Notes under the pieces: generated by a model
What the model was told of the DNA's origin: nothing
Seen by the model: only the letters and a program-made list of their open reading frames with translations
The model's database searches: none
In this document: in pieces, positions 1 through 64,000 of the stretch
Numbering within the stretch: position 1 is the first letter of the stretch
Layout: each line of letters starts with the position of its first letter
Program-made: the position numbers and the translations under genes
Assembly: GCA_020186115.1 (NCBI GenBank)
Contig: WSYJ01000137.1
Coordinates: 1-64,000, forward strand
Direction of reading: 5' to 3'
DNA length: 64,000 bases
DNA from: Histomonas meleagridis
Taxonomy: Eukaryota; Parabasalia; Tritrichomonadida; Dientamoebidae

Positions 1-139
1 CGAAATGAATTTTTCGGAAATGTTATGAAAAGACATGTTATTTGAAATTGTAAAAAAGTGGTTCCATAAAAAATTCAATAGTGCTGTATCTCGAACCAAC
101 GACCTTTACAAAAAAAGTGACACTCGAAAAGTGACACAA

Positions 140-205
140 AATTTCTGAGGGTTAAAAAAATAAAAAAGTGAACCCTTTTTTTGAACCCTCAACGAAACGA
201 AGTAA
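140..205. repeat. Left inverted repeat flanking the HNH gene
   Basis: Read on the minus strand, this stretch runs TTCGTTGAGGGTTCA, then a short AT spacer, then TTAACCCTC and AAATTTT. It matches, in inverted orientation, the two copies to the right of the HNH gene near 926-971 and 1111-1160. It also contains an internal GGGTT/AACCC palindrome, so it can fold on itself. The pair brackets the HNH reading frame, as expected for ends of a small mobile unit, but no target duplication was identified. Confidence 0.6.
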
Positions 206-287
206 ATTAACATTTTTCGGATGATTTTACAAAATAAAAAATTAAAGCTAATTTTAAAAAAATTTAATTTTTTATTTTTAATAAAAT

Positions 288-849
288 ATGAGTTGGAAAA
301 CTTGCGTCGTAAACCGAAATTATGAGATTAACACAGAATACCCTTATGCCATTAGAAGAAAAAATGATAAAAAAATCATTAAAGAATTTTCAATTAAAAC
401 TACCGGTTATATTGCATGTAAATTAAACAGAAAATTATATCTTAAACATCGTATTGTTGCATTACAATTTATTCCAAATCCTGATGACAAACCTTTTATA
501 GATCATATAGATCACAATCGTTCAAACAATCACGTTTCAAATCTCCGTTGGGTTTATCAGTCAGAAAATCTAAAAAAATACTTCTTCATATAGCGATAGA
601 GCTTTTGAATTCTTCGACGAAATCAATGAAGATTCAATTGAAATTTTAGAATACGGTAACCATAAATTTAAAGATTATTATTATGATCCTGAGCTTGATT
701 CTTTCTTCTTCTGGAACGACATTAAATTTAGAAAATTAACAATCTGTTATGATAAGCGCGGTTTGGCATTTGTTAGAGCGTATGACGTGAATCATAAAAA
801 AGTACAAGTACGTTATAAAAAATTCATGAAACTTTACGGATTATTATAA
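288..849 (+). pseudogene. HNH homing-type endonuclease, one frameshift
   Basis: The first frame starts at ATG 288. It has an N-terminal NUMOD4-like segment (SWKTCVVNRNYEI) followed by an HNH core (LKHRIVALQFIPNP, then IDHIDHNRSNNHVSNLRWV). It stops at 591-593. The next frame reads on from about 580 to TAA at 847-849 with a C-terminal domain containing FEFFDEI, YGNHKFKDYYYDPELD and KKFMKLYGLL. The two parts join if the A run at 572-578 (seven A) had eight. The joined length, about 187 residues, and the domain order fit HNH proteins I recall as abundant in trichomonad genomes; such enzymes nick DNA and can mobilise themselves. Either the gene is recently broken or one base is missing in the assembly. 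The inverted repeats around it suggest a mobile unit. Confidence 0.7.
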
Positions 850-890
850 AACTTAGTTTAAATAATTTATTTTTTTGTCATATTCTTTTT

Positions 891-1425
891 GCGTTAAATC
901 CTTCAAAAAATGCTTATTTTCTCCGATTCGTTGAGGGTTCACTTTTTGGTTAAAGTTAACCCTCAAAATTTTAACGGTACTTTTTAAGTTCAAAACACTA
1001 AAATCCACATAGAATTTACAACTTTCGACAGAGAATTAACATTAAATTCTTTCCGATAAATCAACCGTCAACTTTTGCGTTAAAGCCTTCAAAAAATGCT
1101 CATTTTCTCCGTTTCGTTGAGGGTTCACTTTTTGGTTAAAGTTAACCCTCGAAATTTTAAACAGTACTTTTTACATTCACAACCTCAGTTAATAACAACT
1201 TTCCACATAGCATTAACAACAACTCATCCGTTATCATCATCAGCTCCCGTAAACTCACGATTTTCACGTCATTTCACAAGATTTGAGAAACTCACATAAC
1301 AATATTAAATTTCCTTTAGCTAATCGCAATATTACCTGGTAACTACCTGGTATATCAAGTTATCAGGTAGCATAGAATTTACAACTTTCCACATAGTATT
1401 AACAACAACTCAGCCGGATTCATGC
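891..1425. repeat. Tandem and inverted repeats downstream of the HNH gene
   Basis: Two copies of a unit of about 186 bp begin at 891 and 1077 with GCGTTAAA and CTTCAAAAAATGCT, then TTCGTTGAGGGTTCAC and GTTAACCCTC. A partial, more diverged third piece (ACAACTTTCCACATAG, AACAACAACTCA) occurs near 1188-1235 and 1371-1420. The conserved 60-bp core is the inverted partner of 140-205. I see no protein-coding gene here; the short frame at 1096-1299 lies inside the repeat. Confidence 0.6.
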
Positions 1426-1547
1426 ATCACACATTTAAAAAATAAATGTCATCATGAATTTAAATATATTTTATTACTTTCAATCAAAACCAACCGATTT
1501 ATGATAATTCAATCGATTTTAGCCGTTCATCCTTTAGTTTATGTAGC

Positions 1548-1603
1548 GCGGGTGGGAGCGAGTGCGTAGCACGAAGCTCACATAGCGCTGTGTGTGTGTG
1601 TGT
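1548..1603 (+). repeat. Truncated end of the GC-rich TG-repeat element
   Basis: This GC-rich stretch contains GAGTGCGTAGCACGAAG followed by a run of TG dinucleotides. The same GAGTGCGTAGCACGAAG plus TG run forms the right end of the element at 2450-3104. The MULE-derived sequence begins directly after the TG run, so a second copy of the GC-rich element probably inserted into, and truncated, the 5' part of the MULE transposase gene. Confidence 0.5.
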
Positions 1604-2442
1604 TAAAAAACTCGATAGTACAGCAATGAATTCACTTGATTCTTTAGTAACGCGAGTTATTGAAATATCCGAATTATATGGCAGCAAATTAATAGCTTTT
1701 TTGACAGGTAAATCAATAAAAACACAAATTTTTGCTTGTTGTCACAATAGGACAATATATAATTGCAAAGTCGAAGCAAGATTTCAACTTATTAATGGAA
1801 TTGTAAAATTTATTTCAATTGATGAAAAGCATACCCACAGTGTTAATTCAAAACCTAACCATAGAAAACAAAATTTACTCACAACTTTACAACGAGCAGG
1901 AATTAAAGAAGCCATAATGCAAGGAGTGACATCAGGAAAAATTCGATTAAATATGAATCTTTTATGCACTAAAGATGTCTTATATGGCGCTAGAAGATCA
2001 ATTTTAAAGAATGAGAAAATTAATGATATGGAAAACTTACAAAAAGAAATGAATCTATGGAAAAATTGGAAAAGTATCATGTTAATTGATAATGAAGTAT
2101 TTAGTGGATGCTATGTTCATCATCTTCCGATATGTTTGAGCCCAATTTCCAACGATATATCCATTGTAGACGATACATCTTGCACTAATTATTACGGACT
2201 TCCTTTATTAGTGATGCTATGTGAAAATGAAAATGGAAAAAATCATTCTTTCATTTTCCTTCATTGTAAATCGGACCCAAAAAGCATTTATTGACTATTT
2301 TTTAAATGTTAAATAAAATGTTGGCGAAATTAGGTCGTTTGTTTATGATAGAAATCCAACACAAATTAATGCAATTGAAAAATGATGGCCAAATGCATTA
2401 ATTATATACTGCTTGATTCATATTGGACAGAATTTGATAAGT
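1604..2442 (+). pseudogene. MULE transposase, N-terminal half (decayed)
   Basis: The frame from the first ATG (1626) to 2294 has a FLYWCH/WRKY-GCM1-like zinc finger: Cys residues in IFACCHNRTIYNCKVEARF and the His pair in DEKHTHSV. The start of the MULE catalytic fold follows, with IVDDTSCTNYYGLPLL supplying the first Asp. After a frameshift near 2270 the next frame continues the fold as AFIDYFLNVK, VYDRNPTQINAIEK (second Asp) and PNALIIYCLIHIGQNL, broken by two stops. The gene then runs into an inserted element near 2443. The C-terminal half resumes at 4549. MULE transposases are DDE enzymes that move Mutator-like elements; this copy cannot make a full enzyme. Confidence 0.75.
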
Positions 2443-2449
2443 ATCAATA

Positions 2450-3104
2450 CACACACACACACACAACCCTGGCTAGCTAGGGCTATGCCCTGCGCTTTAG
2501 CCTACGGCTTGCTCTCGGCGCTATGCGCCTCGGTGTGTTGGTTCGCTCCTTCGTCGCTACCATATGATACTCACTATCGGAGAAGTGTGGAAACTATTAT
2601 TATTTGTTATTATTTACTGTTAAACATTACCGAAAAAATGTCGAAACTAGTTTTATTTGTTATTATTTACTGTTATACCACTATCGGAGGAATGTGGGAA
2701 CTAGAATTTTTTATTATTATTTACTGTTAAACATTACCGGGGGAATGTGGGAACTAGTTTCATTTGTTATTATTTGTTATTATTTATTATTATTTATTTA
2801 TTATTTATTTATTATTTATTATTTATTAGTATTTTGCATCATGAAAAATCATGAATGCCGCCATGAATGATACCATAAATGCTTGATGACTTGATGTAAA
2901 ATAATGAGCGCACAACAATACAAACATAAATAATTGATGACTTGATGGAATGTAGAGAATAATATTAATGGATATCATGTGGTAGCGACGAAGGAGCGGA
3001 CCAACACATCGAAGCTCGCGACGAAGGAGCGGCGAGAGCACAGCGGAGCGAACGAGTGCGTAGCACGAAGTGAAACGAGATGTGTGTGTGTGTGTGTGTG
3101 CTAA
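2450..3104. mobile_element. GC-rich fold-back element with CA/TG ends
   Basis: The left end is a CA run (2450-2466) and the right end a TG run (3081-3100). Inside these lie inverted GC-rich arms: GTGTGTTGGTTCGCTCCTTC then GTCGCTACCA near 2531-2562 on the left, and the complementary GGTAGCGACGAAGGAGCGGA then CCAACACATCG near 2981-3011 on the right. The middle holds an AT-rich minisatellite. No transposase is encoded; frames reported across it follow the repeats. It looks like a non-autonomous fold-back or MITE-like element. The high GC content contrasts sharply with the surrounding DNA. Confidence 0.55.
2573..2826 (+). repeat. Minisatellite and TTATTTA tract inside the fold-back element
   Basis: About four imperfect copies of a unit of 54-57 bp run from 2573 to about 2790. 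Each contains TTTGTTATTATTTACTGTTA, then a GGGAATGTGGGAACTAG-like segment. The array passes into a TTATTTATTA tract ending near 2826. Reading frames across it are repeat artefacts. Confidence 0.65.
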
Positions 3105-3106
3105 TA

Positions 3107-4545
3107 CTGACAATTTCCATTTGAATGGCAAAGTTAAACATATTCTCAAGTTAAATTAGTTTTACTTTCATTTTAGGATGGGAAAATTAATTGAAATTTG
3201 AATGCTTTACTTATATAAATCATTCAATAATTGAATATTTGGATAGAGGTTGGCGCCATTTCAGTTAATGAAAAATCTCAGCATCAAATCTTGCTTTCTA
3301 AAGCCAGAAAAAAAGCAATATATAAAAGAACAAGTCACAAAAGCAAGGAACAATGGATGTAAATGGCAAGATATCTTTGATTCTTCGTCAATTCCAAAAA
3401 GTACAATTCATAGGTGGGCTCACAAGGATATGTCTCTTGAGGCTCGAAAGCAAAGACAAGTACACCCTAGAAACAGGAAGCTGCTAACTGATGAGAAGGA
3501 AAGAAGCCTGATACAAATGGCAATTGATAAAAGAGCAAATCATGAAGTAGTTTCAATCGAATGGACAAGAGAAGCTATTGTAAGAATTACCAATGGGAGA
3601 GTTCAGAAAGCTTCTGATTAATATATCAGTAATTTTTATAAGAGGCATGGTTGGCCTAGCCGAAAAACCCAAGAAAGAAACAAAAAAGAAGTTCGAAGTA
3701 CCCTAGAGCAAGAAGTGAAAGATTTTCAAGATGAAGTTTCGAATTTTGTTTCTTCCAATTCCATTCCATCATCCAGGATATTTACCATGGATGAGACGGG
3801 GTTGTGGAATGGTTCTGTTTCACAACGCACTTACGTTAACCCATCCACAATGGATTCAGTAGGTGTTGTTTCACCTGGAGATCATAAAAGAGATACAGGT
3901 GTTGTGGCGCTATCTGCCGATGGAACCATTCATCCTTATTTCATTTCTCATTCTCCTCAAAAAACTAAGAAGGTCAATGGGAGAAGTGTTGTTGTTAAAA
4001 AGAAAGTGGCAGGAATGGGCTTTGATCAAATGAACCAATGGTCGGAAGAATTCGCAAACAAATACGGAAACCCTTCTGGAACTGTCTTGATCATGGATCG
4101 CCTAAGAGTTCACATGAATTCAAAAATTAAGAAAAACTTGGAAGAGAAGCATGTTGAGTGCTTTTATCTTCCACCACAAAATGCAAAGCTTGCTTCTGTA
4201 TGTGATGATTCTTTTTTTTCTGTTCTGAAGTCAAGAATATCGAAAATGGACACAACTACAACAGAAAAGAAAAAAAAAGGCTTTTTTTCACTTTGCGAAG
4301 AGTTTCCGGAAAAAATGGTTAAGAACTTTTATCATCATTGCGGATGGAATTTTGAATAAACGAAAAATCGACATTTTGCAAAATAATTGAAGTAAATGGT
4401 TTACGAACTAATGTAGATTTGTTGATAGTGTTGTGGTTTTAAAATTCTTGAAATGTTGCTTGGCAGATCCAAAATAGTAACTCTCTTGTGCAAAAGTGAC
4501 ACCGGTGGAAATCTATCGTTTTCCCAACTCTAGATAAATTGTCAG
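3107..4545 (+). mobile_element. Pogo/Tc-type DDE transposon, TA-flanked
   Basis: The element begins CTGACAATTT (3107-3116) and ends AAATTGTCAG (4536-4545), a perfect 10-bp terminal inverted repeat. TA dinucleotides at 3105-3106 and 4546-4547 are the expected TA target duplication of the Tc1/mariner/pogo superfamily. It encodes one transposase in a single frame, broken by one stop codon. Length is 1,439 bp. It sits in the right end of the GC-rich fold-back element. Confidence 0.75.
3268..4359 (+). pseudogene. Pogo-like DDE transposase with one internal stop
   Basis: The frame from ATG 3268 to TAA 4359 is open except for TAA at 3619-3621; the sequence after the stop (YISNFYKRHGWPSRKTQ) continues the same protein in the same frame. 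The N-terminal part has a helix-turn-helix region (WQDIFDSSSIPKSTIHRW). The catalytic part has the acidic triad: MDETGLW, LIMDRLRVH and SVCDDSFF. The second motif usually reads D-N-L; here it is D-R-L. The enzyme would cut and paste its own element. With one nonsense codon it is either recently dead or read through. GTTGGCGCCA just before the start resembles an E2F site. Confidence 0.75.
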
Positions 4546-4548
4546 TAT

Positions 4549-5385
4549 ATTAATACACCTCCTCGAAGAAAAAGAACATTGGCTACCAAGTCTAACAAAT
4601 AAATACATGCACGCTGACAATAATACTTCAAATCGAGTTGAAGGTTTCTTTGGTAGCTTAAAGAACTTAACTGATCATCAAATTCTTTCACTACCATTGA
4701 TATTTCGCGCTGTATATTTAAGGGGTGAAAGATTAAGAATATTATCAGCATCAGATAAACGAATTGAAATGCCTGATGACATAATTTTGAGAGAAGATGC
4801 ATTAAAAATAGGATCAGTTGCACTTAGCATTGTTTTAAATGAATACAATGAAATGAATAGAGTTGGATGCATTACTGAATACAATTCGGAATGCTGCAAT
4901 ATTTGTATTATGTTTGGGATTCCATGTAAGCATTTTGTCTTAGAAAGAATTAAAGAAGATAGAATGCCTCTCCTTTTACTTGATGATTTCCTTCCAAGAT
5001 GGAGACATTCTGATAATTTAAATATAAATTTAATTGATAATAGTGTGGTTACTGTTCAAAAAAATAAAACAAATGATTCTGATTGGTCGTATTCAAATTG
5101 TGTTGCAAAATTTGAAAGATATTTCAGCTCAGCTTCGAAGAATCAAAAAAACCAGGATATTTTGCATGCAATTCTAGATAATTTGTTTTCGATTGAACAT
5201 CAATCTGGGATAAATGAAGAAATACTTTTACCACCAAATTTTTTAGTTCCTGGTCGACCTCAAACACATCCAAGAAATAATACTGAATTTGGAGCACCAG
5301 AGAAAAAAAGCAGTATAGATGTAGCATATGTGGGCAGAAAGGTCATACAGCACCAAGGTGCCCATTAGCTAACTTAACTTCTTAA
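4549..5385 (+). pseudogene. MULE transposase, C-terminal half
   Basis: The MULE frame resumes with LLEEKEHWLPSLTNKYMH and ADNNTSNRVEGFFGSLK, the conserved block after the catalytic core. A SWIM-type zinc finger follows (CCNICIMFGIPCKHFVL), then LLLDDFLPRW. The frame stops at 5368, but the next frame supplies a CCHC zinc knuckle (CSICGQKGHTAPRC) ending at TAA 5383-5385. The two join if the seven-A run at 5303-5309 had eight. The annotated ATG at 4607 is internal to the ancestral gene. Confidence 0.75.
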
Positions 5386-5636
5386 GTATATAAAATTTAA
5401 TTATTTTTTTATTTTAAATAATAAATAATAAATAAATAAAATATATAAAATAAATCAATAATATAGAAATTATCTAAGATAAGTAATAAATTAAAAATCA
5501 AATAACAAAAAATATGAATGAAACATTAGTAAATAAAGTAATTAAAATTTGAAATTATAAAATGAAGTAATTTGAAAATATAATAATGTTCGGCAAAATG
5601 ATTTAAGATGTAATTAAACATTCGGAAGCATTTGGT

Positions 5637-5745
5637 AATAATTGGTAACATTTATCATATAATTGGTAACAATTGATAACATTTCTAGTATAATTGGGAC
5701 CAATTGATAACATTTCTAGTATAATTGGTAGTATTTGGGGAATCC
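5637..5745. repeat. 31-bp tandem repeat
   Basis: About three imperfect copies of ATTGGTAACAATTGATAAC followed by ATTTCTAGTATA lie in the AT-rich gap between the MULE relic and the next gene. The rest of the gap (5386-5850) shows no gene. TTGGCGC motifs at about 5762-5768 and 5784-5790 resemble E2F-type sites before the gene at 5851. Confidence 0.6.
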
Positions 5746-5850
5746 GAATAAAATCATGAAATTGGCGCTACTTTTACCTATTTTTGGCGCGACCTTACAA
5801 CAACTTTTTCAATAAAAATTTTAACGCAAAACCGAAATACGAATACAAAT

Positions 5851-7071
5851 TTGAATGTATATACGATCATATTATACACGAAAAGTGAATCGCTAAATAA
5901 ATGCCCAATATTTTTCTATAGCTATAGTTGTTGCACTTTTAAACCTGATAACCGAAATTTCAAATACGTTTATATGTTTCCTTCGTCTCCTTTTGAAATA
6001 CCTGTGGGATCTAAATTTCTATGTGGTGATGTCATGTGTGATGGCCTTTGTCTCAATTCTGTGGATAAATTTCCTAATGGTACTGTTTCAACAAATCGTT
6101 CAATATGTTATCCAACACAACTTTCAGTATGGTGCTATAACACTGGAAGCAAAGCAGCAATGATTTTTATTTCTGGATTCATTTTTATTATTCCATATAT
6201 ATTTTTTATACTTTATTATTGTAATCATAAGCAGCAAATCCTCAAAAACTTTCCTTTTTCTCGAATGTATTTTCTCTTCTCCTTTCCTCTTATAACACTA
6301 TTTTATTTAGGCGCTACAATATCACAATTAATTTGTTGTTTCACATTTGATGTAGGCTCTACACTTTTTTATCCTTTACTCTGCATATATATCATAATTA
6401 TTCTGATTAAAGTTTTTCTTCGTTATCCATTTTCTGACTCATACAAGTCTCCATATTTACCAACCAATTTTTTCATTCGTCCTAAAGTTGTCACACTTGA
6501 AGAGCTTCAACATGATATAACTAAAGTAAGAATGGCACCGCCAACATTTTTAGTCAAAGGTCCAAATGTGAAAACTTATGAATTGGAATACTTGACGTGG
6601 CAAGAAGAAGGAGCAGATGTTCGACTTCCGTCCAATGTTCCGATTTTTGCATATTTCTCGATCGAGTCATATCCAGCAAGTGACGTTGAATTAGAATTCA
6701 CTGTTAATAATCGCAGAGGGCAAACGACTTATAAAATTGTGGCGAATGTTGACGTGGAATGTGAACCAATGATTTTGATGAATGGAAATGATAAAACCTT
6801 CGAGTTACTTAACAGAAAATACATGCGAATTGTTTATTTGATTTCGTTGTTGTTTTCATTCGATTTCATTTTGGACCTTGTCTATTGGGCACATGTCGAA
6901 TTTGTACAGATAAAATGTATAAAAAATGCATCGACAAAAGATGAACTGCGCGCAAAGTACGGAGAAAAGGATATGAACGCATCTGCGAATGTGCAATATG
7001 ATAACGAGTTGATTCATATGTCAGATGCAGATCAAATTTTTTCGGAATTAAACCCAAATCCGACAACATAA
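5851..7071 (+). CDS. Multi-pass membrane protein, unknown function
   Basis: The frame encodes about 400 residues. It has a Cys-rich segment (CGDVMCDGLC, then CYPTQLSVWC) at about 58-94, three hydrophobic helices at about 100-190, a soluble beta-rich domain at about 210-310 (YLTWQEEGADVRLPS, PIFAYFSIESYP), a fourth helix at about 325-345 and an acidic tail. I do not recognise the family. The frame opens with TTG, and the first in-frame ATG is at 5974, after CCTFKPDNRNFKYVY, which already looks protein-like. The true start may lie in an upstream exon or be lost to a frameshift. The product probably sits in the plasma or endomembrane with the Cys-rich loop outside. Confidence 0.65.
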   Translation: MNVYTIILYTKSESLNKCPIFFYSYSCCTFKPDNRNFKYVYMFPSSPFEIPVGSKFLCGDVMCDGLCLNSVDKFPNGTVSTNRSICYPTQLSVWCYNTGSKAAMIFISGFIFIIPYIFFILYYCNHKQQILKNFPFSRMYFLFSFPLITLFYLGATISQLICCFTFDVGSTLFYPLLCIYIIIILIKVFLRYPFSDSYKSPYLPTNFFIRPKVVTLEELQHDITKVRMAPPTFLVKGPNVKTYELEYLTWQEEGADVRLPSNVPIFAYFSIESYPASDVELEFTVNNRRGQTTYKIVANVDVECEPMILMNGNDKTFELLNRKYMRIVYLISLLFSFDFILDLVYWAHVEFVQIKCIKNASTKDELRAKYGEKDMNASANVQYDNELIHMSDADQIFSELNPNPTT

Positions 7072-7999
7072 AACATTAAGTGCAATATAAAATGTTTATT
7101 TTTAGTTAGTATTGACTATAAATACATTTGTTTTTGATTGTATAAATTATAGATAATTGGATAATGCTTTGATGAATTTAAATAATTAAAATGCAATTGC
7201 AATATAACTTGATACATTGTCTCCTTTTTATATATGTTATATGTAGGTCATATGTCCATTATTGAATATTTGGTCTACACTTTAGAAAATATCTCAAATC
7301 AATCCAAAAATATAATGTGTTTGTTTTGTTTTTAGAATTTTATTCTTAAGTAATATATATAAATTAAAAACATGATGTAATATTGTATCAAATTAGTTAA
7401 ATTTCTCAAACATATTTATGGATCAATATAATAATCCTACTCATAAAAATGGTTATTCGATCTATAAAACTTAATCAATGTTTAAATTACTCAATTATTC
7501 AAATTGATATAAATCCATTGGATATTAAAGTAGGTAATTTATTTGAATTGAACAATGTGATATTAAAGATTATTATAAATCTTATGCAAAATTTTCATTT
7601 ATTTAATATTTTATAATTAATGAACAACTAAATCATTTATCAAATTCATATACATTTTACATTCTTGCCTTTGCACACAATTTCAATTCGAAGCCATTTG
7701 CGTCTTTAATTGTAAGTTTTTCATTAATAACTTCTTTAAAACATCCATCATTTCATCAAGATAACCTTCAACTATGATAATGTTCCATTAACAAATGAAG
7801 GAATAAATGGTTATACTACATCTAAGACATCAATTTTCTTTACAAGCTTAATAACATTTAATATTTTGAGTTGTATGAAATCGATTTATTTAATTATTAT
7901 TTTAGAAGATATATAAGATAAAAATGTTTTTCATTTCAATTTATTGTTAAACAAAGTTAAAAAAATAAAGTTTAGTTACACAATTAATTTATTAATAAA
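7072..7999. other. AT-rich intergenic region with one gene relic
   Basis: Beyond the minus-strand relic at 7670-7856, I see only AT-rich sequence without open frames, RNA genes or ordered repeats. It separates two genes that converge on it. Confidence 0.5.
7670..7856 (-). pseudogene. Decayed coding relic, family unknown
   Basis: On the minus strand, three short frames in sequence read like one protein: NVIKLVKKIDVLDVV then PFIPSFVNGT, next IVEGYLDEMMDVLK, next EVINEKLTIKDANGFELKLC ending in AKARM and a stop. The shifts and stops between them mark a dead gene fragment. I could not assign the parent family. Confidence 0.4.
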
Positions 8000-8719
8000 T
8001 TAGTCTGCTTCCTTGCTAATGTCCGAAAGCATTTGGTCGACGTCTATATTGAACTGAAGTTTATTACCCGAAATTGGTGCGTACTCGATTCCTGACTGTG
8101 TTTTTACGCATAAGAGTTGAATACAACTTGGAGCAACTCCAGACGAAACATCAAATTGTATGTTACCGAATTTTGCTGTTACTTTTCCACTTTGATGGAT
8201 TTGAATTGTTCCTATTTGTCCATCTGCTGCAGCAACAAGTGGATTTGTGTCAATTTGTGCGGAATCATTAGGATACGCAATTGGAAGAGATGATGGAAGT
8301 TGTACAAGAATAAGTTTATCGCCTTTTTCTGTTGATAAAAGATTTGAAATCGGGGTCTTTTGTTCAGGAACAGGAACTAGTGGAAGCTGAACTGCTATAT
8401 TTGATTCGTCTTGAATTGTGTCATCACTGGCAATTAGAGAAACTGGTTTAGAATTTGGAGGATGTAAAACTTCACCAATCGTTTGTTTCCTCATTGAGGA
8501 TGGTGTGTTAGCAAAATCAAGTAGATGTGGTTGCCTAGGTTTCCTTGCTGGTGCCTGTTTTTTAATTTCTTTTTTGGTAGGCAAAGGAGTATTTAATTGT
8601 GTAAGCATAGGTACAGAGCGACTCGAAGTCATAGAATTTGTTCTAGGCCTAGCTGGAGCGAATCTTGGAAGTGGTGTTGGATTTTTATTTTGAACTGGCT
8701 TTTTATCTTGGTTGTTCAT
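8000..8719 (-). CDS. POLR3D: RNA polymerase III subunit RPC4-like
   Basis: The C-terminal domain matches the RPC4/RPC53 family: GQIGTIQIHQSGKVTAKFGN, then IQFDVSSG, a beta-rich stretch, then LQFNIDVDQMLSDI. The N-terminal 100 residues are basic and Pro/Ser-rich (PLPRFAPARPR), as in this family, and an IQLP-like motif appears as LILVQLPSSLP. RPC4 pairs with RPC5 in the TFIIF-like lobe of Pol III and helps in termination and reinitiation of tRNA and 5S genes. The longer frame begins with TTG at 8737; ATG at 8719 (MNNQDKK) is chosen, giving 239 residues. Yeast and human proteins are about 400 residues, so this copy is shorter at the N-terminus. Confidence 0.75.
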   Translation of the reverse strand: MNNQDKKPVQNKNPTPLPRFAPARPRTNSMTSSRSVPMLTQLNTPLPTKKEIKKQAPARKPRQPHLLDFANTPSSMRKQTIGEVLHPPNSKPVSLIASDDTIQDESNIAVQLPLVPVPEQKTPISNLLSTEKGDKLILVQLPSSLPIAYPNDSAQIDTNPLVAAADGQIGTIQIHQSGKVTAKFGNIQFDVSSGVAPSCIQLLCVKTQSGIEYAPISGNKLQFNIDVDQMLSDISKEAD

Positions 8720-8982
8720 TGTACTGAATTTGAACAAACCTAGTCAAAATTGATATGGAAATTAAACGTGCACCTTTGCTCGTACTTTACGATAGCACAA
8801 AATGACAAATTTGAAGCAAATATAATCGTTTTGCCAACACAGTTAACAACAAAGTTTCATATATGAATTACTCAATAAAAAACATCCAAGTAATATATTG
8901 CTATTATTTGTTTTAATTCCATAATGTAAGAATGCTTAGTTAGAAATAAGCTTTTAATTAATTTAAATAATAAATTTTTATT

Positions 8983-10764
8983 TCAAAGATTAGAATCGAT
9001 TTTTTTGATAGCATTTTCCGCAGCGTGTTTAAATTTGTTTTGTTCTATTCTTAGTCTCTTTCTAATTGTTTCCTTTTCTACTTCAGGGAACAAGAATGCG
9101 GCCACCAAATCCCTTGCGACAATAGCCTGATCGTTACCACTATTCGCAGCAGTTGCGGTGAAATTTGTAATTTTCTCGGCATCTTTCATTGCAATATTTT
9201 TCGCGATATCATTTGCTGTTACGTTTATCGATTCGTTAATAATACTTTCCAAATACGAATCCGCAGTTTCATAGTTAACGCCCATAATTTTCCTAAACGC
9301 TTCGTCTTCGATTTTTTGTCGCTTAATTTCTTCTTCTCTTCTTCCGTTTTCTTCCGCTTCTCTTCTTCTTCTTTCTCTTTCCGCTAATTTCATCATTGCG
9401 TCGATTCTTCGTTCTTCCATTCTTCTTTGTAATTGATTATTCAAGAACACTAACATTTCGCCAATAACTTTTCCTTCGGCGTTTGATGTCTTTTCGATAT
9501 TATTCCGTAAGTTCTCTGCGATTTCTTTCTCTTCTTTCGTTTCCGATTTCTCTTCAACTTCTTTAAGCGCTTCGATTGTCCTTAACTCGCGTATAAGTTG
9601 TCGTTGGTTTTCTAAACTATGATACATCTCATTTTGCATCGAACGACCTCTAATTAATCGCTGCAACAATATTATCGCCATTTCGCGTTCGTCATTTTCA
9701 ATATTAGGTTGTATAACAGGAGTTTGTGGTCGCGGTGGTGGCTTTTCGATTCGTTGTGCAATTTTTAATGGTTGTACTTTCTTCTTATTGTTAATCGATG
9801 ATTTGTCGCCTCGTTTCTCAAGTACTGATTGCTCAACTGTCTTTAGATATTCTTGTTGCGCCTTTTCGGAGCGTTTCCAATTCTTCTCTTTACGAAGTGG
9901 TTTAACTTGAGTCTTGGAATACATCGATTCGATTTCATTTAACGCATTTAATGATGTATCAGTATTAACATCGCGTTTACCATATACGGCTTTGTTCATG
10001 TAGCAACGGGAATCAGCTTTACCATTACGACGTAATGGCGCATATGCACTACTTCCTTTATTAGAATATTCGTTTATTATGTCGCGCGTGGTTCGATTAC
10101 GTGAAGTCATTTGGCGTCGTTGCTCTGTAAGTGTACGCAAGACTTTAAGTCGCTTCTTTTCGATACGTTCGATCGCTGCTTTGCGCTTTTCTTCACGAGC
10201 TGTTATTACACTTTCGACTCGACGTTGACGGATAACTGAATCTTCATCTTCACGTTGTTGAAAACTTTTGACAAGAAGATTAAGACGTTGTTGTTGAATT
10301 TCATTGATGTAACGATCACGTTTAGCCCATTGTTCAACTTCAATTTCAATTAAGCGCTTTTGTCGTTCTTCAATTGAGAGATTTTCAAGTTCTTCTTCTT
10401 CAAACCAGGCTCGTGGTTGAGTATGATCTGTGGTGTCGGGAAGCCAGGGATCTGTTTGGCCTGAGGATTCACGATATGCTGTTTGGACTGCAACATCAAC
10501 TTTTTTATGTGATTTAACTTTCTTTTCATGTGGTGATTCTGGCGCTGTTATTGGTGTCGTTGCAAGAATAACATCAGGTGGGCGTGCTGTAACATTACTT
10601 GTAATTGGAGAAGCAAAGAATAACGGTCTATCTGAACCATTGACATCTGTATTTTGAAGTGTTGTACAATACGCAACATTAGGCGTAGGACGCATTGTGC
10701 TATCACGATAAAATGGATCATATCGATAATCAAATTGCCTTGTTTTTGTTACTGCATAAGACAT
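8983..10764 (-). CDS. CFAP91: CFAP91/MAATS1-like axonemal protein
   Basis: At residues 88-109 the sequence KVDVAVQTAYRESSGQTDPW matches the hallmark VQT...R-S-TQTDP motif of CFAP91 (AAT-1/MAATS1). A long charged coiled-coil follows, rich in E, R and Q, with the IEERQKR...VEQWAKRDRY arrangement near 130-155. CFAP91 belongs to the radial-spoke base and calmodulin-associated complex in motile cilia, so a flagellar role is expected. Length is 593 residues against about 770 in vertebrates. It is transcribed divergently from the zinc-finger gene starting at 10820, with a Myb-type motif (GACCGTTAACG) between them. Confidence 0.8.
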   Translation of the reverse strand: MSYAVTKTRQFDYRYDPFYRDSTMRPTPNVAYCTTLQNTDVNGSDRPLFFASPITSNVTARPPDVILATTPITAPESPHEKKVKSHKKVDVAVQTAYRESSGQTDPWLPDTTDHTQPRAWFEEEELENLSIEERQKRLIEIEVEQWAKRDRYINEIQQQRLNLLVKSFQQREDEDSVIRQRRVESVITAREEKRKAAIERIEKKRLKVLRTLTEQRRQMTSRNRTTRDIINEYSNKGSSAYAPLRRNGKADSRCYMNKAVYGKRDVNTDTSLNALNEIESMYSKTQVKPLRKEKNWKRSEKAQQEYLKTVEQSVLEKRGDKSSINNKKKVQPLKIAQRIEKPPPRPQTPVIQPNIENDEREMAIILLQRLIRGRSMQNEMYHSLENQRQLIRELRTIEALKEVEEKSETKEEKEIAENLRNNIEKTSNAEGKVIGEMLVFLNNQLQRRMEERRIDAMMKLAERERRRREAEENGRREEEIKRQKIEDEAFRKIMGVNYETADSYLESIINESINVTANDIAKNIAMKDAEKITNFTATAANSGNDQAIVARDLVAAFLFPEVEKETIRKRLRIEQNKFKHAAENAIKKIDSNL

Positions 10765-10789
10765 TTTGAATCTCGAAAAAATTCGTTAC

Positions 10790-10808
10790 TGAAAATGACC
10801 GTTAACGT
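10790..10808. promoter_or_regulatory. Myb-type site in a divergent promoter
   Basis: GACCGTTAACG lies at about 10797-10807, between the divergent starts of CFAP91 (10764) and the zinc-finger gene (10820 or 10844). The same AACGGT/ACCGTT core recurs before several genes in this window, so it is a plausible shared activator site. The assignment to a Myb factor rests on the AACNG core only. Confidence 0.4.
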
Positions 10809-10819
10809 ACACAAAACAC

Positions 10820-11380
10820 ATGAAATGTTATATGAAAAATAAAATGGGGGAAAACATTCTGAAGATTCTGGAACAGAATAATTGCGATACATCTCTCATA
10901 CGGCCACCAGATAACTTCGAAACAACAGATAATCCAGTTTATGATGTAAATTTATCAGGTTTTGATACAAGTGAACTTTTAAGAAATGTAGGCTTACTAT
11001 CATCAGATGCTAATCTATCAAATGAAGAAAAATATATCAGAATTAAAAGGTTTTATTTATACCAAATTAACATGCAAAAAGAACAAGAAATGATAAAGGA
11101 AGAATGTGCAAATATAAAAAATATTTTAGAAAATGGTAATATAGAAGAGATAAAAGAAATTTTCCAAAGAAGACGTCAGTGGGCAGAAAGTTCTAGAAAA
11201 TGTAATCCAGAACTCGGAATATTATGCAATTCAGATTCATGTATTAATAATGCCGTTCCATTCTCTGATTATTGCATTGCACATATATACAAGGATGCTA
11301 ATCAGAATTTGTTTGTTAGATGCGAGGAATGTGGTCATGTTTATCCGAAAGCTTTCTCTTGCTTATATTGTAAAAAATGA
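10820..11380 (+). CDS. KANL2/INO80D-type zinc-finger protein
   Basis: The 186-residue protein has a predicted helical N-terminal region. Its C-terminal zf-C3Hc3H-type finger reads CNSDSCINNAVPFSDYCIAH, followed by IYKDANQNLFVRC and a second Cys set (CEECGHVY...CLYC). This potential DNA-binding finger is typical of KANSL2 in the NSL acetyltransferase complex and of INO80D, so a chromatin role is likely. Three in-frame ATGs (10820, 10832, 10844) lie close together; MGENILKIL at 10844 looks the most natural start. It is shorter than animal KANSL2. Confidence 0.65.
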   Translation: MKCYMKNKMGENILKILEQNNCDTSLIRPPDNFETTDNPVYDVNLSGFDTSELLRNVGLLSSDANLSNEEKYIRIKRFYLYQINMQKEQEMIKEECANIKNILENGNIEEIKEIFQRRRQWAESSRKCNPELGILCNSDSCINNAVPFSDYCIAHIYKDANQNLFVRCEECGHVYPKAFSCLYCKK

Positions 11381-11654
11381 TTAGAAAAATTAAATTAAAT
11401 AAAATTCACATAAATATAAAAAATTGTTTTAATTTTATTCACAATCGATTAGAGCTAAAATTTCATTTACTCAAACTTAAGCTTTCTTAGACTAAATAAG
11501 AGAAAATCAAAAATAAATTTATTTTTCAATTTTTTTTTTTAATTAAGTTTAATTTTTCTAAAAGTTATTATTATTAGTATCTTCATTGTAAGGGTTATCT
11601 AATTTATATTTTTTCCCATCGAACCATTTTGACTATTATCTGAATTTTTACTTA

Positions 11655-12285
11655 TTGGGGGTGGAAAAAGTGCGTTCGTCAGCCTTTTTTTCAATGAATA
11701 AAAAAGTAAAAGAAAATTTGTTTATTTATTATGCTATGTATTAACCTTGAGTTTCGATTGTAATTAAAAGTCTGTTCATCCATTCATTATATACGGCTCT
11801 GCACCTACATTCTTGGCAATTCTCTTGGTCGATGCATATGGATAACTTAATATAAAATTGGCTATTTTTTGATCTAAATCTGATCTTCTTGGTATCCCTG
11901 TTTTTTTCGATTTGAAAATTGAGAATGTATGTTCATTCATCTTTTTTGTCCATTTCTGAACTGTTCCAAGTGTAATAATATTATCACCATATACAGCACA
12001 TAATCGACTATATATGTCTTGATTTTCATTTGATTCTAACAAAAGAAAATAAACAACAGAACGTAATTCCTCAATTGGAACTGACATAAGAATGATTAAA
12101 CGTTCTCTTTCAGAGGGTATACTGAAAAAAAGTTGTTTTACTTCATGCATCATATTTATTTGGAAAAAAGTATTATAATAAAAATGATAATATAATTATT
12201 ATAGATTTTATTTATATAACTTGATTATATAAATATCTAATATAAATCAAAAAAAAGGCCTGACGAACAGGCTTTTTCCACCCCC
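11655..12285. mobile_element. Mariner-derived miniature element
   Basis: The ends are imperfect inverted repeats of about 30 bp: GGGGGTGGAAAAAG near 11657 and CTTTTTCCACCCCC ending at 12285, with TTCGTCAG and CTGACGAA further in and T or A runs beyond. TA occurs at 12286-12287 on the right and at 11653-11654 on the left, two bases from the repeat. The 631-bp element retains only the DNA-binding part of a mariner transposase. Full mariner elements are about 1.3 kb, so this is an internally deleted, non-autonomous copy. Confidence 0.7.
11776..12153 (-). pseudogene. Mariner transposase N-terminal DNA-binding fragment
   Basis: The 125-residue frame from ATG 12153 resembles the paired helix-turn-helix domain of mariner transposases: LCAVYGDNIITLGTVQKWTK, then KKTGIPRRSDLDQKI and ASTKRIAKNVGA. 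It stops before the catalytic DDD domain, which is absent from the element. The start lies about 130 bp inside the right terminal repeat, the usual place. If expressed, it could bind the ends of related elements without cutting. The frame itself is undamaged. Confidence 0.65.
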
Positions 12286-12288
12286 TAT

Positions 12289-12749
12289 ATTTTGGCATTT
12301 TCTAAATTCATCTTTTGTTCTATTTCACCATTTCCTTCAACATCTAAAAAAATAAAAATAAATATGATGTTTATTTAAATAATTTAAATAAATGCTGAAT
12401 ATATCTGGTCCATAGCTTAGCATATATATAATGCCAAAATAAGTAATTTCATTTTGAAATACGTTGTGCATTATAGTAACATATTAACATCACCAATTTG
12501 TATGCATACAGACATTATTAATTTTGCTTTTAAATTCATGAATACATGGAAATTCCATGTTGATAATTGTCAATGCAACCATAAAATTTATATGCATATT
12601 TACACAAGATAATATCAAAAACATTACTTTTCAAGTCTACTCCATAACCTTCAAATAATTTTTAATTCGTTTATAACCAAAATATTACAATAAATAAAAG
12701 TTTTTATAATATTTTTTTTAAATCATTTATCAAAAATTTATATTATTAT
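12289..12749. other. AT-rich intergenic region, nothing recognised
   Basis: No open frame, RNA gene or ordered repeat was found between the mariner-derived element and the 3' end of the NOB1 gene. Confidence 0.5.
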
Positions 12750-13664
12750 TCATTGATTCCTTTTCCTCTTTTTGCCAAGTAAATGATGTGGTACATTTGG
12801 ATTTGCCTTACCAAACCCATACTCTGGTGGCGGTCTGCTCTTCTTTCTTGGCTCAAAGAACGTATGTCCATCCGGCGCGTTTTTCTTTAGTGATCTCGCG
12901 CCGCCAGTCCACGCGTACTTTCTTCGCGCTTCCATTAGCATGTCCTCACTAAGGACGAGACGTGGCTTCTGATGTTTCCCTCCACGATTAGTTGGAATAG
13001 AATATTTTTTGCCGCGCGTTGTGGGCTCGAAACGCTTCGGAAGTGGAAGTTCGTGATCGCCATCTGCGCGTGTGACCAAAGCGTATCTAACGAGCTCATG
13101 TTGGCCGCATTCAGGACAAAACTCTTTTGTGGCATCAAGTGTTTCAGCACCACATGCTGAACATCTCATGAGCCATCGTTTAACTTCGGCAATTCGTTGG
13201 CCAGTTGGAGAAACAACATGTATACCCATGACAACTGCAATACATTGCATGGTCGCATCACCAGTACAAAGAATAACATGAGCTGTATCATTGATTTTGC
13301 CGAAGTTGTCAACAGTGATCCATTGATCAAATCCGTTGTTGAAGCTTGTGTCTTCTTCAGTTTTATCAGGTGGTTGCATATCAAGTGATAAAGCAATTAA
13401 ACGCATATCGGTCTGACTTAAGAGATTTATATTACCTGATTCTGTGGCACATTCAACAACTGCATTATATGATTCTTTAGATGGTTCACGGATAATAATG
13501 TCATGTGATACTTTGATGCGTTCAAGATTCTCACGAGACCTTTGATCTCTGACTTCATTCAATGCATCTTGTGTTGTGTAGATTTTTTGTGGGGCTTGAA
13601 TGGTTGTGTTCCCTTCAATGAAAAAATTTGCATCAGCTATAAAAATAGTTTGGTTGTCGTCCAT
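12750..13664 (-). CDS. NOB1: NOB1 endonuclease (18S rRNA 3' processing)
   Basis: NOB1 cuts 20S pre-rRNA at the 3' end of 18S rRNA during 40S subunit maturation. The PIN domain is visible with its acidic residues: IADANFF (Asp about 11), NEVRD (Glu about 37), TDMRLIALS (Asp about 86) and TGDATMQ (Asp about 136). A zinc ribbon follows at about 168-186 (CSACG...CPECG), then the conserved GKKYSIPTNRGGKH segment and a basic tail. The frame can extend to a GTG at 13676, but ATG 13664 (MDDNQT) is the natural start, giving 304 residues, a little shorter than yeast or human NOB1. Confidence 0.92.
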   Translation of the reverse strand: MDDNQTIFIADANFFIEGNTTIQAPQKIYTTQDALNEVRDQRSRENLERIKVSHDIIIREPSKESYNAVVECATESGNINLLSQTDMRLIALSLDMQPPDKTEEDTSFNNGFDQWITVDNFGKINDTAHVILCTGDATMQCIAVVMGIHVVSPTGQRIAEVKRWLMRCSACGAETLDATKEFCPECGQHELVRYALVTRADGDHELPLPKRFEPTTRGKKYSIPTNRGGKHQKPRLVLSEDMLMEARRKYAWTGGARSLKKNAPDGHTFFEPRKKSRPPPEYGFGKANPNVPHHLLGKKRKRNQ

Positions 13665-13877
13665 CTGCAAGACCACAAAGATTCAAAACTTTTTCAATGA
13701 TTTATAAAACCAAAGAGAACGTTTAAAAAATGCTTCGTCCAAATCCATATATATTGTTCTTATTATATGATTAATCTAAAACATTAGAATAATGAGTGGT
13801 TAAAATAATTTTTTTTGAGGTATTTTCATTGTTGGTATACTTAAATTTAATTAGAGAATATTTGTTAAACTTAGATT

Positions 13878-14330
13878 TTACTGTTTAGATGAGGAAGTAG
13901 AACGGCGAGTGCAGCATTCACGGAATTCAGTCAATGATTCAAATAACTTTTGAATTTCATCGGTAGTTTCCATCCAAAATTCTTGTGGAGATGAAGTTGT
14001 AGAAAATGTAATTCTTACTAAGAAGTGATCCTTTTCATCAACTTCATAAGACTTTATCATATTACCTCGAGATTCAAAAACTGTTCCTTCAAATCCTCCC
14101 TTAATACTCATTCTTTTACGGTAGAAATCAAGCTGAAGAGTTCTCTTTACGTTTCCAACAATGAATTGCTTCTGGGTTATATCAAAAGAAAGAATATGAG
14201 TTCCAAGCTTGTCTGTTGGTCTTTCATAAAGATCTAATGTTTGAGATGAGATTTTAGATCCTTCAAGTGCCTTTTCTGCGTTGAATGCGTCCGGAAAAGG
14301 GACAAAGGGACAGGTCTTCATCATCGTCAT
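13878..14330 (-). CDS. Conserved-looking small protein, function unknown
   Basis: The frame encodes 150 residues from ATG 14330. The middle is rich in alternating hydrophobic residues (HILSFDITQKQFIVGNVKRT, LQLDFYRKRMSIKGGF), followed by a helix (TDEIQKLFESLTEFREC), a pattern that could be a PH-like fold. I do not recognise the family. It is divergent from the gene at 14565; the 234-bp shared promoter holds AAACCGTTTTG and TAACCGTTTGC Myb-type cores. Confidence 0.6.
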   Translation of the reverse strand: MTMMKTCPFVPFPDAFNAEKALEGSKISSQTLDLYERPTDKLGTHILSFDITQKQFIVGNVKRTLQLDFYRKRMSIKGGFEGTVFESRGNMIKSYEVDEKDHFLVRITFSTTSSPQEFWMETTDEIQKLFESLTEFRECCTRRSTSSSKQ

Positions 14331-14435
14331 TTTGTTACAATGAAATCAAGAGAAAACTTGTGCCAGTAAAAATTGAATAAAACAATATGACATTTTTATT
14401 TATTATCAAATATGGATAAAAAACGTTTAAAAGTA

Positions 14436-14512
14436 AGAAAACCGTTTTGTTTCCATGTCATCCTTTTCTTTTACGCAAAGAGCAGTTTTGCTCACAATTT
14501 GTAACCGTTTGC
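14436..14512. promoter_or_regulatory. Two Myb-type cores in a divergent promoter
   Basis: AAACCGTTTTG near 14439 and TAACCGTTTGC near 14502 lie between the divergent genes starting at 14330 and 14565. Both carry the AACCGTT form seen before other genes here. Confidence 0.4.
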
Positions 14513-14564
14513 AACACAAAAAAAGCGCTTTTTGTACATCTTTCTGGCCAGAAAAGATTTATAA

Positions 14565-15845
14565 ATGAGTTCTGAAGCATTATTCGAGATATTTGATCCT
14601 TCACTTAATGTACATTATGAAAATGGAAAATACCTTACATTTACATCACCAGTTGAAATTTCACAACAAACAAAAGATGGAATGCGTGCGATTCAAGACA
14701 ACGCATGTAGTGTTATTATCGCTCCAAAGAAAGGCGCTAACAAGGTGTTTCAACTTAGAGGAGGAAATGAGCAACAACGTTTTGATATGCTTAAATATGT
14801 TTTATCTCATACATTAGATAAAAAAGGCAAACCTTTATTTGATCAAAAAGTCCTTCCATTTCCATTGAAATATATGAAGTACATGTGTTATGGAATCACC
14901 AATTCTACTACTTCAGATGATTTAAAGAATCCAGAATTTTCTAATTTAAACATTGAAAAATGGAGTAAAATTCAGCCACGTAAGAACCTTGAATTAGCTG
15001 ATTTCACACTTCCACTTACTCTTGATTTTATATATGCATCAATAATTCTATCGTTATTTGCAAGTGAAGAAGATAATGCCAAATTTGATGATCTGAAACG
15101 CGATGAAGAACTTGACAAAAAGATTATTATCGAGCTTAACATTCCAATCCGTTTACCAGTTGCTGTCAAACGAATTCCTGGCTACAAATATGAATTTACT
15201 TTTGCTAAATACAATGACTATGAAGCGCAAGAAATATGTGATCAAATTGAGAAGCTCATTATTCCCACACTTAAGAAATATTCCGTATTATCTGTAATCT
15301 ATTCAAACGTTGATCAAGCCGAGAAAGGACCCATTAAAGAAAAGATGTCATCACTTAACAACATTGACTTAGTTGTTGTTCAGGATGAGCCTACATTCGA
15401 AGAAGACCTTGCAAAGTCATATGTCATATTCATTTCACATGACATGTCAGAGGAAATCAAAGAAAAGCTGAAACAAATATCGACCGAATATTTCGAAATA
15501 ATTCGGCTCTGCCAATGCTCGAGGTGCCATTGTTTTTACTCTCCGACTCAATCTGGTGAAGCATGTATCACTGGTGCACATGAAGGTCATCAAATACCAT
15601 TTGAAAATGGCGATATGGAAGTGTTTGATTGCAATGATGAAACTGGTGAAGAAGAAATATATATTAAAATGTCATGTTGCGATGAAATACCGAAGAAGTA
15701 CATGAATGACCCTGATTTTTGCTGCAAGAAGATAAACAACGGAGATCACATCGAGGAACAAAACCCACAAGCAAAGTCTGAAATTGAGTTCATTGATCAC
15801 ATTCCTGATGTAACTGAAAGTATTGATAATGCACCCAGTGAGTAA
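14565..15845 (+). CDS. Unknown protein with Cys/His-rich C-terminal segment
   Basis: The 426-residue protein starts at ATG 14565. The first 310 residues look globular with mixed helix and strand. From about 320 there is a Cys/His cluster: CQCSRCHCFYSPTQSGEAC, HEGHQ, then MSCCDEIP and FCCKK. This could bind zinc. The tail is acidic. I do not recognise the family and see no membrane segment or signal peptide. Confidence 0.65.
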   Translation: MSSEALFEIFDPSLNVHYENGKYLTFTSPVEISQQTKDGMRAIQDNACSVIIAPKKGANKVFQLRGGNEQQRFDMLKYVLSHTLDKKGKPLFDQKVLPFPLKYMKYMCYGITNSTTSDDLKNPEFSNLNIEKWSKIQPRKNLELADFTLPLTLDFIYASIILSLFASEEDNAKFDDLKRDEELDKKIIIELNIPIRLPVAVKRIPGYKYEFTFAKYNDYEAQEICDQIEKLIIPTLKKYSVLSVIYSNVDQAEKGPIKEKMSSLNNIDLVVVQDEPTFEEDLAKSYVIFISHDMSEEIKEKLKQISTEYFEIIRLCQCSRCHCFYSPTQSGEACITGAHEGHQIPFENGDMEVFDCNDETGEEEIYIKMSCCDEIPKKYMNDPDFCCKKINNGDHIEEQNPQAKSEIEFIDHIPDVTESIDNAPSE

Positions 15846-16077
15846 ACAAACAAATTTTTTTTATTAAATTAATTTTTCGGTACCATCAACAACTATTATT
15901 GTCGTTTGTTATTTCGATATCTTATTAAACCAATTCCATGGAATGTAGTAAATTGTATGTAGTAAATACAGATTTATGCGGAGTTAAATGTTGAAGAATC
16001 AAACAATTTTTTTGATTAATGATTAGACATAGAACACAAACAACAAATAAACATTTTTCTTATTGCAGGTGATTTAT

Positions 16078-16962
16078 TTAAACATTTTGTGATGAACTAT
16101 TGTGACTCTGTGTTACTGGAGGCTGAGCGAGTAAAAACTCACCATGATCAGTTGCAAGTTCGAGTAGCGACATTCTCTGTAATGAATACAGATTGATATG
16201 AGAAAAGTGACACGGAACGGGGGGCACCAATTTTGGCGGTGGGAAAATTGATGGGAAAATCTTGGCTATGTTGGGAAAGAGAGAATAATTTGGGGGCTTT
16301 GGTTTGTTAACCTTCTTACGTAGTATTGATGGTTGGTGGTCAATCTCTTGGGAATTTATAATTATATCTGTAGAACGAATTTCTCTATGGATCTTGAGAC
16401 ATTGTTTTTTATTGCTACAAGTATTCCCACGGAGAGCATGTGGACATCTTTCAACAATTGAAATAGTCGCCTGGAGTCGATCCTGACCAAGAACATAATC
16501 ATCAAGAGCCATAACGCATGAATCTGCAGATTGCTTACTTTTAAACTTGACAAAAACAGAAGGTGATTGGGATTGAATAATGAGCTTATTTGACGGATGA
16601 TTTGATATGGAAATCTTTGAAATTTTTCCATATTGCCCTAAATACTCTGGTTTTACAAGAGTTTCTTTTGAGAGTAATTCAGACGGAATTCCAATAATTT
16701 GAACGATTTTGGAAGAAAGATAATAAACTGGAGTTGATTGATCACTATTTGTGCTAACAGGCCTATATTGTTCACCAACTCGCTTAGATGCATTTGCATC
16801 ATATGGTCTTCTGCAATACGGACATTTAGGCTCTTTTTCTTCCAGAAGCCGATTAAAACAGAAACCACAAACCTGGTAACCGCATGGACATGGATAAAAC
16901 TCATATTCTCCGTCTGTTAAATTGCTTATACATAGAGGACATAATTTTTCTGGTTTGCTCAT
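16078..16962 (-). CDS. CNOT4: NOT4/CNOT4-like E3 ubiquitin ligase
   Basis: The N-terminus has the C4C4 RING finger particular to NOT4: CPLC, YPCPCGYQVCGFCFN, then CPYCRRPY at about residues 8-52. An RRM-like domain follows (VQIIGIPSELLSKE..., about 86-170, with YGKISKISIS and VFVKFKSK). A CCCH zinc finger comes next (CPHALRGNTC, SNKKQCLKIH). This order is diagnostic of NOT4, a subunit or partner of the CCR4-NOT complex that ubiquitinates proteins on stalled ribosomes. At 294 residues it lacks the long variable tail of fungal and animal homologues. Confidence 0.9.
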   Translation of the reverse strand: MSKPEKLCPLCISNLTDGEYEFYPCPCGYQVCGFCFNRLLEEKEPKCPYCRRPYDANASKRVGEQYRPVSTNSDQSTPVYYLSSKIVQIIGIPSELLSKETLVKPEYLGQYGKISKISISNHPSNKLIIQSQSPSVFVKFKSKQSADSCVMALDDYVLGQDRLQATISIVERCPHALRGNTCSNKKQCLKIHREIRSTDIIINSQEIDHQPSILRKKVNKPKPPNYSLFPNIAKIFPSIFPPPKLVPPVPCHFSHINLYSLQRMSLLELATDHGEFLLAQPPVTQSHNSSSQNV

Positions 16963-17805
16963 TTGTGGCTATTTTCGTCACTTTTTAATAATCAGCATTT
17001 TGTAAAAAAAATTTGTTTTGAAGCTTCTAGTTTTTCAAAATCATATTTAGCACCAAATGATTGCTTTTTTAAGAGGAAGAGAGAAACTTATGAAAGATGA
17101 CTGTTTAAGATGAAGATTTAAATTCGAAAAAATCTGAACTTTTATCACAAACGAGTGAAAAAGCATTATATATGAGTTACCGAGTGATGCCTAAATGATA
17201 CTTGCGTTCAAAAAATCTGTTTTTTTTAACTTTCAAATTGATTCAGTATCATGATCATAAGCTTGCTAATAATATGCAATCCACCAATGATTTTTATTGA
17301 AAAATTCAAAATTATTTTAAAACATATTTAATGATATCTTCAAAATGTAAGATAATTTTTTTTCTTTTTTAAGTTTTTCTGAATCCCAATTTTCTAACTT
17401 CAAAATCTCTTTTTTACAATCAATTTTTTTACATTAAAAACATCTTTTTTATTATGCATGATTTTCGGATCTTATAGAATTATCAATGATAAAAACACCA
17501 AAATAAATTAGTACATACTACAAATCACACGTTTTTAATTTAAAATAATTGATTTTTGGGAAAAAATGTTCAATTTGGTGGCAGCATATCAACAACGGTT
17601 TACGCTAGAATTCAATTCAATATTTCACTTTTTCAGTGAAATAAGATTTTTCAGGGAGTATAACATGTTTTACTATTTTAAAAAATTTCTCATTACAAAA
17701 AAAGCTCATATATTAAACATAGTTTTATATGTACTGGATAACAAAGTTCAGTTTCATGAAGACTAATCAGATAAAATAAATTCAACACAGAAATGGAGCT
17801 GGTTA
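16963..17805. other. Long AT-rich gap, nothing recognised
   Basis: No protein-like frame, RNA gene or ordered repeat is visible. A 66-codon frame at 17566-17766 has no family likeness and is probably chance. Confidence 0.45.
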
Positions 17806-17817
17806 TTTGGCGCCAAA
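17806..17817. promoter_or_regulatory. Palindromic E2F-type site before the cyclin gene
   Basis: TTTGGCGCCAAA is a perfect palindrome matching the E2F/DP consensus (TTTSGCGC on both strands). It lies 86 bp upstream of the ATG of a cyclin-box gene. In most eukaryotes E2F/DP drives G1/S genes, so cell-cycle control of this cyclin is a reasonable inference. Confidence 0.5.
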
Positions 17818-17902
17818 AATTCCAACACACAAATTTCAAAGCTTTATTCAATTTTCATTTTATTTATGAATTCAAAAAGCTAAAAACCCCGGGGTAGTTT
17901 TT

Positions 17903-18880
17903 ATGAACGTTTTTCGAACTAATAACACCCAAGTTCATGGAATCTACAAATGGATCGACTCTAACTCAGATGGGTCGAGCGATGGTGAGTCAAATGATCA
18001 ATCAAGCAATTTTGAATCCGATTCAAATGAAAATTTTGATTCAATATTAATACAATTCAATCCAACAACACTAGAGATAAAGAAAATACCATACTCAGAA
18101 ATCATGCTCGAGAAAAATCGTATCAAAGATCGATATCAAAAATTCAACATAAATTACTTAGATAACGTTCAAAAGGATCTTAAATCTCCAGATAGAAACA
18201 ACAGCGTGGAGTGGATAATCCACATTGGGTTTCGGCTAAGACTTAATGATTTTTCTATATGCATGGCAATCAAACTATTTGATAATTTATTATCTACAAA
18301 GCCTTTAAACAGAAATGATCTTGAACTTGAATGCGCAACTCTATTATTAATTGAAGCCAAGGCAAATGAGCCTAACAATTTGTCAATTGTTAGTAAGATA
18401 ATCAACTTGACAACAAATATAACAGATGAAATGCTTCTTGAAAATGAAATAATGATATTCCAGCACACCAACTATAATGTTTTTGTTATAACTCCTCTTG
18501 ATTTTATCCAATATTACTTTAGCATAATCATTGATTTACCACTTTCAGATAGCTCACAGAATCTTTTTGAGAACACTCGATTCTTTTTATTCTGTTCTCT
18601 TTCATTAGAGTTTTGTTGCAAGTATACATGTGAGGAAATTGCACTTGCATGTATTTTAGTTGCATCTGTCATCACACCAGAAACAAAAGTCAGGATATCA
18701 AACTTAACGTTCAACATAAACTGTGCGGGGGACGTTTACACATCCGTCAACACAGTCATCAACGATACAACGTCGATCCTATTTTCTTATTTTTCAGAGA
18801 GAATCCAAATGATCCAAAATTATTTTAAAATTTCTCGTGAAGAGTTCATGAACATATGTCAAAAACATCTGGGTGGCTAA
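17903..18880 (+). CDS. Cyclin-like protein
   Basis: The 325-residue protein has an acidic, Ser/Asn-rich N-terminus (about 1-60). A cyclin N-terminal box follows at about 85-200: VEWIIHIGFRLRLNDFSIC, MAIKLFDNLLS, ELECATLLLIEAKANEP, then a helix and FQHTNYNVFVITPLDFI. A second, weaker helical box ends the protein. The order and spacing fit A/B/D-type cyclins, which activate cyclin-dependent kinases, although the MRAILVDW signature is replaced by VEWIIHIG. An E2F-type palindrome sits 86 bp upstream. Confidence 0.75.
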   Translation: MNVFRTNNTQVHGIYKWIDSNSDGSSDGESNDQSSNFESDSNENFDSILIQFNPTTLEIKKIPYSEIMLEKNRIKDRYQKFNINYLDNVQKDLKSPDRNNSVEWIIHIGFRLRLNDFSICMAIKLFDNLLSTKPLNRNDLELECATLLLIEAKANEPNNLSIVSKIINLTTNITDEMLLENEIMIFQHTNYNVFVITPLDFIQYYFSIIIDLPLSDSSQNLFENTRFFLFCSLSLEFCCKYTCEEIALACILVASVITPETKVRISNLTFNINCAGDVYTSVNTVINDTTSILFSYFSERIQMIQNYFKISREEFMNICQKHLGG

Positions 18881-19382
18881 CATTTTTTAATATATCACAT
18901 ACTTTTACAGACCAAACAACTTTTTTTTTTAATTGTTTGGTATAGTCTGGTCAATTAATTATTCAGGTGAAACCAACAAAAATTTTTGTTTAAACTAGCA
19001 AAAGTTGTAAATTTGTTTTTCAGTAAAATTTGTTCTTTCTTGAATTTATTTTTTGCATTAATCAATCAAACTCACATGCTGTGATTTTGTTTAGAGAAAC
19101 AATTTATTTTTCGTTTTATGAAATTTGTCAGAAATCTATTACTTTAGCAAGGTATTTCATGACATAACTCATTAATGATAAATATTGATTTCTTGATTTC
19201 TGTAATATGTTTTACGTGTAAAGTTGCATAATGCATAATCCAAATTTTACAACATGTGCTGATAAATGTTTTAGAATGGTTTACACACAAACAAATGAAT
19301 ACTCCAGCGGATACAACTTCCATTCAATTTTGATCTCTAAACTTTTCAAAAAGTATTTTCAGATGCGGTCAAAAAAAGTTAA
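18881..19382. other. AT-rich intergenic region, nothing recognised
   Basis: About 500 bp of AT-rich sequence without a protein-like frame or repeat separates the cyclin gene from the tetraspanin-like gene. Confidence 0.45.
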
Positions 19383-20105
19383 ATGATCAGACAGAGATTA
19401 GGCGAAAACATTAGCAGCTTAGTCAAGGCACTTGGGGCTTCTTTGATCTTGTTTGCAATTTCCTTTTTAATTTCTGGCGGATGGGACATTTATTCATATT
19501 TAAAAGTCAACAATAATTTCTGGAAAACTATCAATTTTGGGAAAGAAACATATGTATGTGTAGTTGTAACACTTTCAACATGCGCTGCAACATTTGCATT
19601 AATTATATTTATATGCGTATTATTGTATTGCAGTAGTCATTATGTCTTCTTTCATTTTTTGTTTATCATACTTTGTGTTATCTCTGTCCTTGGCGATTTT
19701 GTTTTTCTCGTTATCCAAATTATTATATCAGCACAATCCCCAGAGTCGAATATTGCAAATGATTTATATGGAACATTAAACCAAACAACTCCATCACAAA
19801 TAGCAATTCAATGGATGAATGAAAATAATTGTTCACAAAACATAGAAACTTGTAAAGATCCATTATCTCAATTTGTTCATCAAAGGTGGACAATATGTTT
19901 ATACGGTGCAATTGCAAAGATTGCATTATCTGGTTTGCCGCTAATTGCATTTATTATTGTTTTGATTCTCATGGGATGTTCAAAACAAGATCCAACAAGC
20001 GATGACATAACAAATATTCCTTCAGACTTCAATTATCTTGAACAAGCACTTGTAAGTACAGGAAAAGCTGTTACTTCAAGTTTGAATAGTGCATTAATTA
20101 GATAA
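19383..20105 (+). CDS. Tetraspanin-like four-helix membrane protein
   Basis: The 240-residue protein has four hydrophobic helices at about 14-38, 58-82, 86-113 and 172-198. A larger loop between helices 3 and 4 carries paired Cys (NNCSQNIETCKDPL) and possible N-glycosylation sites (NQT, NCS). This topology, with a short first and a larger second loop, fits the divergent tetraspanins of trichomonads, which act at the cell surface and on vesicles. The classic CCG motif is absent, so the call is by topology. Confidence 0.55.
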   Translation: MIRQRLGENISSLVKALGASLILFAISFLISGGWDIYSYLKVNNNFWKTINFGKETYVCVVVTLSTCAATFALIIFICVLLYCSSHYVFFHFLFIILCVISVLGDFVFLVIQIIISAQSPESNIANDLYGTLNQTTPSQIAIQWMNENNCSQNIETCKDPLSQFVHQRWTICLYGAIAKIALSGLPLIAFIIVLILMGCSKQDPTSDDITNIPSDFNYLEQALVSTGKAVTSSLNSALIR

Positions 20106-20410
20106 TCATCTTTATAAAGAATTTTATATTTTTTGTTATTTAATTTTCCTCACTAATTTTAAATAGTTTATATTTTCGTAACATTATACAAAAAGTTGAC
20201 GATAAGAACAGAATTATTCGCTCAAAAAAAAAAAAAATTTAAAGTCAACATTTAGTTCTTCTTTTTTAACGCAAAACTTTAGAATTTGGAAATTTTATTT
20301 CCAAATCTTCTTTAATACGATCACTGATTTTTTTATGCATTATGAAATTTTGATTTAACAATTCCATAAAAATCACATAACTTTCAATAAGACTTCATAA
20401 TTCTTGTTAT
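20106..20410. other. Short AT-rich gap between convergent genes
   Basis: The tetraspanin-like gene and the coiled-coil gene converge here. Apart from homopolymer A and T runs I see nothing. Confidence 0.45.
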
Positions 20411-21331
20411 TTATTGAATTTGTTGAATATCAAAGAACTCTGCTTTCCCGTTTTCCTTTAGCAGCTTTTTCACAAACGCCGTTAGTTCGTTTGTCACTGT
20501 CATTCTCATCTTTTTGTTGCTCAACTGCTTCGTTCCATCTGTGATAGCTTTGTTTAGCGCATATTGAACAAAAACGCCAACTTTCTTCTTCTGTTCCATC
20601 TGTTCCTTCTCCATAACAGCTTCAGCTTCATCAAGGAGCGAAACAAGCTTCTTCTGGAGGCCTTCGATTTCCTTCTTTTGCTTATCTAAAACTTGTCTGA
20701 TAATTTTCGAATATTTCATTTCAACTTTTTCTTGTCGCTCTTCACCTTGTTGTACTTGGAGAGAGTCAGCTTGAGCCTTAGTCTTCATTGCATCCTCGAT
20801 TTCGTCTACTGAAGCGAGTTTCTGTGATTGGCGCCAAAGATCATAAACTTCTTGGGAAACTCTCCTTTTTTCACGGAGCTTCTCCACCTCTTTCTCTGTT
20901 TCTATGTCTGTAAGTTCTTCAATGTGACGAGCTTTCATCTGCTCAAATGTATTTTCCGTATCTACTCTGATTCGTTTTTCAAACTCACGTGAATCACGAA
21001 CTGCATCTTCTTGGTTCTTATCATAGTTTTCAATTACTTTTGTAATTTCATCACGAAGCCATTTTTGGAATGATTCAATTACTTTTCCTGTATTATCTGT
21101 TCTTTGTAACTCAATGTATGTTTGAATTTTGCTTGATTTATCATAATCATATTCGTATATCATGTCTTTTTTAAGCTTACGAAGTTCTTCGAAGCTTTTT
21201 CCGATAACTTCAGGAATCTCTTCCTCAATCTGAGACTTCAATGTTGCCTCATCTACTTCTTGTTTTTTTGATTTTTGTAATTTGGCTTTTCCTGATATAA
21301 TTGAAGTTCTTGAAGGTGAGCGATCGCTCAT
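20411..21331 (-). CDS. Coiled-coil protein, unknown function
   Basis: The 306-residue protein starts at ATG 21331. It is highly charged (Glu, Lys, Gln, Arg) from about 25 to 250 with heptad-like hydrophobic spacing (EKEVEKLREKRRVSQEV, KQKKEIEGLQKKLVSLL), then a short C-terminal helix region (NKKMRMTVTNELTAFVKKLL). No catalytic motif is visible. A cytoskeletal or flagellar structural role is possible but unproven. Confidence 0.65.
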   Translation of the reverse strand: MSDRSPSRTSIISGKAKLQKSKKQEVDEATLKSQIEEEIPEVIGKSFEELRKLKKDMIYEYDYDKSSKIQTYIELQRTDNTGKVIESFQKWLRDEITKVIENYDKNQEDAVRDSREFEKRIRVDTENTFEQMKARHIEELTDIETEKEVEKLREKRRVSQEVYDLWRQSQKLASVDEIEDAMKTKAQADSLQVQQGEERQEKVEMKYSKIIRQVLDKQKKEIEGLQKKLVSLLDEAEAVMEKEQMEQKKKVGVFVQYALNKAITDGTKQLSNKKMRMTVTNELTAFVKKLLKENGKAEFFDIQQIQ

Positions 21332-21879
21332 TCCGACAATATATAAACGGACATAGTCAATTCAAAAAGTGTCGAGACAAACACGAAAAATATTATTTTA
21401 CATGCATATTCAAGTATACTTAGGGAAGATGCTTCGAAGCCTTTCTTGTTGGAAAGTGTTTTATAACCAATAATGATAAAAAACTACTTAAATTACGTTG
21501 ATATCTTTTTTTAATTAAAACTAATTCTATACCCTGTGGAAGCTTTTACCGAAAATCTAATTTGATTTAAATGCACACCATATATTTTTCATTTTAACTT
21601 TTGTATGCATGAAAAAGGAAATTTTTCATGATTATAATCATGTTTTGTTTTACTAACGAACATTCTTTGATGACAAGCAAATGATTAAATCCTTATAAAT
21701 TTGGGAAAATTTAAAATAATGCATATAATTAATGTTAATTTATTTATTATATAATAATCCTGGATTTAATTTAAAGGCTTTGGTTAGTTCAACTCTTGTA
21801 TGAGTTTTATTAATCTTAATCAAATAAAAATATTTGTAAAAAATTAATTTGAAGATAATATATTTAATAAAAAAAATTG
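21332..21879. other. AT-rich intergenic region, nothing recognised
   Basis: No protein-like frame, RNA gene or repeat is evident in these 548 bp. Confidence 0.45.
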
Positions 21880-22473
21880 TTAGATGGGTTCTAAATTGAA
21901 CCTACTCATTAAAAATGGAATTGATGCTATTTGCTTATCAAAAATCTGATGATCAATATCAGATAAATCATAAAATGGCACTGCACGAAGTGAATATTTT
22001 GATGAAATTTCAAAAAATCCATTTTCAGGAAGCGTCACAAGATACCATCTTTCAACTTCTTTCGGAACAGTTACATGTACAGGAAGATAAGGGAAAAGTT
22101 GATCAGTAAATTGAGGACGATACCAAATTGCTAATAATTCGTTTATTTCGTAAGAGCCTTCAACCAAATTCATCTTTTTAGAAAGGAGTCTTAGGACCCC
22201 ACTTTCGTCATCTTCTCCTGGTCCTAATTTTCCACCAGGAACTACAATAGATTTATCTATCTTTTTCTCTAATAGAAGCACATGAGGGTGTTTATGAATA
22301 TGAACCAAAACAACTGCTCGAACTGAGTTAATTGTTCCAAATGATGGAAACAGTAATCGAATTCTTTCGACTTTATCTGGCTTTATTTCGCCCATGTCAT
22401 CTTCGCTAAAATCATTTGAACCAGAACCACAAGTAAATTTGTAGAGATCAGGGATTTTAACAGGAATTTGCAT
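21880..22473 (-). CDS. NUDT21: CFIm25/NUDT21, pre-mRNA cleavage factor I subunit
   Basis: CFIm25 binds UGUA elements in pre-mRNA and guides poly(A) site choice. The 197-residue protein matches along its length: RAVVLVHIHKHPHVLLLEKK, VPGGKLGPGEDDESGVLRLL (the degenerate, inactive Nudix box of this family), LAIWYRPQFTDQLFPYLPVH, then VPKEVERWYLVTLPENGFFE and a final SIPFLMSRF. Human CFIm25 is 227 residues. Its ATG is only 42 bp from the divergent ATG at 22516, so the two genes share a very small promoter. Confidence 0.92.
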   Translation of the reverse strand: MQIPVKIPDLYKFTCGSGSNDFSEDDMGEIKPDKVERIRLLFPSFGTINSVRAVVLVHIHKHPHVLLLEKKIDKSIVVPGGKLGPGEDDESGVLRLLSKKMNLVEGSYEINELLAIWYRPQFTDQLFPYLPVHVTVPKEVERWYLVTLPENGFFEISSKYSLRAVPFYDLSDIDHQIFDKQIASIPFLMSRFNLEPI

Positions 22474-22515
22474 TCGGTGAAATCAAACAAAGTGAAATGT
22501 GATGTGAAAATTTTC

Positions 22516-23088
22516 ATGGCTTCTGTTTTTTCCGAACTAAAGGAGATTATCTCATCAATTGAAAGTGTTAATGATCCAGACAATCTGATAATTGATGTTG
22601 TTTCTAAAATGAGCGAAATCAACGAGTTATTCATTGAAATTTCGATCAAAAAAGGAAAACATTTAAAAGAACTCCAAAATATAAATGAGAAAATAAGGCA
22701 CAAGTACAACGAATATGAAGAGAAACTACACTTATGTCAAACTCTTGCTGATGAAAATGTTTCAAACGAATTCAATATTGATCCTAACAAGCTTAAGCTG
22801 AGACCTGTAGAAGATTTTATAAGAGAGAAAGGCCTTACAGAGGAAATAATGCAGCATTTAACAAAAGAAGAGTTTTTAATAGAACGAATGAAATATGAAG
22901 TCAATCAAATCGAAATGAAGAAAAATGAATATAATAAAATAGCAGAACAAAAGGTGGCCCTTCAAGAACAGCTAAAGGTTGCACAAAATAAATTTGGAGT
23001 CTTTTTAGTCAAAATGCAGAAGATGTACCAAGAAGTTATGAGCTTTAAACAAAAGCTTGATGAGGATTCTGCTTATCCCCAAAATTAA
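22516..23088 (+). CDS. Coiled-coil protein, possibly THOC5-like
   Basis: The frame can be extended to a TTG at 22468, overlapping the NUDT21 start, but the first ATG is 22516 (MASVFSELKEI), giving 190 residues. It has coiled-coil at about 45-80, a short motif KLKLRPVEDFIREK, and a second coiled-coil at about 110-165. The arrangement recalls THOC5, an mRNA-export adaptor, where a V-E-E-F loop is followed by a charged helix, but the protein is short and the match is weak. The shared promoter with NUDT21 would suit an mRNA-processing role. Confidence 0.5.
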   Translation: MASVFSELKEIISSIESVNDPDNLIIDVVSKMSEINELFIEISIKKGKHLKELQNINEKIRHKYNEYEEKLHLCQTLADENVSNEFNIDPNKLKLRPVEDFIREKGLTEEIMQHLTKEEFLIERMKYEVNQIEMKKNEYNKIAEQKVALQEQLKVAQNKFGVFLVKMQKMYQEVMSFKQKLDEDSAYPQN

Positions 23089-23687
23089 TTGAGAATGAAT
23101 ATGATAAATATAATTTTTTTTTCGAAACATAAATGTATTTTTACTGTTTATCTTATACTGAAGCAATTACTTTAAACAATACGTTTTTTTGATATATATA
23201 AAGGCAATTTTTATAAAGACATTTCATTTCATCAGCACATGCTAAGTATTAAAGTACATCATTTATTATTTTTGTAAAGTTTTTTGGGGAACAAAAGCTT
23301 TGCCATGGCTAAAAAAGAAAAAAGCAGCCAAAGGTTGTGCCATTTTAACCAATTTGGACGATTAAACATTCATAAAGAAAAATCTCTCTGAAATTAGTAT
23401 TGAATTATCTCATCCAACTTACAATTTTTGAATTGATTTTTTCATTTTAAATACTTAACCACAAAGAATCATTCAAAACCCGAAATTAACCACATTTTCA
23501 TGACACTAGATTCAAACATATTTTATCCATTATATACAAACCCAAATCATAAAATATTATAGATTTAATTTTAATATTTTATTTAATAAATTATTTTAGA
23601 ATATAAAGTTTGAGAATTGCTTTAATAAGAAGATATTCTCATAAATATGAGTGGTTAAAAATTGAATGAAATCAAATATAATTATAA
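23089..23687. other. AT-rich intergenic region, nothing firm
   Basis: A short frame starting ATGGCTAAAAAAGAAAAAAG at 23305 has only about 28 codons and no recognisable family. Otherwise only AT-rich sequence is seen before the Myb gene. Confidence 0.4.
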
Positions 23688-24161
23688 ATGAGCAGACCAT
23701 TACGTAAGAACCCATTCTCAGTTGCAGAAGATATCCAAATCTACAACCATGTGTCAAGAAATGGCCCATGCAATTGGGGTTTGATTGCTGCACAACTCTC
23801 AAGAACACCAAAACAATGTCGTGAAAGATGGAACGGACATTTAAACCCATCTATTAACAAAGGACCTTGGACTCATATGGAAGATTGTATCTTAGCAGAG
23901 AAACAGAGCATCCTTGGAAACAAATGGGCAGAAATTGCAAAATATCTTCCAGGCAGAACAGATACTATTGTTAAAAACAGGTGGAATACTTCTGTTAAAC
24001 ATAGGCTTGCAGAGTTCCGTAATATTCGAGAACCAAATAACTATCAAGTTAGTCTTGATATTTCAACTTGGCTTGAACAATTCCAGAATGGAAAGCCTGA
24101 GTGTCTTCCTAATTTAATGAATATCACAACATTGGCTCCTTTGATTACACAAAAACAATAA
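23688..24161 (+). CDS. R2R3 Myb transcription factor
   Basis: The 157-residue protein is almost entirely two Myb repeats. R2 spans about 8-54 (FSVAEDIQIYNHVSRNG, CNWGLIAAQLSRT, CRERWNGHLNP). R3 spans about 59-105 (KGPWTHMEDCILAEKQSI, NKWAEIAKYLPGRTD, IVKNRWN). The first Trp of R2 is replaced by Phe, as is common. Small R2R3 Myb proteins of this kind regulate core promoters and iron or growth-related genes in Trichomonas vaginalis. Myb-type AACGGTT sites occur before several genes in this window, including the next gene downstream. Confidence 0.9.
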   Translation: MSRPLRKNPFSVAEDIQIYNHVSRNGPCNWGLIAAQLSRTPKQCRERWNGHLNPSINKGPWTHMEDCILAEKQSILGNKWAEIAKYLPGRTDTIVKNRWNTSVKHRLAEFRNIREPNNYQVSLDISTWLEQFQNGKPECLPNLMNITTLAPLITQKQ

Positions 24162-24297
24162 ATTGTTGCCATAAAATAAAGTTACTTAAAATAGGTCTTA
24201 AAGTAAACTATTTCTGTTCTAATTGCAATTTCAATGAACTTTGAAGATCTTTATGTAAATTCTCATTTCAACAATTTCTTAATTAATTAACGTTCTG

Positions 24298-24305
24298 TAA
24301 CGGTT
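24298..24305 (+). promoter_or_regulatory. Myb-type site 15 bp before the ATG
   Basis: TAACGGTT is followed by AAAACGTTATAAC and the ATG at 24321. It is one of the clearest examples of the AACGGTT element in this window. Confidence 0.45.
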
Positions 24306-24320
24306 AAAACGTTATAACAA

Positions 24321-27176
24321 ATGAATCTTGAAGAAAACAAAGTTTTCCTCACTGACACATCTGATTCAAAAACAGGTGATGAAAAATTTCAACGAAATAA
24401 TGAAGGAGGTGAGAAAACTGAAATAGAGAATTCAGAAAACATAAATCAAGATAATCAAGATTTACCTACTGAAACAGAAACAACTGAAAAACAACCTACA
24501 GAAGAAGAAGATAAACTTGAAGTAAAAATTGGTTATGAAAATGAACAACAAGAAAAAGAAGATGAATTAAATTCTCAATCAAATCAAGAAGAAGAAATAA
24601 TTCCTCAAGTAAAAATTGAGAATGAACAAGACCAACAAGAAACTCAAGAAAAAATTCAAGAAGAAAAAAATTCAAATACACAAAAAACTCCAAAACCCAA
24701 ACAAACTCATCACAAGAAACCTAAGAAAATTGAAAGAGATACTGAAGAAATCAGTATTCTTAACTTTGAAGATAAATTCAAAGATAATGAAAAACCTTAT
24801 TTCACAGAAGAATCGACAGTAATTGCCATGTGTAGGCTTGGGATTAAACCATCTCATCTCATGAAACCAACAGAAGCTGATTTTTCTGAATATCCAGATT
24901 TCCCAGATGTTCGTAAGAAAGTTGAAACCACTTTATTAAATCGGCGTGAGAATCTTATTAAGCAAATAAAGCAAGAGCGCGAAAAAGTACAAAAAGAAAT
25001 TGAAATGCGGAAAACTATGAGTGGACCAATCACTCAAACCACAAGAACTAATCCAGGGAACAACAATACATCGAAATCTAATTCGAGCGCTGAACAAATT
25101 GAACGAATCCGAAGAATGCAAAAGAAAGAAATCGAGCAACTTATTACAAATGAGTTAATTTATGAACAAACGAAACGTGACGAAGAAGAACTTCAACGAA
25201 AACGCGACGAACGAATGCGGCAAATGAACATAGAGATCCAACAAAAGCAAAAAATCGAAGCGGAAAAGCGGAAGCAAAAGAAAGAAGCAATAACAATTCG
25301 AATTGCAGAGCGTGAAAAGCAATTAATCGAACTAAAACGTAAACAAGAGAAAGAAGTCGAAAAGAATCAACAACACATTGCAGAGATGAAAGCTAAAAAG
25401 CAAAGGGAAATGATGCAATTAGAACTTGAGCGCCAACGACGAGCAGTAATTCGTAGGGAAACAATCGAAAAACAAAATGAAGAAGATCGAAAGAAAATGA
25501 TTGAAAAACAAAGGCAACAATTAGAACGTGAACGTCTTATGGAACAACGACGTCAAGAACAAGTTATAAAGATCAAGAAACGAAACATGAAAATATTTAA
25601 TGAGCAAAAACAACGTTATACACAAGCACAACAAAAAGCGCAACAAGAGAATGAAGAAAAGCGACAAATTATGGAACAAAAAGAAATACAAAATCGGAAA
25701 CGATATGAAAATGTACTTAAAGAACGTGATTTACAAGCGCAACAAAAGAAAATCCAAACAGAACAACTTATGGAACGTAATAAGAACGCGAGAAATAATA
25801 TCGAAAAAGCTAAAGAAGAACGAATTAAAGAACTTGTGTTTAAGGAAAATAAAGATCAAGAAAGACGCGATGCGATTTTACATGATAAACTCGAGCGATA
25901 TAAACGCGAAAGACAAATCGAAAAAGAGAAATTACAATATATCGAAAAGATGCGCGAAGAACAAGAAAAGAATGAACGGAAACAACGAGAAGCATATTAT
26001 AAGAAATCGGAAGAAATCGATAAAAATGTCGAAAATGTTAAGAAATTACAAAGCGAAGAATTAGCGAAGAAAATCGCATATCAAAAGTTAAAGGATAAAA
26101 TTAGAGATGAAAATGCTGAACGAATGAACGCGCAAAAAGAATATATGTTACAAACTAAAGGAGAAATTAATCGACAACGAGAAAAAAGAGCACTTGAATA
26201 TGTACAAATACAAAAAGATAACGCAATGAAAAGAAGAAAAGCATCAAATGATTTGGAAATGAAGAAGTTAAAAGTGAAAGAAGAGTTTAGAGAAATGATG
26301 AAACAAGGTAACCATATCGATATAGATTATTTAGCAAAGAAATATGATATAGATGTGAATGAACTAAAGGCGAAAATAGAAAAAGCAAGAAAAAGAAATC
26401 ACTCAGTAAATGGTGAGCAAAATAAAACAAATGAATCAGAAACAGAAAATGAAAATGAAATAGAAAATAATAACTCAAATAAAAAGCCAAAAAGAAATAA
26501 AAAAGAAATTGATGAAAAACAAAAAACAAAGAATAAAGAAAATAAAAATGAAACTGATGATAAGAAAATAAATGAAATTGTAATCGATAATAAAAATAAC
26601 ACATCAAATGAAGTACAAAATGATGATGAAATTGCAATTGATAATAAAAATAATACAACAAATGATCAGAAATTAAATGAAATTGTAATTAATGATAAAA
26701 ATAATACAACAAATGATCAGAAATTAAATGAAATTGTAATTGATTATAATAACAACACAACAAATGATCAGAAATTAAATGAAATTGTAATTGATGATAA
26801 AAATAACTCATCAAATGAATTACAAAATGATAATGAAATCGTAATTGATGATAAAAATAATACAACAAATGATCAGAAATTAAATGAAATTGTAATTGAT
26901 GATAAAAATAACTCATCAAATGAATTACAAAATGATAATGAAATCGTAATTGATGATAAAAATAATACAACAAATGATCAGAAATTAAATGAAATTGTAA
27001 TTGATGATAATAACAACACAAGCGATGAACAAAACGGAAACGAAACACTTGAGAACAACGAAAATGCGAATGAAGCTAAAAGTACAAATGAAACAAAAAC
27101 TGAACAAAATAAAAACGAAACAGAAGCAGAAAATAATTTACGAATCCAACCACCAGCAATAGAAAGAACAACATGA
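24321..27176 (+). CDS. Long charged coiled-coil protein with Asn/Asp-rich C-terminal repeats
   Basis: The 951-residue protein has an acidic N-terminus (about 1-150) and a short conserved-looking region at about 155-205 (FTEESTVIAMCRLGIKPSH). Over 400 residues of continuous E/K/R/Q-rich helix follow (about 210-690), with motifs such as RDEEELQRKRDERMRQMN that recall trichoplein-like proteins. From about 750 to 905 it carries tandem repeats of LNEIVIDDKNN and NDQK type. No enzyme motif is seen. A structural role at flagella, basal bodies or cytoskeleton is an inference from composition only. Confidence 0.7.
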   Translation: MNLEENKVFLTDTSDSKTGDEKFQRNNEGGEKTEIENSENINQDNQDLPTETETTEKQPTEEEDKLEVKIGYENEQQEKEDELNSQSNQEEEIIPQVKIENEQDQQETQEKIQEEKNSNTQKTPKPKQTHHKKPKKIERDTEEISILNFEDKFKDNEKPYFTEESTVIAMCRLGIKPSHLMKPTEADFSEYPDFPDVRKKVETTLLNRRENLIKQIKQEREKVQKEIEMRKTMSGPITQTTRTNPGNNNTSKSNSSAEQIERIRRMQKKEIEQLITNELIYEQTKRDEEELQRKRDERMRQMNIEIQQKQKIEAEKRKQKKEAITIRIAEREKQLIELKRKQEKEVEKNQQHIAEMKAKKQREMMQLELERQRRAVIRRETIEKQNEEDRKKMIEKQRQQLERERLMEQRRQEQVIKIKKRNMKIFNEQKQRYTQAQQKAQQENEEKRQIMEQKEIQNRKRYENVLKERDLQAQQKKIQTEQLMERNKNARNNIEKAKEERIKELVFKENKDQERRDAILHDKLERYKRERQIEKEKLQYIEKMREEQEKNERKQREAYYKKSEEIDKNVENVKKLQSEELAKKIAYQKLKDKIRDENAERMNAQKEYMLQTKGEINRQREKRALEYVQIQKDNAMKRRKASNDLEMKKLKVKEEFREMMKQGNHIDIDYLAKKYDIDVNELKAKIEKARKRNHSVNGEQNKTNESETENENEIENNNSNKKPKRNKKEIDEKQKTKNKENKNETDDKKINEIVIDNKNNTSNEVQNDDEIAIDNKNNTTNDQKLNEIVINDKNNTTNDQKLNEIVIDYNNNTTNDQKLNEIVIDDKNNSSNELQNDNEIVIDDKNNTTNDQKLNEIVIDDKNNSSNELQNDNEIVIDDKNNTTNDQKLNEIVIDDNNNTSDEQNGNETLENNENANEAKSTNETKTEQNKNETEAENNLRIQPPAIERTT
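26570..27030 (+). repeat. In-gene tandem repeat (17/18-codon units)
   Basis: Alternating units of 51 and 54 bp encode NTTNDQKLNEIVIDDKN and NSSNELQNDNEIVIDDKN. Two larger units of about 105 bp near 26770-26980 are almost identical, indicating recent duplication. Long frames on the opposite strand across this region are shadows of the repeat. Confidence 0.8.
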
Positions 27177-27370
27177 TATAAAACCTTAAAATATAGCACC
27201 TGATAAAGATACAGATTTGATATGGAAATAAATATCTATTGTTTTTATAACTTTGTTTTTTCATAATAAAAATTTGTGTATTATTGAAGCAGTAATGAAA
27301 CATATTAATATGACTTCCACTTTATTCCATATGAAGAAATCTTTGGGTGAGCAAAAATGAACGTCGATAA

Positions 27371-27378
27371 TTAACGGT
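27371..27378 (+). promoter_or_regulatory. Myb-type site upstream of NOC2
   Basis: TTAACGGTTAATT lies about 50 bp before the ATG at 27424 and shares the AACGGTT core seen before other genes here. Confidence 0.4.
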
Positions 27379-27423
27379 TAATTTTGGTTTTGAACATATA
27401 TCTGGTCGACCATTGGATTTTGG

Positions 27424-28599
27424 ATGGAAGAAAACATTGCAATAAATAAAAAAGAAGAACTATCTAAACTAGAAAAAGGTGACTTTGATGCTATCCCAAA
27501 TCTCCTTCAAGTTTTTATCGAAAACAATAATGAAGATCTCCTTATTGAGATTGGTATAAATATAACAAAAAATGCAAAACCAGGAATGTGGTTATCACAA
27601 GGACAAGGTATTGTTATGTTTGTTCAAGCAGCTTTCTTCTCAAAAAAAGCAATAGCAACATTAGCTCCTATTTTTGAACAAATTTCATTACTTGAATACA
27701 CACAGCACATTTTTACTACCGTTACAAAAGCAATGATTTCCAATCCTGATCAAGCTGTACAAATTTTATTATTTATTTCATCCCGCGCTGTACAACATAC
27801 TCCTACATTTTACACATATGCTATTGGTACAATTGTTGCAACAACTTCTGTTGATGCTGAAAATCCACTTTTCCCGGCGACTTCACAAGCTTTCAAATAT
27901 TTTGTAGATTTTGAACCAGAAGCCACAATAGGACCACTTGAGAAATCCATGACTGATGTTATTCATTTTCTTGCAAGTCAAAATCGGGAGAACTTCACTG
28001 TTTTTGCAACCCCACGATATGTTAATACTATGAAATTCTGGAGCCCATTTATGTTTCAATATACTAACTATGCTAATGCATTTGTAGATGTTGCGCTTCA
28101 TGTCATCCATGTTGATAGCTCACTTAAGCTTAATCCATTCCGTCTTCAAATTCTGAGGATTTTGATCGAAAACCGCCAATATCTTCCATGTGTTGCTCCA
28201 CTTGCTAAAATATTAGGGAAATCTCTTCAAGAAAAAAATACTTCGGAAATAGATTTTGATTGGGATAATCTTCTTGTTGCCAATAAGGAAATAGCACGCA
28301 CTGTTAAATACCAAGAAAATCTTTTTCATACATCACTTGAACTTTTGGATATATGTCTTACTGAACTTGGGAACAAAGTTGCATTTCCAGAGATTGTTGC
28401 GCCAGTAAACAGAGTGATCAAGAACATGAGAGAGAATCCTGTTTACCAGAGCAAAGAAAGAGAAATAAATAAATTTGCGAAGAAGATCGAAAGAAATTCC
28501 AGATGGATAACAGAGCAAAGAGAGAAAGAAGCGAATCAAACGGAATTCAACATAAGAGAGACATCAATAATTGAAGGTAAAGCGCCAATTCAAAACTGA
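27424..28599 (+). CDS. NOC2: NOC2-like ribosome-assembly protein
   Basis: Residues about 205-265 carry the NOC2 family core: MKFWSPFMFQYTNYANAFVD, then LHVIHVDSSLKLNPFRLQIL, RILIENRQYLPCVAPLAKIL. The C-terminus has the basic RWITEQREKEA helix typical of the family. NOC2 works with NOC1 or NOC3 in 60S pre-ribosome maturation and export. At 391 residues it is roughly half the yeast length and seems to keep mainly the central helical repeats. The ATG at 27424 follows a Myb-type site. Confidence 0.75.
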   Translation: MEENIAINKKEELSKLEKGDFDAIPNLLQVFIENNNEDLLIEIGINITKNAKPGMWLSQGQGIVMFVQAAFFSKKAIATLAPIFEQISLLEYTQHIFTTVTKAMISNPDQAVQILLFISSRAVQHTPTFYTYAIGTIVATTSVDAENPLFPATSQAFKYFVDFEPEATIGPLEKSMTDVIHFLASQNRENFTVFATPRYVNTMKFWSPFMFQYTNYANAFVDVALHVIHVDSSLKLNPFRLQILRILIENRQYLPCVAPLAKILGKSLQEKNTSEIDFDWDNLLVANKEIARTVKYQENLFHTSLELLDICLTELGNKVAFPEIVAPVNRVIKNMRENPVYQSKEREINKFAKKIERNSRWITEQREKEANQTEFNIRETSIIEGKAPIQN

Positions 28600-28654
28600 T
28601 TATGAATAAATACAATTTCAAAATTTTTAATTATTACGTAGGTGGTGAAACAAC

Positions 28655-29270
28655 CACTTTTTTGGTAATATATACATAAATTAAGCTATATATTAACTGT
28701 GAAAAGGCTCAAGAAAAATCTGATGGACAATTGTGAGATCCCAAAAAAGGTGAATTAATTTTGCGGTTACAAATCCATCAAGATTCGTTCCTCCACAATT
28801 GACCGATACTCACAACAAGGAATCACAAAATTAAACAGAAGATAAAAATATTTTAAACATTTTTCAACAATTCTTGTATATACTGGTTTAGATGTGGTGA
28901 ATTGGTACATCCAGTCTTTGCTTAGATGACCGTTTGTGTATTGTATCTTACACGAATTTAAATGGAAAGTGACTAAATTCAAAGGAATTTTAAAAAAAAA
29001 TTATTATATCTTCATAAAAATTCGTCTACTGTTCTTATATGTTAAAATCTGATATGTATTAAATACATTACAAATAATTATAAAATTAAAAATAAATCTA
29101 TAAGAGGGAAAGTTGACAGTGTCTTGTCACCACCTACCTATGTATGCATATATGAAACATATGATATGTCTCAAAAGAGAATGAAAAACCGAAAGCCATA
29201 ATTAAACAAGGTAAAAAATTTAAACATTTTTACTTCAAAATATAGGTGATCCACCTATTACCAAAAAGTG
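28655..29270. repeat. Possible small inverted-repeat element
   Basis: CACTTTTTTGGTAATA (28655-28670) and TATTACCAAAAAGTG (29256-29270) are inverted copies differing by one base in the run. AGGTGGTG/CACCACCT sequences lie near the left copy and at about 29121-29128. Between them, a 71-codon minus-strand frame (28767-28982) has no recognisable family. This could be a MITE-like element, but no target duplication was identified. Confidence 0.3.
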
Positions 29271-29305
29271 TTTTATTTTTTGAACAATAAAAATATTTTG
29301 TTATG

Positions 29306-29800
29306 CTAAAAGTGGTGACATTTGGAAGAGTTACTTTCAGTATTTGTGTCGATTTCTTCTTGAAGTAATTTGACTATTTCTATATGACCATTTGTGGATG
29401 CCAACATAAGTGCTGTTTTATATATTTAAAATAATTTCCATATATTATTAGTAATTAGAAAGTCATTAAAACAAATTTTAAATAAAGTAAATATAAATCT
29501 TTAGCATTAATATTGATTCCATTTTGTTCGAGGAGTAATTTAACTATTTCAAGATAACCTTTTTGAGCTGCAGACATAAGTGCTGTTTTATATATTTAAA
29601 ATAATTTCCATATATTATTAGTAATTAGAAAGTCATTAAAACAAATTGCATTTCTATCATTAATATTAATTCCCTTTTGTTCAAGAAGTAATTTCACTTG
29701 TTCTATATTACCATTTTTAGTTGCACGAATAAGTGCTGTGCCAAATGTTTTAAACAAGTACCAAATATTATTTCAAAACAATAAATTTAGAATATGAATA
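29306..29800 (-). repeat. Three ankyrin units separated by AT-rich spacers (minus strand)
   Basis: Reading on the minus strand, the first ORF of the gene ends its repeat at 29800. Intact ankyrin units follow at 29739-29650 (90 bp), 29586-29497 (90 bp) and 29416-29306, the last ending with TAG at 29308-29306. Units begin with Thr-Ala-Leu (TALIRATKNGN, TALMSAAQKGY, TALMLASTNGH). Spacers are 29740-29799 (60 bp), 29587-29649 (63 bp) and 29417-29496 (80 bp). The last two are identical over about 60 bp, although the units they join differ. Spacer sequence and length match the plus-strand array at 47068-49580. Confidence 0.8.
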
Positions 29801-31068
29801 TATCTTAAATTTATTTTATTATTTTCTATTACATATTTTATAAGTTCTGTGTTTCCTGATTGTAAAGTTAAAATAAGCATAGAGTTTGGAATTTTTCGTT
29901 TTTGAAGGAAATGCTTAACAAGGTATAAGTTTCCATGTGTTACATACTCATTAAGAATTCTGTCAACTATATGAAGTCCGCTTTCTTCTATATCTGAAAG
30001 CATTTCAAAATTTCCTCGACTCATAAAAAAATTTTCCTCATCTTTCATGTAAACATCGATTGAATACCTTAGTAACAGTATTGAATATAAGAGTCGGTAA
30101 AAGTCATTGAATTTTGTGCCAAATGAAATTTGTAGTTGAGGCTCTATATCAAATGTATATGTGTGAAAAATTCGGTTATCATTCCACACTTCTTCTAAAT
30201 TATTATCATAAATATATTTTAATATATCATTTCGATGATATTCCATTGCTATTTCATATGCACCTTTAAATGATGAATGATTTTGTTCGCATAAATGAAT
30301 GATTTCGATGTTTCCACCTGCAATTGCATATTTACCTGTGTTTTTCACATTTGCATTATTCATAAGTAAATATTTAAAGCATTTAACTGATCCAAAAAAT
30401 GCTGCATAATCAATTAATGTAACATTTTCTTGATTAATAAATGAACATCTTTCATAAAGTGATGGTTTAATTATTTGATTAAAATCAAAAAAATTTTGTG
30501 ATGATATTTCTTGAAGTTTTTCGATTTCATCATTTCGAATGATTTTGACAATTTCATTAGGATTAATTCCTTCTTTAACATATTTCTTATGTAGTTCCCA
30601 ATCATTTTTTGAAAGTTCTGTAAGGTTATAAAAGAAATCTTTAAATTTGGAATCTTTATATGAAATAAGGTACATGTTTTCGGAAACATTTTCTTCATTT
30701 GTTCTGTAATGCACATAATATTTTGCATTAACATTTTTGGCGATACTTACATCTGCCAAATTCCGATCAATCATTTGTGCAATTAAAAAATGCGCTTCTT
30801 GAGAATCAATTAATGAAATATTTTTGACGAATGATTCAATAATTTTGGTTTTCGGTTCTTTTGCTTGAATTAATTCCATAAAATTTAAGTATATATCAAA
30901 TGATTTATTGCGTACACAAAATGCATAATAAATTAAATTACTTACAGTAATGCCAAATGTTATTGGAAAATCTACATCAAACAATGACATTATTTCCTGA
31001 AATGATTTGTCAAGATTTTCTTCAGCTAAATTTAAAACTATTTGTTCGAATGCAATCATCTTTTGCAT
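29773..31068 (-). CDS. Trichomonad ankyrin/DUF3447 protein, first ORF
   Basis: The ORF starts at ATG 31068. Residues about 1-160 are a helical N-terminal region. A conserved block follows (KEGINPNEIVKIIRNDEIEK, YERCSFINQENVTLIDYAAF, FGSVKCFKYLLM), which is the DUF3447-like segment of trichomonad ankyrin proteins, then GKYAIAGGNIEIIHLCEQNH. It ends in an ankyrin-like repeat (ILTLQSGNTELIKYVIENNK). After INLRY (29800) the frame runs into an AT-rich spacer and stops at 29773, but three more intact ankyrin units follow to 29306. The complete product may therefore need removal of the spacers. Such proteins are very numerous in trichomonads; their role is mostly unknown. Confidence 0.75.
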   Translation of the reverse strand: MQKMIAFEQIVLNLAEENLDKSFQEIMSLFDVDFPITFGITVSNLIYYAFCVRNKSFDIYLNFMELIQAKEPKTKIIESFVKNISLIDSQEAHFLIAQMIDRNLADVSIAKNVNAKYYVHYRTNEENVSENMYLISYKDSKFKDFFYNLTELSKNDWELHKKYVKEGINPNEIVKIIRNDEIEKLQEISSQNFFDFNQIIKPSLYERCSFINQENVTLIDYAAFFGSVKCFKYLLMNNANVKNTGKYAIAGGNIEIIHLCEQNHSSFKGAYEIAMEYHRNDILKYIYDNNLEEVWNDNRIFHTYTFDIEPQLQISFGTKFNDFYRLLYSILLLRYSIDVYMKDEENFFMSRGNFEMLSDIEESGLHIVDRILNEYVTHGNLYLVKHFLQKRKIPNSMLILTLQSGNTELIKYVIENNKINLRYIHILNLLF

Positions 31069-31758
31069 AGGTAATTGGAACCAATGACAATAAATGTATT
31101 TTAAGGAATTTGACTGGTTTAAATGTAAAAGTGCTTTATCGTATTATCAAACAAAATCCGCCACTTTTGAATAAATGCACATGTTATTTGTTTTTTGACT
31201 AAGCAGAAACGTATAATAAACATATGATTATTATTATTTTTCGTTAAACTTTGTTAAAATAAATGCTATTAATATATTATATACTGAGTTTCGAAAAGCG
31301 TTGTATATTGTTTGAACACACGCATTAACCCAAGATATAGTTCATTTAGAAAAAAGACGAAAAATTCAATTGTTTCCATTTTTAGGGAGCTTTAAAATAA
31401 AATGAACAAGCTCATCTTTGTGCAAGGTTGAATGGTTTTTAATTATTTCAATAATTAGTTTATAGTTTTTGATATATATAACTATATTATTATAATTAGT
31501 TAGATATAGCTAACTAACTATAGCTTTATATAAAATAAATATGTTGAATTTATAGGATACCACAAGACAAACATATTTTTCAGTTCCCAAGAAAAGTTTA
31601 AACATAAATAACAATCAATAACATATATTAAACAAATGAATTCCTTCATATCATTTTTCCTTTTTATTAAATCAGAAACAAATTAAAAGTTGTTCAAAGA
31701 TACATACACAAGAACAAATCACCTATAAAACTTTATTTACTTGAAATATATTTCAAAC
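31069..31758. other. AT-rich intergenic region, nothing recognised
   Basis: About 690 bp between the starts of the ankyrin gene and the 3' end of VPS18 hold no protein-like frame. A TAGTTAGATATAGCTAACTA palindrome lies near 31496-31515. Confidence 0.45.
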
Positions 31759-34383
31759 TTAAGCCGTTGTCATATTTAGCTTGAGCTCCAATATGCTCAT
31801 TGGCCAATTTCTATCATTTTCCTTTACGATTGATTTCCTCAAAGCCTTTGCCGCTCTCATTCCGCATATTGGGCAATCTTCAGCGATCATATTCTCCGCT
31901 GCCAAAATATCTTTTTCAGCCTTTTTGTCCGCGAACAGTTTTTCTATTTTGGTAATTTCTTCTTCGCTTAACAATTCCTTCACACGACACATTAAGCAAT
32001 CTTCATGCAGACAATGGCCGCAAGGGAAATAGAACCCCACAGTATTATTTAATATCTTTCCACAATATGCGCAACTTTCTTGCATTGGGTTCTCGCCACT
32101 TACCCATTCATCAAGGTCTTGTAAGAAGTGAACATTTTCTTGCGATTGTTTCTTTAATAACTTCAACTTCTTTTTCATCGAAGTTAATTCTTTCACTAAA
32201 GTTTCTTTGGATGCGATACGTATAGCTTGTTCATTACCTTCTTGTTCTAATTCGACATCAGCTTCACGACATAACTCTGCTTGAATCGAACGTGGCGAAC
32301 GACGGATATAATGTTTAATAGTATTCACGTCGATGTTCTTAGCGCAATTAATTGACTCATGATATAAACCTAATAAATAAGCTAAATAAGCAGAAGTTCG
32401 ATAATATTTCGAAGTTAAACATCGCTGTAAAGTTGAATAAGGATTATTTAAGTGTTTAAAGCCATTATTATCTTTGAGAAGTTCATAAAGTTTTTGATCG
32501 AAATCATTGGAATTATTATTATTAATATTAGTAATACACCAAATTAACATATCACAATGTTTCGAATTTAATGTTTTGATTTCTTTCTCTAATAATTGGA
32601 ATGCGATTTCAGATGGAAATGTTTCACTTAAATATGGTAATAATGATATTAAAAATGAAGAAATTTCATTAACTTTTTCTTTCGTAGTTAAGTCTTTAAA
32701 TATTAAATTAGTGAACTTCTTATTAAAGATAATACTTGATAACAAACTTTGCGATGGTTTTTGTTCAATGATTTTATTTAATGCTAATTGTATATTATCA
32801 TTTTCTAATAATAAATTTAATGTTATGTTTGAGTTCTTAAATTTGTTTAATACATTTGGATTACTTAAGACTTTAGATACTGGTGAAAATGCTCTTAATT
32901 GTAACATTTCGATAATTAACTTTAAGATATCATATTTACCTTCAGTATCAACATATATAATCGGATCAAATAATTCCGGATTATTATATTTACATGCATT
33001 AATGATTTGTAACTCTAATATTAAAAATTGTTCACATAAAAGTGATAACTTTTCTTGTGGTAATGGTTCATCATAACTCTTTTTAACATATAAAACTTTC
33101 TTTTGTTGATTTTGTTGTTCAATTCGTTTTTGTAAATCATTAATAAGTAATTCAATCGAATTATCATAATCTTCTTTCTCTAACAAAGTGGACAAAAGTT
33201 CTGAAGTAGAAACATTCTCTGATGGTTCTAAGTCTTTAAGTAATTTCTCTTTTTCTTCTCGAAGTGTTGGAATATATTTATATTTTTCTTCATTTGTAAT
33301 ATCGATCTTATAGATATATTGTGCTGTGGTGAAATATATTTGGCTAAGTTTCTCTGTGCGTGAGATATCGATTGTGATGTTAATGATTTGTTGTTCTTTA
33401 AGAATAGGATAATGAAATACTAATCGACATTCTTCATTCGAAAAGCCTAACACAACATTTTTGTCTACGATCAATGTGTAATATTTCGTCATAATTAACG
33501 GAGAATATTTGTTGTATAAAAATGACTTGCTTAAGATATTGCTGGGAATATCAGAGATTTTTACACCATAACTACCAGGAAATTCATCAATAAGTTGATC
33601 AAAGGTATAAATACGAAGTTCCTCAAGAGATAAAAAAGAAACATATTCCGAATTCGAATAAACAAATGATGGTATACATATGTTGGATTTCGTGATACGT
33701 CGTAAACGTGTGGGCTCAGAGGAGGTTCCTGGCCATTGAAGTATGACAAGTGATTGACATGTGGTGTATAAGATATATCGTGAATTATGACATGTAATTG
33801 TGGCTATCGAGGCAATCGGAGTCTTGTTTTCATCAGTGTATAGCTTGCGAATACTAACATCTTTGGAAAGTGGTTTGATTGTTAAACACATTATTTGACC
33901 AAAATTCGAACCAACTAAAATTAAAAGTTGACTTCGCTCTTCAATCCAACAAACTGCTGTGGTGGAATATGCAATGTCATCAGTAGAAACATCAATGATT
34001 GGTCCGGACGCTTGATTGATTAACTTAAAATTAACAACTTTAAGACCACTTCGTGGAATAAGAAGAAGATACCCTGGAATAGGACTTGCAGAAATGGCAT
34101 CTATTACATAATCAAACTTATGTTCATATTGTTTAGGTTGTGGTGAAGCTTGTTGCTTACAAACAACTGTATTACCATCTAAAACAGAGACAGAGTACTT
34201 GTCTGCTTGTGCATAACATGTTAAATGCTTATCTGCTTTTGGTAATTTTGTCATTTTTTCAAGTTGCAATGGTGGAATCCTTTGACCAAAAACCATTCGA
34301 CGATCAGTTGTGAATTTATCTATTTCTTGTTGCTCTGTATTAATAGGTCCTGATGGATATCTTTGAATGGAAGAATTTCTCAT
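31759..34383 (-). CDS. VPS18: VPS18-like HOPS/CORVET subunit
   Basis: VPS18 is a core subunit of the CORVET and HOPS tethering complexes for endosome and lysosome fusion. The 874-residue protein has an N-terminal beta-propeller region (about 50-370), a central helical solenoid (about 380-730) and a C-terminal coiled coil and RING-type finger (from 771: CAYCGKIL, FYFPCGHCLHEDCL, later CPICGMRAAKAL). This architecture and the FPCGH-x-H-x-DCL motif separate VPS18 from VPS11 or VPS41. Animal VPS18 is about 970 residues. Its upstream region carries a 46-bp direct repeat. Confidence 0.8.
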   Translation of the reverse strand: MRNSSIQRYPSGPINTEQQEIDKFTTDRRMVFGQRIPPLQLEKMTKLPKADKHLTCYAQADKYSVSVLDGNTVVCKQQASPQPKQYEHKFDYVIDAISASPIPGYLLLIPRSGLKVVNFKLINQASGPIIDVSTDDIAYSTTAVCWIEERSQLLILVGSNFGQIMCLTIKPLSKDVSIRKLYTDENKTPIASIATITCHNSRYILYTTCQSLVILQWPGTSSEPTRLRRITKSNICIPSFVYSNSEYVSFLSLEELRIYTFDQLIDEFPGSYGVKISDIPSNILSKSFLYNKYSPLIMTKYYTLIVDKNVVLGFSNEECRLVFHYPILKEQQIINITIDISRTEKLSQIYFTTAQYIYKIDITNEEKYKYIPTLREEKEKLLKDLEPSENVSTSELLSTLLEKEDYDNSIELLINDLQKRIEQQNQQKKVLYVKKSYDEPLPQEKLSLLCEQFLILELQIINACKYNNPELFDPIIYVDTEGKYDILKLIIEMLQLRAFSPVSKVLSNPNVLNKFKNSNITLNLLLENDNIQLALNKIIEQKPSQSLLSSIIFNKKFTNLIFKDLTTKEKVNEISSFLISLLPYLSETFPSEIAFQLLEKEIKTLNSKHCDMLIWCITNINNNNSNDFDQKLYELLKDNNGFKHLNNPYSTLQRCLTSKYYRTSAYLAYLLGLYHESINCAKNIDVNTIKHYIRRSPRSIQAELCREADVELEQEGNEQAIRIASKETLVKELTSMKKKLKLLKKQSQENVHFLQDLDEWVSGENPMQESCAYCGKILNNTVGFYFPCGHCLHEDCLMCRVKELLSEEEITKIEKLFADKKAEKDILAAENMIAEDCPICGMRAAKALRKSIVKENDRNWPMSILELKLNMTTA

Positions 34384-34408
34384 TGTTTTTTTTTAAAAGA
34401 TCTATGGA

Positions 34409-34500
34409 ATAATTGTCATTAATTTTGAGGGGAAATATTATTGTCATTTCACGAATAATTGTCATTAATTTTGAGGGGAAATATTATTGTCATTTCACAA
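34409..34500. repeat. 46-bp direct repeat upstream of VPS18
   Basis: Two almost identical copies begin ATAATTGTCATTAATTTTGA at 34409 and 34455, each followed by GGGGAAATATTATTGTCATT and TCAC. They lie 26 bp before the VPS18 start, so they could double a promoter element. Confidence 0.75.
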
Positions 34501-34601
34501 ACAATTGTCCAAAAACAAAAAAAAAAATTAAAACTAAAATTCATACAATAGTATTTTAATAATATTTTGTTCCAGTATCCTCCGTGATAACTTAAATCTT
34601 A

Positions 34602-35231
34602 TTATGATAGTGATTCAAGTTCAATTTTTAGTTCATTAATTCGAAACTTCCAACTATCAGTACACTCAAATTCCTTTTCTTCTAAATCGAGTTTGGTGTC
34701 TAAAAGTTTCTGTTTTGATTCAGCTTCAGCTTTCTTCATTTGTTTTGTTTTACTTTCCAAATTTTCATTTATTTGAATAAGTTCTTCATTTTCCTTCTGT
34801 GCAGTAGATAGCTCTTTTTCTACTTTCTTTATTTTGTTCTCTATCATAAGAATTTGCTCTTCAAGTTCAGCTAATTTATGTGATTTTTCTTTCTGAGTTT
34901 TTCGGTCAACTGTTATACCTTCCTTTAATGTAGTCCTTATAATTGGTTGTTCTTCTGTCTTAGGTTTTAATCTTTTAGATTGCACATTTCTTTTAGGTTG
35001 AGATCTAACTAACTCATTCTTAGATTTATTTTCAGAAGAGATTAATTTAGAACTTATTGTTTGCTTTGATGATGAATATTTAGGTGAATTCTTAATAGAT
35101 GATTGTTTCGTATTTTTTAATATTGGTTTAACATTGTTAGAAATATCAACATTTTCACTGTTGGCTGAAGAGAATAAGTGCTCACTACCTTTTGAATCGA
35201 TACTTGCAAACACTTGTTGGAAGACATTCAT
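34602..35231 (-). CDS. Small coiled-coil protein, unknown function
   Basis: The 209-residue protein has a Ser/Lys/Asn-rich N-terminal half, probably disordered, and a charged coiled coil from about 108 to 200 (HKLAELEEQILMIENKIKKV, ELSTAQKENEELIQINENLE). No family is recognised. It is divergent from the alpha-solenoid gene at 35336 with 104 bp between ATGs. Confidence 0.6.
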   Translation of the reverse strand: MNVFQQVFASIDSKGSEHLFSSANSENVDISNNVKPILKNTKQSSIKNSPKYSSSKQTISSKLISSENKSKNELVRSQPKRNVQSKRLKPKTEEQPIIRTTLKEGITVDRKTQKEKSHKLAELEEQILMIENKIKKVEKELSTAQKENEELIQINENLESKTKQMKKAEAESKQKLLDTKLDLEEKEFECTDSWKFRINELKIELESLS

Positions 35232-35335
35232 TGAACAATAATTCTAAACGTATGTAACACAATTTACATTCAGCACTTTACGAAAAGTGACAACAAATAC
35301 TAGTATATTTTTGGGTAAGTTAAATTTAATTTCAA

Positions 35336-36730
35336 ATGAGACCACAATATAAATCAAAACACCCAAAAAAACAGAGTCGTTTGGAAAATCCTGGTTATTC
35401 TGAAGAATCTGAAAATCATTATCAAGATGCCTATTTTTGTTCACAGATCAATACATATTTAGCAGAGGCTCAGAAAGCATACAACGATCATCAAGAAAAT
35501 CCCTTTCGTGATGCAATTGCAAATCTATTCAATTTATTTAATTCTGCTGCAAAAGCTAAAGAATCAATTCCTTACCCATTTCAACCTTTTTATGAAACCA
35601 ACTTTTTCCCAATTATAATTGATACAGTTACGGTTCTCAAAAATCCTGATATTTTATTTCATTCTTTTAGTATTCTTGTTAATCTTACTTCTACTTATCA
35701 GTACTGTAGAGAATTGTGTGATGTTCCTCTTCTATTTTTTGAAAAAGTTCCAATACTTGAACTACTTGAACAAAATGAGAAATTTATGCGTCCTCTTGTT
35801 GTGACTTTAACAAATTTTGATGCTTTCATTGAGTTCAATCATAACATTACTCCTGAAATCTTCCAGCACATTGAATCCCACATTTACAGAGCTGTTGACA
35901 AAGATCTTACAGAAGCAATTCTGAAGTTTATAAAAAGTGTTACACTAAATCATAACATTGATCTAAACTTTGCTCAGAATATTCTTCCTCCACTTCGTCA
36001 TGTTATTCCTAATAACGACTATCAAGATGTCAATGAAGAATATTGTGTTATTGTTCTTGAATGTTTAATTAATCTAATCAAGAAAGATTCACTTCACCTT
36101 AATACCTTTTTAAGCTTAAAATTTACTGATTTCTTAAAAAGACGCATAGATGATCAACGTTTTACTAGGCATATTCTTATTTTCATTGGATTATATACCC
36201 AAAAATTTCCTCAATCCATGTTGTCTCTTGGTATTAGTATTGATTCTATATATAAACACATTTGTGTTGAAGATTCCAGCTTTGATGCAGCACTTTGGTG
36301 TTTTTATTACATTATCGAATCAGATCATATACTTTTAGAGAGCGAGAATACAATGAAAATCATTGATTATTTATTCGAAAAGTTCGATGGCAATGGATAT
36401 TTTGTAAAGAGATACATTGTTTTATTAATTGCACTCGTTTATAAGCATATTCCAACTTCTGAATACGATAAAGATAAAGTAATCAAAATCCTCGACATGT
36501 TCACAGAAGTGGCAGAGATGGGAACTGATGAGGAACGAAGAGAAATGTTTAAATACTTGGTGCAAACTGTTTGTAGCATTTATAGAGTGTATGAGAATTG
36601 TCCAAAAGAAGAAATTGATGACCAGTTCATGCAGTGCTTAGCGACATTGATAAGTGGCGCTGAAGATTTGGGAGAAAATGAATTGTGCGAAACGCTGAAC
36701 AAAATGATGCAAGAATGTACTGATGAATAA
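35336..36730 (+). CDS. Alpha-solenoid (ARM/HEAT-like) protein
   Basis: The 464-residue protein is a series of helix pairs with ARM/HEAT-like spacing from about 45 to 450 (PDILFHSFSILVNLTSTYQY, LTEAILKFIKSVTLNHNI, YCVIVLECLINLIKK, FDAALWCFYYIIESD). A basic stretch opens the protein (RPQYKSKHPKKQSR). It lacks importin-specific motifs that I could identify. Such solenoids usually act as protein-binding scaffolds; partner unknown. Confidence 0.65.
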   Translation: MRPQYKSKHPKKQSRLENPGYSEESENHYQDAYFCSQINTYLAEAQKAYNDHQENPFRDAIANLFNLFNSAAKAKESIPYPFQPFYETNFFPIIIDTVTVLKNPDILFHSFSILVNLTSTYQYCRELCDVPLLFFEKVPILELLEQNEKFMRPLVVTLTNFDAFIEFNHNITPEIFQHIESHIYRAVDKDLTEAILKFIKSVTLNHNIDLNFAQNILPPLRHVIPNNDYQDVNEEYCVIVLECLINLIKKDSLHLNTFLSLKFTDFLKRRIDDQRFTRHILIFIGLYTQKFPQSMLSLGISIDSIYKHICVEDSSFDAALWCFYYIIESDHILLESENTMKIIDYLFEKFDGNGYFVKRYIVLLIALVYKHIPTSEYDKDKVIKILDMFTEVAEMGTDEERREMFKYLVQTVCSIYRVYENCPKEEIDDQFMQCLATLISGAEDLGENELCETLNKMMQECTDE

Positions 36731-37222
36731 ATTCGTAATTTGTTGACTTTTGATGAAAATAATGTTAACAATTATCTAAAACATTATATTTAAACCATTT
36801 CGATCGTTTTGTTGTTATAATGCGAACTTCATATTAATTTAAATATAGAAATTGATTAATAGGTTAAAAATTAGAATTATGATAAAACTAAACTTGTATT
36901 GATTATAAATTTTAGTAGAAAAATGAGAATCACTGAATTTTAATTACTGGATATGAAAAACTTCAAATAGAAACAGAAATTTAATAATGAAGAATTTTAA
37001 CAATATTAATTACAATTTGCATGTATAGGTTCGTTGATACATTGAGCAAAAAATGATCAAATTCTAAAAAAGATGTTTCTGTTTTGTTCTTTTTGAATGT
37101 TTGTACATGAAAATAAAAATAAATCAAAATTTTCGATATTGAATGGAAGTGATTAAAAACGAAAAATTTTTCATGAAATATGCATGTTTAAAAATATCAT
37201 TTTGGAATAAACAAGAAATCCA
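36731..37222. other. AT-rich intergenic region between convergent genes
   Basis: Nothing gene-like or repeated was recognised. Confidence 0.45.
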
Positions 37223-38530
37223 TTATTTTTTGCAGAGTTCCAAATTAATTGATGGTATTTTTCCTTTTTGGAAATATGTATCCAAACAAACAGTATAGTT
37301 TCCCTTTCTGTTGACGCTCATTACCATATCTCCTTTCTTCACAGAGAGGTCCTTTGGGTCTTGTGCCTGGTAATCGGAAACAACTGTATACAAATATCTG
37401 ACTGTTTCAGGTATCTTCTTAAAGACATTCGAAGGTGCCAATCCTCTTTTACTTGCTTTGTTCTGTACCTTCCACATGTCATTTTTGTCATCTAATACAA
37501 CAACTTTTTCACCAGCAGATAAACTCAATTCTCCTGTCTTTGTTGCAGTGTAATCCTTTGTCACGAAAGCGCAGAAATTAGATAAATCTGCTTCAAAGAT
37601 CTTCTGTGGGGATATAAATTCTAATATATCAAATGGCAATTTTTGTGGTTCATACGTAACGTTCGTCAGCTTAACGTCCTTCAACTCAAAAAGTGGATCC
37701 GGTATATCGTCGTGAGATGCGGAAAGTGATTTTGAGAGATCTTCGGCGGTTGTGATTAAGTTTTCGGCCAACTTTTCGAGTGGTGCAATGAAGTTGAAAA
37801 GCATTTTCTTGAAAGACTCTTCGCGTTGGCAATCTGACTGCTCAAAAAGTGTAAGAGAAAGTTCCATTTCTCTGAGATAGTTCATTTTTTGCTCATTAAC
37901 TTCATCGATAAGATCAATAGCATTTTTTTGAAGATCGGGAAATAGTGAAACAGCATCATTAAAGATCTTTTGAAATTTGGCCATAAGCTTTTCGTTGGAT
38001 ATGACCTCTTCTTCATTTAGTTTTTCTTTGGCATTTTCAATGGTTTCACAATGTTCTCTGTACTTGTCATCAGCCATCCTGGCCGCTTCTTCTGCTTCGC
38101 TTAAGTTTTTGACTGCTTGTGTGATGTTTGTGTCTATTTCTAACATTTTAGATTCATAAAGATTTCGAACATATTTAAGTTGAGGTATGAAATCATTTTG
38201 AAGTTCGTTGTTGAATTCTTGAAGGCTGTGGTTTGATTTGAAATAGTTATTATGGAGAAAATTCCATGCAGCAGAAAAGTTAGGTTCAAGATCAGTAAAA
38301 TCTTGGCGAGATGATGACTTAATAGATTCTAGTCTTTTTTCAACAGAAGGTTTCCTTTCTTTTCTTTTGGAATCTGAATGATCCTTTGATAAACCTTTTA
38401 ATAATATGTTAACTTGGCGAGAAAATGTTTCCAATTTGTCAATGGTTTGGTCCATAATGTTAACTATTGTTTCTTTGGCCTTCCTGATTTTTTGGAAAGA
38501 CTTTGAGTATGAGTCAAAGAAAGAAGACAT
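37223..38530 (-). CDS. BAR-like coiled coil with two SH3 domains
   Basis: From ATG 38530 (MSSFFDSYSKSFQKI) the protein has 435 residues. The first 270 residues are helical and charged, matching a BAR or F-BAR membrane-bending module. Two SH3 domains follow: FVTKDYTATKTGELSLSAGE to RGLAPSNVF, and YTVVSDYQAQDPKDLSVKKG to GKIPSINLELC. Both keep the ALYDY-like and PSN/P-x-N positions in modified form. Such proteins link curved membranes to actin during endocytosis. A longer frame exists to 38620 (TTG), with another ATG at 38590, but that extension does not look protein-like. Confidence 0.7.
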   Translation of the reverse strand: MSSFFDSYSKSFQKIRKAKETIVNIMDQTIDKLETFSRQVNILLKGLSKDHSDSKRKERKPSVEKRLESIKSSSRQDFTDLEPNFSAAWNFLHNNYFKSNHSLQEFNNELQNDFIPQLKYVRNLYESKMLEIDTNITQAVKNLSEAEEAARMADDKYREHCETIENAKEKLNEEEVISNEKLMAKFQKIFNDAVSLFPDLQKNAIDLIDEVNEQKMNYLREMELSLTLFEQSDCQREESFKKMLFNFIAPLEKLAENLITTAEDLSKSLSASHDDIPDPLFELKDVKLTNVTYEPQKLPFDILEFISPQKIFEADLSNFCAFVTKDYTATKTGELSLSAGEKVVVLDDKNDMWKVQNKASKRGLAPSNVFKKIPETVRYLYTVVSDYQAQDPKDLSVKKGDMVMSVNRKGNYTVCLDTYFQKGKIPSINLELCKK

Positions 38531-38723
38531 GGGCCAAAAATTTTGACATTGTAATATTCTGAAAAAATGGAACAGTAACGTCTTAAACATGTTACGGGGC
38601 ACTCTTAAAAAGACGATCAAAATTTACATAATGGCAGAGAAATTGACTTATTTTTGATCGTATTGTTTGATTGAAAGATTTAACATTAAAATCATTTGTT
38701 TTTACTAATTTTCTCATATTAAT

Positions 38724-39413
38724 TTAATTGGGTTCTGTTGGTGGTTGCGGCGTAAATGATTGTTGAGGAGGATATGGCTGCTGTGGATTTTGTTGAGGAG
38801 GATATGGTTGTTGTGGTGGATAGGGTTGCTGAGGAGGATATGGCTGCTGTGGATTTTGTTGAGATGGATATGGTTGTTGTGGTGGATAGGGTTGTTGAGG
38901 TGCATATGATTGTTGTGGTGGATAGGGTTGTTGAGGTGCATATGATTGTTGTGGTGGATAGGGTTGTTGAGGTACTGCTTGAGGAGGATATGGTTGTGGT
39001 TCACTTTTTGGACCTTGCATTGGAACATTTGAAGGATGATATTGCGGAACCATGTTCATATAGTTTTGATTTGGCATAGGCATTATCAGCCCTTCTGGTA
39101 GGGGTGGAAGCATACCGGCTTGCGTTTGCTGGTCATATGTATAGTAATGTGCATTTGTATTTTGTGGATATTTAGTTTCTTGATCAGATGTTGAGGATTC
39201 TGATAGATTTTCGACTCCCACTGGAGTTCTGCAACAACCACAGCATAAGTTACAAATCACAAAGCTCCAAACAAAAATGAAAATCATAGCAAATAATATT
39301 ATTGCTATAAAAAATGGTGTCTGCACGAAGCTTTCATTTGCTGCGTTGAATTTAATTTGGTATTTTTCTTTGTTTGCATGGAGATCTATCAACAATGACA
39401 AAAACAGGTCCAT
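38724..39413 (-). CDS. Single-pass membrane protein with PYPPQQ repeats
   Basis: The 229-residue protein has a short N-terminal part, one hydrophobic helix at about 34-56 (FIAIILFAMIFIFVWSFVIC), a Cys cluster immediately after it (CNLCCGCC, likely palmitoylated), and a Pro/Gln/Tyr-rich tail from about 130 with repeated QPYPPQQ and QSYAPQQ units. The layout suggests a membrane anchor with a flexible cytosolic tail that could bind SH3 or WW domains. The neighbouring convergent-side gene encodes an SH3 protein, which is suggestive only. Confidence 0.65.
   Translation of the reverse strand: MDLFLSLLIDLHANKEKYQIKFNAANESFVQTPFFIAIILFAMIFIFVWSFVICNLCCGCCRTPVGVENLSESSTSDQETKYPQNTNAHYYTYDQQTQAGMLPPLPEGLIMPMPNQNYMNMVPQYHPSNVPMQGPKSEPQPYPPQAVPQQPYPPQQSYAPQQPYPPQQSYAPQQPYPPQQPYPSQQNPQQPYPPQQPYPPQQPYPPQQNPQQPYPPQQSFTPQPPTEPN
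38760..38990. repeat. Trinucleotide-rich repeat coding PYPPQQ
   Basis: Plus-strand units such as GGTGGATAGGGTTG and GAGGATATGG repeat every 18-24 bp; the frame on the minus strand gives PYPPQQ and SYAPQQ. Frames on other strands and phases are shadows. Confidence 0.7.
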
Positions 39414-40464
39414 CCTTCTTATAACGATATCTCATTCACTGCTCACAAAAAGTTTCAAGCCTCACAAATCCTCTATTTACAATTCAAATAACTAACTTTT
39501 TTCTGTAACGCGAAAATCTTGTTTTTCGTCTGTGAAAGAGTTTAACTTCATTGTGCAAAATTAAATATTGTAAAGATGGTGATCACCAAATGAATAGGAA
39601 CTTAAAGGATAAAATAGGACAAGAGCTTAAATATTTTTTTTGATTAGATTTAGAGTTTAAAAATGTTCAAAAATATAACTACTCACAAAACAAAAACATA
39701 TTTTTTTCTGTTGGTATTTCACCCATAGCCAAGACTAAGGAAATCTTTTAAATATTGTAGTCCTTTATTTTTAACACAACCAAATTTAGTAAATTTATTG
39801 GCAAACTTGAGTGAAAAATGAAAAAAACTTTAATAAATATTTATTGACTCTTCCTGGGTATGAAAAAGAGTTTGTTTCATATTAACATTACAATTTTAAC
39901 ATGGAATTAAAATACGTATTTTAAATGCAGAATGAGTTATTTTGCTACATTTTATTTTTTAAATTTATTGATAAATTTAAAATATTTCAATATGTTTTAA
40001 ATGGTAAAAAATATGCATATACTTTACTTCAAACAATCGCACATATAAAAATTCGAAACTTATGATAACTTTATTTATTATATGTTAATAATATCAAAAT
40101 AATACTAACATTCAAGAAATATATTTATGCCAAATAAGCCAACTATTCACAGAATTTAGTAAAGATATTTTTAATTTTTACCCTCAAAAAGGCTGACCTA
40201 TTCCCAAATTAATTCAAGAAATGCATATGATTTTTTTTCCAAAAAGAAAATGAATCATTTTATTCTTTGTTAATTTTACTTGTGAATATGAACACATAAA
40301 CTCATAATAAATTCGAAATCAAGCTTTCAACTTGTTATTCTTAGAAAGAATTTTTGTAAATTATTATGAGTTATCAAAATATATTACTATCTACTAATAG
40401 GTGAGTTTAAATTTTTTTGTGAAATTAACATATTTTCTGGTATAAAAAGGAAAAAAAATGCGTT
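39414..40464. other. Long AT-rich gap, nothing recognised
   Basis: No protein-like frame, RNA gene or repeat array was identified in this kilobase. Confidence 0.45.
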
Positions 40465-40590
40465 TTTACAAAACGACCGTTTATTACCAGATGCGAGACT
40501 TGTTGATGAACAACAATAAAATGCAGAATCTCCAATTGTTATTACATTTTCTCCATGACAGCTGCTTATAAATGGATCTAAATTTTGGTT
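40465..40590 (-). pseudogene. BspA-like leucine-rich repeat relic
   Basis: On the minus strand one frame reads NLDPFISSCHGENVITIGD, then SAFYCCSSTSLASGN. The VITIGDSAFYCCSS part matches the BspA-like (TpLRR) repeat, which typically reads I-x-x-IGxxAFxxCSSL. These surface proteins form a large trichomonad family. Only about one repeat is visible and no continuous gene surrounds it. Minus-strand pieces at about 40660-40740 (AQGVINLNQEGKFFGVRH) and 41090-41149 (TDPFLYPAVSWKRII) are also protein-like but unassigned. Confidence 0.4.
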
Positions 40591-41744
40591 TTTATATCTT
40601 TATGCAATTAATTTTTTTAACATACTTTAATTCTATCTAAGTCATCGTGTGTCGCACCCCGAAGAACTTCCCCTCCTGATTAAGGTTTATGACCCCTTGT
40701 GCCAAATTACTTTCAACTTTATGAAATTCTAAGATATTAAATTTATTTCAATACCATTTTGTACCAAAACAATTTCTCTGTCCAACTATTTGGAGACAGG
40801 CATTCAAATACAACTTCTACAAAATGATATTAAAATTTTAAAGTATTTGTTTTAAAAAAGTAAATTAATTGTTGTTACCTTGTTTCTGTCGATAATGTAA
40901 AGGCATGGAACACTGATAAAACTTAAATTAACCTTATTAAAAACTTGGAATAGCTTAAGAATACCAAGGATGATAAGCGCTTGTTAAAATATTCAAATAG
41001 CTTATAAATCTAAATGAAAAAAACCATTTTTTTTGTTGTTCATTTATCGAGAAAATGTATTTGTTTTTTCTTTTTGAATAAATCGATTTGTTTGGACATA
41101 TAATTCGCTTCCAAGATACTGCTGGATACAAGAAAGGATCTGTCATCAAAAAACAATAAGGAATTTTTCTAAAAAAAAATGTTCATTGTTCACAAAGATA
41201 ATTTCTGTGAAAATGTTTTTGGATGAATTAGATTTTAATTTGACTGTAAAAGGCAGTTAGATTTTAAAATAATTGTAGATTTTTAGAAATGACTATATAG
41301 AAAAGTTGAAAATTTTATTTGAAAGCTCGGTATTGAATTATTGTTGTATTGAGTGATTTTGATCGTTTTGAGTGCAAAATTGTTTTGTATCAAGTTAAAA
41401 GCGAATTCTCATGAGAAGAGAACATTATCACCTCACTTATCATTGTTTATGACTCGTATCGATTAAATTTTTGATGACAATTTGAATTTCAGATGGAAAA
41501 CAATAGGTTTCATACATTTTTGATGAAAATTTGAAGGTTTTTTGTTCGAGTTAAAATCAAGAATATATCTTCCAATTCCAATCATCAAATTGATGAAAAA
41601 ATATGAAATATATCTATTAATGACTTTCAGCATTCGTTTTATTGACTATATTTCCAACACATTTCATGATGAAAATATTTTTCATAAAAATATAAAATAT
41701 ATAAATTTTAAAAACAAAAAGGAAACAGCAAATCAACAGATCCA
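40591..41744. other. Decayed region with protein-like scraps
   Basis: Besides the unassigned minus-strand scraps (VEVVFECLSPNSWTEKLFWY near 40745-40830, VPCLYIIDRNK near 40880-40915, DPFLYPAVSWKRIICPNK near 41090-41145), no intact gene is visible. The scraps lie in the same direction and could be remains of one gene or of mobile DNA. Confidence 0.35.
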
Positions 41745-41775
41745 TTATAATAAATTTTAAATAAAAGAAATAAAT

Positions 41776-42911
41776 ATCTTTAGCATTAATATCAATTCCT
41801 TCTTGTATTAAAATATAATTAACAAGTTCAATATTTCCTGACTCTGATGAAAATACTAAAATATCTTTCGGAATTTGATTACTTTCAAAAAAATGTTTAA
41901 TGAGAAATATGTTTCCAATTTTTGTTGATTCATTAATAATGTTTTCGCAAATTAGCATCCCTTCTTTTTGTAAAAATATAAAAATTTCATAATTATGAGA
42001 TGAAATACACTTCTTTCCAAATTCTTCTAAATTATTAATTTCAGCAATTTTATTTTCATAAAGATATTTAAAGATATCATTTCGATGAAATTCAATTGCT
42101 ACTTCATATGCACCTTCAAATGATGAATGATTTTGTTCACATAAATGAAAGATTTCTTCATTTCCACCTGCAACTGCATACCTACCCGTATTTTTTATAT
42201 CAGAACCATAAGTAAATATTTAAAACATTTAATTGATCCGAAAAATGCTGAATAATCAATTAATGTAACATTTTGTGTATTAATAAAAGAACATCTTTCA
42301 TAAAGTGATGGTTCAATTGTTTGGTTAAAATTAAAATCATTTTGTGATGATATTTCTTGAAGTTTTTCTATTTCATCTTTTCGAATTATTTTTGCAATTT
42401 CATTGGGATTAACACTTTCTTTGATTAATTTCTTATGAATTTCCCAATCATTCCTTGAAAGTTCTTCAAAGTTTCCCATTTTTCGTTTCAAATATTCATT
42501 TTCTTCTGGAAATTTTTTGGACATGTAATGTATAAAATACGATTCTTCTCTCATCTGTACAACTATGTTTGATTCGCATAAATTTTCTTGAATCATTCTC
42601 TCAAGAAAATAATTTGATTCTTGAGAATATATATTTAAAATCATTTGCAAAAAAACTTTATGTATTTTACTTTGAATTTGTTTCTTATCTTCAATTTTTT
42701 TTATTTCTTTAATGAAATTCATATAGACTTCTAAATCATTCATACCTGCTACAAATGATGAATAAATTATTTGACTAATAAGTAAGTTAAATGAATACTG
42801 ATAATTATTATCAAGTATATCAAACACTGAAATAGCTGCTTGAACAAGATTTTCTTTATTTAAGGAAAATATTTTTTGTTGAATAAACTGAATTGTTTCC
42901 CAATTGTTCAT
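41776..42911 (-). pseudogene. Trichomonad ankyrin/DUF3447 gene, frameshifted copy
   Basis: The ORF starts at ATG 42911 with the same N-terminal plan as the other copies (KESVNPNEIAKIIRKDEIEK, YERCSFINTQNVTLIDYSAF, FGSIKCFKYLLM). At about 42206 four bases appear to be missing where the sister copies read M-N-G/N, so the frame breaks. The next frame continues the homology (GRYAVAGGNEEIFHLCEQNH and onward) to EGIDINAKD at 41776. A spacer start (ATTTATTTCTTTTATTTAAA) follows, but no further ankyrin units do. The array has been lost downstream, so this is a broken, truncated member. Confidence 0.75.
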
Positions 42912-43298
42912 TTTGTTTTATAGTACCGGACAAGCAAACCTAGTGAAAATCTTTTCTCCCTTATCGACATATTCAAAAAAATGTAAACATATCATTGAAA
43001 ACTTTATTTTAGTGCATTTTGGCGTGAGCAAATTAGAACATTAGGAAAATATTGCGATAATTTTATGGATACACATGAAACACATTTCAAATTGATAACA
43101 ATGATATTTCAAACACAATTTGTCTTAGCAAATAATAACAATGATATTTTTAACCGTTGGTCATCTAAACAATTCTTCATTTGCGTTCCTTGAATTATTT
43201 AAAAAAAATTTTTATGCGTCTGATTACTTTTTACTCATGCTTTTCTTCCAGGAGAAGTGCTCTCAATAAGGGTGATATAAAAGTCCATAATGGTCCAT
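42912..43298. other. AT-rich intergenic region
   Basis: No gene recognised. TTTAACCGTTGGTC near 43150 carries a Myb-type core but is not close to any intact start. Confidence 0.4.
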
Positions 43299-43600
43299 AT
43301 TATTGTGAAAAATGTGAACTTTTTGTTGCCTCAAACAAAAGATACGTTCCAAGAAGCGTAAGGAAGCAACCTTTGTACTGTGGATGTCCAATATCAAATG
43401 GGAAGCCATGAATTGGAGGTGAATTATCAATACCAAGTTCCCAGCCATAATATGCACGTACTTTGCCAAGACGTGTATAAACGATTTTAATTAAGATATT
43501 GACCTATAGCAATACAAACAATACTAATATAAATATATTTAAATGTAAACTTGCCTTGGAAACCATATGCTGCATATAATACCATGCAAATGGTTTTCAT
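43299..43600 (-). pseudogene. PEMT/OPI3-like phospholipid methyltransferase relic
   Basis: On the minus strand the frame from ATG 43600 reads MKTICMVLYAAYGFQGKF, then a hydrophobic helix and IAIGQYLN. After a frameshift near 43485 the next frame reads IVYTRLGKVRAYYGWELGID, PPIHGFPFDIGHPQYKGC and FLTLLGTYLLFEATKSS, with a stop at 43299. The GFP...DPQY/HPQY-x-G...LLG pattern is that of the C-terminal half of PEMT/OPI3, which makes phosphatidylcholine from phosphatidylethanolamine. Only about 100 codons remain, with one shift, so it is likely a dead fragment. The plus-strand frame at 43181-43411 is its shadow. Confidence 0.6.
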
Positions 43601-43691
43601 GATAGATGATAATAAAATAAGTTGATTTTGTGTCACTTTTTATTTTCCTTTTCGAACGTTTATATGCTTGAATAAAAAAGTGCTACATATT

Positions 43692-44960
43692 ATGTCTGAT
43701 GGAAAAAGATTTGCTGATTTTCTCACACAATCAACTACACCCTACCAATTTGTAACTTACGCACGACCTCTTTTAGTTGAGCAAGGGTACGTTGAAATTA
43801 TTGAAGGAAATTTTCCTTCTGAATTACCAAATAGAGCATTTTGGGTTAGAGATGGAAAGGCATTGATTGCATTTGATATAGGTGGTATCGAATCTTCTGT
43901 AATTGTTGCAGCACACAATGATTCTCCATTAATTAAATTAAAAAAAAAGGATAATATCGTCAATAAAAATGTATCCTTAGCAGTCAATGGAAGTTATGCA
44001 GGTGGTCTTTCTTATACATGGTATGGTCGTGATTTAAAAGTAGCCGGTGCTCTTTTTGTAAAAGAAAAAAATGATATTGTTATGAAAGTTGTTGAAACCA
44101 AGAAACCCATTGCTACAATTCCATTTCCCTCAACTAGTGTTTATCAAAATTCTAATCGTGGTCTTATCTTTTCCACTAATCGAGATACCAATTTAACTCC
44201 AATTATTGGAATGCTTCCTAACACCAAAACAGTAATTGATTACATATGTTCTGAATACAACATTGATCCCCTTTCTGTTGTTTCCTTTGATCTTTCGTTT
44301 GTTGATTCAAGACCTGCGACCGTTAACGGTGATTTGATTTGCAGCGGCCGTTTAGACGACTTAAGTTCATCATATGCATGTCTACATGGATTTCTCGAAA
44401 GTAAATCCATTAATACTATCAACATCCTTGCTATTTTTGATAGCGAAGAGATTGGGAGTAAAACACGTACCGGAGCGTTAGGTAATTGCATTGACATTAC
44501 ATATGAATACATATGTAAATGCAAAGGAATTGATTATCTAGCACTTAAAGCAAACACTCTTTTTTTAAGCTGTGATTCTGCGCATTGTCAGCATCCTAAT
44601 TATGAAGGCGAAAGTAAATCGCAACTTCCTATTGGAACTGGTGTCGCACTTAAGACAACAGCTAAGTCATCATATGCCTCCGATGATAAAGGATTGATAT
44701 TAGTGACTGAGGCTGCTAAAAGAGCGAATGTTCCATACATAATAACGCGGCCTAAAAATGGTCCTTCGGGAGGAGGAACAATCGGACCGAAAGTGGAGAA
44801 ATTACTCGGCGTCGCAACGCTCGATATCGGCCCTGGAAACTACGCGATGCATTCGTGTAGAGAATTGATGTCGTGGAAAGATGCAGAGGCTGAACTGAAG
44901 TTGATAAGTTACTTGTTGAATAACTTTGAGGAGCTTAGGAAATATGCATGTTGTGAATGA
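43692..44960 (+). CDS. Aspartyl aminopeptidase-like M18 metallopeptidase
   Basis: The M18 family removes N-terminal acidic residues using two metal ions. The metal and catalytic motifs are visible: SSVIVAAHNDSP (His), CSGRLDDLSSSYA (bridging Asp), IFDSEEIGSKT (Glu-Glu), and near the end GNYAMHSCRELMSW (His). The expected dimer and beta-barrel domain lies between the first two motifs. Length is 422 residues from ATG 43692, normal for the family (about 430-480). The frame also extends to a TTG at 43668. No signal peptide, so cytosolic. Confidence 0.9.
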   Translation: MSDGKRFADFLTQSTTPYQFVTYARPLLVEQGYVEIIEGNFPSELPNRAFWVRDGKALIAFDIGGIESSVIVAAHNDSPLIKLKKKDNIVNKNVSLAVNGSYAGGLSYTWYGRDLKVAGALFVKEKNDIVMKVVETKKPIATIPFPSTSVYQNSNRGLIFSTNRDTNLTPIIGMLPNTKTVIDYICSEYNIDPLSVVSFDLSFVDSRPATVNGDLICSGRLDDLSSSYACLHGFLESKSINTINILAIFDSEEIGSKTRTGALGNCIDITYEYICKCKGIDYLALKANTLFLSCDSAHCQHPNYEGESKSQLPIGTGVALKTTAKSSYASDDKGLILVTEAAKRANVPYIITRPKNGPSGGGTIGPKVEKLLGVATLDIGPGNYAMHSCRELMSWKDAEAELKLISYLLNNFEELRKYACCE

Positions 44961-45372
44961 TTTTTAAAAATTGTTGTTGTTATTTGTTTTCATCTTTATA
45001 CAGTTGTTCCAAACATGTTTCAAATGTGAAATGTCTCAAAATCTACTTAAATTATTTAATCAATGTTAATCTTATATAAAATATTAAGCGAGTTCAGGTT
45101 TGGAAAAAATGTATACTTTACATCTTCAGTTGGTTGTTCAAATTGTTTACATTATATAAAAATTGTCAAATTACTTCGTGAACAAAAAAGAATTGATACC
45201 AATGCTAAAGATGTCGACTTGTTTTATGTAATATTTTAGAATAAGAAGGATAAGGAATTCAATCAAATGGAATTTTAACGAGTTTGATGAAATAACGATT
45301 AAATTCAATTTCTTTATTCAGAGATAACACGTGTGTTTGTGGTTGAGATAACATGTGTTGGTCTTTAAGAAT
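44961..45372. other. Intergenic region with an ankyrin relic
   Basis: Contains the ankyrin fragment at 45159-45239; the rest is AT-rich without other recognisable content. Confidence 0.45.
45159..45239 (+). pseudogene. Orphan ankyrin unit with spacer start
   Basis: The frame reads KIVKLLREQKRIDTNAKD, followed by VDLFYVIF and a stop. This is the C-terminal part of an ankyrin unit plus the first bases of the same spacer found in the arrays (the DIYLFYL reading). It lies about 0.8 kb upstream of the intact array and is probably a remnant of another copy. Confidence 0.6.
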
Positions 45373-45906
45373 TTATACATTACTTCCTCGCTCAATATTT
45401 AGCCTGATATCTTCAGTATAAGCATTGAAATCTCTTGCAAGCTTTCTGTTAAAGACTTTGTTCTTATCATTAATGAAATCAATTTTGGTTTTTCCTGAAA
45501 TATCATAGTCTTGGGCTCTTTTGTTTCTCTTTTTCAATAATTCTTTCTTTTTTTCAAGTCTGTTAGCTAAACCTTCAACAACTTCTGGCCTTGGCTTGAA
45601 AGGCCCAGCGTTTTCTTTATTTTTCCTTTTTTGATAATCTTCATATACAACTTTATTTATTTTTGAAATTCCTTTCAAATAATCTTCTACATCTGGATCG
45701 TTCAAGTGGTCCATTGCAGTTGGTCCAGATTTTCTTTTGTCAGCTGTTTTTAGAAAAACCATAGGAATATCATAGATTTGAGATTCTTCATCTACTTCTT
45801 CTCTAGTCCTATGATCACGGGCAAGTTCATCGGCTGCAGCTCTGTTGTTTTCTTGTCTAGCCTGATTTAATTTTAATTGTAATTTTCTGAGTCTTTCTTC
45901 TAACAT
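45373..45906 (-). CDS. SYF2: SYF2-like pre-mRNA splicing factor
   Basis: SYF2 is part of the NineTeen/Prp19-associated spliceosome. From ATG 45906 (MLEERLRKLQLKLNQAR) the 177-residue protein matches the family: helical N-terminus, a central ISKINKVVYEDYQKRKNKE, and the C-terminal block RAQDYDISGKTKIDFINDKN then KVFNRKLARDFNAYTEDIRL and NIERGS. The frame extends upstream to a TTG at 45993, but that extension is not like the family. Presence of SYF2 shows the organism splices introns. Confidence 0.88.
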   Translation of the reverse strand: MLEERLRKLQLKLNQARQENNRAAADELARDHRTREEVDEESQIYDIPMVFLKTADKRKSGPTAMDHLNDPDVEDYLKGISKINKVVYEDYQKRKNKENAGPFKPRPEVVEGLANRLEKKKELLKKRNKRAQDYDISGKTKIDFINDKNKVFNRKLARDFNAYTEDIRLNIERGSNV

Positions 45907-46023
45907 TTTTGGTGCTGTGTCAAAAAAATTCACTGTATTGTCAATTTTAATTAAAAAATAAACTTCATAAAAAGTTTTATGTATTGAATTCAATTGAAAA
46001 ACAATCTTTTAAAATCAAATAAA

Positions 46024-47067
46024 ATGGGAAATGCATTTAGCAAAATGGAAAAACAAACAAAACACAAGCAAATACTTCATTCTTCTAATAAGTTTATTCA
46101 AGATTTAGAATCTCTTGAAAAAATTATTTTTGAATTAAACGAAGATAACATCAATGATTCCATTAATATGATGATTAATTTAATCAATAATGATGATAAT
46201 ATATCAACATATTCAAATCTTATTCTAAATAGATTAATTTATTCAGCAATTTTTTCACGAATGCAAGATTTTAGCATTTATATTGAATTCATTAAAAACA
46301 TTGAAATCAAAGAAAGAGAATTCTTTAACAATAATAAATATTTAATTGATTCATTTAAAGAATATCTTTTTAGATTAGAAACACAAGAATCATATTTCAT
46401 TCTTGAAAAAATGATTGAAAATGAAATGATTGATCAAAGGTATTTTGATAACATATCATCATTTTGTTCTAGATATTATTACACGAAAGTAAGAGATAAT
46501 CAATTTAAAGATGAATTATTTAATTATGACGAACTTTCACAGGAAGATTTTGAATTTCATAAACGATTAATTAAAGAAGGAGTTAATCCAAATGAAATAT
46601 TGAAAAATATTCGAAATGATGAAATAGAAAAACTTCAAGAAATAACATCACAAACAAATTTTGACTTTAACCAAATGATTAAACCATCACCCTATGAAAG
46701 ATGTTCATTTATAAATGAAGAAGATGTTACATTAATTGATTATGCAGCATTTTTTTCATCTGTTGAATGTTTTAAATTTTTGCTTATGAATGGTGCAAAT
46801 GTAAAAAATACAGGTAAATATGCAATTGCAGGTGGAAATGAAGAAATTATTCATTTATGTGAACAAAATCATTCATCATTTGAAAATGCATATGAAGCAG
46901 CAATTATATATCATCGAAATGATATTTTTAAATATATTTATGAAAATAAAATCGTTGAATATCCTGTTAAAAAATTTCTTGAAATAATTTTAAGTAATAA
47001 ATTTGTTAATTTTGAAATATTTAATTTTTATCTTGAAAAAGAAAGAATTGATATTAATAGAAAAATT
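46024..47067 (+). CDS. Trichomonad ankyrin/DUF3447 protein, first coding block
   Basis: The ATG at 46024 gives MGNAFSKM, a good N-myristoylation signal (Gly2, Ser6). An upstream TTG at 45994 also opens the frame. The block has the family's helical N-terminal region and the conserved IKEGVNPNEILKNIRNDEIE, YERCSFINEEDVTLIDYAAF, FSSVECFKFLLM and GKYAIAGGNEEIIHLCEQNH segments, then a final partial ankyrin unit ending RIDINRKI at 47067. The frame then enters an 80-bp spacer and stops at 47079. Fifteen intact ankyrin units follow. Myristoylation would place the protein at membranes; its function is not known. Confidence 0.75.
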
Positions 47068-49580
47068 ATATATTCATAATATATCAAAATTATTTTTAAT
47101 ATTTAATGATTTAAAATTGATATTGGTAATAATTCAAAATATTTAAAACATTACTTATTTTAGCATCAGAAAAAGGACATTTAGAAATAGTTCAATTTCT
47201 TCTTGAACAAAAAGGAATTAATGTTAATGCTAAAGATATTCATTTGTTTTATTTAAGATTTATCTTAATAATATAATATTTCATAACAATATTTGGAAAT
47301 TATTTAAATTATTTAAGACTGCGTTTATATATTCTATTGAAGAAGAACACGTGGAAATAGTAAAATTATTTCTGAAACAAAGCAAACTTGATATGAATAA
47401 AAAAGATATTTATATACTTTATTTAAAATTTATTATAATAATATGATCTCTCCTAACAATATTTGGAAATAATATAAAATATTTAAAACAGCACTTTTTA
47501 GAGCATCTGAAAATGGCTATACAGAAATAGATAAATTACTTCTTGAACAAGAAGGAATTGATATTAATGCTAAAGATATTTATTTGTTTTATTTAAAATT
47601 TATTTTAATAATTTTATATTTCAAAATAATATTTGGAAATTATTTAAATTATTTAACACAGCACTTATGTTTGCATCTAGAAATGGTCATACAAAAATAG
47701 TTAAATTACTTATTGAACAAGAAGGAATTGATATTAATGCTAAAGATATTTATTTGTTTTATTTAAAATTTATTTTAATAATTTTGGACTATTTCAAAAT
47801 AATATTTGGAAATTATTTAAATTATTTAGAACAGCACTTATGTTTGCATCTTTAAATGGTCATACAGAAATTGTTAAATTACTTCTTGAACAAAAAGGAA
47901 TTGATATTAATGTTAAAAATATTTATTTGTTTTATTTAAAATTTATTTTAATAATTTAATATTTCAAAATAATATTTGGAAATTATTTAAATTATTTAAT
48001 ATAGCACTTATTGAAGCATATGAAAAAGGTAATACAGAAATAGTTAAATTACTTCTTGAACAAGAAGGAGTTGATGTTAATGCTAAAGATAATATTTATT
48101 CAAAAAATATCAAATATTATTTGAATATTTGGAAATTATTTAAATCATTTAATACTGCACTTACTTGTGCATCAGCAAGAGGTTATACAGAAACAGTTAA
48201 ATTACTTCTTGAACAAGAAGGAATTGATATTAATGCTAAAGATAAAATAAATTTAAATAATTTGATATTTCAAAATAATATTTGGAAATTATTTAAATTA
48301 TTTATGACAGCTCTCATAATAGCAACTAAAAATGGTGATACAGAAATTGTTAAATTACTTCTTGAACAAAAAGGAATTGATATTAATGCATTTGATTTTT
48401 CATTGTTTTTATTAAAATTTATTAAAACAATATTTTATTCAAATTTAAAATTTGGAAATCATTAAAATTATTTAACGAATCACTTATATATGCAATTGAA
48501 AATTGTGACATAAGAATAGTTAAATTACTTCTTGCACAAAAAGAAATTAAGATTAATACTATAATCATACATTTGTTTTATATAAAATATATTTTAATAG
48601 CTTGATATTTTTGATTAATATATGGAAATTACAAAAAATATTTCAAACACCACTTATGGTTGCATCTAAAAAAGGTTATATAGAAATAGTTAAATTACTT
48701 CTCCAACAAAAAGAAATTGATGTTGATGCGAAAGATATTTATATATTTTAATTTTTGTTTGTTTTAATAATTTTTTATTTCTAAACAATATTTGGAAATC
48801 ATAAAAATAATTTAAAACAGCATTTTTATCAGCAATTCAATGTGGTCAATATGAAATCCTTAAAATATTTCTTGAACAAAAAAAAGGAATTTGTCTTGCT
48901 AATAGAGATATTTATATTTTTTATAAATAATTTAATAAAATAATCTCGAATTTCAATGTGATAATTGGAAACTATTTTTGATATTTAATACACCGCTTAT
49001 AATAGAAACGCAAAGAGGTCATATAGAAATAGTTAAATTACTTATTGAACAAGAAGGAATTGATATTAATGCAAAAAATATTTATTAATTCTATTTATAA
49101 TTTATATGAATTATATGATATTTAAAAATAATATTTGGAAATTATTTTTAATATTTAATACACCACTTCTCATAGCATCTCAAAATGATCAGACAGAACT
49201 AGTTAAATTACTTCTTGAACAAGAAGGAATTGATATTAATGCTAAAAATATTTATTTGTTTTATTTAAAATTTATTTTAATAATTTGATATATCAAAATA
49301 ATATTTGGAAATTATTTAAATTATTTTGGACAGCACTTATGTTAGCATCTTCAAAAGGTCATACAGAAACAGTTAAATTACTTCTTTGTAAAAATAATAT
49401 TGATGTAAATACTAAAAATTTTTTTTTAATCTAGTTAAAGTTTAGCTAAAATATTTGATATATTAAAAATGTATTTGGGAATTATTTAAATTATATGAAA
49501 CAGCACTTAGTTTAGCAGTTAAAAAAAATTACACAGAAATCATTAAAATGCTTGAAGAAAAAGGTGCTAAATTCGAGTAA
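47068..49580 (+). repeat. Array of 15 intact ankyrin units and 15 AT-rich spacers
   Basis: Coding units (each starts with a Thr-Ala-Leu type triplet and most end Asn-Ala-Lys-Asp) lie at 47148-47237, 47318-47407, 47488-47577, 47658-47747, 47831-47920, 48001-48090, 48154-48243, 48307-48396, 48477-48566, 48647-48736, 48817-48909, 48990-49079, 49160-49249, 49330-49419 and 49500-49580 (ending in TAA). Thirteen are exactly 90 bp, the eleventh is 93 bp and the last is 81 bp. Twelve spacers are 80 bp, one 83 bp (47748-47830) and two 63 bp (48091-48153, 48244-48306). None of the units has a stop or frameshift. The 80- and 83-bp spacers shift the frame. Spacers share ATTTATTTGTTTTATTTAAA at the start and AATAATATTTGGAAATTATT near the end. 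The repeat period is 170 bp. Confidence 0.9.
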
Positions 49581-49975
49581 ATTCTAATAAAGAAAATGAA
49601 TGGAAGTGGTTCAATGATTTTTTGATGACACATCGAATTTGACAAATTCATATATATGAATAGGTTTAACATATATCGAATTTTAAAGATTTTTATAATA
49701 TTTGATTTTTGAAGTAAATTGTTAAAATTAATACGAATAAAAAATTTAATTATTTATTGTAAATGTTGAGAAGCACAAAGAATCTTTTGTAATTACAACA
49801 ACATTTCGACTTACAACAATATTTGAGTCGTATTGTGCTTTTCATTTTTGTAACTGGCTCTAAAAAAGTTCAATTGATGTTGCAGCATTAAATCACCAAA
49901 ATAAAATTAGCAAAATCTCTATGTGTGTATTAGTTATTTGGGGTTTTGTCCTATTTTTATTGACGCCAACCCATT
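49581..49975. other. AT-rich intergenic region
   Basis: No gene or ordered repeat recognised after the ankyrin array. Confidence 0.4.
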
Positions 49976-50137
49976 TCAATAATCATCTTGCAATGTGTGA
50001 GCGTCATCTTCTAAACCTTGGGAATTGTCTGTAATCTGCTCACTATTGAGGGACATAATTTTCTTTTTGTCATTATTATCTACATATTATATAATATTAA
50101 GTTTTCTATTCGTCGGTCTATTGTGTGCTTTACTCAT
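49976..50137 (-). pseudogene. Small coding relic, 53 codons with one stop
   Basis: One minus-strand frame from ATG 50137 reads MSKAHNRPTNRKLNII, a TAA, then YVDNNDKKKIMSLNSEQITD and NSQGLEDDAHTLQDDY with a TGA. Both halves are in the same frame and look protein-like. It could be a small gene with a nonsense change or a fragment of a larger one. The family is not recognised. Confidence 0.3.
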
Positions 50138-50252
50138 ACGATCCACTTCTAATTTTAAATAATTAATCAAATTTCATGCAAAAATTATCATTTTCTTCAT
50201 CTTTCAATCCTTTTAAACAACTTTAAGTACTGTTGTATAAATTAAATTTTAT

Positions 50253-51815
50253 TTATTTATTCCAGAACTTAATAACGCCAGACTTATCACCCGACACGAG
50301 CAGCCCCGTCTGTGGCTTAATCGCTATACAAAACACCGGTGCCGTATGACCCTTAATTGAACTTTTCAACGAGAAATCCTCCAAATCGTAATCATATATT
50401 TCTCCGTTTGTGCTTCCGCATATAGCCGAGTTCTCGTACAAGCACATTTGCATCTTCTCGGACGGCAGCCCCGACTTTTCGATGCTCACTCTTCCCGCGA
50501 CTGCCTTTGCCCTTAAGTCGGACACTGCTATTCTTTTGTCGACGCCCAACGACACCAACTTCATCGATCCTCTTGTTCCGATCACTTGGATCGCCTTTGC
50601 CTTATGCGCCTTGATCTCGATTGGCGAGCCGTGCGTTCGGAAGTCCCAACACCTTAATTTCCCGTCGTGGTGCGCGGTCACAACCATAGATTCTCCCTGG
50701 ATCACCGCTATCGAGTATGGGATACTACTACTCGTGATGGTCGATATCGCAGACGCCTTTTTGACGTCATATAATTTAATGGTTCGGTCCCTGCAACATG
50801 TCACGAGTCGATCATCTGCAGCAAACATTGCATCCGATACGCAGTCTCTGTTTTCGGTGATGTTCAACGCTAAATTAAATGAAGGAACGCGATAAACTCG
50901 AATCCCTGAGTCATACGAAGCAGTGCACAATAATTGATCATTTGGTGAAAATGTCGCGGCCATAATACTTTGCTTAGCATCTGTAATCCGAGAGACTTGT
51001 GAATAGTTTTCGGTGCTGATGATGTTAACGATGGAATCTTCACCGCCTGAGACTACATATGAAGATGTGTTTGCAAAGGAAATACTGGTGATGGGGCCTG
51101 AGTGTCGATTGGACGTGTTCCCGTCATGAAGGTATTTGAGGATGTCAACATTTTCCACAACTATCGACTTCTTATTACTTTTGGTGGTCGACCGTGGAAT
51201 TGGTGCTTTGGTAACTGGTACTAAATTGACGTCATGAGGCTTGTGGTCGGTGGTAAACGCATCGTTACGTAACTCAACTTCGCGTTCTTTAAGATGCATT
51301 AACTTATTGATAAGTTGCTCTTCTTCTAACGAAGAACGGGCATAACTGCTGGTAATGTCATCAAGTACTGTAACTAACGCTTGATGGTTTTCGCTCTGCT
51401 TTTTGATCTCTTGTTCAAGTTGTGTGATGTTATTTTGAAGTTGTGATTCTTGGACTGAAAGTTTTTTGTTTTTGGCTATTAATGGGTTCGCTATAAGTTC
51501 GAGTTCTTCGATTTTGGTGTTGAGTTGTTTTTCTTGGTTTTTATGAATAATTAGTTCTTCATTTGACTCTGTGATTGTTTGATTAATAGAAGCAACTTCA
51601 CGACTAAGTTTCCCAATTTCACTGTTGGAAATAAACTCTTGTTTTAGTCTGTCGAGTTTGTCTGTAAGACCTTTGACCTCTGTTTGAAGAGAATAATATT
51701 TGGGATATTTTTCGATTAATATATTAGTTATTTGAACTGACGATTGCCAGTCTTCAAGGCCTGATGATATCTTTTGCGCCCTTGTGAGGTTGCTTAGTAT
51801 TGAAGCAAAATCCAT
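50253..51815 (-). CDS. ATG16: ATG16-like coiled-coil/WD40 protein
   Basis: The 520-residue protein has a helical N-terminus, a long coiled coil at about 55-185 and a seven-bladed WD40 propeller from about 230 to 520 (GPITSISFANTSSYVVSGGE, ATFSPNDQLLCTASYDSGIR, DDRLVTCCRDRTIKLYDVKK, GKLRCWDFRTHG, PVFCIAIKPQTGLLVSGDKS). This is the layout of ATG16-like proteins, which carry ATG5-ATG12 to membranes for ATG8 lipidation in autophagy. The N-terminal ATG5-binding motif is not obvious. The gene is clearly less AT-rich at its 3' end than its neighbours. Confidence 0.75.
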   Translation of the reverse strand: MDFASILSNLTRAQKISSGLEDWQSSVQITNILIEKYPKYYSLQTEVKGLTDKLDRLKQEFISNSEIGKLSREVASINQTITESNEELIIHKNQEKQLNTKIEELELIANPLIAKNKKLSVQESQLQNNITQLEQEIKKQSENHQALVTVLDDITSSYARSSLEEEQLINKLMHLKEREVELRNDAFTTDHKPHDVNLVPVTKAPIPRSTTKSNKKSIVVENVDILKYLHDGNTSNRHSGPITSISFANTSSYVVSGGEDSIVNIISTENYSQVSRITDAKQSIMAATFSPNDQLLCTASYDSGIRVYRVPSFNLALNITENRDCVSDAMFAADDRLVTCCRDRTIKLYDVKKASAISTITSSSIPYSIAVIQGESMVVTAHHDGKLRCWDFRTHGSPIEIKAHKAKAIQVIGTRGSMKLVSLGVDKRIAVSDLRAKAVAGRVSIEKSGLPSEKMQMCLYENSAICGSTNGEIYDYDLEDFSLKSSIKGHTAPVFCIAIKPQTGLLVSGDKSGVIKFWNK

Positions 51816-52236
51816 TTTGAGTTTGACGAAAAGTGCCTAAATTTATATCGTTGTTATCAAAAAGTCATGAAAAAAAATGGTTGTAAATATTAAATAAACG
51901 GCACTACATTCAATTGAAATTTGAAGGTTGCGAGACCTTATATAAAATTTTGAATGAAAGCGTTCAGGAAATTGAAATTTGGTGTCATTTTTTAATATTA
52001 AAATTGAATGTATGGTAAAGTGCTATGAGCAAATAGTAGATAATAGCTCGCAAATAAAAATGGCTATATCATACAAGCAACATCAATTATAGAAACTACA
52101 TTAAATTTCAGAGATGCTATAAACAAAATAAGGTGTCTGCTCAAAGCACTAGATTATATGATAAAAATTAAACAAAAGATTAAAAGATATTTATATTTAT
52201 AGATACTTCTTTGATTTAAAATTACATCGTTTATCC
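51816..52236. other. AT-rich intergenic region
   Basis: No gene recognised between the ATG16-like start and the orphan ankyrin unit. Confidence 0.4.
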
Positions 52237-52314
52237 TCAATTTGTTGCATCCATTTCTTCAAGCATCTTAATGATTTCTGTATATTTTCTTTTATGTGCC
52301 CATTTAAGTGCTGT
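52237..52314 (-). pseudogene. Orphan terminal ankyrin unit
   Basis: On the minus strand this reads TALKWAHKRKYTEIIKMLEE then MDATN and a stop. It closely matches the last unit of the plus-strand array (TALSLAVKKNYTEIIKMLEE). No other units lie upstream, so it is the stranded 3' end of a lost family member. Confidence 0.65.
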
Positions 52315-52490
52315 TTGGAATAATCATTAAATCTGATTTCAAAACAAGAAATTATAAATTATAAATCAATTGATTCTCATTTAAATTGCTTTGATTTTGC
52401 AAAACATTATATTTTATTGATAACAGAGCCGAATCACATTTGTTTCCCATGAACAAAAATTGATTTTATGGGGAAAGAATTGAAAAAAAT

Positions 52491-52562
52491 GGGACTCCGC
52501 GGACTCGAACCACGTACCTCACGATCTTCAGTCGTGTGCTCTCCCAGGTGAGCTAGAGTCCC
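52491..52562 (-). tRNA. tRNA-Phe (GAA)
   Basis: The minus-strand sequence folds into a complete cloverleaf: acceptor GGGACTC/GAGTCCC, D arm GCTC...GAGC, anticodon stem CACGA/TCGTG with loop CTGAAGA (anticodon GAA), and T arm CGTGG-TTCGAGT-CCGCG. Internal promoter boxes are intact: A box TAGCTCACCTGG and B box GGTTCGAGTCC. It is 72 nt, has no intron and no encoded CCA. Confidence 0.95.
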
Positions 52563-52662
52563 TTGTTAATATCCAGAAAAATATATAGTTTGTGAATTTA
52601 AAAAATGATCTAATTCTCATCATCAGGTTTTGAATTGAGTTTATTTCAAGAAATCCAACGAG

Positions 52663-53748
52663 TTGAACAAAAAAAGAGACTTTAGCTATTACTACGACAA
52701 TTTCCTCTCAGACCTACCAGCTGAGGATGCAGAAGCAGTGTTTAACCAAGTTGAGCGTTTAATGTCCGAAAAACATCTTACTCGAGAAGAAGCAATTAAA
52801 ATTTTCTTTAAAAAATATGCTTCACCGGAAACCATTCCATTAAATGTATGGATGGAAATTGATGAAGAAAAGGAGCAAGAAGAGGAAGAATATGATGATT
52901 TTGACCCCGAAGAATATGATTATGATGACTTTGAAGAATATGATGATTTTGACTCAGACTCCGACATACCAATTCCCACCAAACACAATCGGAAGCAAGT
53001 CCGCTTTAATACATATCAACATGTTTCCAAAGCCGGTGCTAATATTGAGTTATGGCCTCTTCGTAAGTTCAAAGCATCCAAGCCAATATCAGCGGAAGAT
53101 GCTGTTCATACCGAGTTTCCCAATGTCAGTCCAATTATCACACACGAAGAATTCCAAGAACTTGTTAATCATACTATATATCATTATCTTGACCACATTA
53201 CATTTGATTCGATTCGGCGACTAATTCCTGAGAACACGCAAGCCATAATTCTTGATCCTCCTCTTAACGAAGGCTTTCCACTTTCTGAGCTTGATAATTT
53301 TTTTACTTTTTTTTCTAAGGTGCTTATTAAATCGTTTATCTTTGTTTGGATTGATGCTGAGCATTTCCAAAGCGTCAATTATTCTGCTGCTAAAGCTGAG
53401 CTTAAGTTTTGTGATTCGCTTGTTGTTGAGCTATTTAATAATAAGTTTGAGCCTGTGTCGATTCCCGGAAAATTCGGACTTATGCATAGCTCGCGAATGA
53501 TATTCATATATTCGACAAAAGAGTTTCATCAACAAGAATTCGCGCAACAGCGTTCAAGAGACGTCGGATATGGAATATGTCGCCCATGCGGCAAAAGTCG
53601 CGGGAGGTATTCGACGCCGCAAGTGCCGCATGAAGTGATAGAGAAAATGCTGCCGTACGCACCGGGAAAGGAAAGAGTCTTCGTGGAGATTTGGCCTTCG
53701 AGGATGGCGCCAAGGAGAAATTGGATATTTATAGATGAGAAATGTTAA
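52663..53748 (+). CDS. MT-A70-like protein with DPPL motif (METTL14-like)
   Basis: The C-terminal two thirds resemble the MT-A70 methyltransferase fold: AIILDPPLNEGFPLSELDNF, then KSFIFVWIDAEHFQ, CDSLVVELFNN, and the late RGRYSTPQVPHEVIEKMLPY, VFVEIWPSRMAPRRNWIFID. Catalytic METTL3 has DPPW; METTL14 has EPPL. The DPPL here suggests a divergent or structural partner in RNA N6-adenosine methylation. The N-terminus is helical followed by a very acidic stretch (about 65-105). The frame opens with TTG; the first in-frame ATG is 52762, after a protein-like YYYDNFLSDLPAEDAEAVF, so the true start is uncertain. Confidence 0.6.
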   Translation: MNKKRDFSYYYDNFLSDLPAEDAEAVFNQVERLMSEKHLTREEAIKIFFKKYASPETIPLNVWMEIDEEKEQEEEEYDDFDPEEYDYDDFEEYDDFDSDSDIPIPTKHNRKQVRFNTYQHVSKAGANIELWPLRKFKASKPISAEDAVHTEFPNVSPIITHEEFQELVNHTIYHYLDHITFDSIRRLIPENTQAIILDPPLNEGFPLSELDNFFTFFSKVLIKSFIFVWIDAEHFQSVNYSAAKAELKFCDSLVVELFNNKFEPVSIPGKFGLMHSSRMIFIYSTKEFHQQEFAQQRSRDVGYGICRPCGKSRGRYSTPQVPHEVIEKMLPYAPGKERVFVEIWPSRMAPRRNWIFIDEKC

Positions 53749-53775
53749 GTTTGTGTAATGTAAAATATAATTTTG

Positions 53776-54303
<528 letters not shown>

Positions 54304-54540
54304 AAAAAATTTTCTTTGTTATTTAATTTATACTTTTTTATATGTAATTTACAGAAAGCAAATCAAATGTCGTATAAAGTAATATATAAGTCTTAATCTG
54401 ATTTATATCATTCATGGAAATTTGCCCAAATTAATTAAGCTCTTTTAACTAATTAAATATTATTTATTAATCAACTGAATAAATTATTTCACATGAGATG
54501 TCACATAGACAACAGATAATATTAATAAATATTGTGTTGA

Positions 54541-54542
<2 letters not shown>

Positions 54543-54574
<32 letters not shown>
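54543..54574. repeat. TA dinucleotide microsatellite
   Basis: A run of about 15 TA units lies in the AT-rich gap between the large microsatellite and the next gene. The rest of 54299-54731 shows no gene. Confidence 0.9.
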
Positions 54575-54577
<3 letters not shown>

Positions 54578-54731
54578 AGCAAACTTTAAAAGAGAAAAAT
54601 CACATTAATATTTGATTAGTAACATCGAAAACATATCAATTAATTTCACATGAAAATTTTTTTCTTAGTTCAAAACACATAAAATTCATATACAAACGAA
54701 AACATTTTATTAAACACATTCAAACATTAAA

Positions 54732-55829
54732 CTATTCGAACTTTGCGTAATCCTCAACGAAAAAGTAATTTCTCAGCACGTCGACAATGAAAAGCACTAT
54801 CAGCAAAGCAATCATTGCCAAGCATATTACCAGCACGTAATACTTCAGCCCTCCCTCGCTGTACACCTGTCTCACCAACGCGAAGAACTGATTTCCTGGT
54901 CCATTCCATTTCACTTTTTTATCATCGAATTCATTTATCCATTCGATGATTAATGAAATGTTTTTTATGTTGTAAGGGCAAAGAGACCATTTTTGTTTAT
55001 GCAAATTAATGACTATAATTTGCGGAAGTTGATTGAAATTAATCCCAACAAACTTCGAAAACGTTTTATAGTCGTTATAATTCACGTAATAAAATGGAAA
55101 TTTGCAATTGTTGATGAATATATTTAAACAATTTATATATTGGGTGGAGTTATTAATGAATGTTATGATGAAATTCGATTTTAATTGTCTCATTTCATCA
55201 TAAATTGTGTCTGTAAATGGACCGAAAATTGGAGAAATGTTTCGTCGAATGAAATCATTTAGAGATGTTAATGACCAATCTCCTTCATAATATGTGATGT
55301 TGATTGGTGAGCGATAAACATAAAATTGTTCTGATGTAAATGAATGAATTGCAAAAAAATAACTTGTCGAATTACGATATGAAAAAATGGATTGCTTCAA
55401 TTGCTGTAGTGTGGATTCATTATTGAAATGAAGAATAAAAAGAGAAGAAGAATTGGTTAGCTTCAAATATGGAGTGAGATCATTGGTGGAATTTAATATA
55501 TGAAATGGAAAATGAAGTTGCTTCTCAATAAATGAATCTATTGATGATGGTTGCATAACTCCATCATATTCAGTATGAGTAAGTGTTTGTGTATCAAAAT
55601 AAAGAACTTCTGGATAACCATTAACAGACTTACTAAGGCAAAATCGTTTATGCTCCAAACAATTAGTTTCCGCAAAAATAACATTGTCTTTGAATTTGGA
55701 ATTTTCAATAAGATAAACCCATTTTGGTTGAAATTCTTTGCAATGTGAACACCATGGATCATAAAATTTGACAACATATGGTTTGCCATTAGATGACTTC
55801 ATTAATTCATCAAAGTTATTGGAATTCAT
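54732..55829 (-). CDS. Membrane-anchored thioredoxin/PDI-like protein
   Basis: The protein has an N-terminal thioredoxin domain with the active site KFYDPWCSHCKEFQPKW and the cis-Pro region VNGYPEVLYF, a second weaker thioredoxin-like region and one C-terminal helix at about 340-362 (YVLVICLAMIALLIVLFIVD). This is the layout of ER oxidoreductases of the TMX/PDI type that assist disulphide formation; CSHC instead of CGHC is unusual. The first ATG is 55829, but the frame continues upstream to a TTG at 55871 through FLSFFSLINSLLT, which looks just like a signal peptide. The true start may lie in a separate exon or use a non-ATG codon. Confidence 0.75.
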   Translation of the reverse strand: MNSNNFDELMKSSNGKPYVVKFYDPWCSHCKEFQPKWVYLIENSKFKDNVIFAETNCLEHKRFCLSKSVNGYPEVLYFDTQTLTHTEYDGVMQPSSIDSFIEKQLHFPFHILNSTNDLTPYLKLTNSSSLFILHFNNESTLQQLKQSIFSYRNSTSYFFAIHSFTSEQFYVYRSPINITYYEGDWSLTSLNDFIRRNISPIFGPFTDTIYDEMRQLKSNFIITFINNSTQYINCLNIFINNCKFPFYYVNYNDYKTFSKFVGINFNQLPQIIVINLHKQKWSLCPYNIKNISLIIEWINEFDDKKVKWNGPGNQFFALVRQVYSEGGLKYYVLVICLAMIALLIVLFIVDVLRNYFFVEDYAKFE

Positions 55830-56003
55830 TGTTAACAATGAATTAATAAGAGAAAAAAAGGAAAGAAACAAAAGATTTTAATGACAAAAATAATTGCTCA
55901 GAATTTTATTGGCAAATTAAAAGTGGAAAATGAAGAATACATGTTTAGGATGAAAATATTAATAATTTTGACCACCTACCAAGGGAGCAAATTGACTTTC
56001 ATT

Positions 56004-56276
56004 TTATTTCTTCAAAAGAATATAAATTGAAAAACAAATTAATATAATAAATCCGCCGTATAGGTTCTTATAATTCTTGCTTTCTTTTTTTGTCCTCTGT
56101 ACTTTGATTGAAGATCGCATTAACTCGAGTTTTTGAGATATTTCGTGTATTTCATTATTTAAACGACTGCTTTCACGATCTATTTCGGCAATTTGTTTTA
56201 AACATTCCTGAATTGTTTGCGGGCTTTCTTTTGCTGGAGCTTTATTATTATTTTGTTTTTCTCTTTTTTCTTCCAT
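56004..56276 (-). CDS. Tail-anchored coiled-coil protein
   Basis: The 90-residue protein has a charged coiled coil at about 20-60 (ECLKQIAEIDRESSRLNNEI, HEISQKLELM) and one C-terminal hydrophobic helix (YGGFIILICFSIYILL) ending in two Lys. This is the layout of small tail-anchored ER or SNARE-like proteins. No SNARE zero-layer could be assigned with confidence. It is divergent from the gene at 56512. Confidence 0.5.
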   Translation of the reverse strand: MEEKREKQNNNKAPAKESPQTIQECLKQIAEIDRESSRLNNEIHEISQKLELMRSSIKVQRTKKESKNYKNLYGGFIILICFSIYILLKK

Positions 56277-56439
56277 GTGTATTTTAATTGAACAGGTCTG
56301 TTTGATTTGTTCGTAATCAGATCCCTCATAGAATATTTTGAATCAAACGATAATATACGTTTAATTTTTTTATTTTGTTTACTCAGCAATTTCATTATGT
56401 AGAAAAAAATTGAATATAAAATTGTTTTATGGAAATTCA

Positions 56440-56495
56440 AATATTTAACGGTCTCAGACAATATTGTGAATATTCACAACCGTAACATTGACATA
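56440..56495. promoter_or_regulatory. Myb-type cores in a divergent promoter
   Basis: TTTAACGGTCTC near 56444 and CACAACCGTAAC near 56478 lie between the divergent genes at 56276 and 56512. Confidence 0.35.
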
Positions 56496-56511
56496 ACAAA
56501 AATATAAACCA

Positions 56512-57054
56512 ATGTTTGGAACAGCCAGCACAGAGAACAAAAGTCCAAGCTTTTCATTCGGCGGCTTTGGCCTTTCATCCTTCAACGTATTTAGAAAAAC
56601 AACAAACAATGAAAACTCAGAGAACAATCATTCAGGCTTTTCTTTTGGCGGCCCCAATTCTGCTCTTAGGCTACAAAAAGACAATGAGCCCAATTCTACC
56701 ACTACTTCCAGTTCTGTCAAACCTAGCACATCTGATGTTAATAATTCACCAAGCGCAAATCTTGCATCCGTTGGGATTTCTGCTGATTTAGAAGAAGAAG
56801 AAGAAGATCAAATGCAACTTCCAAATGGAGGAAGTGTTAACATAGTATGTTATACATTTCCATTATGTTCTTTGCCTCCTTTTGGTGGTTGCATGCCATC
56901 CATGTACCAATATCCGTCACCTTATGGAATGCCGTTTTTCCCACAATATATGCCATATTATCCACAAATGCAAATGCCGTATTATCCACAAATGCAAATG
57001 CCATATTATCCGCAGATGATGCCGGTACAAGTTAGTTCAAATCAAAAAAACTAA
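56512..57054 (+). CDS. Low-complexity FG/Pro-Tyr-rich protein
   Basis: The 180-residue protein opens with a few FG/FGG motifs (FSFGGFG, SGFSFGGPN), then a Ser/Thr/Asn-rich stretch, an acidic block (LEEEEED), and a C-terminal repeat MPYYPQMQ copied three times. The FG motifs suggest a small nucleoporin-like or nuclear-transport protein, but there are too few to be sure. Other frames across it are shadows. Confidence 0.5.
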   Translation: MFGTASTENKSPSFSFGGFGLSSFNVFRKTTNNENSENNHSGFSFGGPNSALRLQKDNEPNSTTTSSSVKPSTSDVNNSPSANLASVGISADLEEEEEDQMQLPNGGSVNIVCYTFPLCSLPPFGGCMPSMYQYPSPYGMPFFPQYMPYYPQMQMPYYPQMQMPYYPQMMPVQVSSNQKN

Positions 57055-57523
57055 AAAATTGCAATTTTTTTTTGTGGACTCGATTACAGTTGTAATGCAT
57101 TAATCAGTGCATTTCACTTAAATTCTGATTTAATCATTAAGTATGACATAACCAACAAACAAATGGTGTTATGCAAAAAGTGCTGTTTTAACGTTTTTTT
57201 AAAAAACAATTTGTACTTTATCATTAAGAACATGATTTCCACTCGATGTAAGATTACAATTTTATAGTCTTATTATACCATTCAATAAAGCATAAATAAA
57301 ATTGAATTCCAAAAATTTAATGTTATTTTCTTATCAAACATATCATCTTGATCTAAAATCAATTTTTCAGATTATGGATTGGACTTTCACTTTGATAAAT
57401 AATTTGGAAAGACATCACATCGTATGACTAATGTGATTTTCAGAGAAAATTGCTGAGTAGCAAAAATTTTAAAAATAAAATCTTTCTCCAAAAAATTACG
57501 GCTAAAAACAAACTTTATTAAAA
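57055..57523. other. AT-rich intergenic region between convergent genes
   Basis: Nothing gene-like or repeated was recognised. Confidence 0.45.
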
Positions 57524-58258
57524 TTATTGCAGAACATCAACTTCAGCTTCGAGGGTTTCGCATTTTTCTTTGTACGCAGCTTCTTTTTTCTTGTATGCCC
57601 CAATAACTTTCTTCATTTTATCTTTTAGTTTGATTCTTGACTCAGTAGCTTCATTTAGTGTTGATTGAGCTTCTTCTATTTGAAGTTTAAGTTCATCGAT
57701 TTCGTCATTTGTTTGTTGCAATTTCTTATCGAGATATTCCTTCATTCGGATTGCATTCTTTTCATTTTCTAACTCTGTGTCAATTATGCTCTGTGCTTCC
57801 TTCTCTGCATTTACTGCATTTTCTGAATTTTGTTGATTATCAAGAACAGTTAAAATAAACTGGATAGCTCTTTGAATAACTTTAGAATCATCTGCAGAGT
57901 CTTGTAAAATCTTTCGAATCTTTGTTAGTTTTTCTTCTTGAATTTCAACTGATAGGGATACTGCTTTGTTGAATGTGGATTTAAGATTTTCACCTCTTCT
58001 CTTTTCTTTATTCAGTTCCTCATATAATTTTGATTGTTTTAGTTGGAGCTTTTTAATTTTATTTTCTATGTTATCATCAACATATTCAGGAACTTCAAGT
58101 GGAGGTTCAAGATTATCTTGTTTACGAAGTTCAATGTATGTGTCAAGGGAAGTTATTGCAACCCCTTGTGGGCTACCAAGAGGAATAAATTCTGCTGGTT
58201 TTATATCATCCATTAATATGTCACTTTTGGCAATAACTAAACGTCCGCCTAACGGCAT
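57524..58258 (-). CDS. Coiled-coil protein, unknown function
   Basis: The 244-residue protein has a short globular N-terminus (MPLGGRLVIAKSDILMDD, GSPQGVAITSLDTYIELR) followed by coiled coil at about 62-240, with one break near 115-135 (DDSKVIQRAIQFILTVLDN). I do not recognise the family. The start is 58 bp from the divergent ATG at 58317, with TTTAACGGTTG between them. Confidence 0.6.
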   Translation of the reverse strand: MPLGGRLVIAKSDILMDDIKPAEFIPLGSPQGVAITSLDTYIELRKQDNLEPPLEVPEYVDDNIENKIKKLQLKQSKLYEELNKEKRRGENLKSTFNKAVSLSVEIQEEKLTKIRKILQDSADDSKVIQRAIQFILTVLDNQQNSENAVNAEKEAQSIIDTELENEKNAIRMKEYLDKKLQQTNDEIDELKLQIEEAQSTLNEATESRIKLKDKMKKVIGAYKKKEAAYKEKCETLEAEVDVLQ

Positions 58259-58294
58259 TTTTGATTATTTTTGCGGTTATTGTCAAAAAAAATT

Positions 58295-58302
58295 TAACGG
58301 TT
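58295..58302. promoter_or_regulatory. Myb-type site in a 58-bp divergent promoter
   Basis: TAACGGTT followed by GTAAC lies between ATG 58258 (minus) and ATG 58317 (plus). With only 58 bp between the two starts, this is the most prominent candidate control site. Confidence 0.45.
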
Positions 58303-58316
58303 GTAACAGGAAAGTT

Positions 58317-58997
58317 ATGAACGAAAAAGAAACTCCTCCACCTCTTGTTGGATGGTATGTATATTCTATTACTCAAACTGACGCCAAGAAATCAAAGCAA
58401 ACATTAAGGTGGGCAAGAGTAAATGGATTTTGGCTTGAAATGTCTTCTAATCCAAAGGATCTTCCTAACATTTCAATACATCTCGGATTTACAAACTTTA
58501 AACCTTCTATGGAAGCTAATGGTGATGCTAATGCACTTGAACTCAAAACATACTCTTTTGCAGGTGAATTTGAAATGAAGATAACAACAAATAATAGATT
58601 TGATATCCTTGATCTAAATCAAGCTCTTGTACAAGGAAAGGAATGCTGGAAACAATGTCTTGAAAATGGTATTAAACAAACATCATATGAATCTTCATTC
58701 AAAGATAAGAAGAATAGTTTTCTTGGAGGCAAGAACATAGAATGTTCAATTTCACCAGAAGGATTCAAAACATCGCGGTCAGCAACAGAAAGTACACAAT
58801 ATTCATTTAATCAGATTTTGTTTATAAGACCTTTACCATTTGATTCTAGACACGGAGCTTGCTTTGAAATGGCTGTGAACAATGGAAAAGCAAAGGTAGA
58901 AATGTTATATCAATGTCATGATCATGCAGAGATGGAGAAATTTTTAATGATCTTTCTTTATCATTTATCAAAACAAGAAGGCTTACAACAACAATGA
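58317..58997 (+). CDS. Unknown protein, possible PH-like N-terminal domain
   Basis: ATG 58317 gives 227 residues. The first 110 (GWYVYSITQTDAKKSKQTLR, WARVNGFWLEMSSNP, ISIHLGFTNFKPS, and a helix with CWKQCLE) have the order of strands and helix expected of a PH-like domain, but the match is weak. The rest is globular without recognised motifs. A longer frame upstream overlaps the opposite-strand gene and is not supported. Confidence 0.5.
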   Translation: MNEKETPPPLVGWYVYSITQTDAKKSKQTLRWARVNGFWLEMSSNPKDLPNISIHLGFTNFKPSMEANGDANALELKTYSFAGEFEMKITTNNRFDILDLNQALVQGKECWKQCLENGIKQTSYESSFKDKKNSFLGGKNIECSISPEGFKTSRSATESTQYSFNQILFIRPLPFDSRHGACFEMAVNNGKAKVEMLYQCHDHAEMEKFLMIFLYHLSKQEGLQQQ

Positions 58998-59100
58998 ATG
59001 CTTTTCTATAAACAAATCCTAAATAGATGTAAAATTAATTTTTTATGTTTGAGAAATTTACTTGAAATGACACTTTTTTGTAAAAAAAATACGTTTTATA

Positions 59101-62100
59101 ATGCTGGAGGATGAATTCGTTAATTCTGATCATTATAAAGAATATATAAATTCGATACTACAAGGAATTCAAGAGCAATTTGATTCTAATATAAATCCAT
59201 CTGAGGAAATTCCTACAAATTATGAAGAACTTAAAGAGAAATGTATTTCTTTTATTGATAAACATTGTACTTTACAAACAATTTCTCCTTTACAAGCTCT
59301 TGCTCGTCGCAAACCATTTTTATCTCCACTTCAAAAAGTTACTAATGACTTTATTTTGAAATATAAAGATCAATTGATCAAAGAAATAAAAATCCAAAAA
59401 TTTCGCGAACTTATCATTAACACACAAGCAGTTGAGGACTTTTCACAAGAAAATATCCAAGAACAATGTAATAATAAATTCAAAGAGTATCAACAAGAAA
59501 TCGAACCATTTTCATTAATTTCAGAAAGCGAGCTTACAGGAATGTGTCTTTCACATATTTATGAACAATCTGAACATTTTTTACTCATTAAAATAATTTC
59601 CGAATATATTCATTATCTTCCATTTTCTCATATACCCGAAACAACATCCAGCTTTATTCAACTCATATCCACCAGTCATCCTGATACTTTTACAGATTCA
59701 CAAAAATCCAATTTTAACTGTCAACCTCCATTATTTCTTACTAAAAATGAAGAACTTGACTCAGAGATACAAAAACTTTCAACCAAATTCTCAATTGATA
59801 ATAGTCAATCACAAAATGAAATGTTCAATAGCATTCACAAACTTTTTATTTCATCATTACCTAAATCCATTTCATGGAATAATATTTATATTGATGAACG
59901 TATTGATGATTCCACGTCAACAAATTTGCCACTTAAACTTTTTTTGTCAATTGCACATATCAAATTGTCAACATCAATAATAAGTTATATACCACAACAT
60001 CGTCAAATACATTTTATTTCTTCATTTTTAAGTTCATTTGATGACAAAATCGATGAAATTTTATATGGCGAAGAATCATTTTTACATATTTCTAATCTAC
60101 AAATTATTACACAACGTATTAATAACAATGAAAACATACCAAAACAAAATGTAATTTCTAAATTAAAATACTTAAAAACTCAAGAATTACGACAAATGAT
60201 TATTTCGATAAATAATTTATTTGTAAACATATTAAAGAACATTAAAAATGATTTAAAAGGAATTAAATCGGAAAATTGTTTAATAAATTCCGAATTATTC
60301 ATTGAACGGAATAATATTATTCAAATTGAACAATTTCCAAATTGTTATATTATTAAAAACAATATAACGAAACAAAATATTATTTATAAAGAAACAATTG
60401 AACTTATGGAAAACATACAAAAAAATTTATTAAATTTCGGAAGTTATTATATACGAAAATGGGAAAAAGAATTTGGAAATCAAATAGATCGTAAAACATT
60501 ACTTGAAGATTTATATGAATTAGAATATAAATATGAAAATATAAAACGGAAATTAATTGAACAAATTTATGAAATATATAATGACACAAAAGATTATAAA
60601 AATTGCAAAAAAATTTATAAATTAATTCGTTATATAATATTATTAAGGCCGATTATTTCATTAAATTTATATGATTATATAAGGATTCCATTTGAAATTA
60701 ACATCAAAATATTAGAATTCCAATATAATATAATAAAATCAAAGTTTATTAACTCAATTAATGATATAATTTTAATATATAAAGAAGTAAAGAATATTAT
60801 ATCAATTATAACATTAAAGCAAAATACAATTAATATTGATTCAATGATTAATATAGAATATATCATATGGAATTACATTAATTCATTTTTCGATAAAATT
60901 AATTCTTTAAAAACAATTCAACTTTCGGAAATATTTAATGAAATTAATTTATCCGAAAAAGTAAAAACAATTTTAAATGTAAAATTACCAATGGAATTAA
61001 ATCAAATACAATATAATGTTAAATTACAAAACATTAAATTCGAATTAATGAAATCAATTATTATATATAATACATATAAATCACAAAATTTATGTTATAA
61101 TGATAATAAAAACTTAAATTTGAAACATCATTTAAGTAAAACTTTGTTTGATGAATTAAATAAAAATGAAGAACAAATTCCAAACGATTTCATTTTGGCA
61201 ATTGATGAAGTTAAAACATTAAACTTCGACATAAATAATATAAATGAATTTGAATTCGATTCAATAATTAAACTTCAACAAGTCGAATCTTTATTATTGG
61301 ATTCGATTGTAAATTATAATTTTTTAATTATCGAATTAAAATCACGTAATAATATTATCAACAAATTAAATATAAAACATGAAAATATTCCAAAAATTTA
61401 TATGAAATATTTCGATCAAAATTTAATTGAAACGTTAATTAACGAAAAGAAATTTCTTTTATTTCAAGACTTACTTCAAGCGAAAGTTAATATTCGTGAT
61501 TCAATGAACATTACAAACATTAATAAGAACTCGAAATTTAATGAATTAATAATCGTACAACAACAACAAACAAATATTTATATACAATTTCTACAAAACA
61601 AAACGCAATTAATTGATGTAATTAAATGTTTAAATGTATTTAATGATGGAATTAATATCAAAATTCCAACTTTAAAAGAATGTTTATTAATGATTGATGA
61701 AATTCAACCTTCATTAAGACAAGAGAAAGTTCGGCAATATTTAGAGTTTTATTCATTAATATTATCTTATGGATTTTTATCTTATCATATTTCGAACTTA
61801 TCAAAAAATTTGAAGAAAATTCATAAAAATCATTTGAAACTTAAATTTGATGCTCCTTTATTAATAGATATATTAACAAATACTCAAAACATATCAAATG
61901 AAACACAAAAAATTCAAATTGTTCGAATTAATGTAATAAATTTATTATTACAAATCGAAATCAGTTGTTTAGAAAATGGAATAAAATTCGGAAAAACAAA
62001 ATATTTAAATTATAATAAAAATATTAATTTTAATATAATTAAAACAATAGAAAATGAATTAAATGATTTAATAAGGTTAAACATTTCGATCGATAACTTC

Positions 62101-63921
62101 TTTTATTTGTTCTTATGGAAATTTAATGATGACCAAAGAAATGTTTTTAAAAAAGAAATCGAAAAATTGGAAGATAATGATCAATTAAATGAACGTTTCC
62201 AATATATTAAACAAAAAATTTTATTAATTAAATTAATCTCAAAGCCATTTTTCTCATTTAATGATAAAAAATATAAATTTCCTTCGCCTTTTAATCATTA
62301 TTTATTGATTATTGATAATGTTTTAAAAGAAAATCATAAAAAAATTAAATTTATTTTGATTAATTTAATGATACAAAAATTCATTAATAGTAATAATAAA
62401 AATATTCAAAAGAAAAATTATAATAATGAAAACACAAATGAATTTGTTAATGAAAAATTACCATTTTTAGCCGATGTTGATGAAATATTAAAACAAGATC
62501 TAAAACAAGGTGAAATTCACCCGTTTTTAGAGCAATTAATTGAATTTATTCAATTGCACTCAAAAAGTGAATCAAAAGATGAAATTGAAATTTCAGATTT
62601 TCATTTGAATCAGGGATTAATTCAATTTTCACAGTCAATTGAAAACTTGTTTAACACGACACTTTTCGAAAGTCAAAATTCATTTCAAAAATTGTATTCA
62701 ATTTTATATGAAACGAATCAAAAATTTGAAAAAGTTTTCCAACAAAAAATCGAAGAAATTAATAATGAAATCAAAACTTATGGTCGAAAGTTACAAACAT
62801 CATTAGCAGATCGTTCAAATAACATTGAATATGAAATTAATCTTTTACAAGAAACATTAAAATCAACAAAATTTAATAAAGAAGAACGTGAAAAACAAAT
62901 CCGACGAAAACTTCGTGATGAATATTCACCACAAGTCTATGAATTATCATTACAATTATTTTCATTGAAGCAAAATTTAGAGAATTACAAGAAAAGTTTA
63001 CGACAAGAAATCGAAAGTAAAATGTTCGAAATCAAAAAGCAATCAATATCGCAACTATTACAATCCACAAATATTCCTGAAGAGATCAAAGAATCGATGA
63101 AAAAGGCATTTGAAAACGATGATAACATTCATCAATTGATGACGCAACGCTCCGAACTTTCGACTGCTGTTTACAAACTCAAGTCGATTCGTTTGTTACA
63201 AGAGATATCTACACGAAATGAATATCAAATGAAGCTGAAGAAAATCGAAGAGCAAAGAGAACAAATCAAAGAAGAGATCAATGAATTTAACAACGAAAAA
63301 GTCATTAAAGAAAACGCATTTAAAGAACAATATCAAATCGTAATGAAGAATGTAAACATTGCAAAGAAAGAAGTCGAAAAACTTAAGCGAGAATTAGAAC
63401 TAGAAAACCAAAACAAGATAAAATTAACTGATTGGAAAAGGAAACATGAAAATAAAGTTTCAATACTCGAGAAAAAACTGAAAAAATTGGAAAAATGGTC
63501 AAAATTTAATCCCGATAAACTAATGTTCGAATTGAGTACTTTACAGAGGGAAATTGAATTGAAAAGAAAAACAAAAGAAAGGGCACCCGAACTGTTGGAG
63601 AAAACAAAGAACAGCATAAATAAGGAATTGAGCCGATGCAAGAAGCAATTGAAAATTCACGAGTCATTGAAAAATGAATACGAACGATTGGCGAACGTTA
63701 AGCCAAGTCAAACAATTGTTGATGCGGATTTTGTGCAAAATGAAAATTTGGAGGACCTAATGGAGGAGAACAAGAAACTGAAAGAAGAAAATGAAAAACT
63801 ACAGCAGAAATTGGCGGAGTTGAATTTGCAAATTGCTGCAGTATCAGAAATAACAGTCGGAAGTAAAACAAAAATAGGTGGATTGAAGTTAAAGGCTTCA
63901 CGACTTGATGGGACTTTGTAA
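59101..63921 (+). CDS. Giant coiled-coil protein, 1,606 residues
   Basis: The ORF is continuous from ATG 59101 to TAA 63921. The N-terminal 300 residues are mixed helical. The centre (about 300-1150) is very rich in Ile, Asn, Lys and Leu with predicted helices and extreme AT content. From about 1230 to 1590 there is long, regular coiled coil (YEINLLQETLKSTKFNKEER, KKEVEKLKRELELENQNK, ENKKLKEENEKLQQKLAELN). No enzyme motif is seen. Large proteins of this type are common in trichomonads and are probably structural; function unknown. The C-terminal coiled-coil part is less AT-rich than the centre. Confidence 0.75.
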   Translation: MLEDEFVNSDHYKEYINSILQGIQEQFDSNINPSEEIPTNYEELKEKCISFIDKHCTLQTISPLQALARRKPFLSPLQKVTNDFILKYKDQLIKEIKIQKFRELIINTQAVEDFSQENIQEQCNNKFKEYQQEIEPFSLISESELTGMCLSHIYEQSEHFLLIKIISEYIHYLPFSHIPETTSSFIQLISTSHPDTFTDSQKSNFNCQPPLFLTKNEELDSEIQKLSTKFSIDNSQSQNEMFNSIHKLFISSLPKSISWNNIYIDERIDDSTSTNLPLKLFLSIAHIKLSTSIISYIPQHRQIHFISSFLSSFDDKIDEILYGEESFLHISNLQIITQRINNNENIPKQNVISKLKYLKTQELRQMIISINNLFVNILKNIKNDLKGIKSENCLINSELFIERNNIIQIEQFPNCYIIKNNITKQNIIYKETIELMENIQKNLLNFGSYYIRKWEKEFGNQIDRKTLLEDLYELEYKYENIKRKLIEQIYEIYNDTKDYKNCKKIYKLIRYIILLRPIISLNLYDYIRIPFEINIKILEFQYNIIKSKFINSINDIILIYKEVKNIISIITLKQNTINIDSMINIEYIIWNYINSFFDKINSLKTIQLSEIFNEINLSEKVKTILNVKLPMELNQIQYNVKLQNIKFELMKSIIIYNTYKSQNLCYNDNKNLNLKHHLSKTLFDELNKNEEQIPNDFILAIDEVKTLNFDINNINEFEFDSIIKLQQVESLLLDSIVNYNFLIIELKSRNNIINKLNIKHENIPKIYMKYFDQNLIETLINEKKFLLFQDLLQAKVNIRDSMNITNINKNSKFNELIIVQQQQTNIYIQFLQNKTQLIDVIKCLNVFNDGINIKIPTLKECLLMIDEIQPSLRQEKVRQYLEFYSLILSYGFLSYHISNLSKNLKKIHKNHLKLKFDAPLLIDILTNTQNISNETQKIQIVRINVINLLLQIEISCLENGIKFGKTKYLNYNKNINFNIIKTIENELNDLIRLNISIDNFFYLFLWKFNDDQRNVFKKEIEKLEDNDQLNERFQYIKQKILLIKLISKPFFSFNDKKYKFPSPFNHYLLIIDNVLKENHKKIKFILINLMIQKFINSNNKNIQKKNYNNENTNEFVNEKLPFLADVDEILKQDLKQGEIHPFLEQLIEFIQLHSKSESKDEIEISDFHLNQGLIQFSQSIENLFNTTLFESQNSFQKLYSILYETNQKFEKVFQQKIEEINNEIKTYGRKLQTSLADRSNNIEYEINLLQETLKSTKFNKEEREKQIRRKLRDEYSPQVYELSLQLFSLKQNLENYKKSLRQEIESKMFEIKKQSISQLLQSTNIPEEIKESMKKAFENDDNIHQLMTQRSELSTAVYKLKSIRLLQEISTRNEYQMKLKKIEEQREQIKEEINEFNNEKVIKENAFKEQYQIVMKNVNIAKKEVEKLKRELELENQNKIKLTDWKRKHENKVSILEKKLKKLEKWSKFNPDKLMFELSTLQREIELKRKTKERAPELLEKTKNSINKELSRCKKQLKIHESLKNEYERLANVKPSQTIVDADFVQNENLEDLMEENKKLKEENEKLQQKLAELNLQIAAVSEITVGSKTKIGGLKLKASRLDGTL

Positions 63922-64000
63922 ATATATTTTTGTAATGTATTGTAATAAAAATTAATTTCGACATATTTTTAATTTCATAATACCAAAAGAGATGAAAGGA

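What the first reader, a model, noticed from the sequence alone, without database searches (positions are those of the whole stretch)
47068..49580. Metronomic ankyrin array: intact 90-bp units, each preceded by a frame-breaking 80-bp spacer
Fifteen ankyrin units in a row have no stop or frameshift, and all begin and end in the same phase. Between them lie 15 very AT-rich spacers: 12 of exactly 80 bp, one of 83 bp, two of 63 bp. The 80- and 83-bp spacers (2 modulo 3) always shift the frame, so no long protein is possible unless they are removed. Constant spacer length with intact coding units argues against simple decay. The spacers have no constant GT...AG ends and lack the known trichomonad motifs (GTATGT start, ACTAACACACAG end). 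Candidate explanations: (a) an unusual, repeatedly duplicated short intron; (b) homology arms for shuffling silent ankyrin cassettes; (c) a pseudogene array kept uniform by recombination. If a 68-nt piece were removed, each unit would regain about the usual ankyrin period, which favours (a).
Basis: partly seen in the sequence, partly recalled or inferred. Interest (0 to 1): 0.88.

Follow-up and report, generated by a model that had tools for sequence, protein, structure and literature searches.

The report
Ankyrin genes cut into single codons
In what looks like the poultry parasite Histomonas, a large family of ankyrin genes is interrupted by hundreds of 17-letter inserts with single codons stranded between them, and those codons make sense only if every insert is skipped, which fits no intron or ribosome-hopping rule compared here.

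Summary
The array is real: 15 stop-free ankyrin units and 15 AT-rich spacers (12 of 80, two of 63, one of 83 bp). But a spacer is not one 68-nt insert. An 80-bp spacer is four 17-nt inserts, each followed by one codon (positions 18-20, 38-40, 58-60, 78-80), and the four codons spell the missing ankyrin loop x-x-Gly-x. All 15 window spacers give Gly. In 143 80-bp spacers of the genome these codons hold 0 stops (27 expected); in 81 from 21 later loci, 1 (19 expected). Most spacer lengths follow 12+17m. The 17-mers lack GT...AG and a branch site. Where 17-mers are almost identical, the stranded codons x2, x3, x5 and surface codons of the units differ in 71-80% of comparisons, while Gly and framework mostly stay: a hypervariable, DARPin-like repertoire. 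One contig has exactly the length of the largest contig of the published Histomonas meleagridis assembly. Best reading: the 17-mers are removed from the RNA as ultra-short, non-canonical introns. Removal is inferred; no RNA or peptide data were available. Ribosome bypass and recently dead genes remain possible.

The parts
46024..47067 (+). first coding block of gene A: DUF3447-type ankyrin N-terminal part, ends in the first repeat that is followed by a spacer
   Evidence: Pfam DUF3447 E 3.1e-8; open, no inserts
47068..47147 (+). spacer 1 (80): four 17-mers, codons CAA AAT GGT AAA (Q N G K)
47148..47237 (+). ankyrin unit 1
47238..47317 (+). spacer 2 (80): codons AAG AAT GGA AAG (K N G K)
47318..47407 (+). 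ankyrin unit 2
47408..47487 (+). spacer 3 (80): codons AAA GAT GGA AAA (K D G K)
47488..47577 (+). ankyrin unit 3
47578..47657 (+). spacer 4 (80): codons AAA TAT GGA AAC (K Y G N)
47658..47747 (+). ankyrin unit 4
47748..47830 (+). spacer 5 (83): four 17-mers, five codons AAA TGG ACT GGA AGA (K W T G R)
47831..47920 (+). ankyrin unit 5
47921..48000 (+). spacer 6 (80): codons AAA AAT GGA AAT (K N G N)
48001..48090 (+). ankyrin unit 6
48091..48153 (+). spacer 7 (63): three 17-mers, codons AAT CAA GGA AAT (N Q G N)
48154..48243 (+). ankyrin unit 7
48244..48306 (+). spacer 8 (63): three 17-mers, codons AAA GAT GGA ATG (K D G M)
48307..48396 (+). ankyrin unit 8
48397..48476 (+). spacer 9 (80): codons AAA TTT GGA AAC (K F G N)
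48477..48566 (+). ankyrin unit 9
48567..48646 (+). spacer 10 (80): codons AAA GAT GGA CAA (K D G Q)
48647..48736 (+). ankyrin unit 10
48737..48816 (+). spacer 11 (80): codons TTT TTT GGA AAA (F F G K)
48817..48909 (+). ankyrin unit 11 (31 codons, one extra)
48910..48989 (+). spacer 12 (80): codons ATA CGA GGA AAT (I R G N)
48990..49079 (+). ankyrin unit 12
49080..49159 (+). spacer 13 (80): codons ATA GAT GGA AAT (I D G N)
49160..49249 (+). ankyrin unit 13
49250..49329 (+). spacer 14 (80): codons AAA GAT GGA TGG (K D G W)
49330..49419 (+). ankyrin unit 14
49420..49499 (+). spacer 15 (80): codons AAA GAT GGG GAA (K D G E)
49500..49580 (+). last ankyrin unit (15) and stop codon TAA (49578-49580). 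Span 46024-49580 is 3557 nt; less 58 x 17 it is 2571 nt, a multiple of 3
29306..31068 (-). gene B, second gene of the same kind: spacers 29740-29799 (60), 29587-29649 (63), 29417-29496 (80); span 1763 nt less 10 x 17 is 1593, a multiple of 3
   Evidence: Pfam DUF3447 E 1.5e-7
41617..42911 (-). gene C, which looks like a broken copy: frame change near 42.2 kb, array stops after the first repeat (read by eye)

Best explanation
The array is one ankyrin gene whose repeats are interrupted by 17-nt inserts at codon boundaries. In the usual spacer there are four, lying after D1, x2, x3 and G4 of the repeat (D-x-x-G-x-T), so that x2, x3 and G4 are single-codon 'exons' and x5 opens the next unit. SHOWN by sequence: the 17+3 architecture, selection on these codons, its presence in 20 of 21 later loci of the family, and hypervariability of the surface codons. 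INFERRED: that the 17-mers are removed from the RNA (ultra-short, phase-0 introns with ends close to RTTT...ATTT and no GT-AG) by a machinery not yet described, giving a long ankyrin solenoid with a variable binding face. Because one 20-bp period is one codon plus one complete insert, adding or losing periods would never shift the frame, so loops can grow one residue at a time (up to 15 periods in one spacer). What the variable face binds is unknown; host, bacterial or prey partners are guesses.
For: (1) Codon register: in 143 80-bp spacers the triplets at 18/38/58/78 hold 0 stops, 27.0 +- 3.6 expected (0 of 5000 column shuffles reach 0); by far the largest deviation of the 20 offsets. (2) Later loci, chosen by their N-terminal protein only: 21 loci, 81 80-bp spacers, 1 stop against 19.3 +- 2.7, z -6.8. 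In the 14 loci never looked at before: 60 spacers, 1 against 14.7 +- 2.5, z -5.4. (3) A second spacer type built of 2 to 15 20-mers (8 loci, 31 of 33 spacers counted): 134 codons, 0 stops, 18.2 +- 2.4 expected. (4) The codons spell the ankyrin loop: Gly at G4 in 193 of 228; K/N/E/D lead at x2 and D/Y/N at x3; Gly in 15 of 15 window spacers. (5) Core-to-core distances of 42+17m for m=0..5: 12, 2, 1, 35, 228, 4 cases; 344 of 363 distances up to 135 nt fit 17m plus whole codons (227 of 238 and 117 of 125), where 35% of lengths would by arithmetic. (6) 63-bp spacers are the same with the first 17-mer absent: 32 of 35. (7) Genes A and B both become multiples of 3 after subtracting 17-mers. (8) Units: 9 stops against 114 +- 7. 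(9) 2659 pairs from different arrays with 17-mers 2.6% different: x2, x3, x5 residues differ in 73, 79, 80%, six surface residues of the units in 71%, G4 in 7%, synonymous third positions in 9%.
Against: No RNA or peptide evidence. Of 223 distinct 17-mers from the later loci 46 start with GT, none ends with AG, 2 hold CTAA[CT], although the genome has U2 snRNA with GUAGUA and a U6-like RNA with ACAGAG (read by eye; the U6 match, 43.7 bits, is just under its cut-off of 44). Three-nt exons would be hard for a spliceosome (recalled). 19 of 363 distances do not fit, several by 1 or 2 nt in T runs, and the one spacer of L059 is among them. G4 is not Gly in 35 of 228; in the 14 new loci it is Gly in only 43 of 60. 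The register is not the only one that deviates: offsets 7, 13 and 16 in the first set also beat all 400 shuffles, with milder deficits (15 for 20.9, 10 for 15.5, 3 for 8.4); offset 4 in the later set has z -5.1 (15 for 27.2) and in the 14 new loci z -5.4 (6 for 15.5), as large as register 18 by z though not by ratio; offsets 9, 10 and 12 show excesses. Column shuffles ignore shared ancestry, which may cause this. The six surface codons were picked after I had seen that they vary.
Confidence: 0.6

Rival explanations
1. Programmed ribosome bypassing: the 17-mers stay in the mRNA and the ribosome hops over each, as in T4 gene 60 or in Magnusiomyces mitochondria.
For: Explains a fixed length, lack of splice signals and inserts at codon boundaries; 81 inserts in one yeast mitochondrial genome are a precedent, some without perfectly matched codons (PMC5009743, passages).
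Against: Take-off codon equals the last triplet of the 17-mer in only 13 of 912; no stop at the take-off position (0 of 143 at spacer positions 1-3, where 0.0 are expected); 58 hops per protein would be needed in gene A.
Confidence: 0.07
2. Recently dead or silent arrays: the 17-mers were once removed, or the units serve as donors in recombination, but no such gene is now expressed.
For: No expression data; some copies carry stops or broken frames (gene C; 9 stops in 212 units); 19 of 363 distances do not fit.
Against: 1 stop in 912 stranded codons, surface residues more variable than synonymous sites, and fitting spacers in 20 of 21 later loci: selection looks current. Even donor arrays would need a read copy that handles the 17-mers.
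Confidence: 0.2
3. One reading: one short intron of about 68 nt, duplicated with the unit.
For: 68 = 80 - 12 restores the repeat length.
Against: Would delete three codons that encode x2, x3, G4 and avoid stops where they vary; does not explain 29-, 46-, 60-, 63- and 300-bp spacers with one rule.
Confidence: 0.03
4. Read-through: the spacers are translated as linkers.
For: 63-bp spacers are in frame; related ORFs in ENA data read through them. Inner in-frame stops are somewhat fewer than expected (17 against 23.5 +- 2.3).
Against: 80-bp spacers shift the frame; 12 of 25 63-bp spacers hold an in-frame stop. The database holds only ORFs, so the ENA examples are chosen for being open.
Confidence: 0.03
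5. RNA-level removal by something other than splicing (for example an editing-like or endonuclease and ligase pathway).
For: No splice signals in the 17-mers; U2 and a U6-like RNA are present but their usual partner motifs are absent from the inserts.
Against: No candidate machinery was looked for.
Confidence: 0.07

Closest known systems
Ultra-short spliceosomal introns (Stentor 15 nt, Bigelowiella 18 nt, Trichomonas type B 23-25 nt; PMC12316389, abstract and passages)
   Same: Very short and T-rich, in protein-coding genes, one case in a related parabasalid
   Different: The Trichomonas ones have GT...AG and a branch motif, and that paper reports no multiple introns per transcript (up to two per gene in T. 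stableri); here 17 nt, no GT-AG, 58 in gene A, exons of one codon
Translational bypass elements: T4 gene 60 and Magnusiomyces mitochondria (PMC5009743, passages)
   Same: Short frame-breaking blocks inside coding sequence that must be skipped
Designed ankyrin repeat proteins, DARPins (PMC8683736, passages)
   Same: Constant ankyrin framework with a randomised surface that forms the binding face; positions 2, 3, 5, 13, 14 are variable in both (DARPin position numbers recalled, not read)
   Different: Natural gene family, and three of the variable codons sit beside or between inserts
DUF3447 ankyrin proteins of trichomonads
   Same: N-terminal DUF3447 and ankyrin repeats
   Different: The one named trichomonad relative listed, a 586-aa Tritrichomonas musculus protein at 27% identity, was not read and its gene structure was not seen

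Membership tests
U2-type spliceosomal introns | GT at the 5' end and AG at the 3' end | tested here: not met
   0 of 223 distinct 17-mers of the later loci are GT...AG; 46 start GT, 0 end AG
U2-type spliceosomal introns | branch-site motif matching U2 | tested here: not met
   CTAA[CT] in 2 of 223; U2 with GUAGUA present (read)
U2-type spliceosomal introns | removed from RNA | not testable with these tools
   no RNA data held
Trichomonas-type introns | GTATGT...CTAACACACAG | tested here: not met
   exact pattern with a 5-35 nt gap occurs 0 times in the whole genome, control 0, so the genome's own intron motif is also unknown here
Translational bypass | matched take-off and landing codon | tested here: not met
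   13 of 912; Magnusiomyces cases do not always need it (PMC5009743)
Translational bypass | insert kept in mRNA but absent from protein | not testable with these tools
   no RNA or peptide data
Ankyrin repeat proteins | D-x-x-G-x-T-A/P-L repeat of about 33 residues | tested here: met
   Pfam Ank 1.7e-16 on an open two-unit stretch read through a 63-bp spacer; loop codons give x-x-G-x in 14 of 15 window spacers and x-x-x-G-x in the 83-bp one
DUF3447 family | PF11929 over its cut-off | tested here: met
   33.9 bits against 26.9
Variable-receptor repertoires (lead only) | hypervariable contact residues in a constant framework, many genomic copies | tested here: met
   unit surface codons were picked after seeing them vary
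Variable-receptor repertoires (lead only) | somatic or programmed assembly and ligand binding | not tested
   one assembly, no binding data

The most novel reading that the evidence does not exclude
H. meleagridis carries a new, non-GT-AG class of 17-nt introns, probably in the thousands (1242 lie in the sampled spacers; the rest is extrapolation from about 100 matched family members), so dense that single codons are exons, concentrated in a family of hypervariable ankyrin receptors. The 20-bp period (one codon plus one complete insert) is a frame-safe diversification device: codons of the binding loop can be added, lost or exchanged between near-identical 17-nt arms without ever breaking the protein.
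Probability: 0.4. Interest if true: 0.97.

Novelty: categorically new. Interest (0 to 1): 0.93.

Why it matters
If the 17-mers are spliced, they define a class of intron without the GT-AG rule, near the lower size limit, with exons of three nucleotides, in a genome reported to have at most one intron per gene (PMC8529796, passage). It would make 'how small and how signal-poor can an intron be' directly testable. If they are hopped over, it would be a very large case of bypassing outside mitochondria and phages (precedents recalled or from passages of PMC5009743; no wider search was made). Either way gene models that expect ordinary introns would miss a large, fast-changing ankyrin repertoire with a DARPin-like variable surface, in a parasite of economic weight. 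The sequence test used here (stop avoidance by register) is cheap and can be run on other genomes.

Tried and rejected
Single 68-nt intron, read-through linker and simple decay: rejected as above. Canonical intron motif: exact GTATGT...CTAACACACAG gives 0 hits in the genome, control also 0, so it could not supply a reference set of ordinary introns. Other genes of the window: a coding-potential scan listed 10 frame changes. It is too blunt to judge: it caught one of the 15 spacers of gene A and none of gene B, and I did not inspect the places outside the ankyrin genes. 17-mers in other gene families were not searched for. Database relatives: nine N-terminal relatives come from ENA contigs of 1.3-2.4 kb; 8 of 9 end at or shortly after a repeat's end, where a spacer would begin (P0002 ends inside a repeat). 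P0005 is at most 55% identical to any of the 101 matches in this genome, so probably from another organism. They look unspliced and carry no RNA evidence. Of 163 array relatives 120 were listed and 20 read; most of the 20, by eye, read through 63-bp spacers in frame; these were not compared with this genome, so their organism is unknown. A proteome paper lists one ankyrin protein (KANK1) in H. meleagridis, with nothing to link it to this family (PMC10063853, passage). Linkage between variable sites is weak but not zero: 36 site pairs, z from -0.6 to 5.0 (which still included the duplicate L060). pool L054-L061; L060 overlaps a C36 locus and is left out. Distances over 135 nt were dropped from the length counts (22 of 260 consecutive core pairs in the first set; not counted for the later set). 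One search leaves out 2 of 33 type II spacers (227 and 307 bp), whose length is no multiple of 20. Literature: no paper held 'Histomonas meleagridis', genome, ankyrin and introns together; 'ankyrin' occurs 0 times in the main text of the genome paper; of 37 papers with three of four terms on trichomonads, ankyrin repeats, introns and hypervariability, 12 were listed and none bears on this by title and abstract start. Searches were the other intron and transcriptome searches; listings only, apart from PMC8529796, PMC6679479, PMC12316389 and PMC10063853, of which passages were seen. Not all relevant papers are in this library.

Full report
WHERE IT IS. The window (29% GC) is part of contig C73 of a 43.28-Mb, 121-contig genome. 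I take it to be that assembly. The paper reports 573 introns, at most one per gene.

OBSERVATION. Gene A starts with a DUF3447-type ankyrin block at 46024 and ends with TAA at 49578-49580. Between lie 15 stop-free ankyrin units and 15 spacers of 80 (12), 83 (1) and 63 (2) bp. Similar spacers occur at many places in the genome (76 matches, a lower bound). In the loci fetched mainly by that query 143 of 175 are exactly 80 bp.

THE SPACER IS NOT ONE PIECE. Laying 80-bp spacers over one another shows four triplets that behave differently from the 17-nt stretches between them. These triplets, at 18-20, 38-40, 58-60 and 78-80, are x2, x3, G4 and x5 of the ankyrin repeat D-x-x-G-x-T. In the window the codons read QNGK, KNGK, KDGK, KYGN, KWTGR, KNGN, NQGN, KDGM, KFGN, KDGQ, FFGK, IRGN, IDGN, KDGW, KDGE: glycine in all 15, written GGA, GGT or GGG. 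Over 143 80-bp spacers x2 is led by K, N, E, D; x3 by D, Y, N; G4 is glycine in 132; x5 is led by K, N, Y, E, R.

STATISTICAL TEST. If the triplets are read, they should avoid stops beyond what their base composition gives. Column shuffles expect 27 stops in register 18; none is seen. Of the other 19 registers, 7, 13 and 16 show milder deficits that no shuffle of 400 reached, and a few show excesses. The units give 9 stops where 114 +- 7 are expected; their other two frames give 364 for 391 +- 8 and 1127 for 1114 +- 9. A second spacer type, made of 2 to 15 20-mers, gives 134 codons with no stop where 18 are expected.

LATER LOCI. The model was written down. Loci L054-L059 and L061 and L062-L075 were taken by similarity of the N-terminal protein, not of the spacer. 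The first seven had meanwhile entered pooled counts; the last 14 were new. All 21 carry spacers; 20 of 21 have at least one that fits, L059 has a single spacer and it does not. 117 of 125 distances fit 17m plus whole codons. In 81 80-bp spacers the register triplets hold 1 stop against 19.3 +- 2.7 (z -6.8); G4 is glycine in 62 of 81. In the 14 new loci alone: 88 of 92 distances fit, 1 stop against 14.7 +- 2.5 in 60 spacers from 13 loci (z -5.4), glycine in 43 of 60. Against this, offset 4 also deviates (15 for 27.2, z -5.1; 6 for 15.5, z -5.4 in the 14 new loci), and offset 20 weakly. I have no tested explanation; linked sequence families, which the shuffle breaks up, are a likely one. Register 18 differs in being nearly empty (ratio 0.07 against 0.39) and in spelling the ankyrin loop.

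LENGTH SERIES. Over both sets, distances between ankyrin cores cluster at 42, 59, 76, 93, 110 and 127 nt, that is 42+17m, with 12, 2, 1, 35, 228 and 4 cases; most others differ from these by whole codons. 19 of 363 do not fit; several are longer or shorter by one or two bases in T runs. Distances over 135 nt were not counted. Copies related by descent are not independent, so the values matter more than the counts. Inserts seem to fill the loop from its 3' side: of two copies with one insert, one has it after G4 and the other is ambiguous (C55), the copy with two has them before and after G4 (L056; both read by eye), and 63-bp spacers lack the first one (32 of 35).

WHAT THE 17-MERS LOOK LIKE. 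Among 223 distinct 17-mers of the later loci the ends are the most conserved part (A or G, then TTT at the start; ATTT at the end), the middle is loose, and GT...AG never occurs. Two U2 genes, read as carrying GUAGUA, and one U6-like RNA with ACAGAG, just under the Rfam cut-off, exist in the genome (read), so an ordinary spliceosome is likely present, but its usual signals are absent from the inserts.

HYPERVARIABILITY. Among 2659 pairs of spacers from different arrays whose 17-mers differ by 2.6% on average, x2, x3 and x5 differ in residue in 73, 79 and 80% of pairs and six surface codons of the units in 71%, while G4 differs in 7%, eleven framework residues in 13% and synonymous third positions in 9%. 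196 such pairs within one array give 59, 71, 67 and 59%. Two cautions: choosing pairs by 17-mer similarity lowers the 17-mer figure by design (not the other figures), and the six surface codons were picked after seeing that they vary. 159 of 176 nine-site combinations are distinct (with one duplicated locus). This is what strong diversification of a binding face in a homogenised framework looks like; selection, gene conversion and focused mutation were not separated.

EXTENT. One N-terminal query found 101 matches in the genome, a lower bound. 1242 17-mers lie in the fitting spacers that I sampled. The window holds a second such gene (29306-31068, minus) and what looks like a broken copy (41617-42911, minus). 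ENA proteins of unknown, probably other, organisms show the same units with 63-bp spacers read through.

MECHANISM. That the codons are read and the 17-mers are not is well supported. How is not. RNA removal is preferred because bypassing would need dozens of hops with hardly any matched codons (13 of 912) and because dead arrays do not explain present stop avoidance and diversification. RNA or peptide evidence is the missing step.

Noticed in passing
29306-31068 (minus): Second complete gene of the same kind, with spacers of 60, 63 and 80 bp that parse by the same rule.
   Followed up: yes
41617-42911 (minus): Probably a broken member of the family: frame change near 42.2 kb and the array ends after the first repeat.
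   Followed up: partly
53779-54299: Very long simple repeats, TTA x 95 followed by TTAT x 61, both nearly perfect.
   Followed up: no
26557-27021: Tandem repeat with a 105-bp period inside a 951-aa ORF rich in charged residues.
   Followed up: no
1590-5368: Several adjacent ORFs that look by eye like pieces of transposase genes (one has a DETGLW motif); not tested.
   Followed up: no
306-820: Coding potential changes frame within a short gap, so this may be a frameshifted gene.
   Followed up: no
L039, L040, L042, L043, L045, L046, L047, L050: Second spacer type made of 20-mers (commonest 17-mer ATATGTTTTAATAATTT plus a codon), 2 to 15 periods per spacer, so loops of up to 15 residues.
   Followed up: yes
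L051, L052: Two U2 snRNA genes of this genome, on different contigs, both over the Rfam cut-off.
   Followed up: no
80-bp spacers, offset 4 (positions 4-6, 24-26, 44-46, 64-66): Fewer stop triplets than shuffles expect in the later loci, though these positions lie inside the 17-mers; unexplained.
   Followed up: partly
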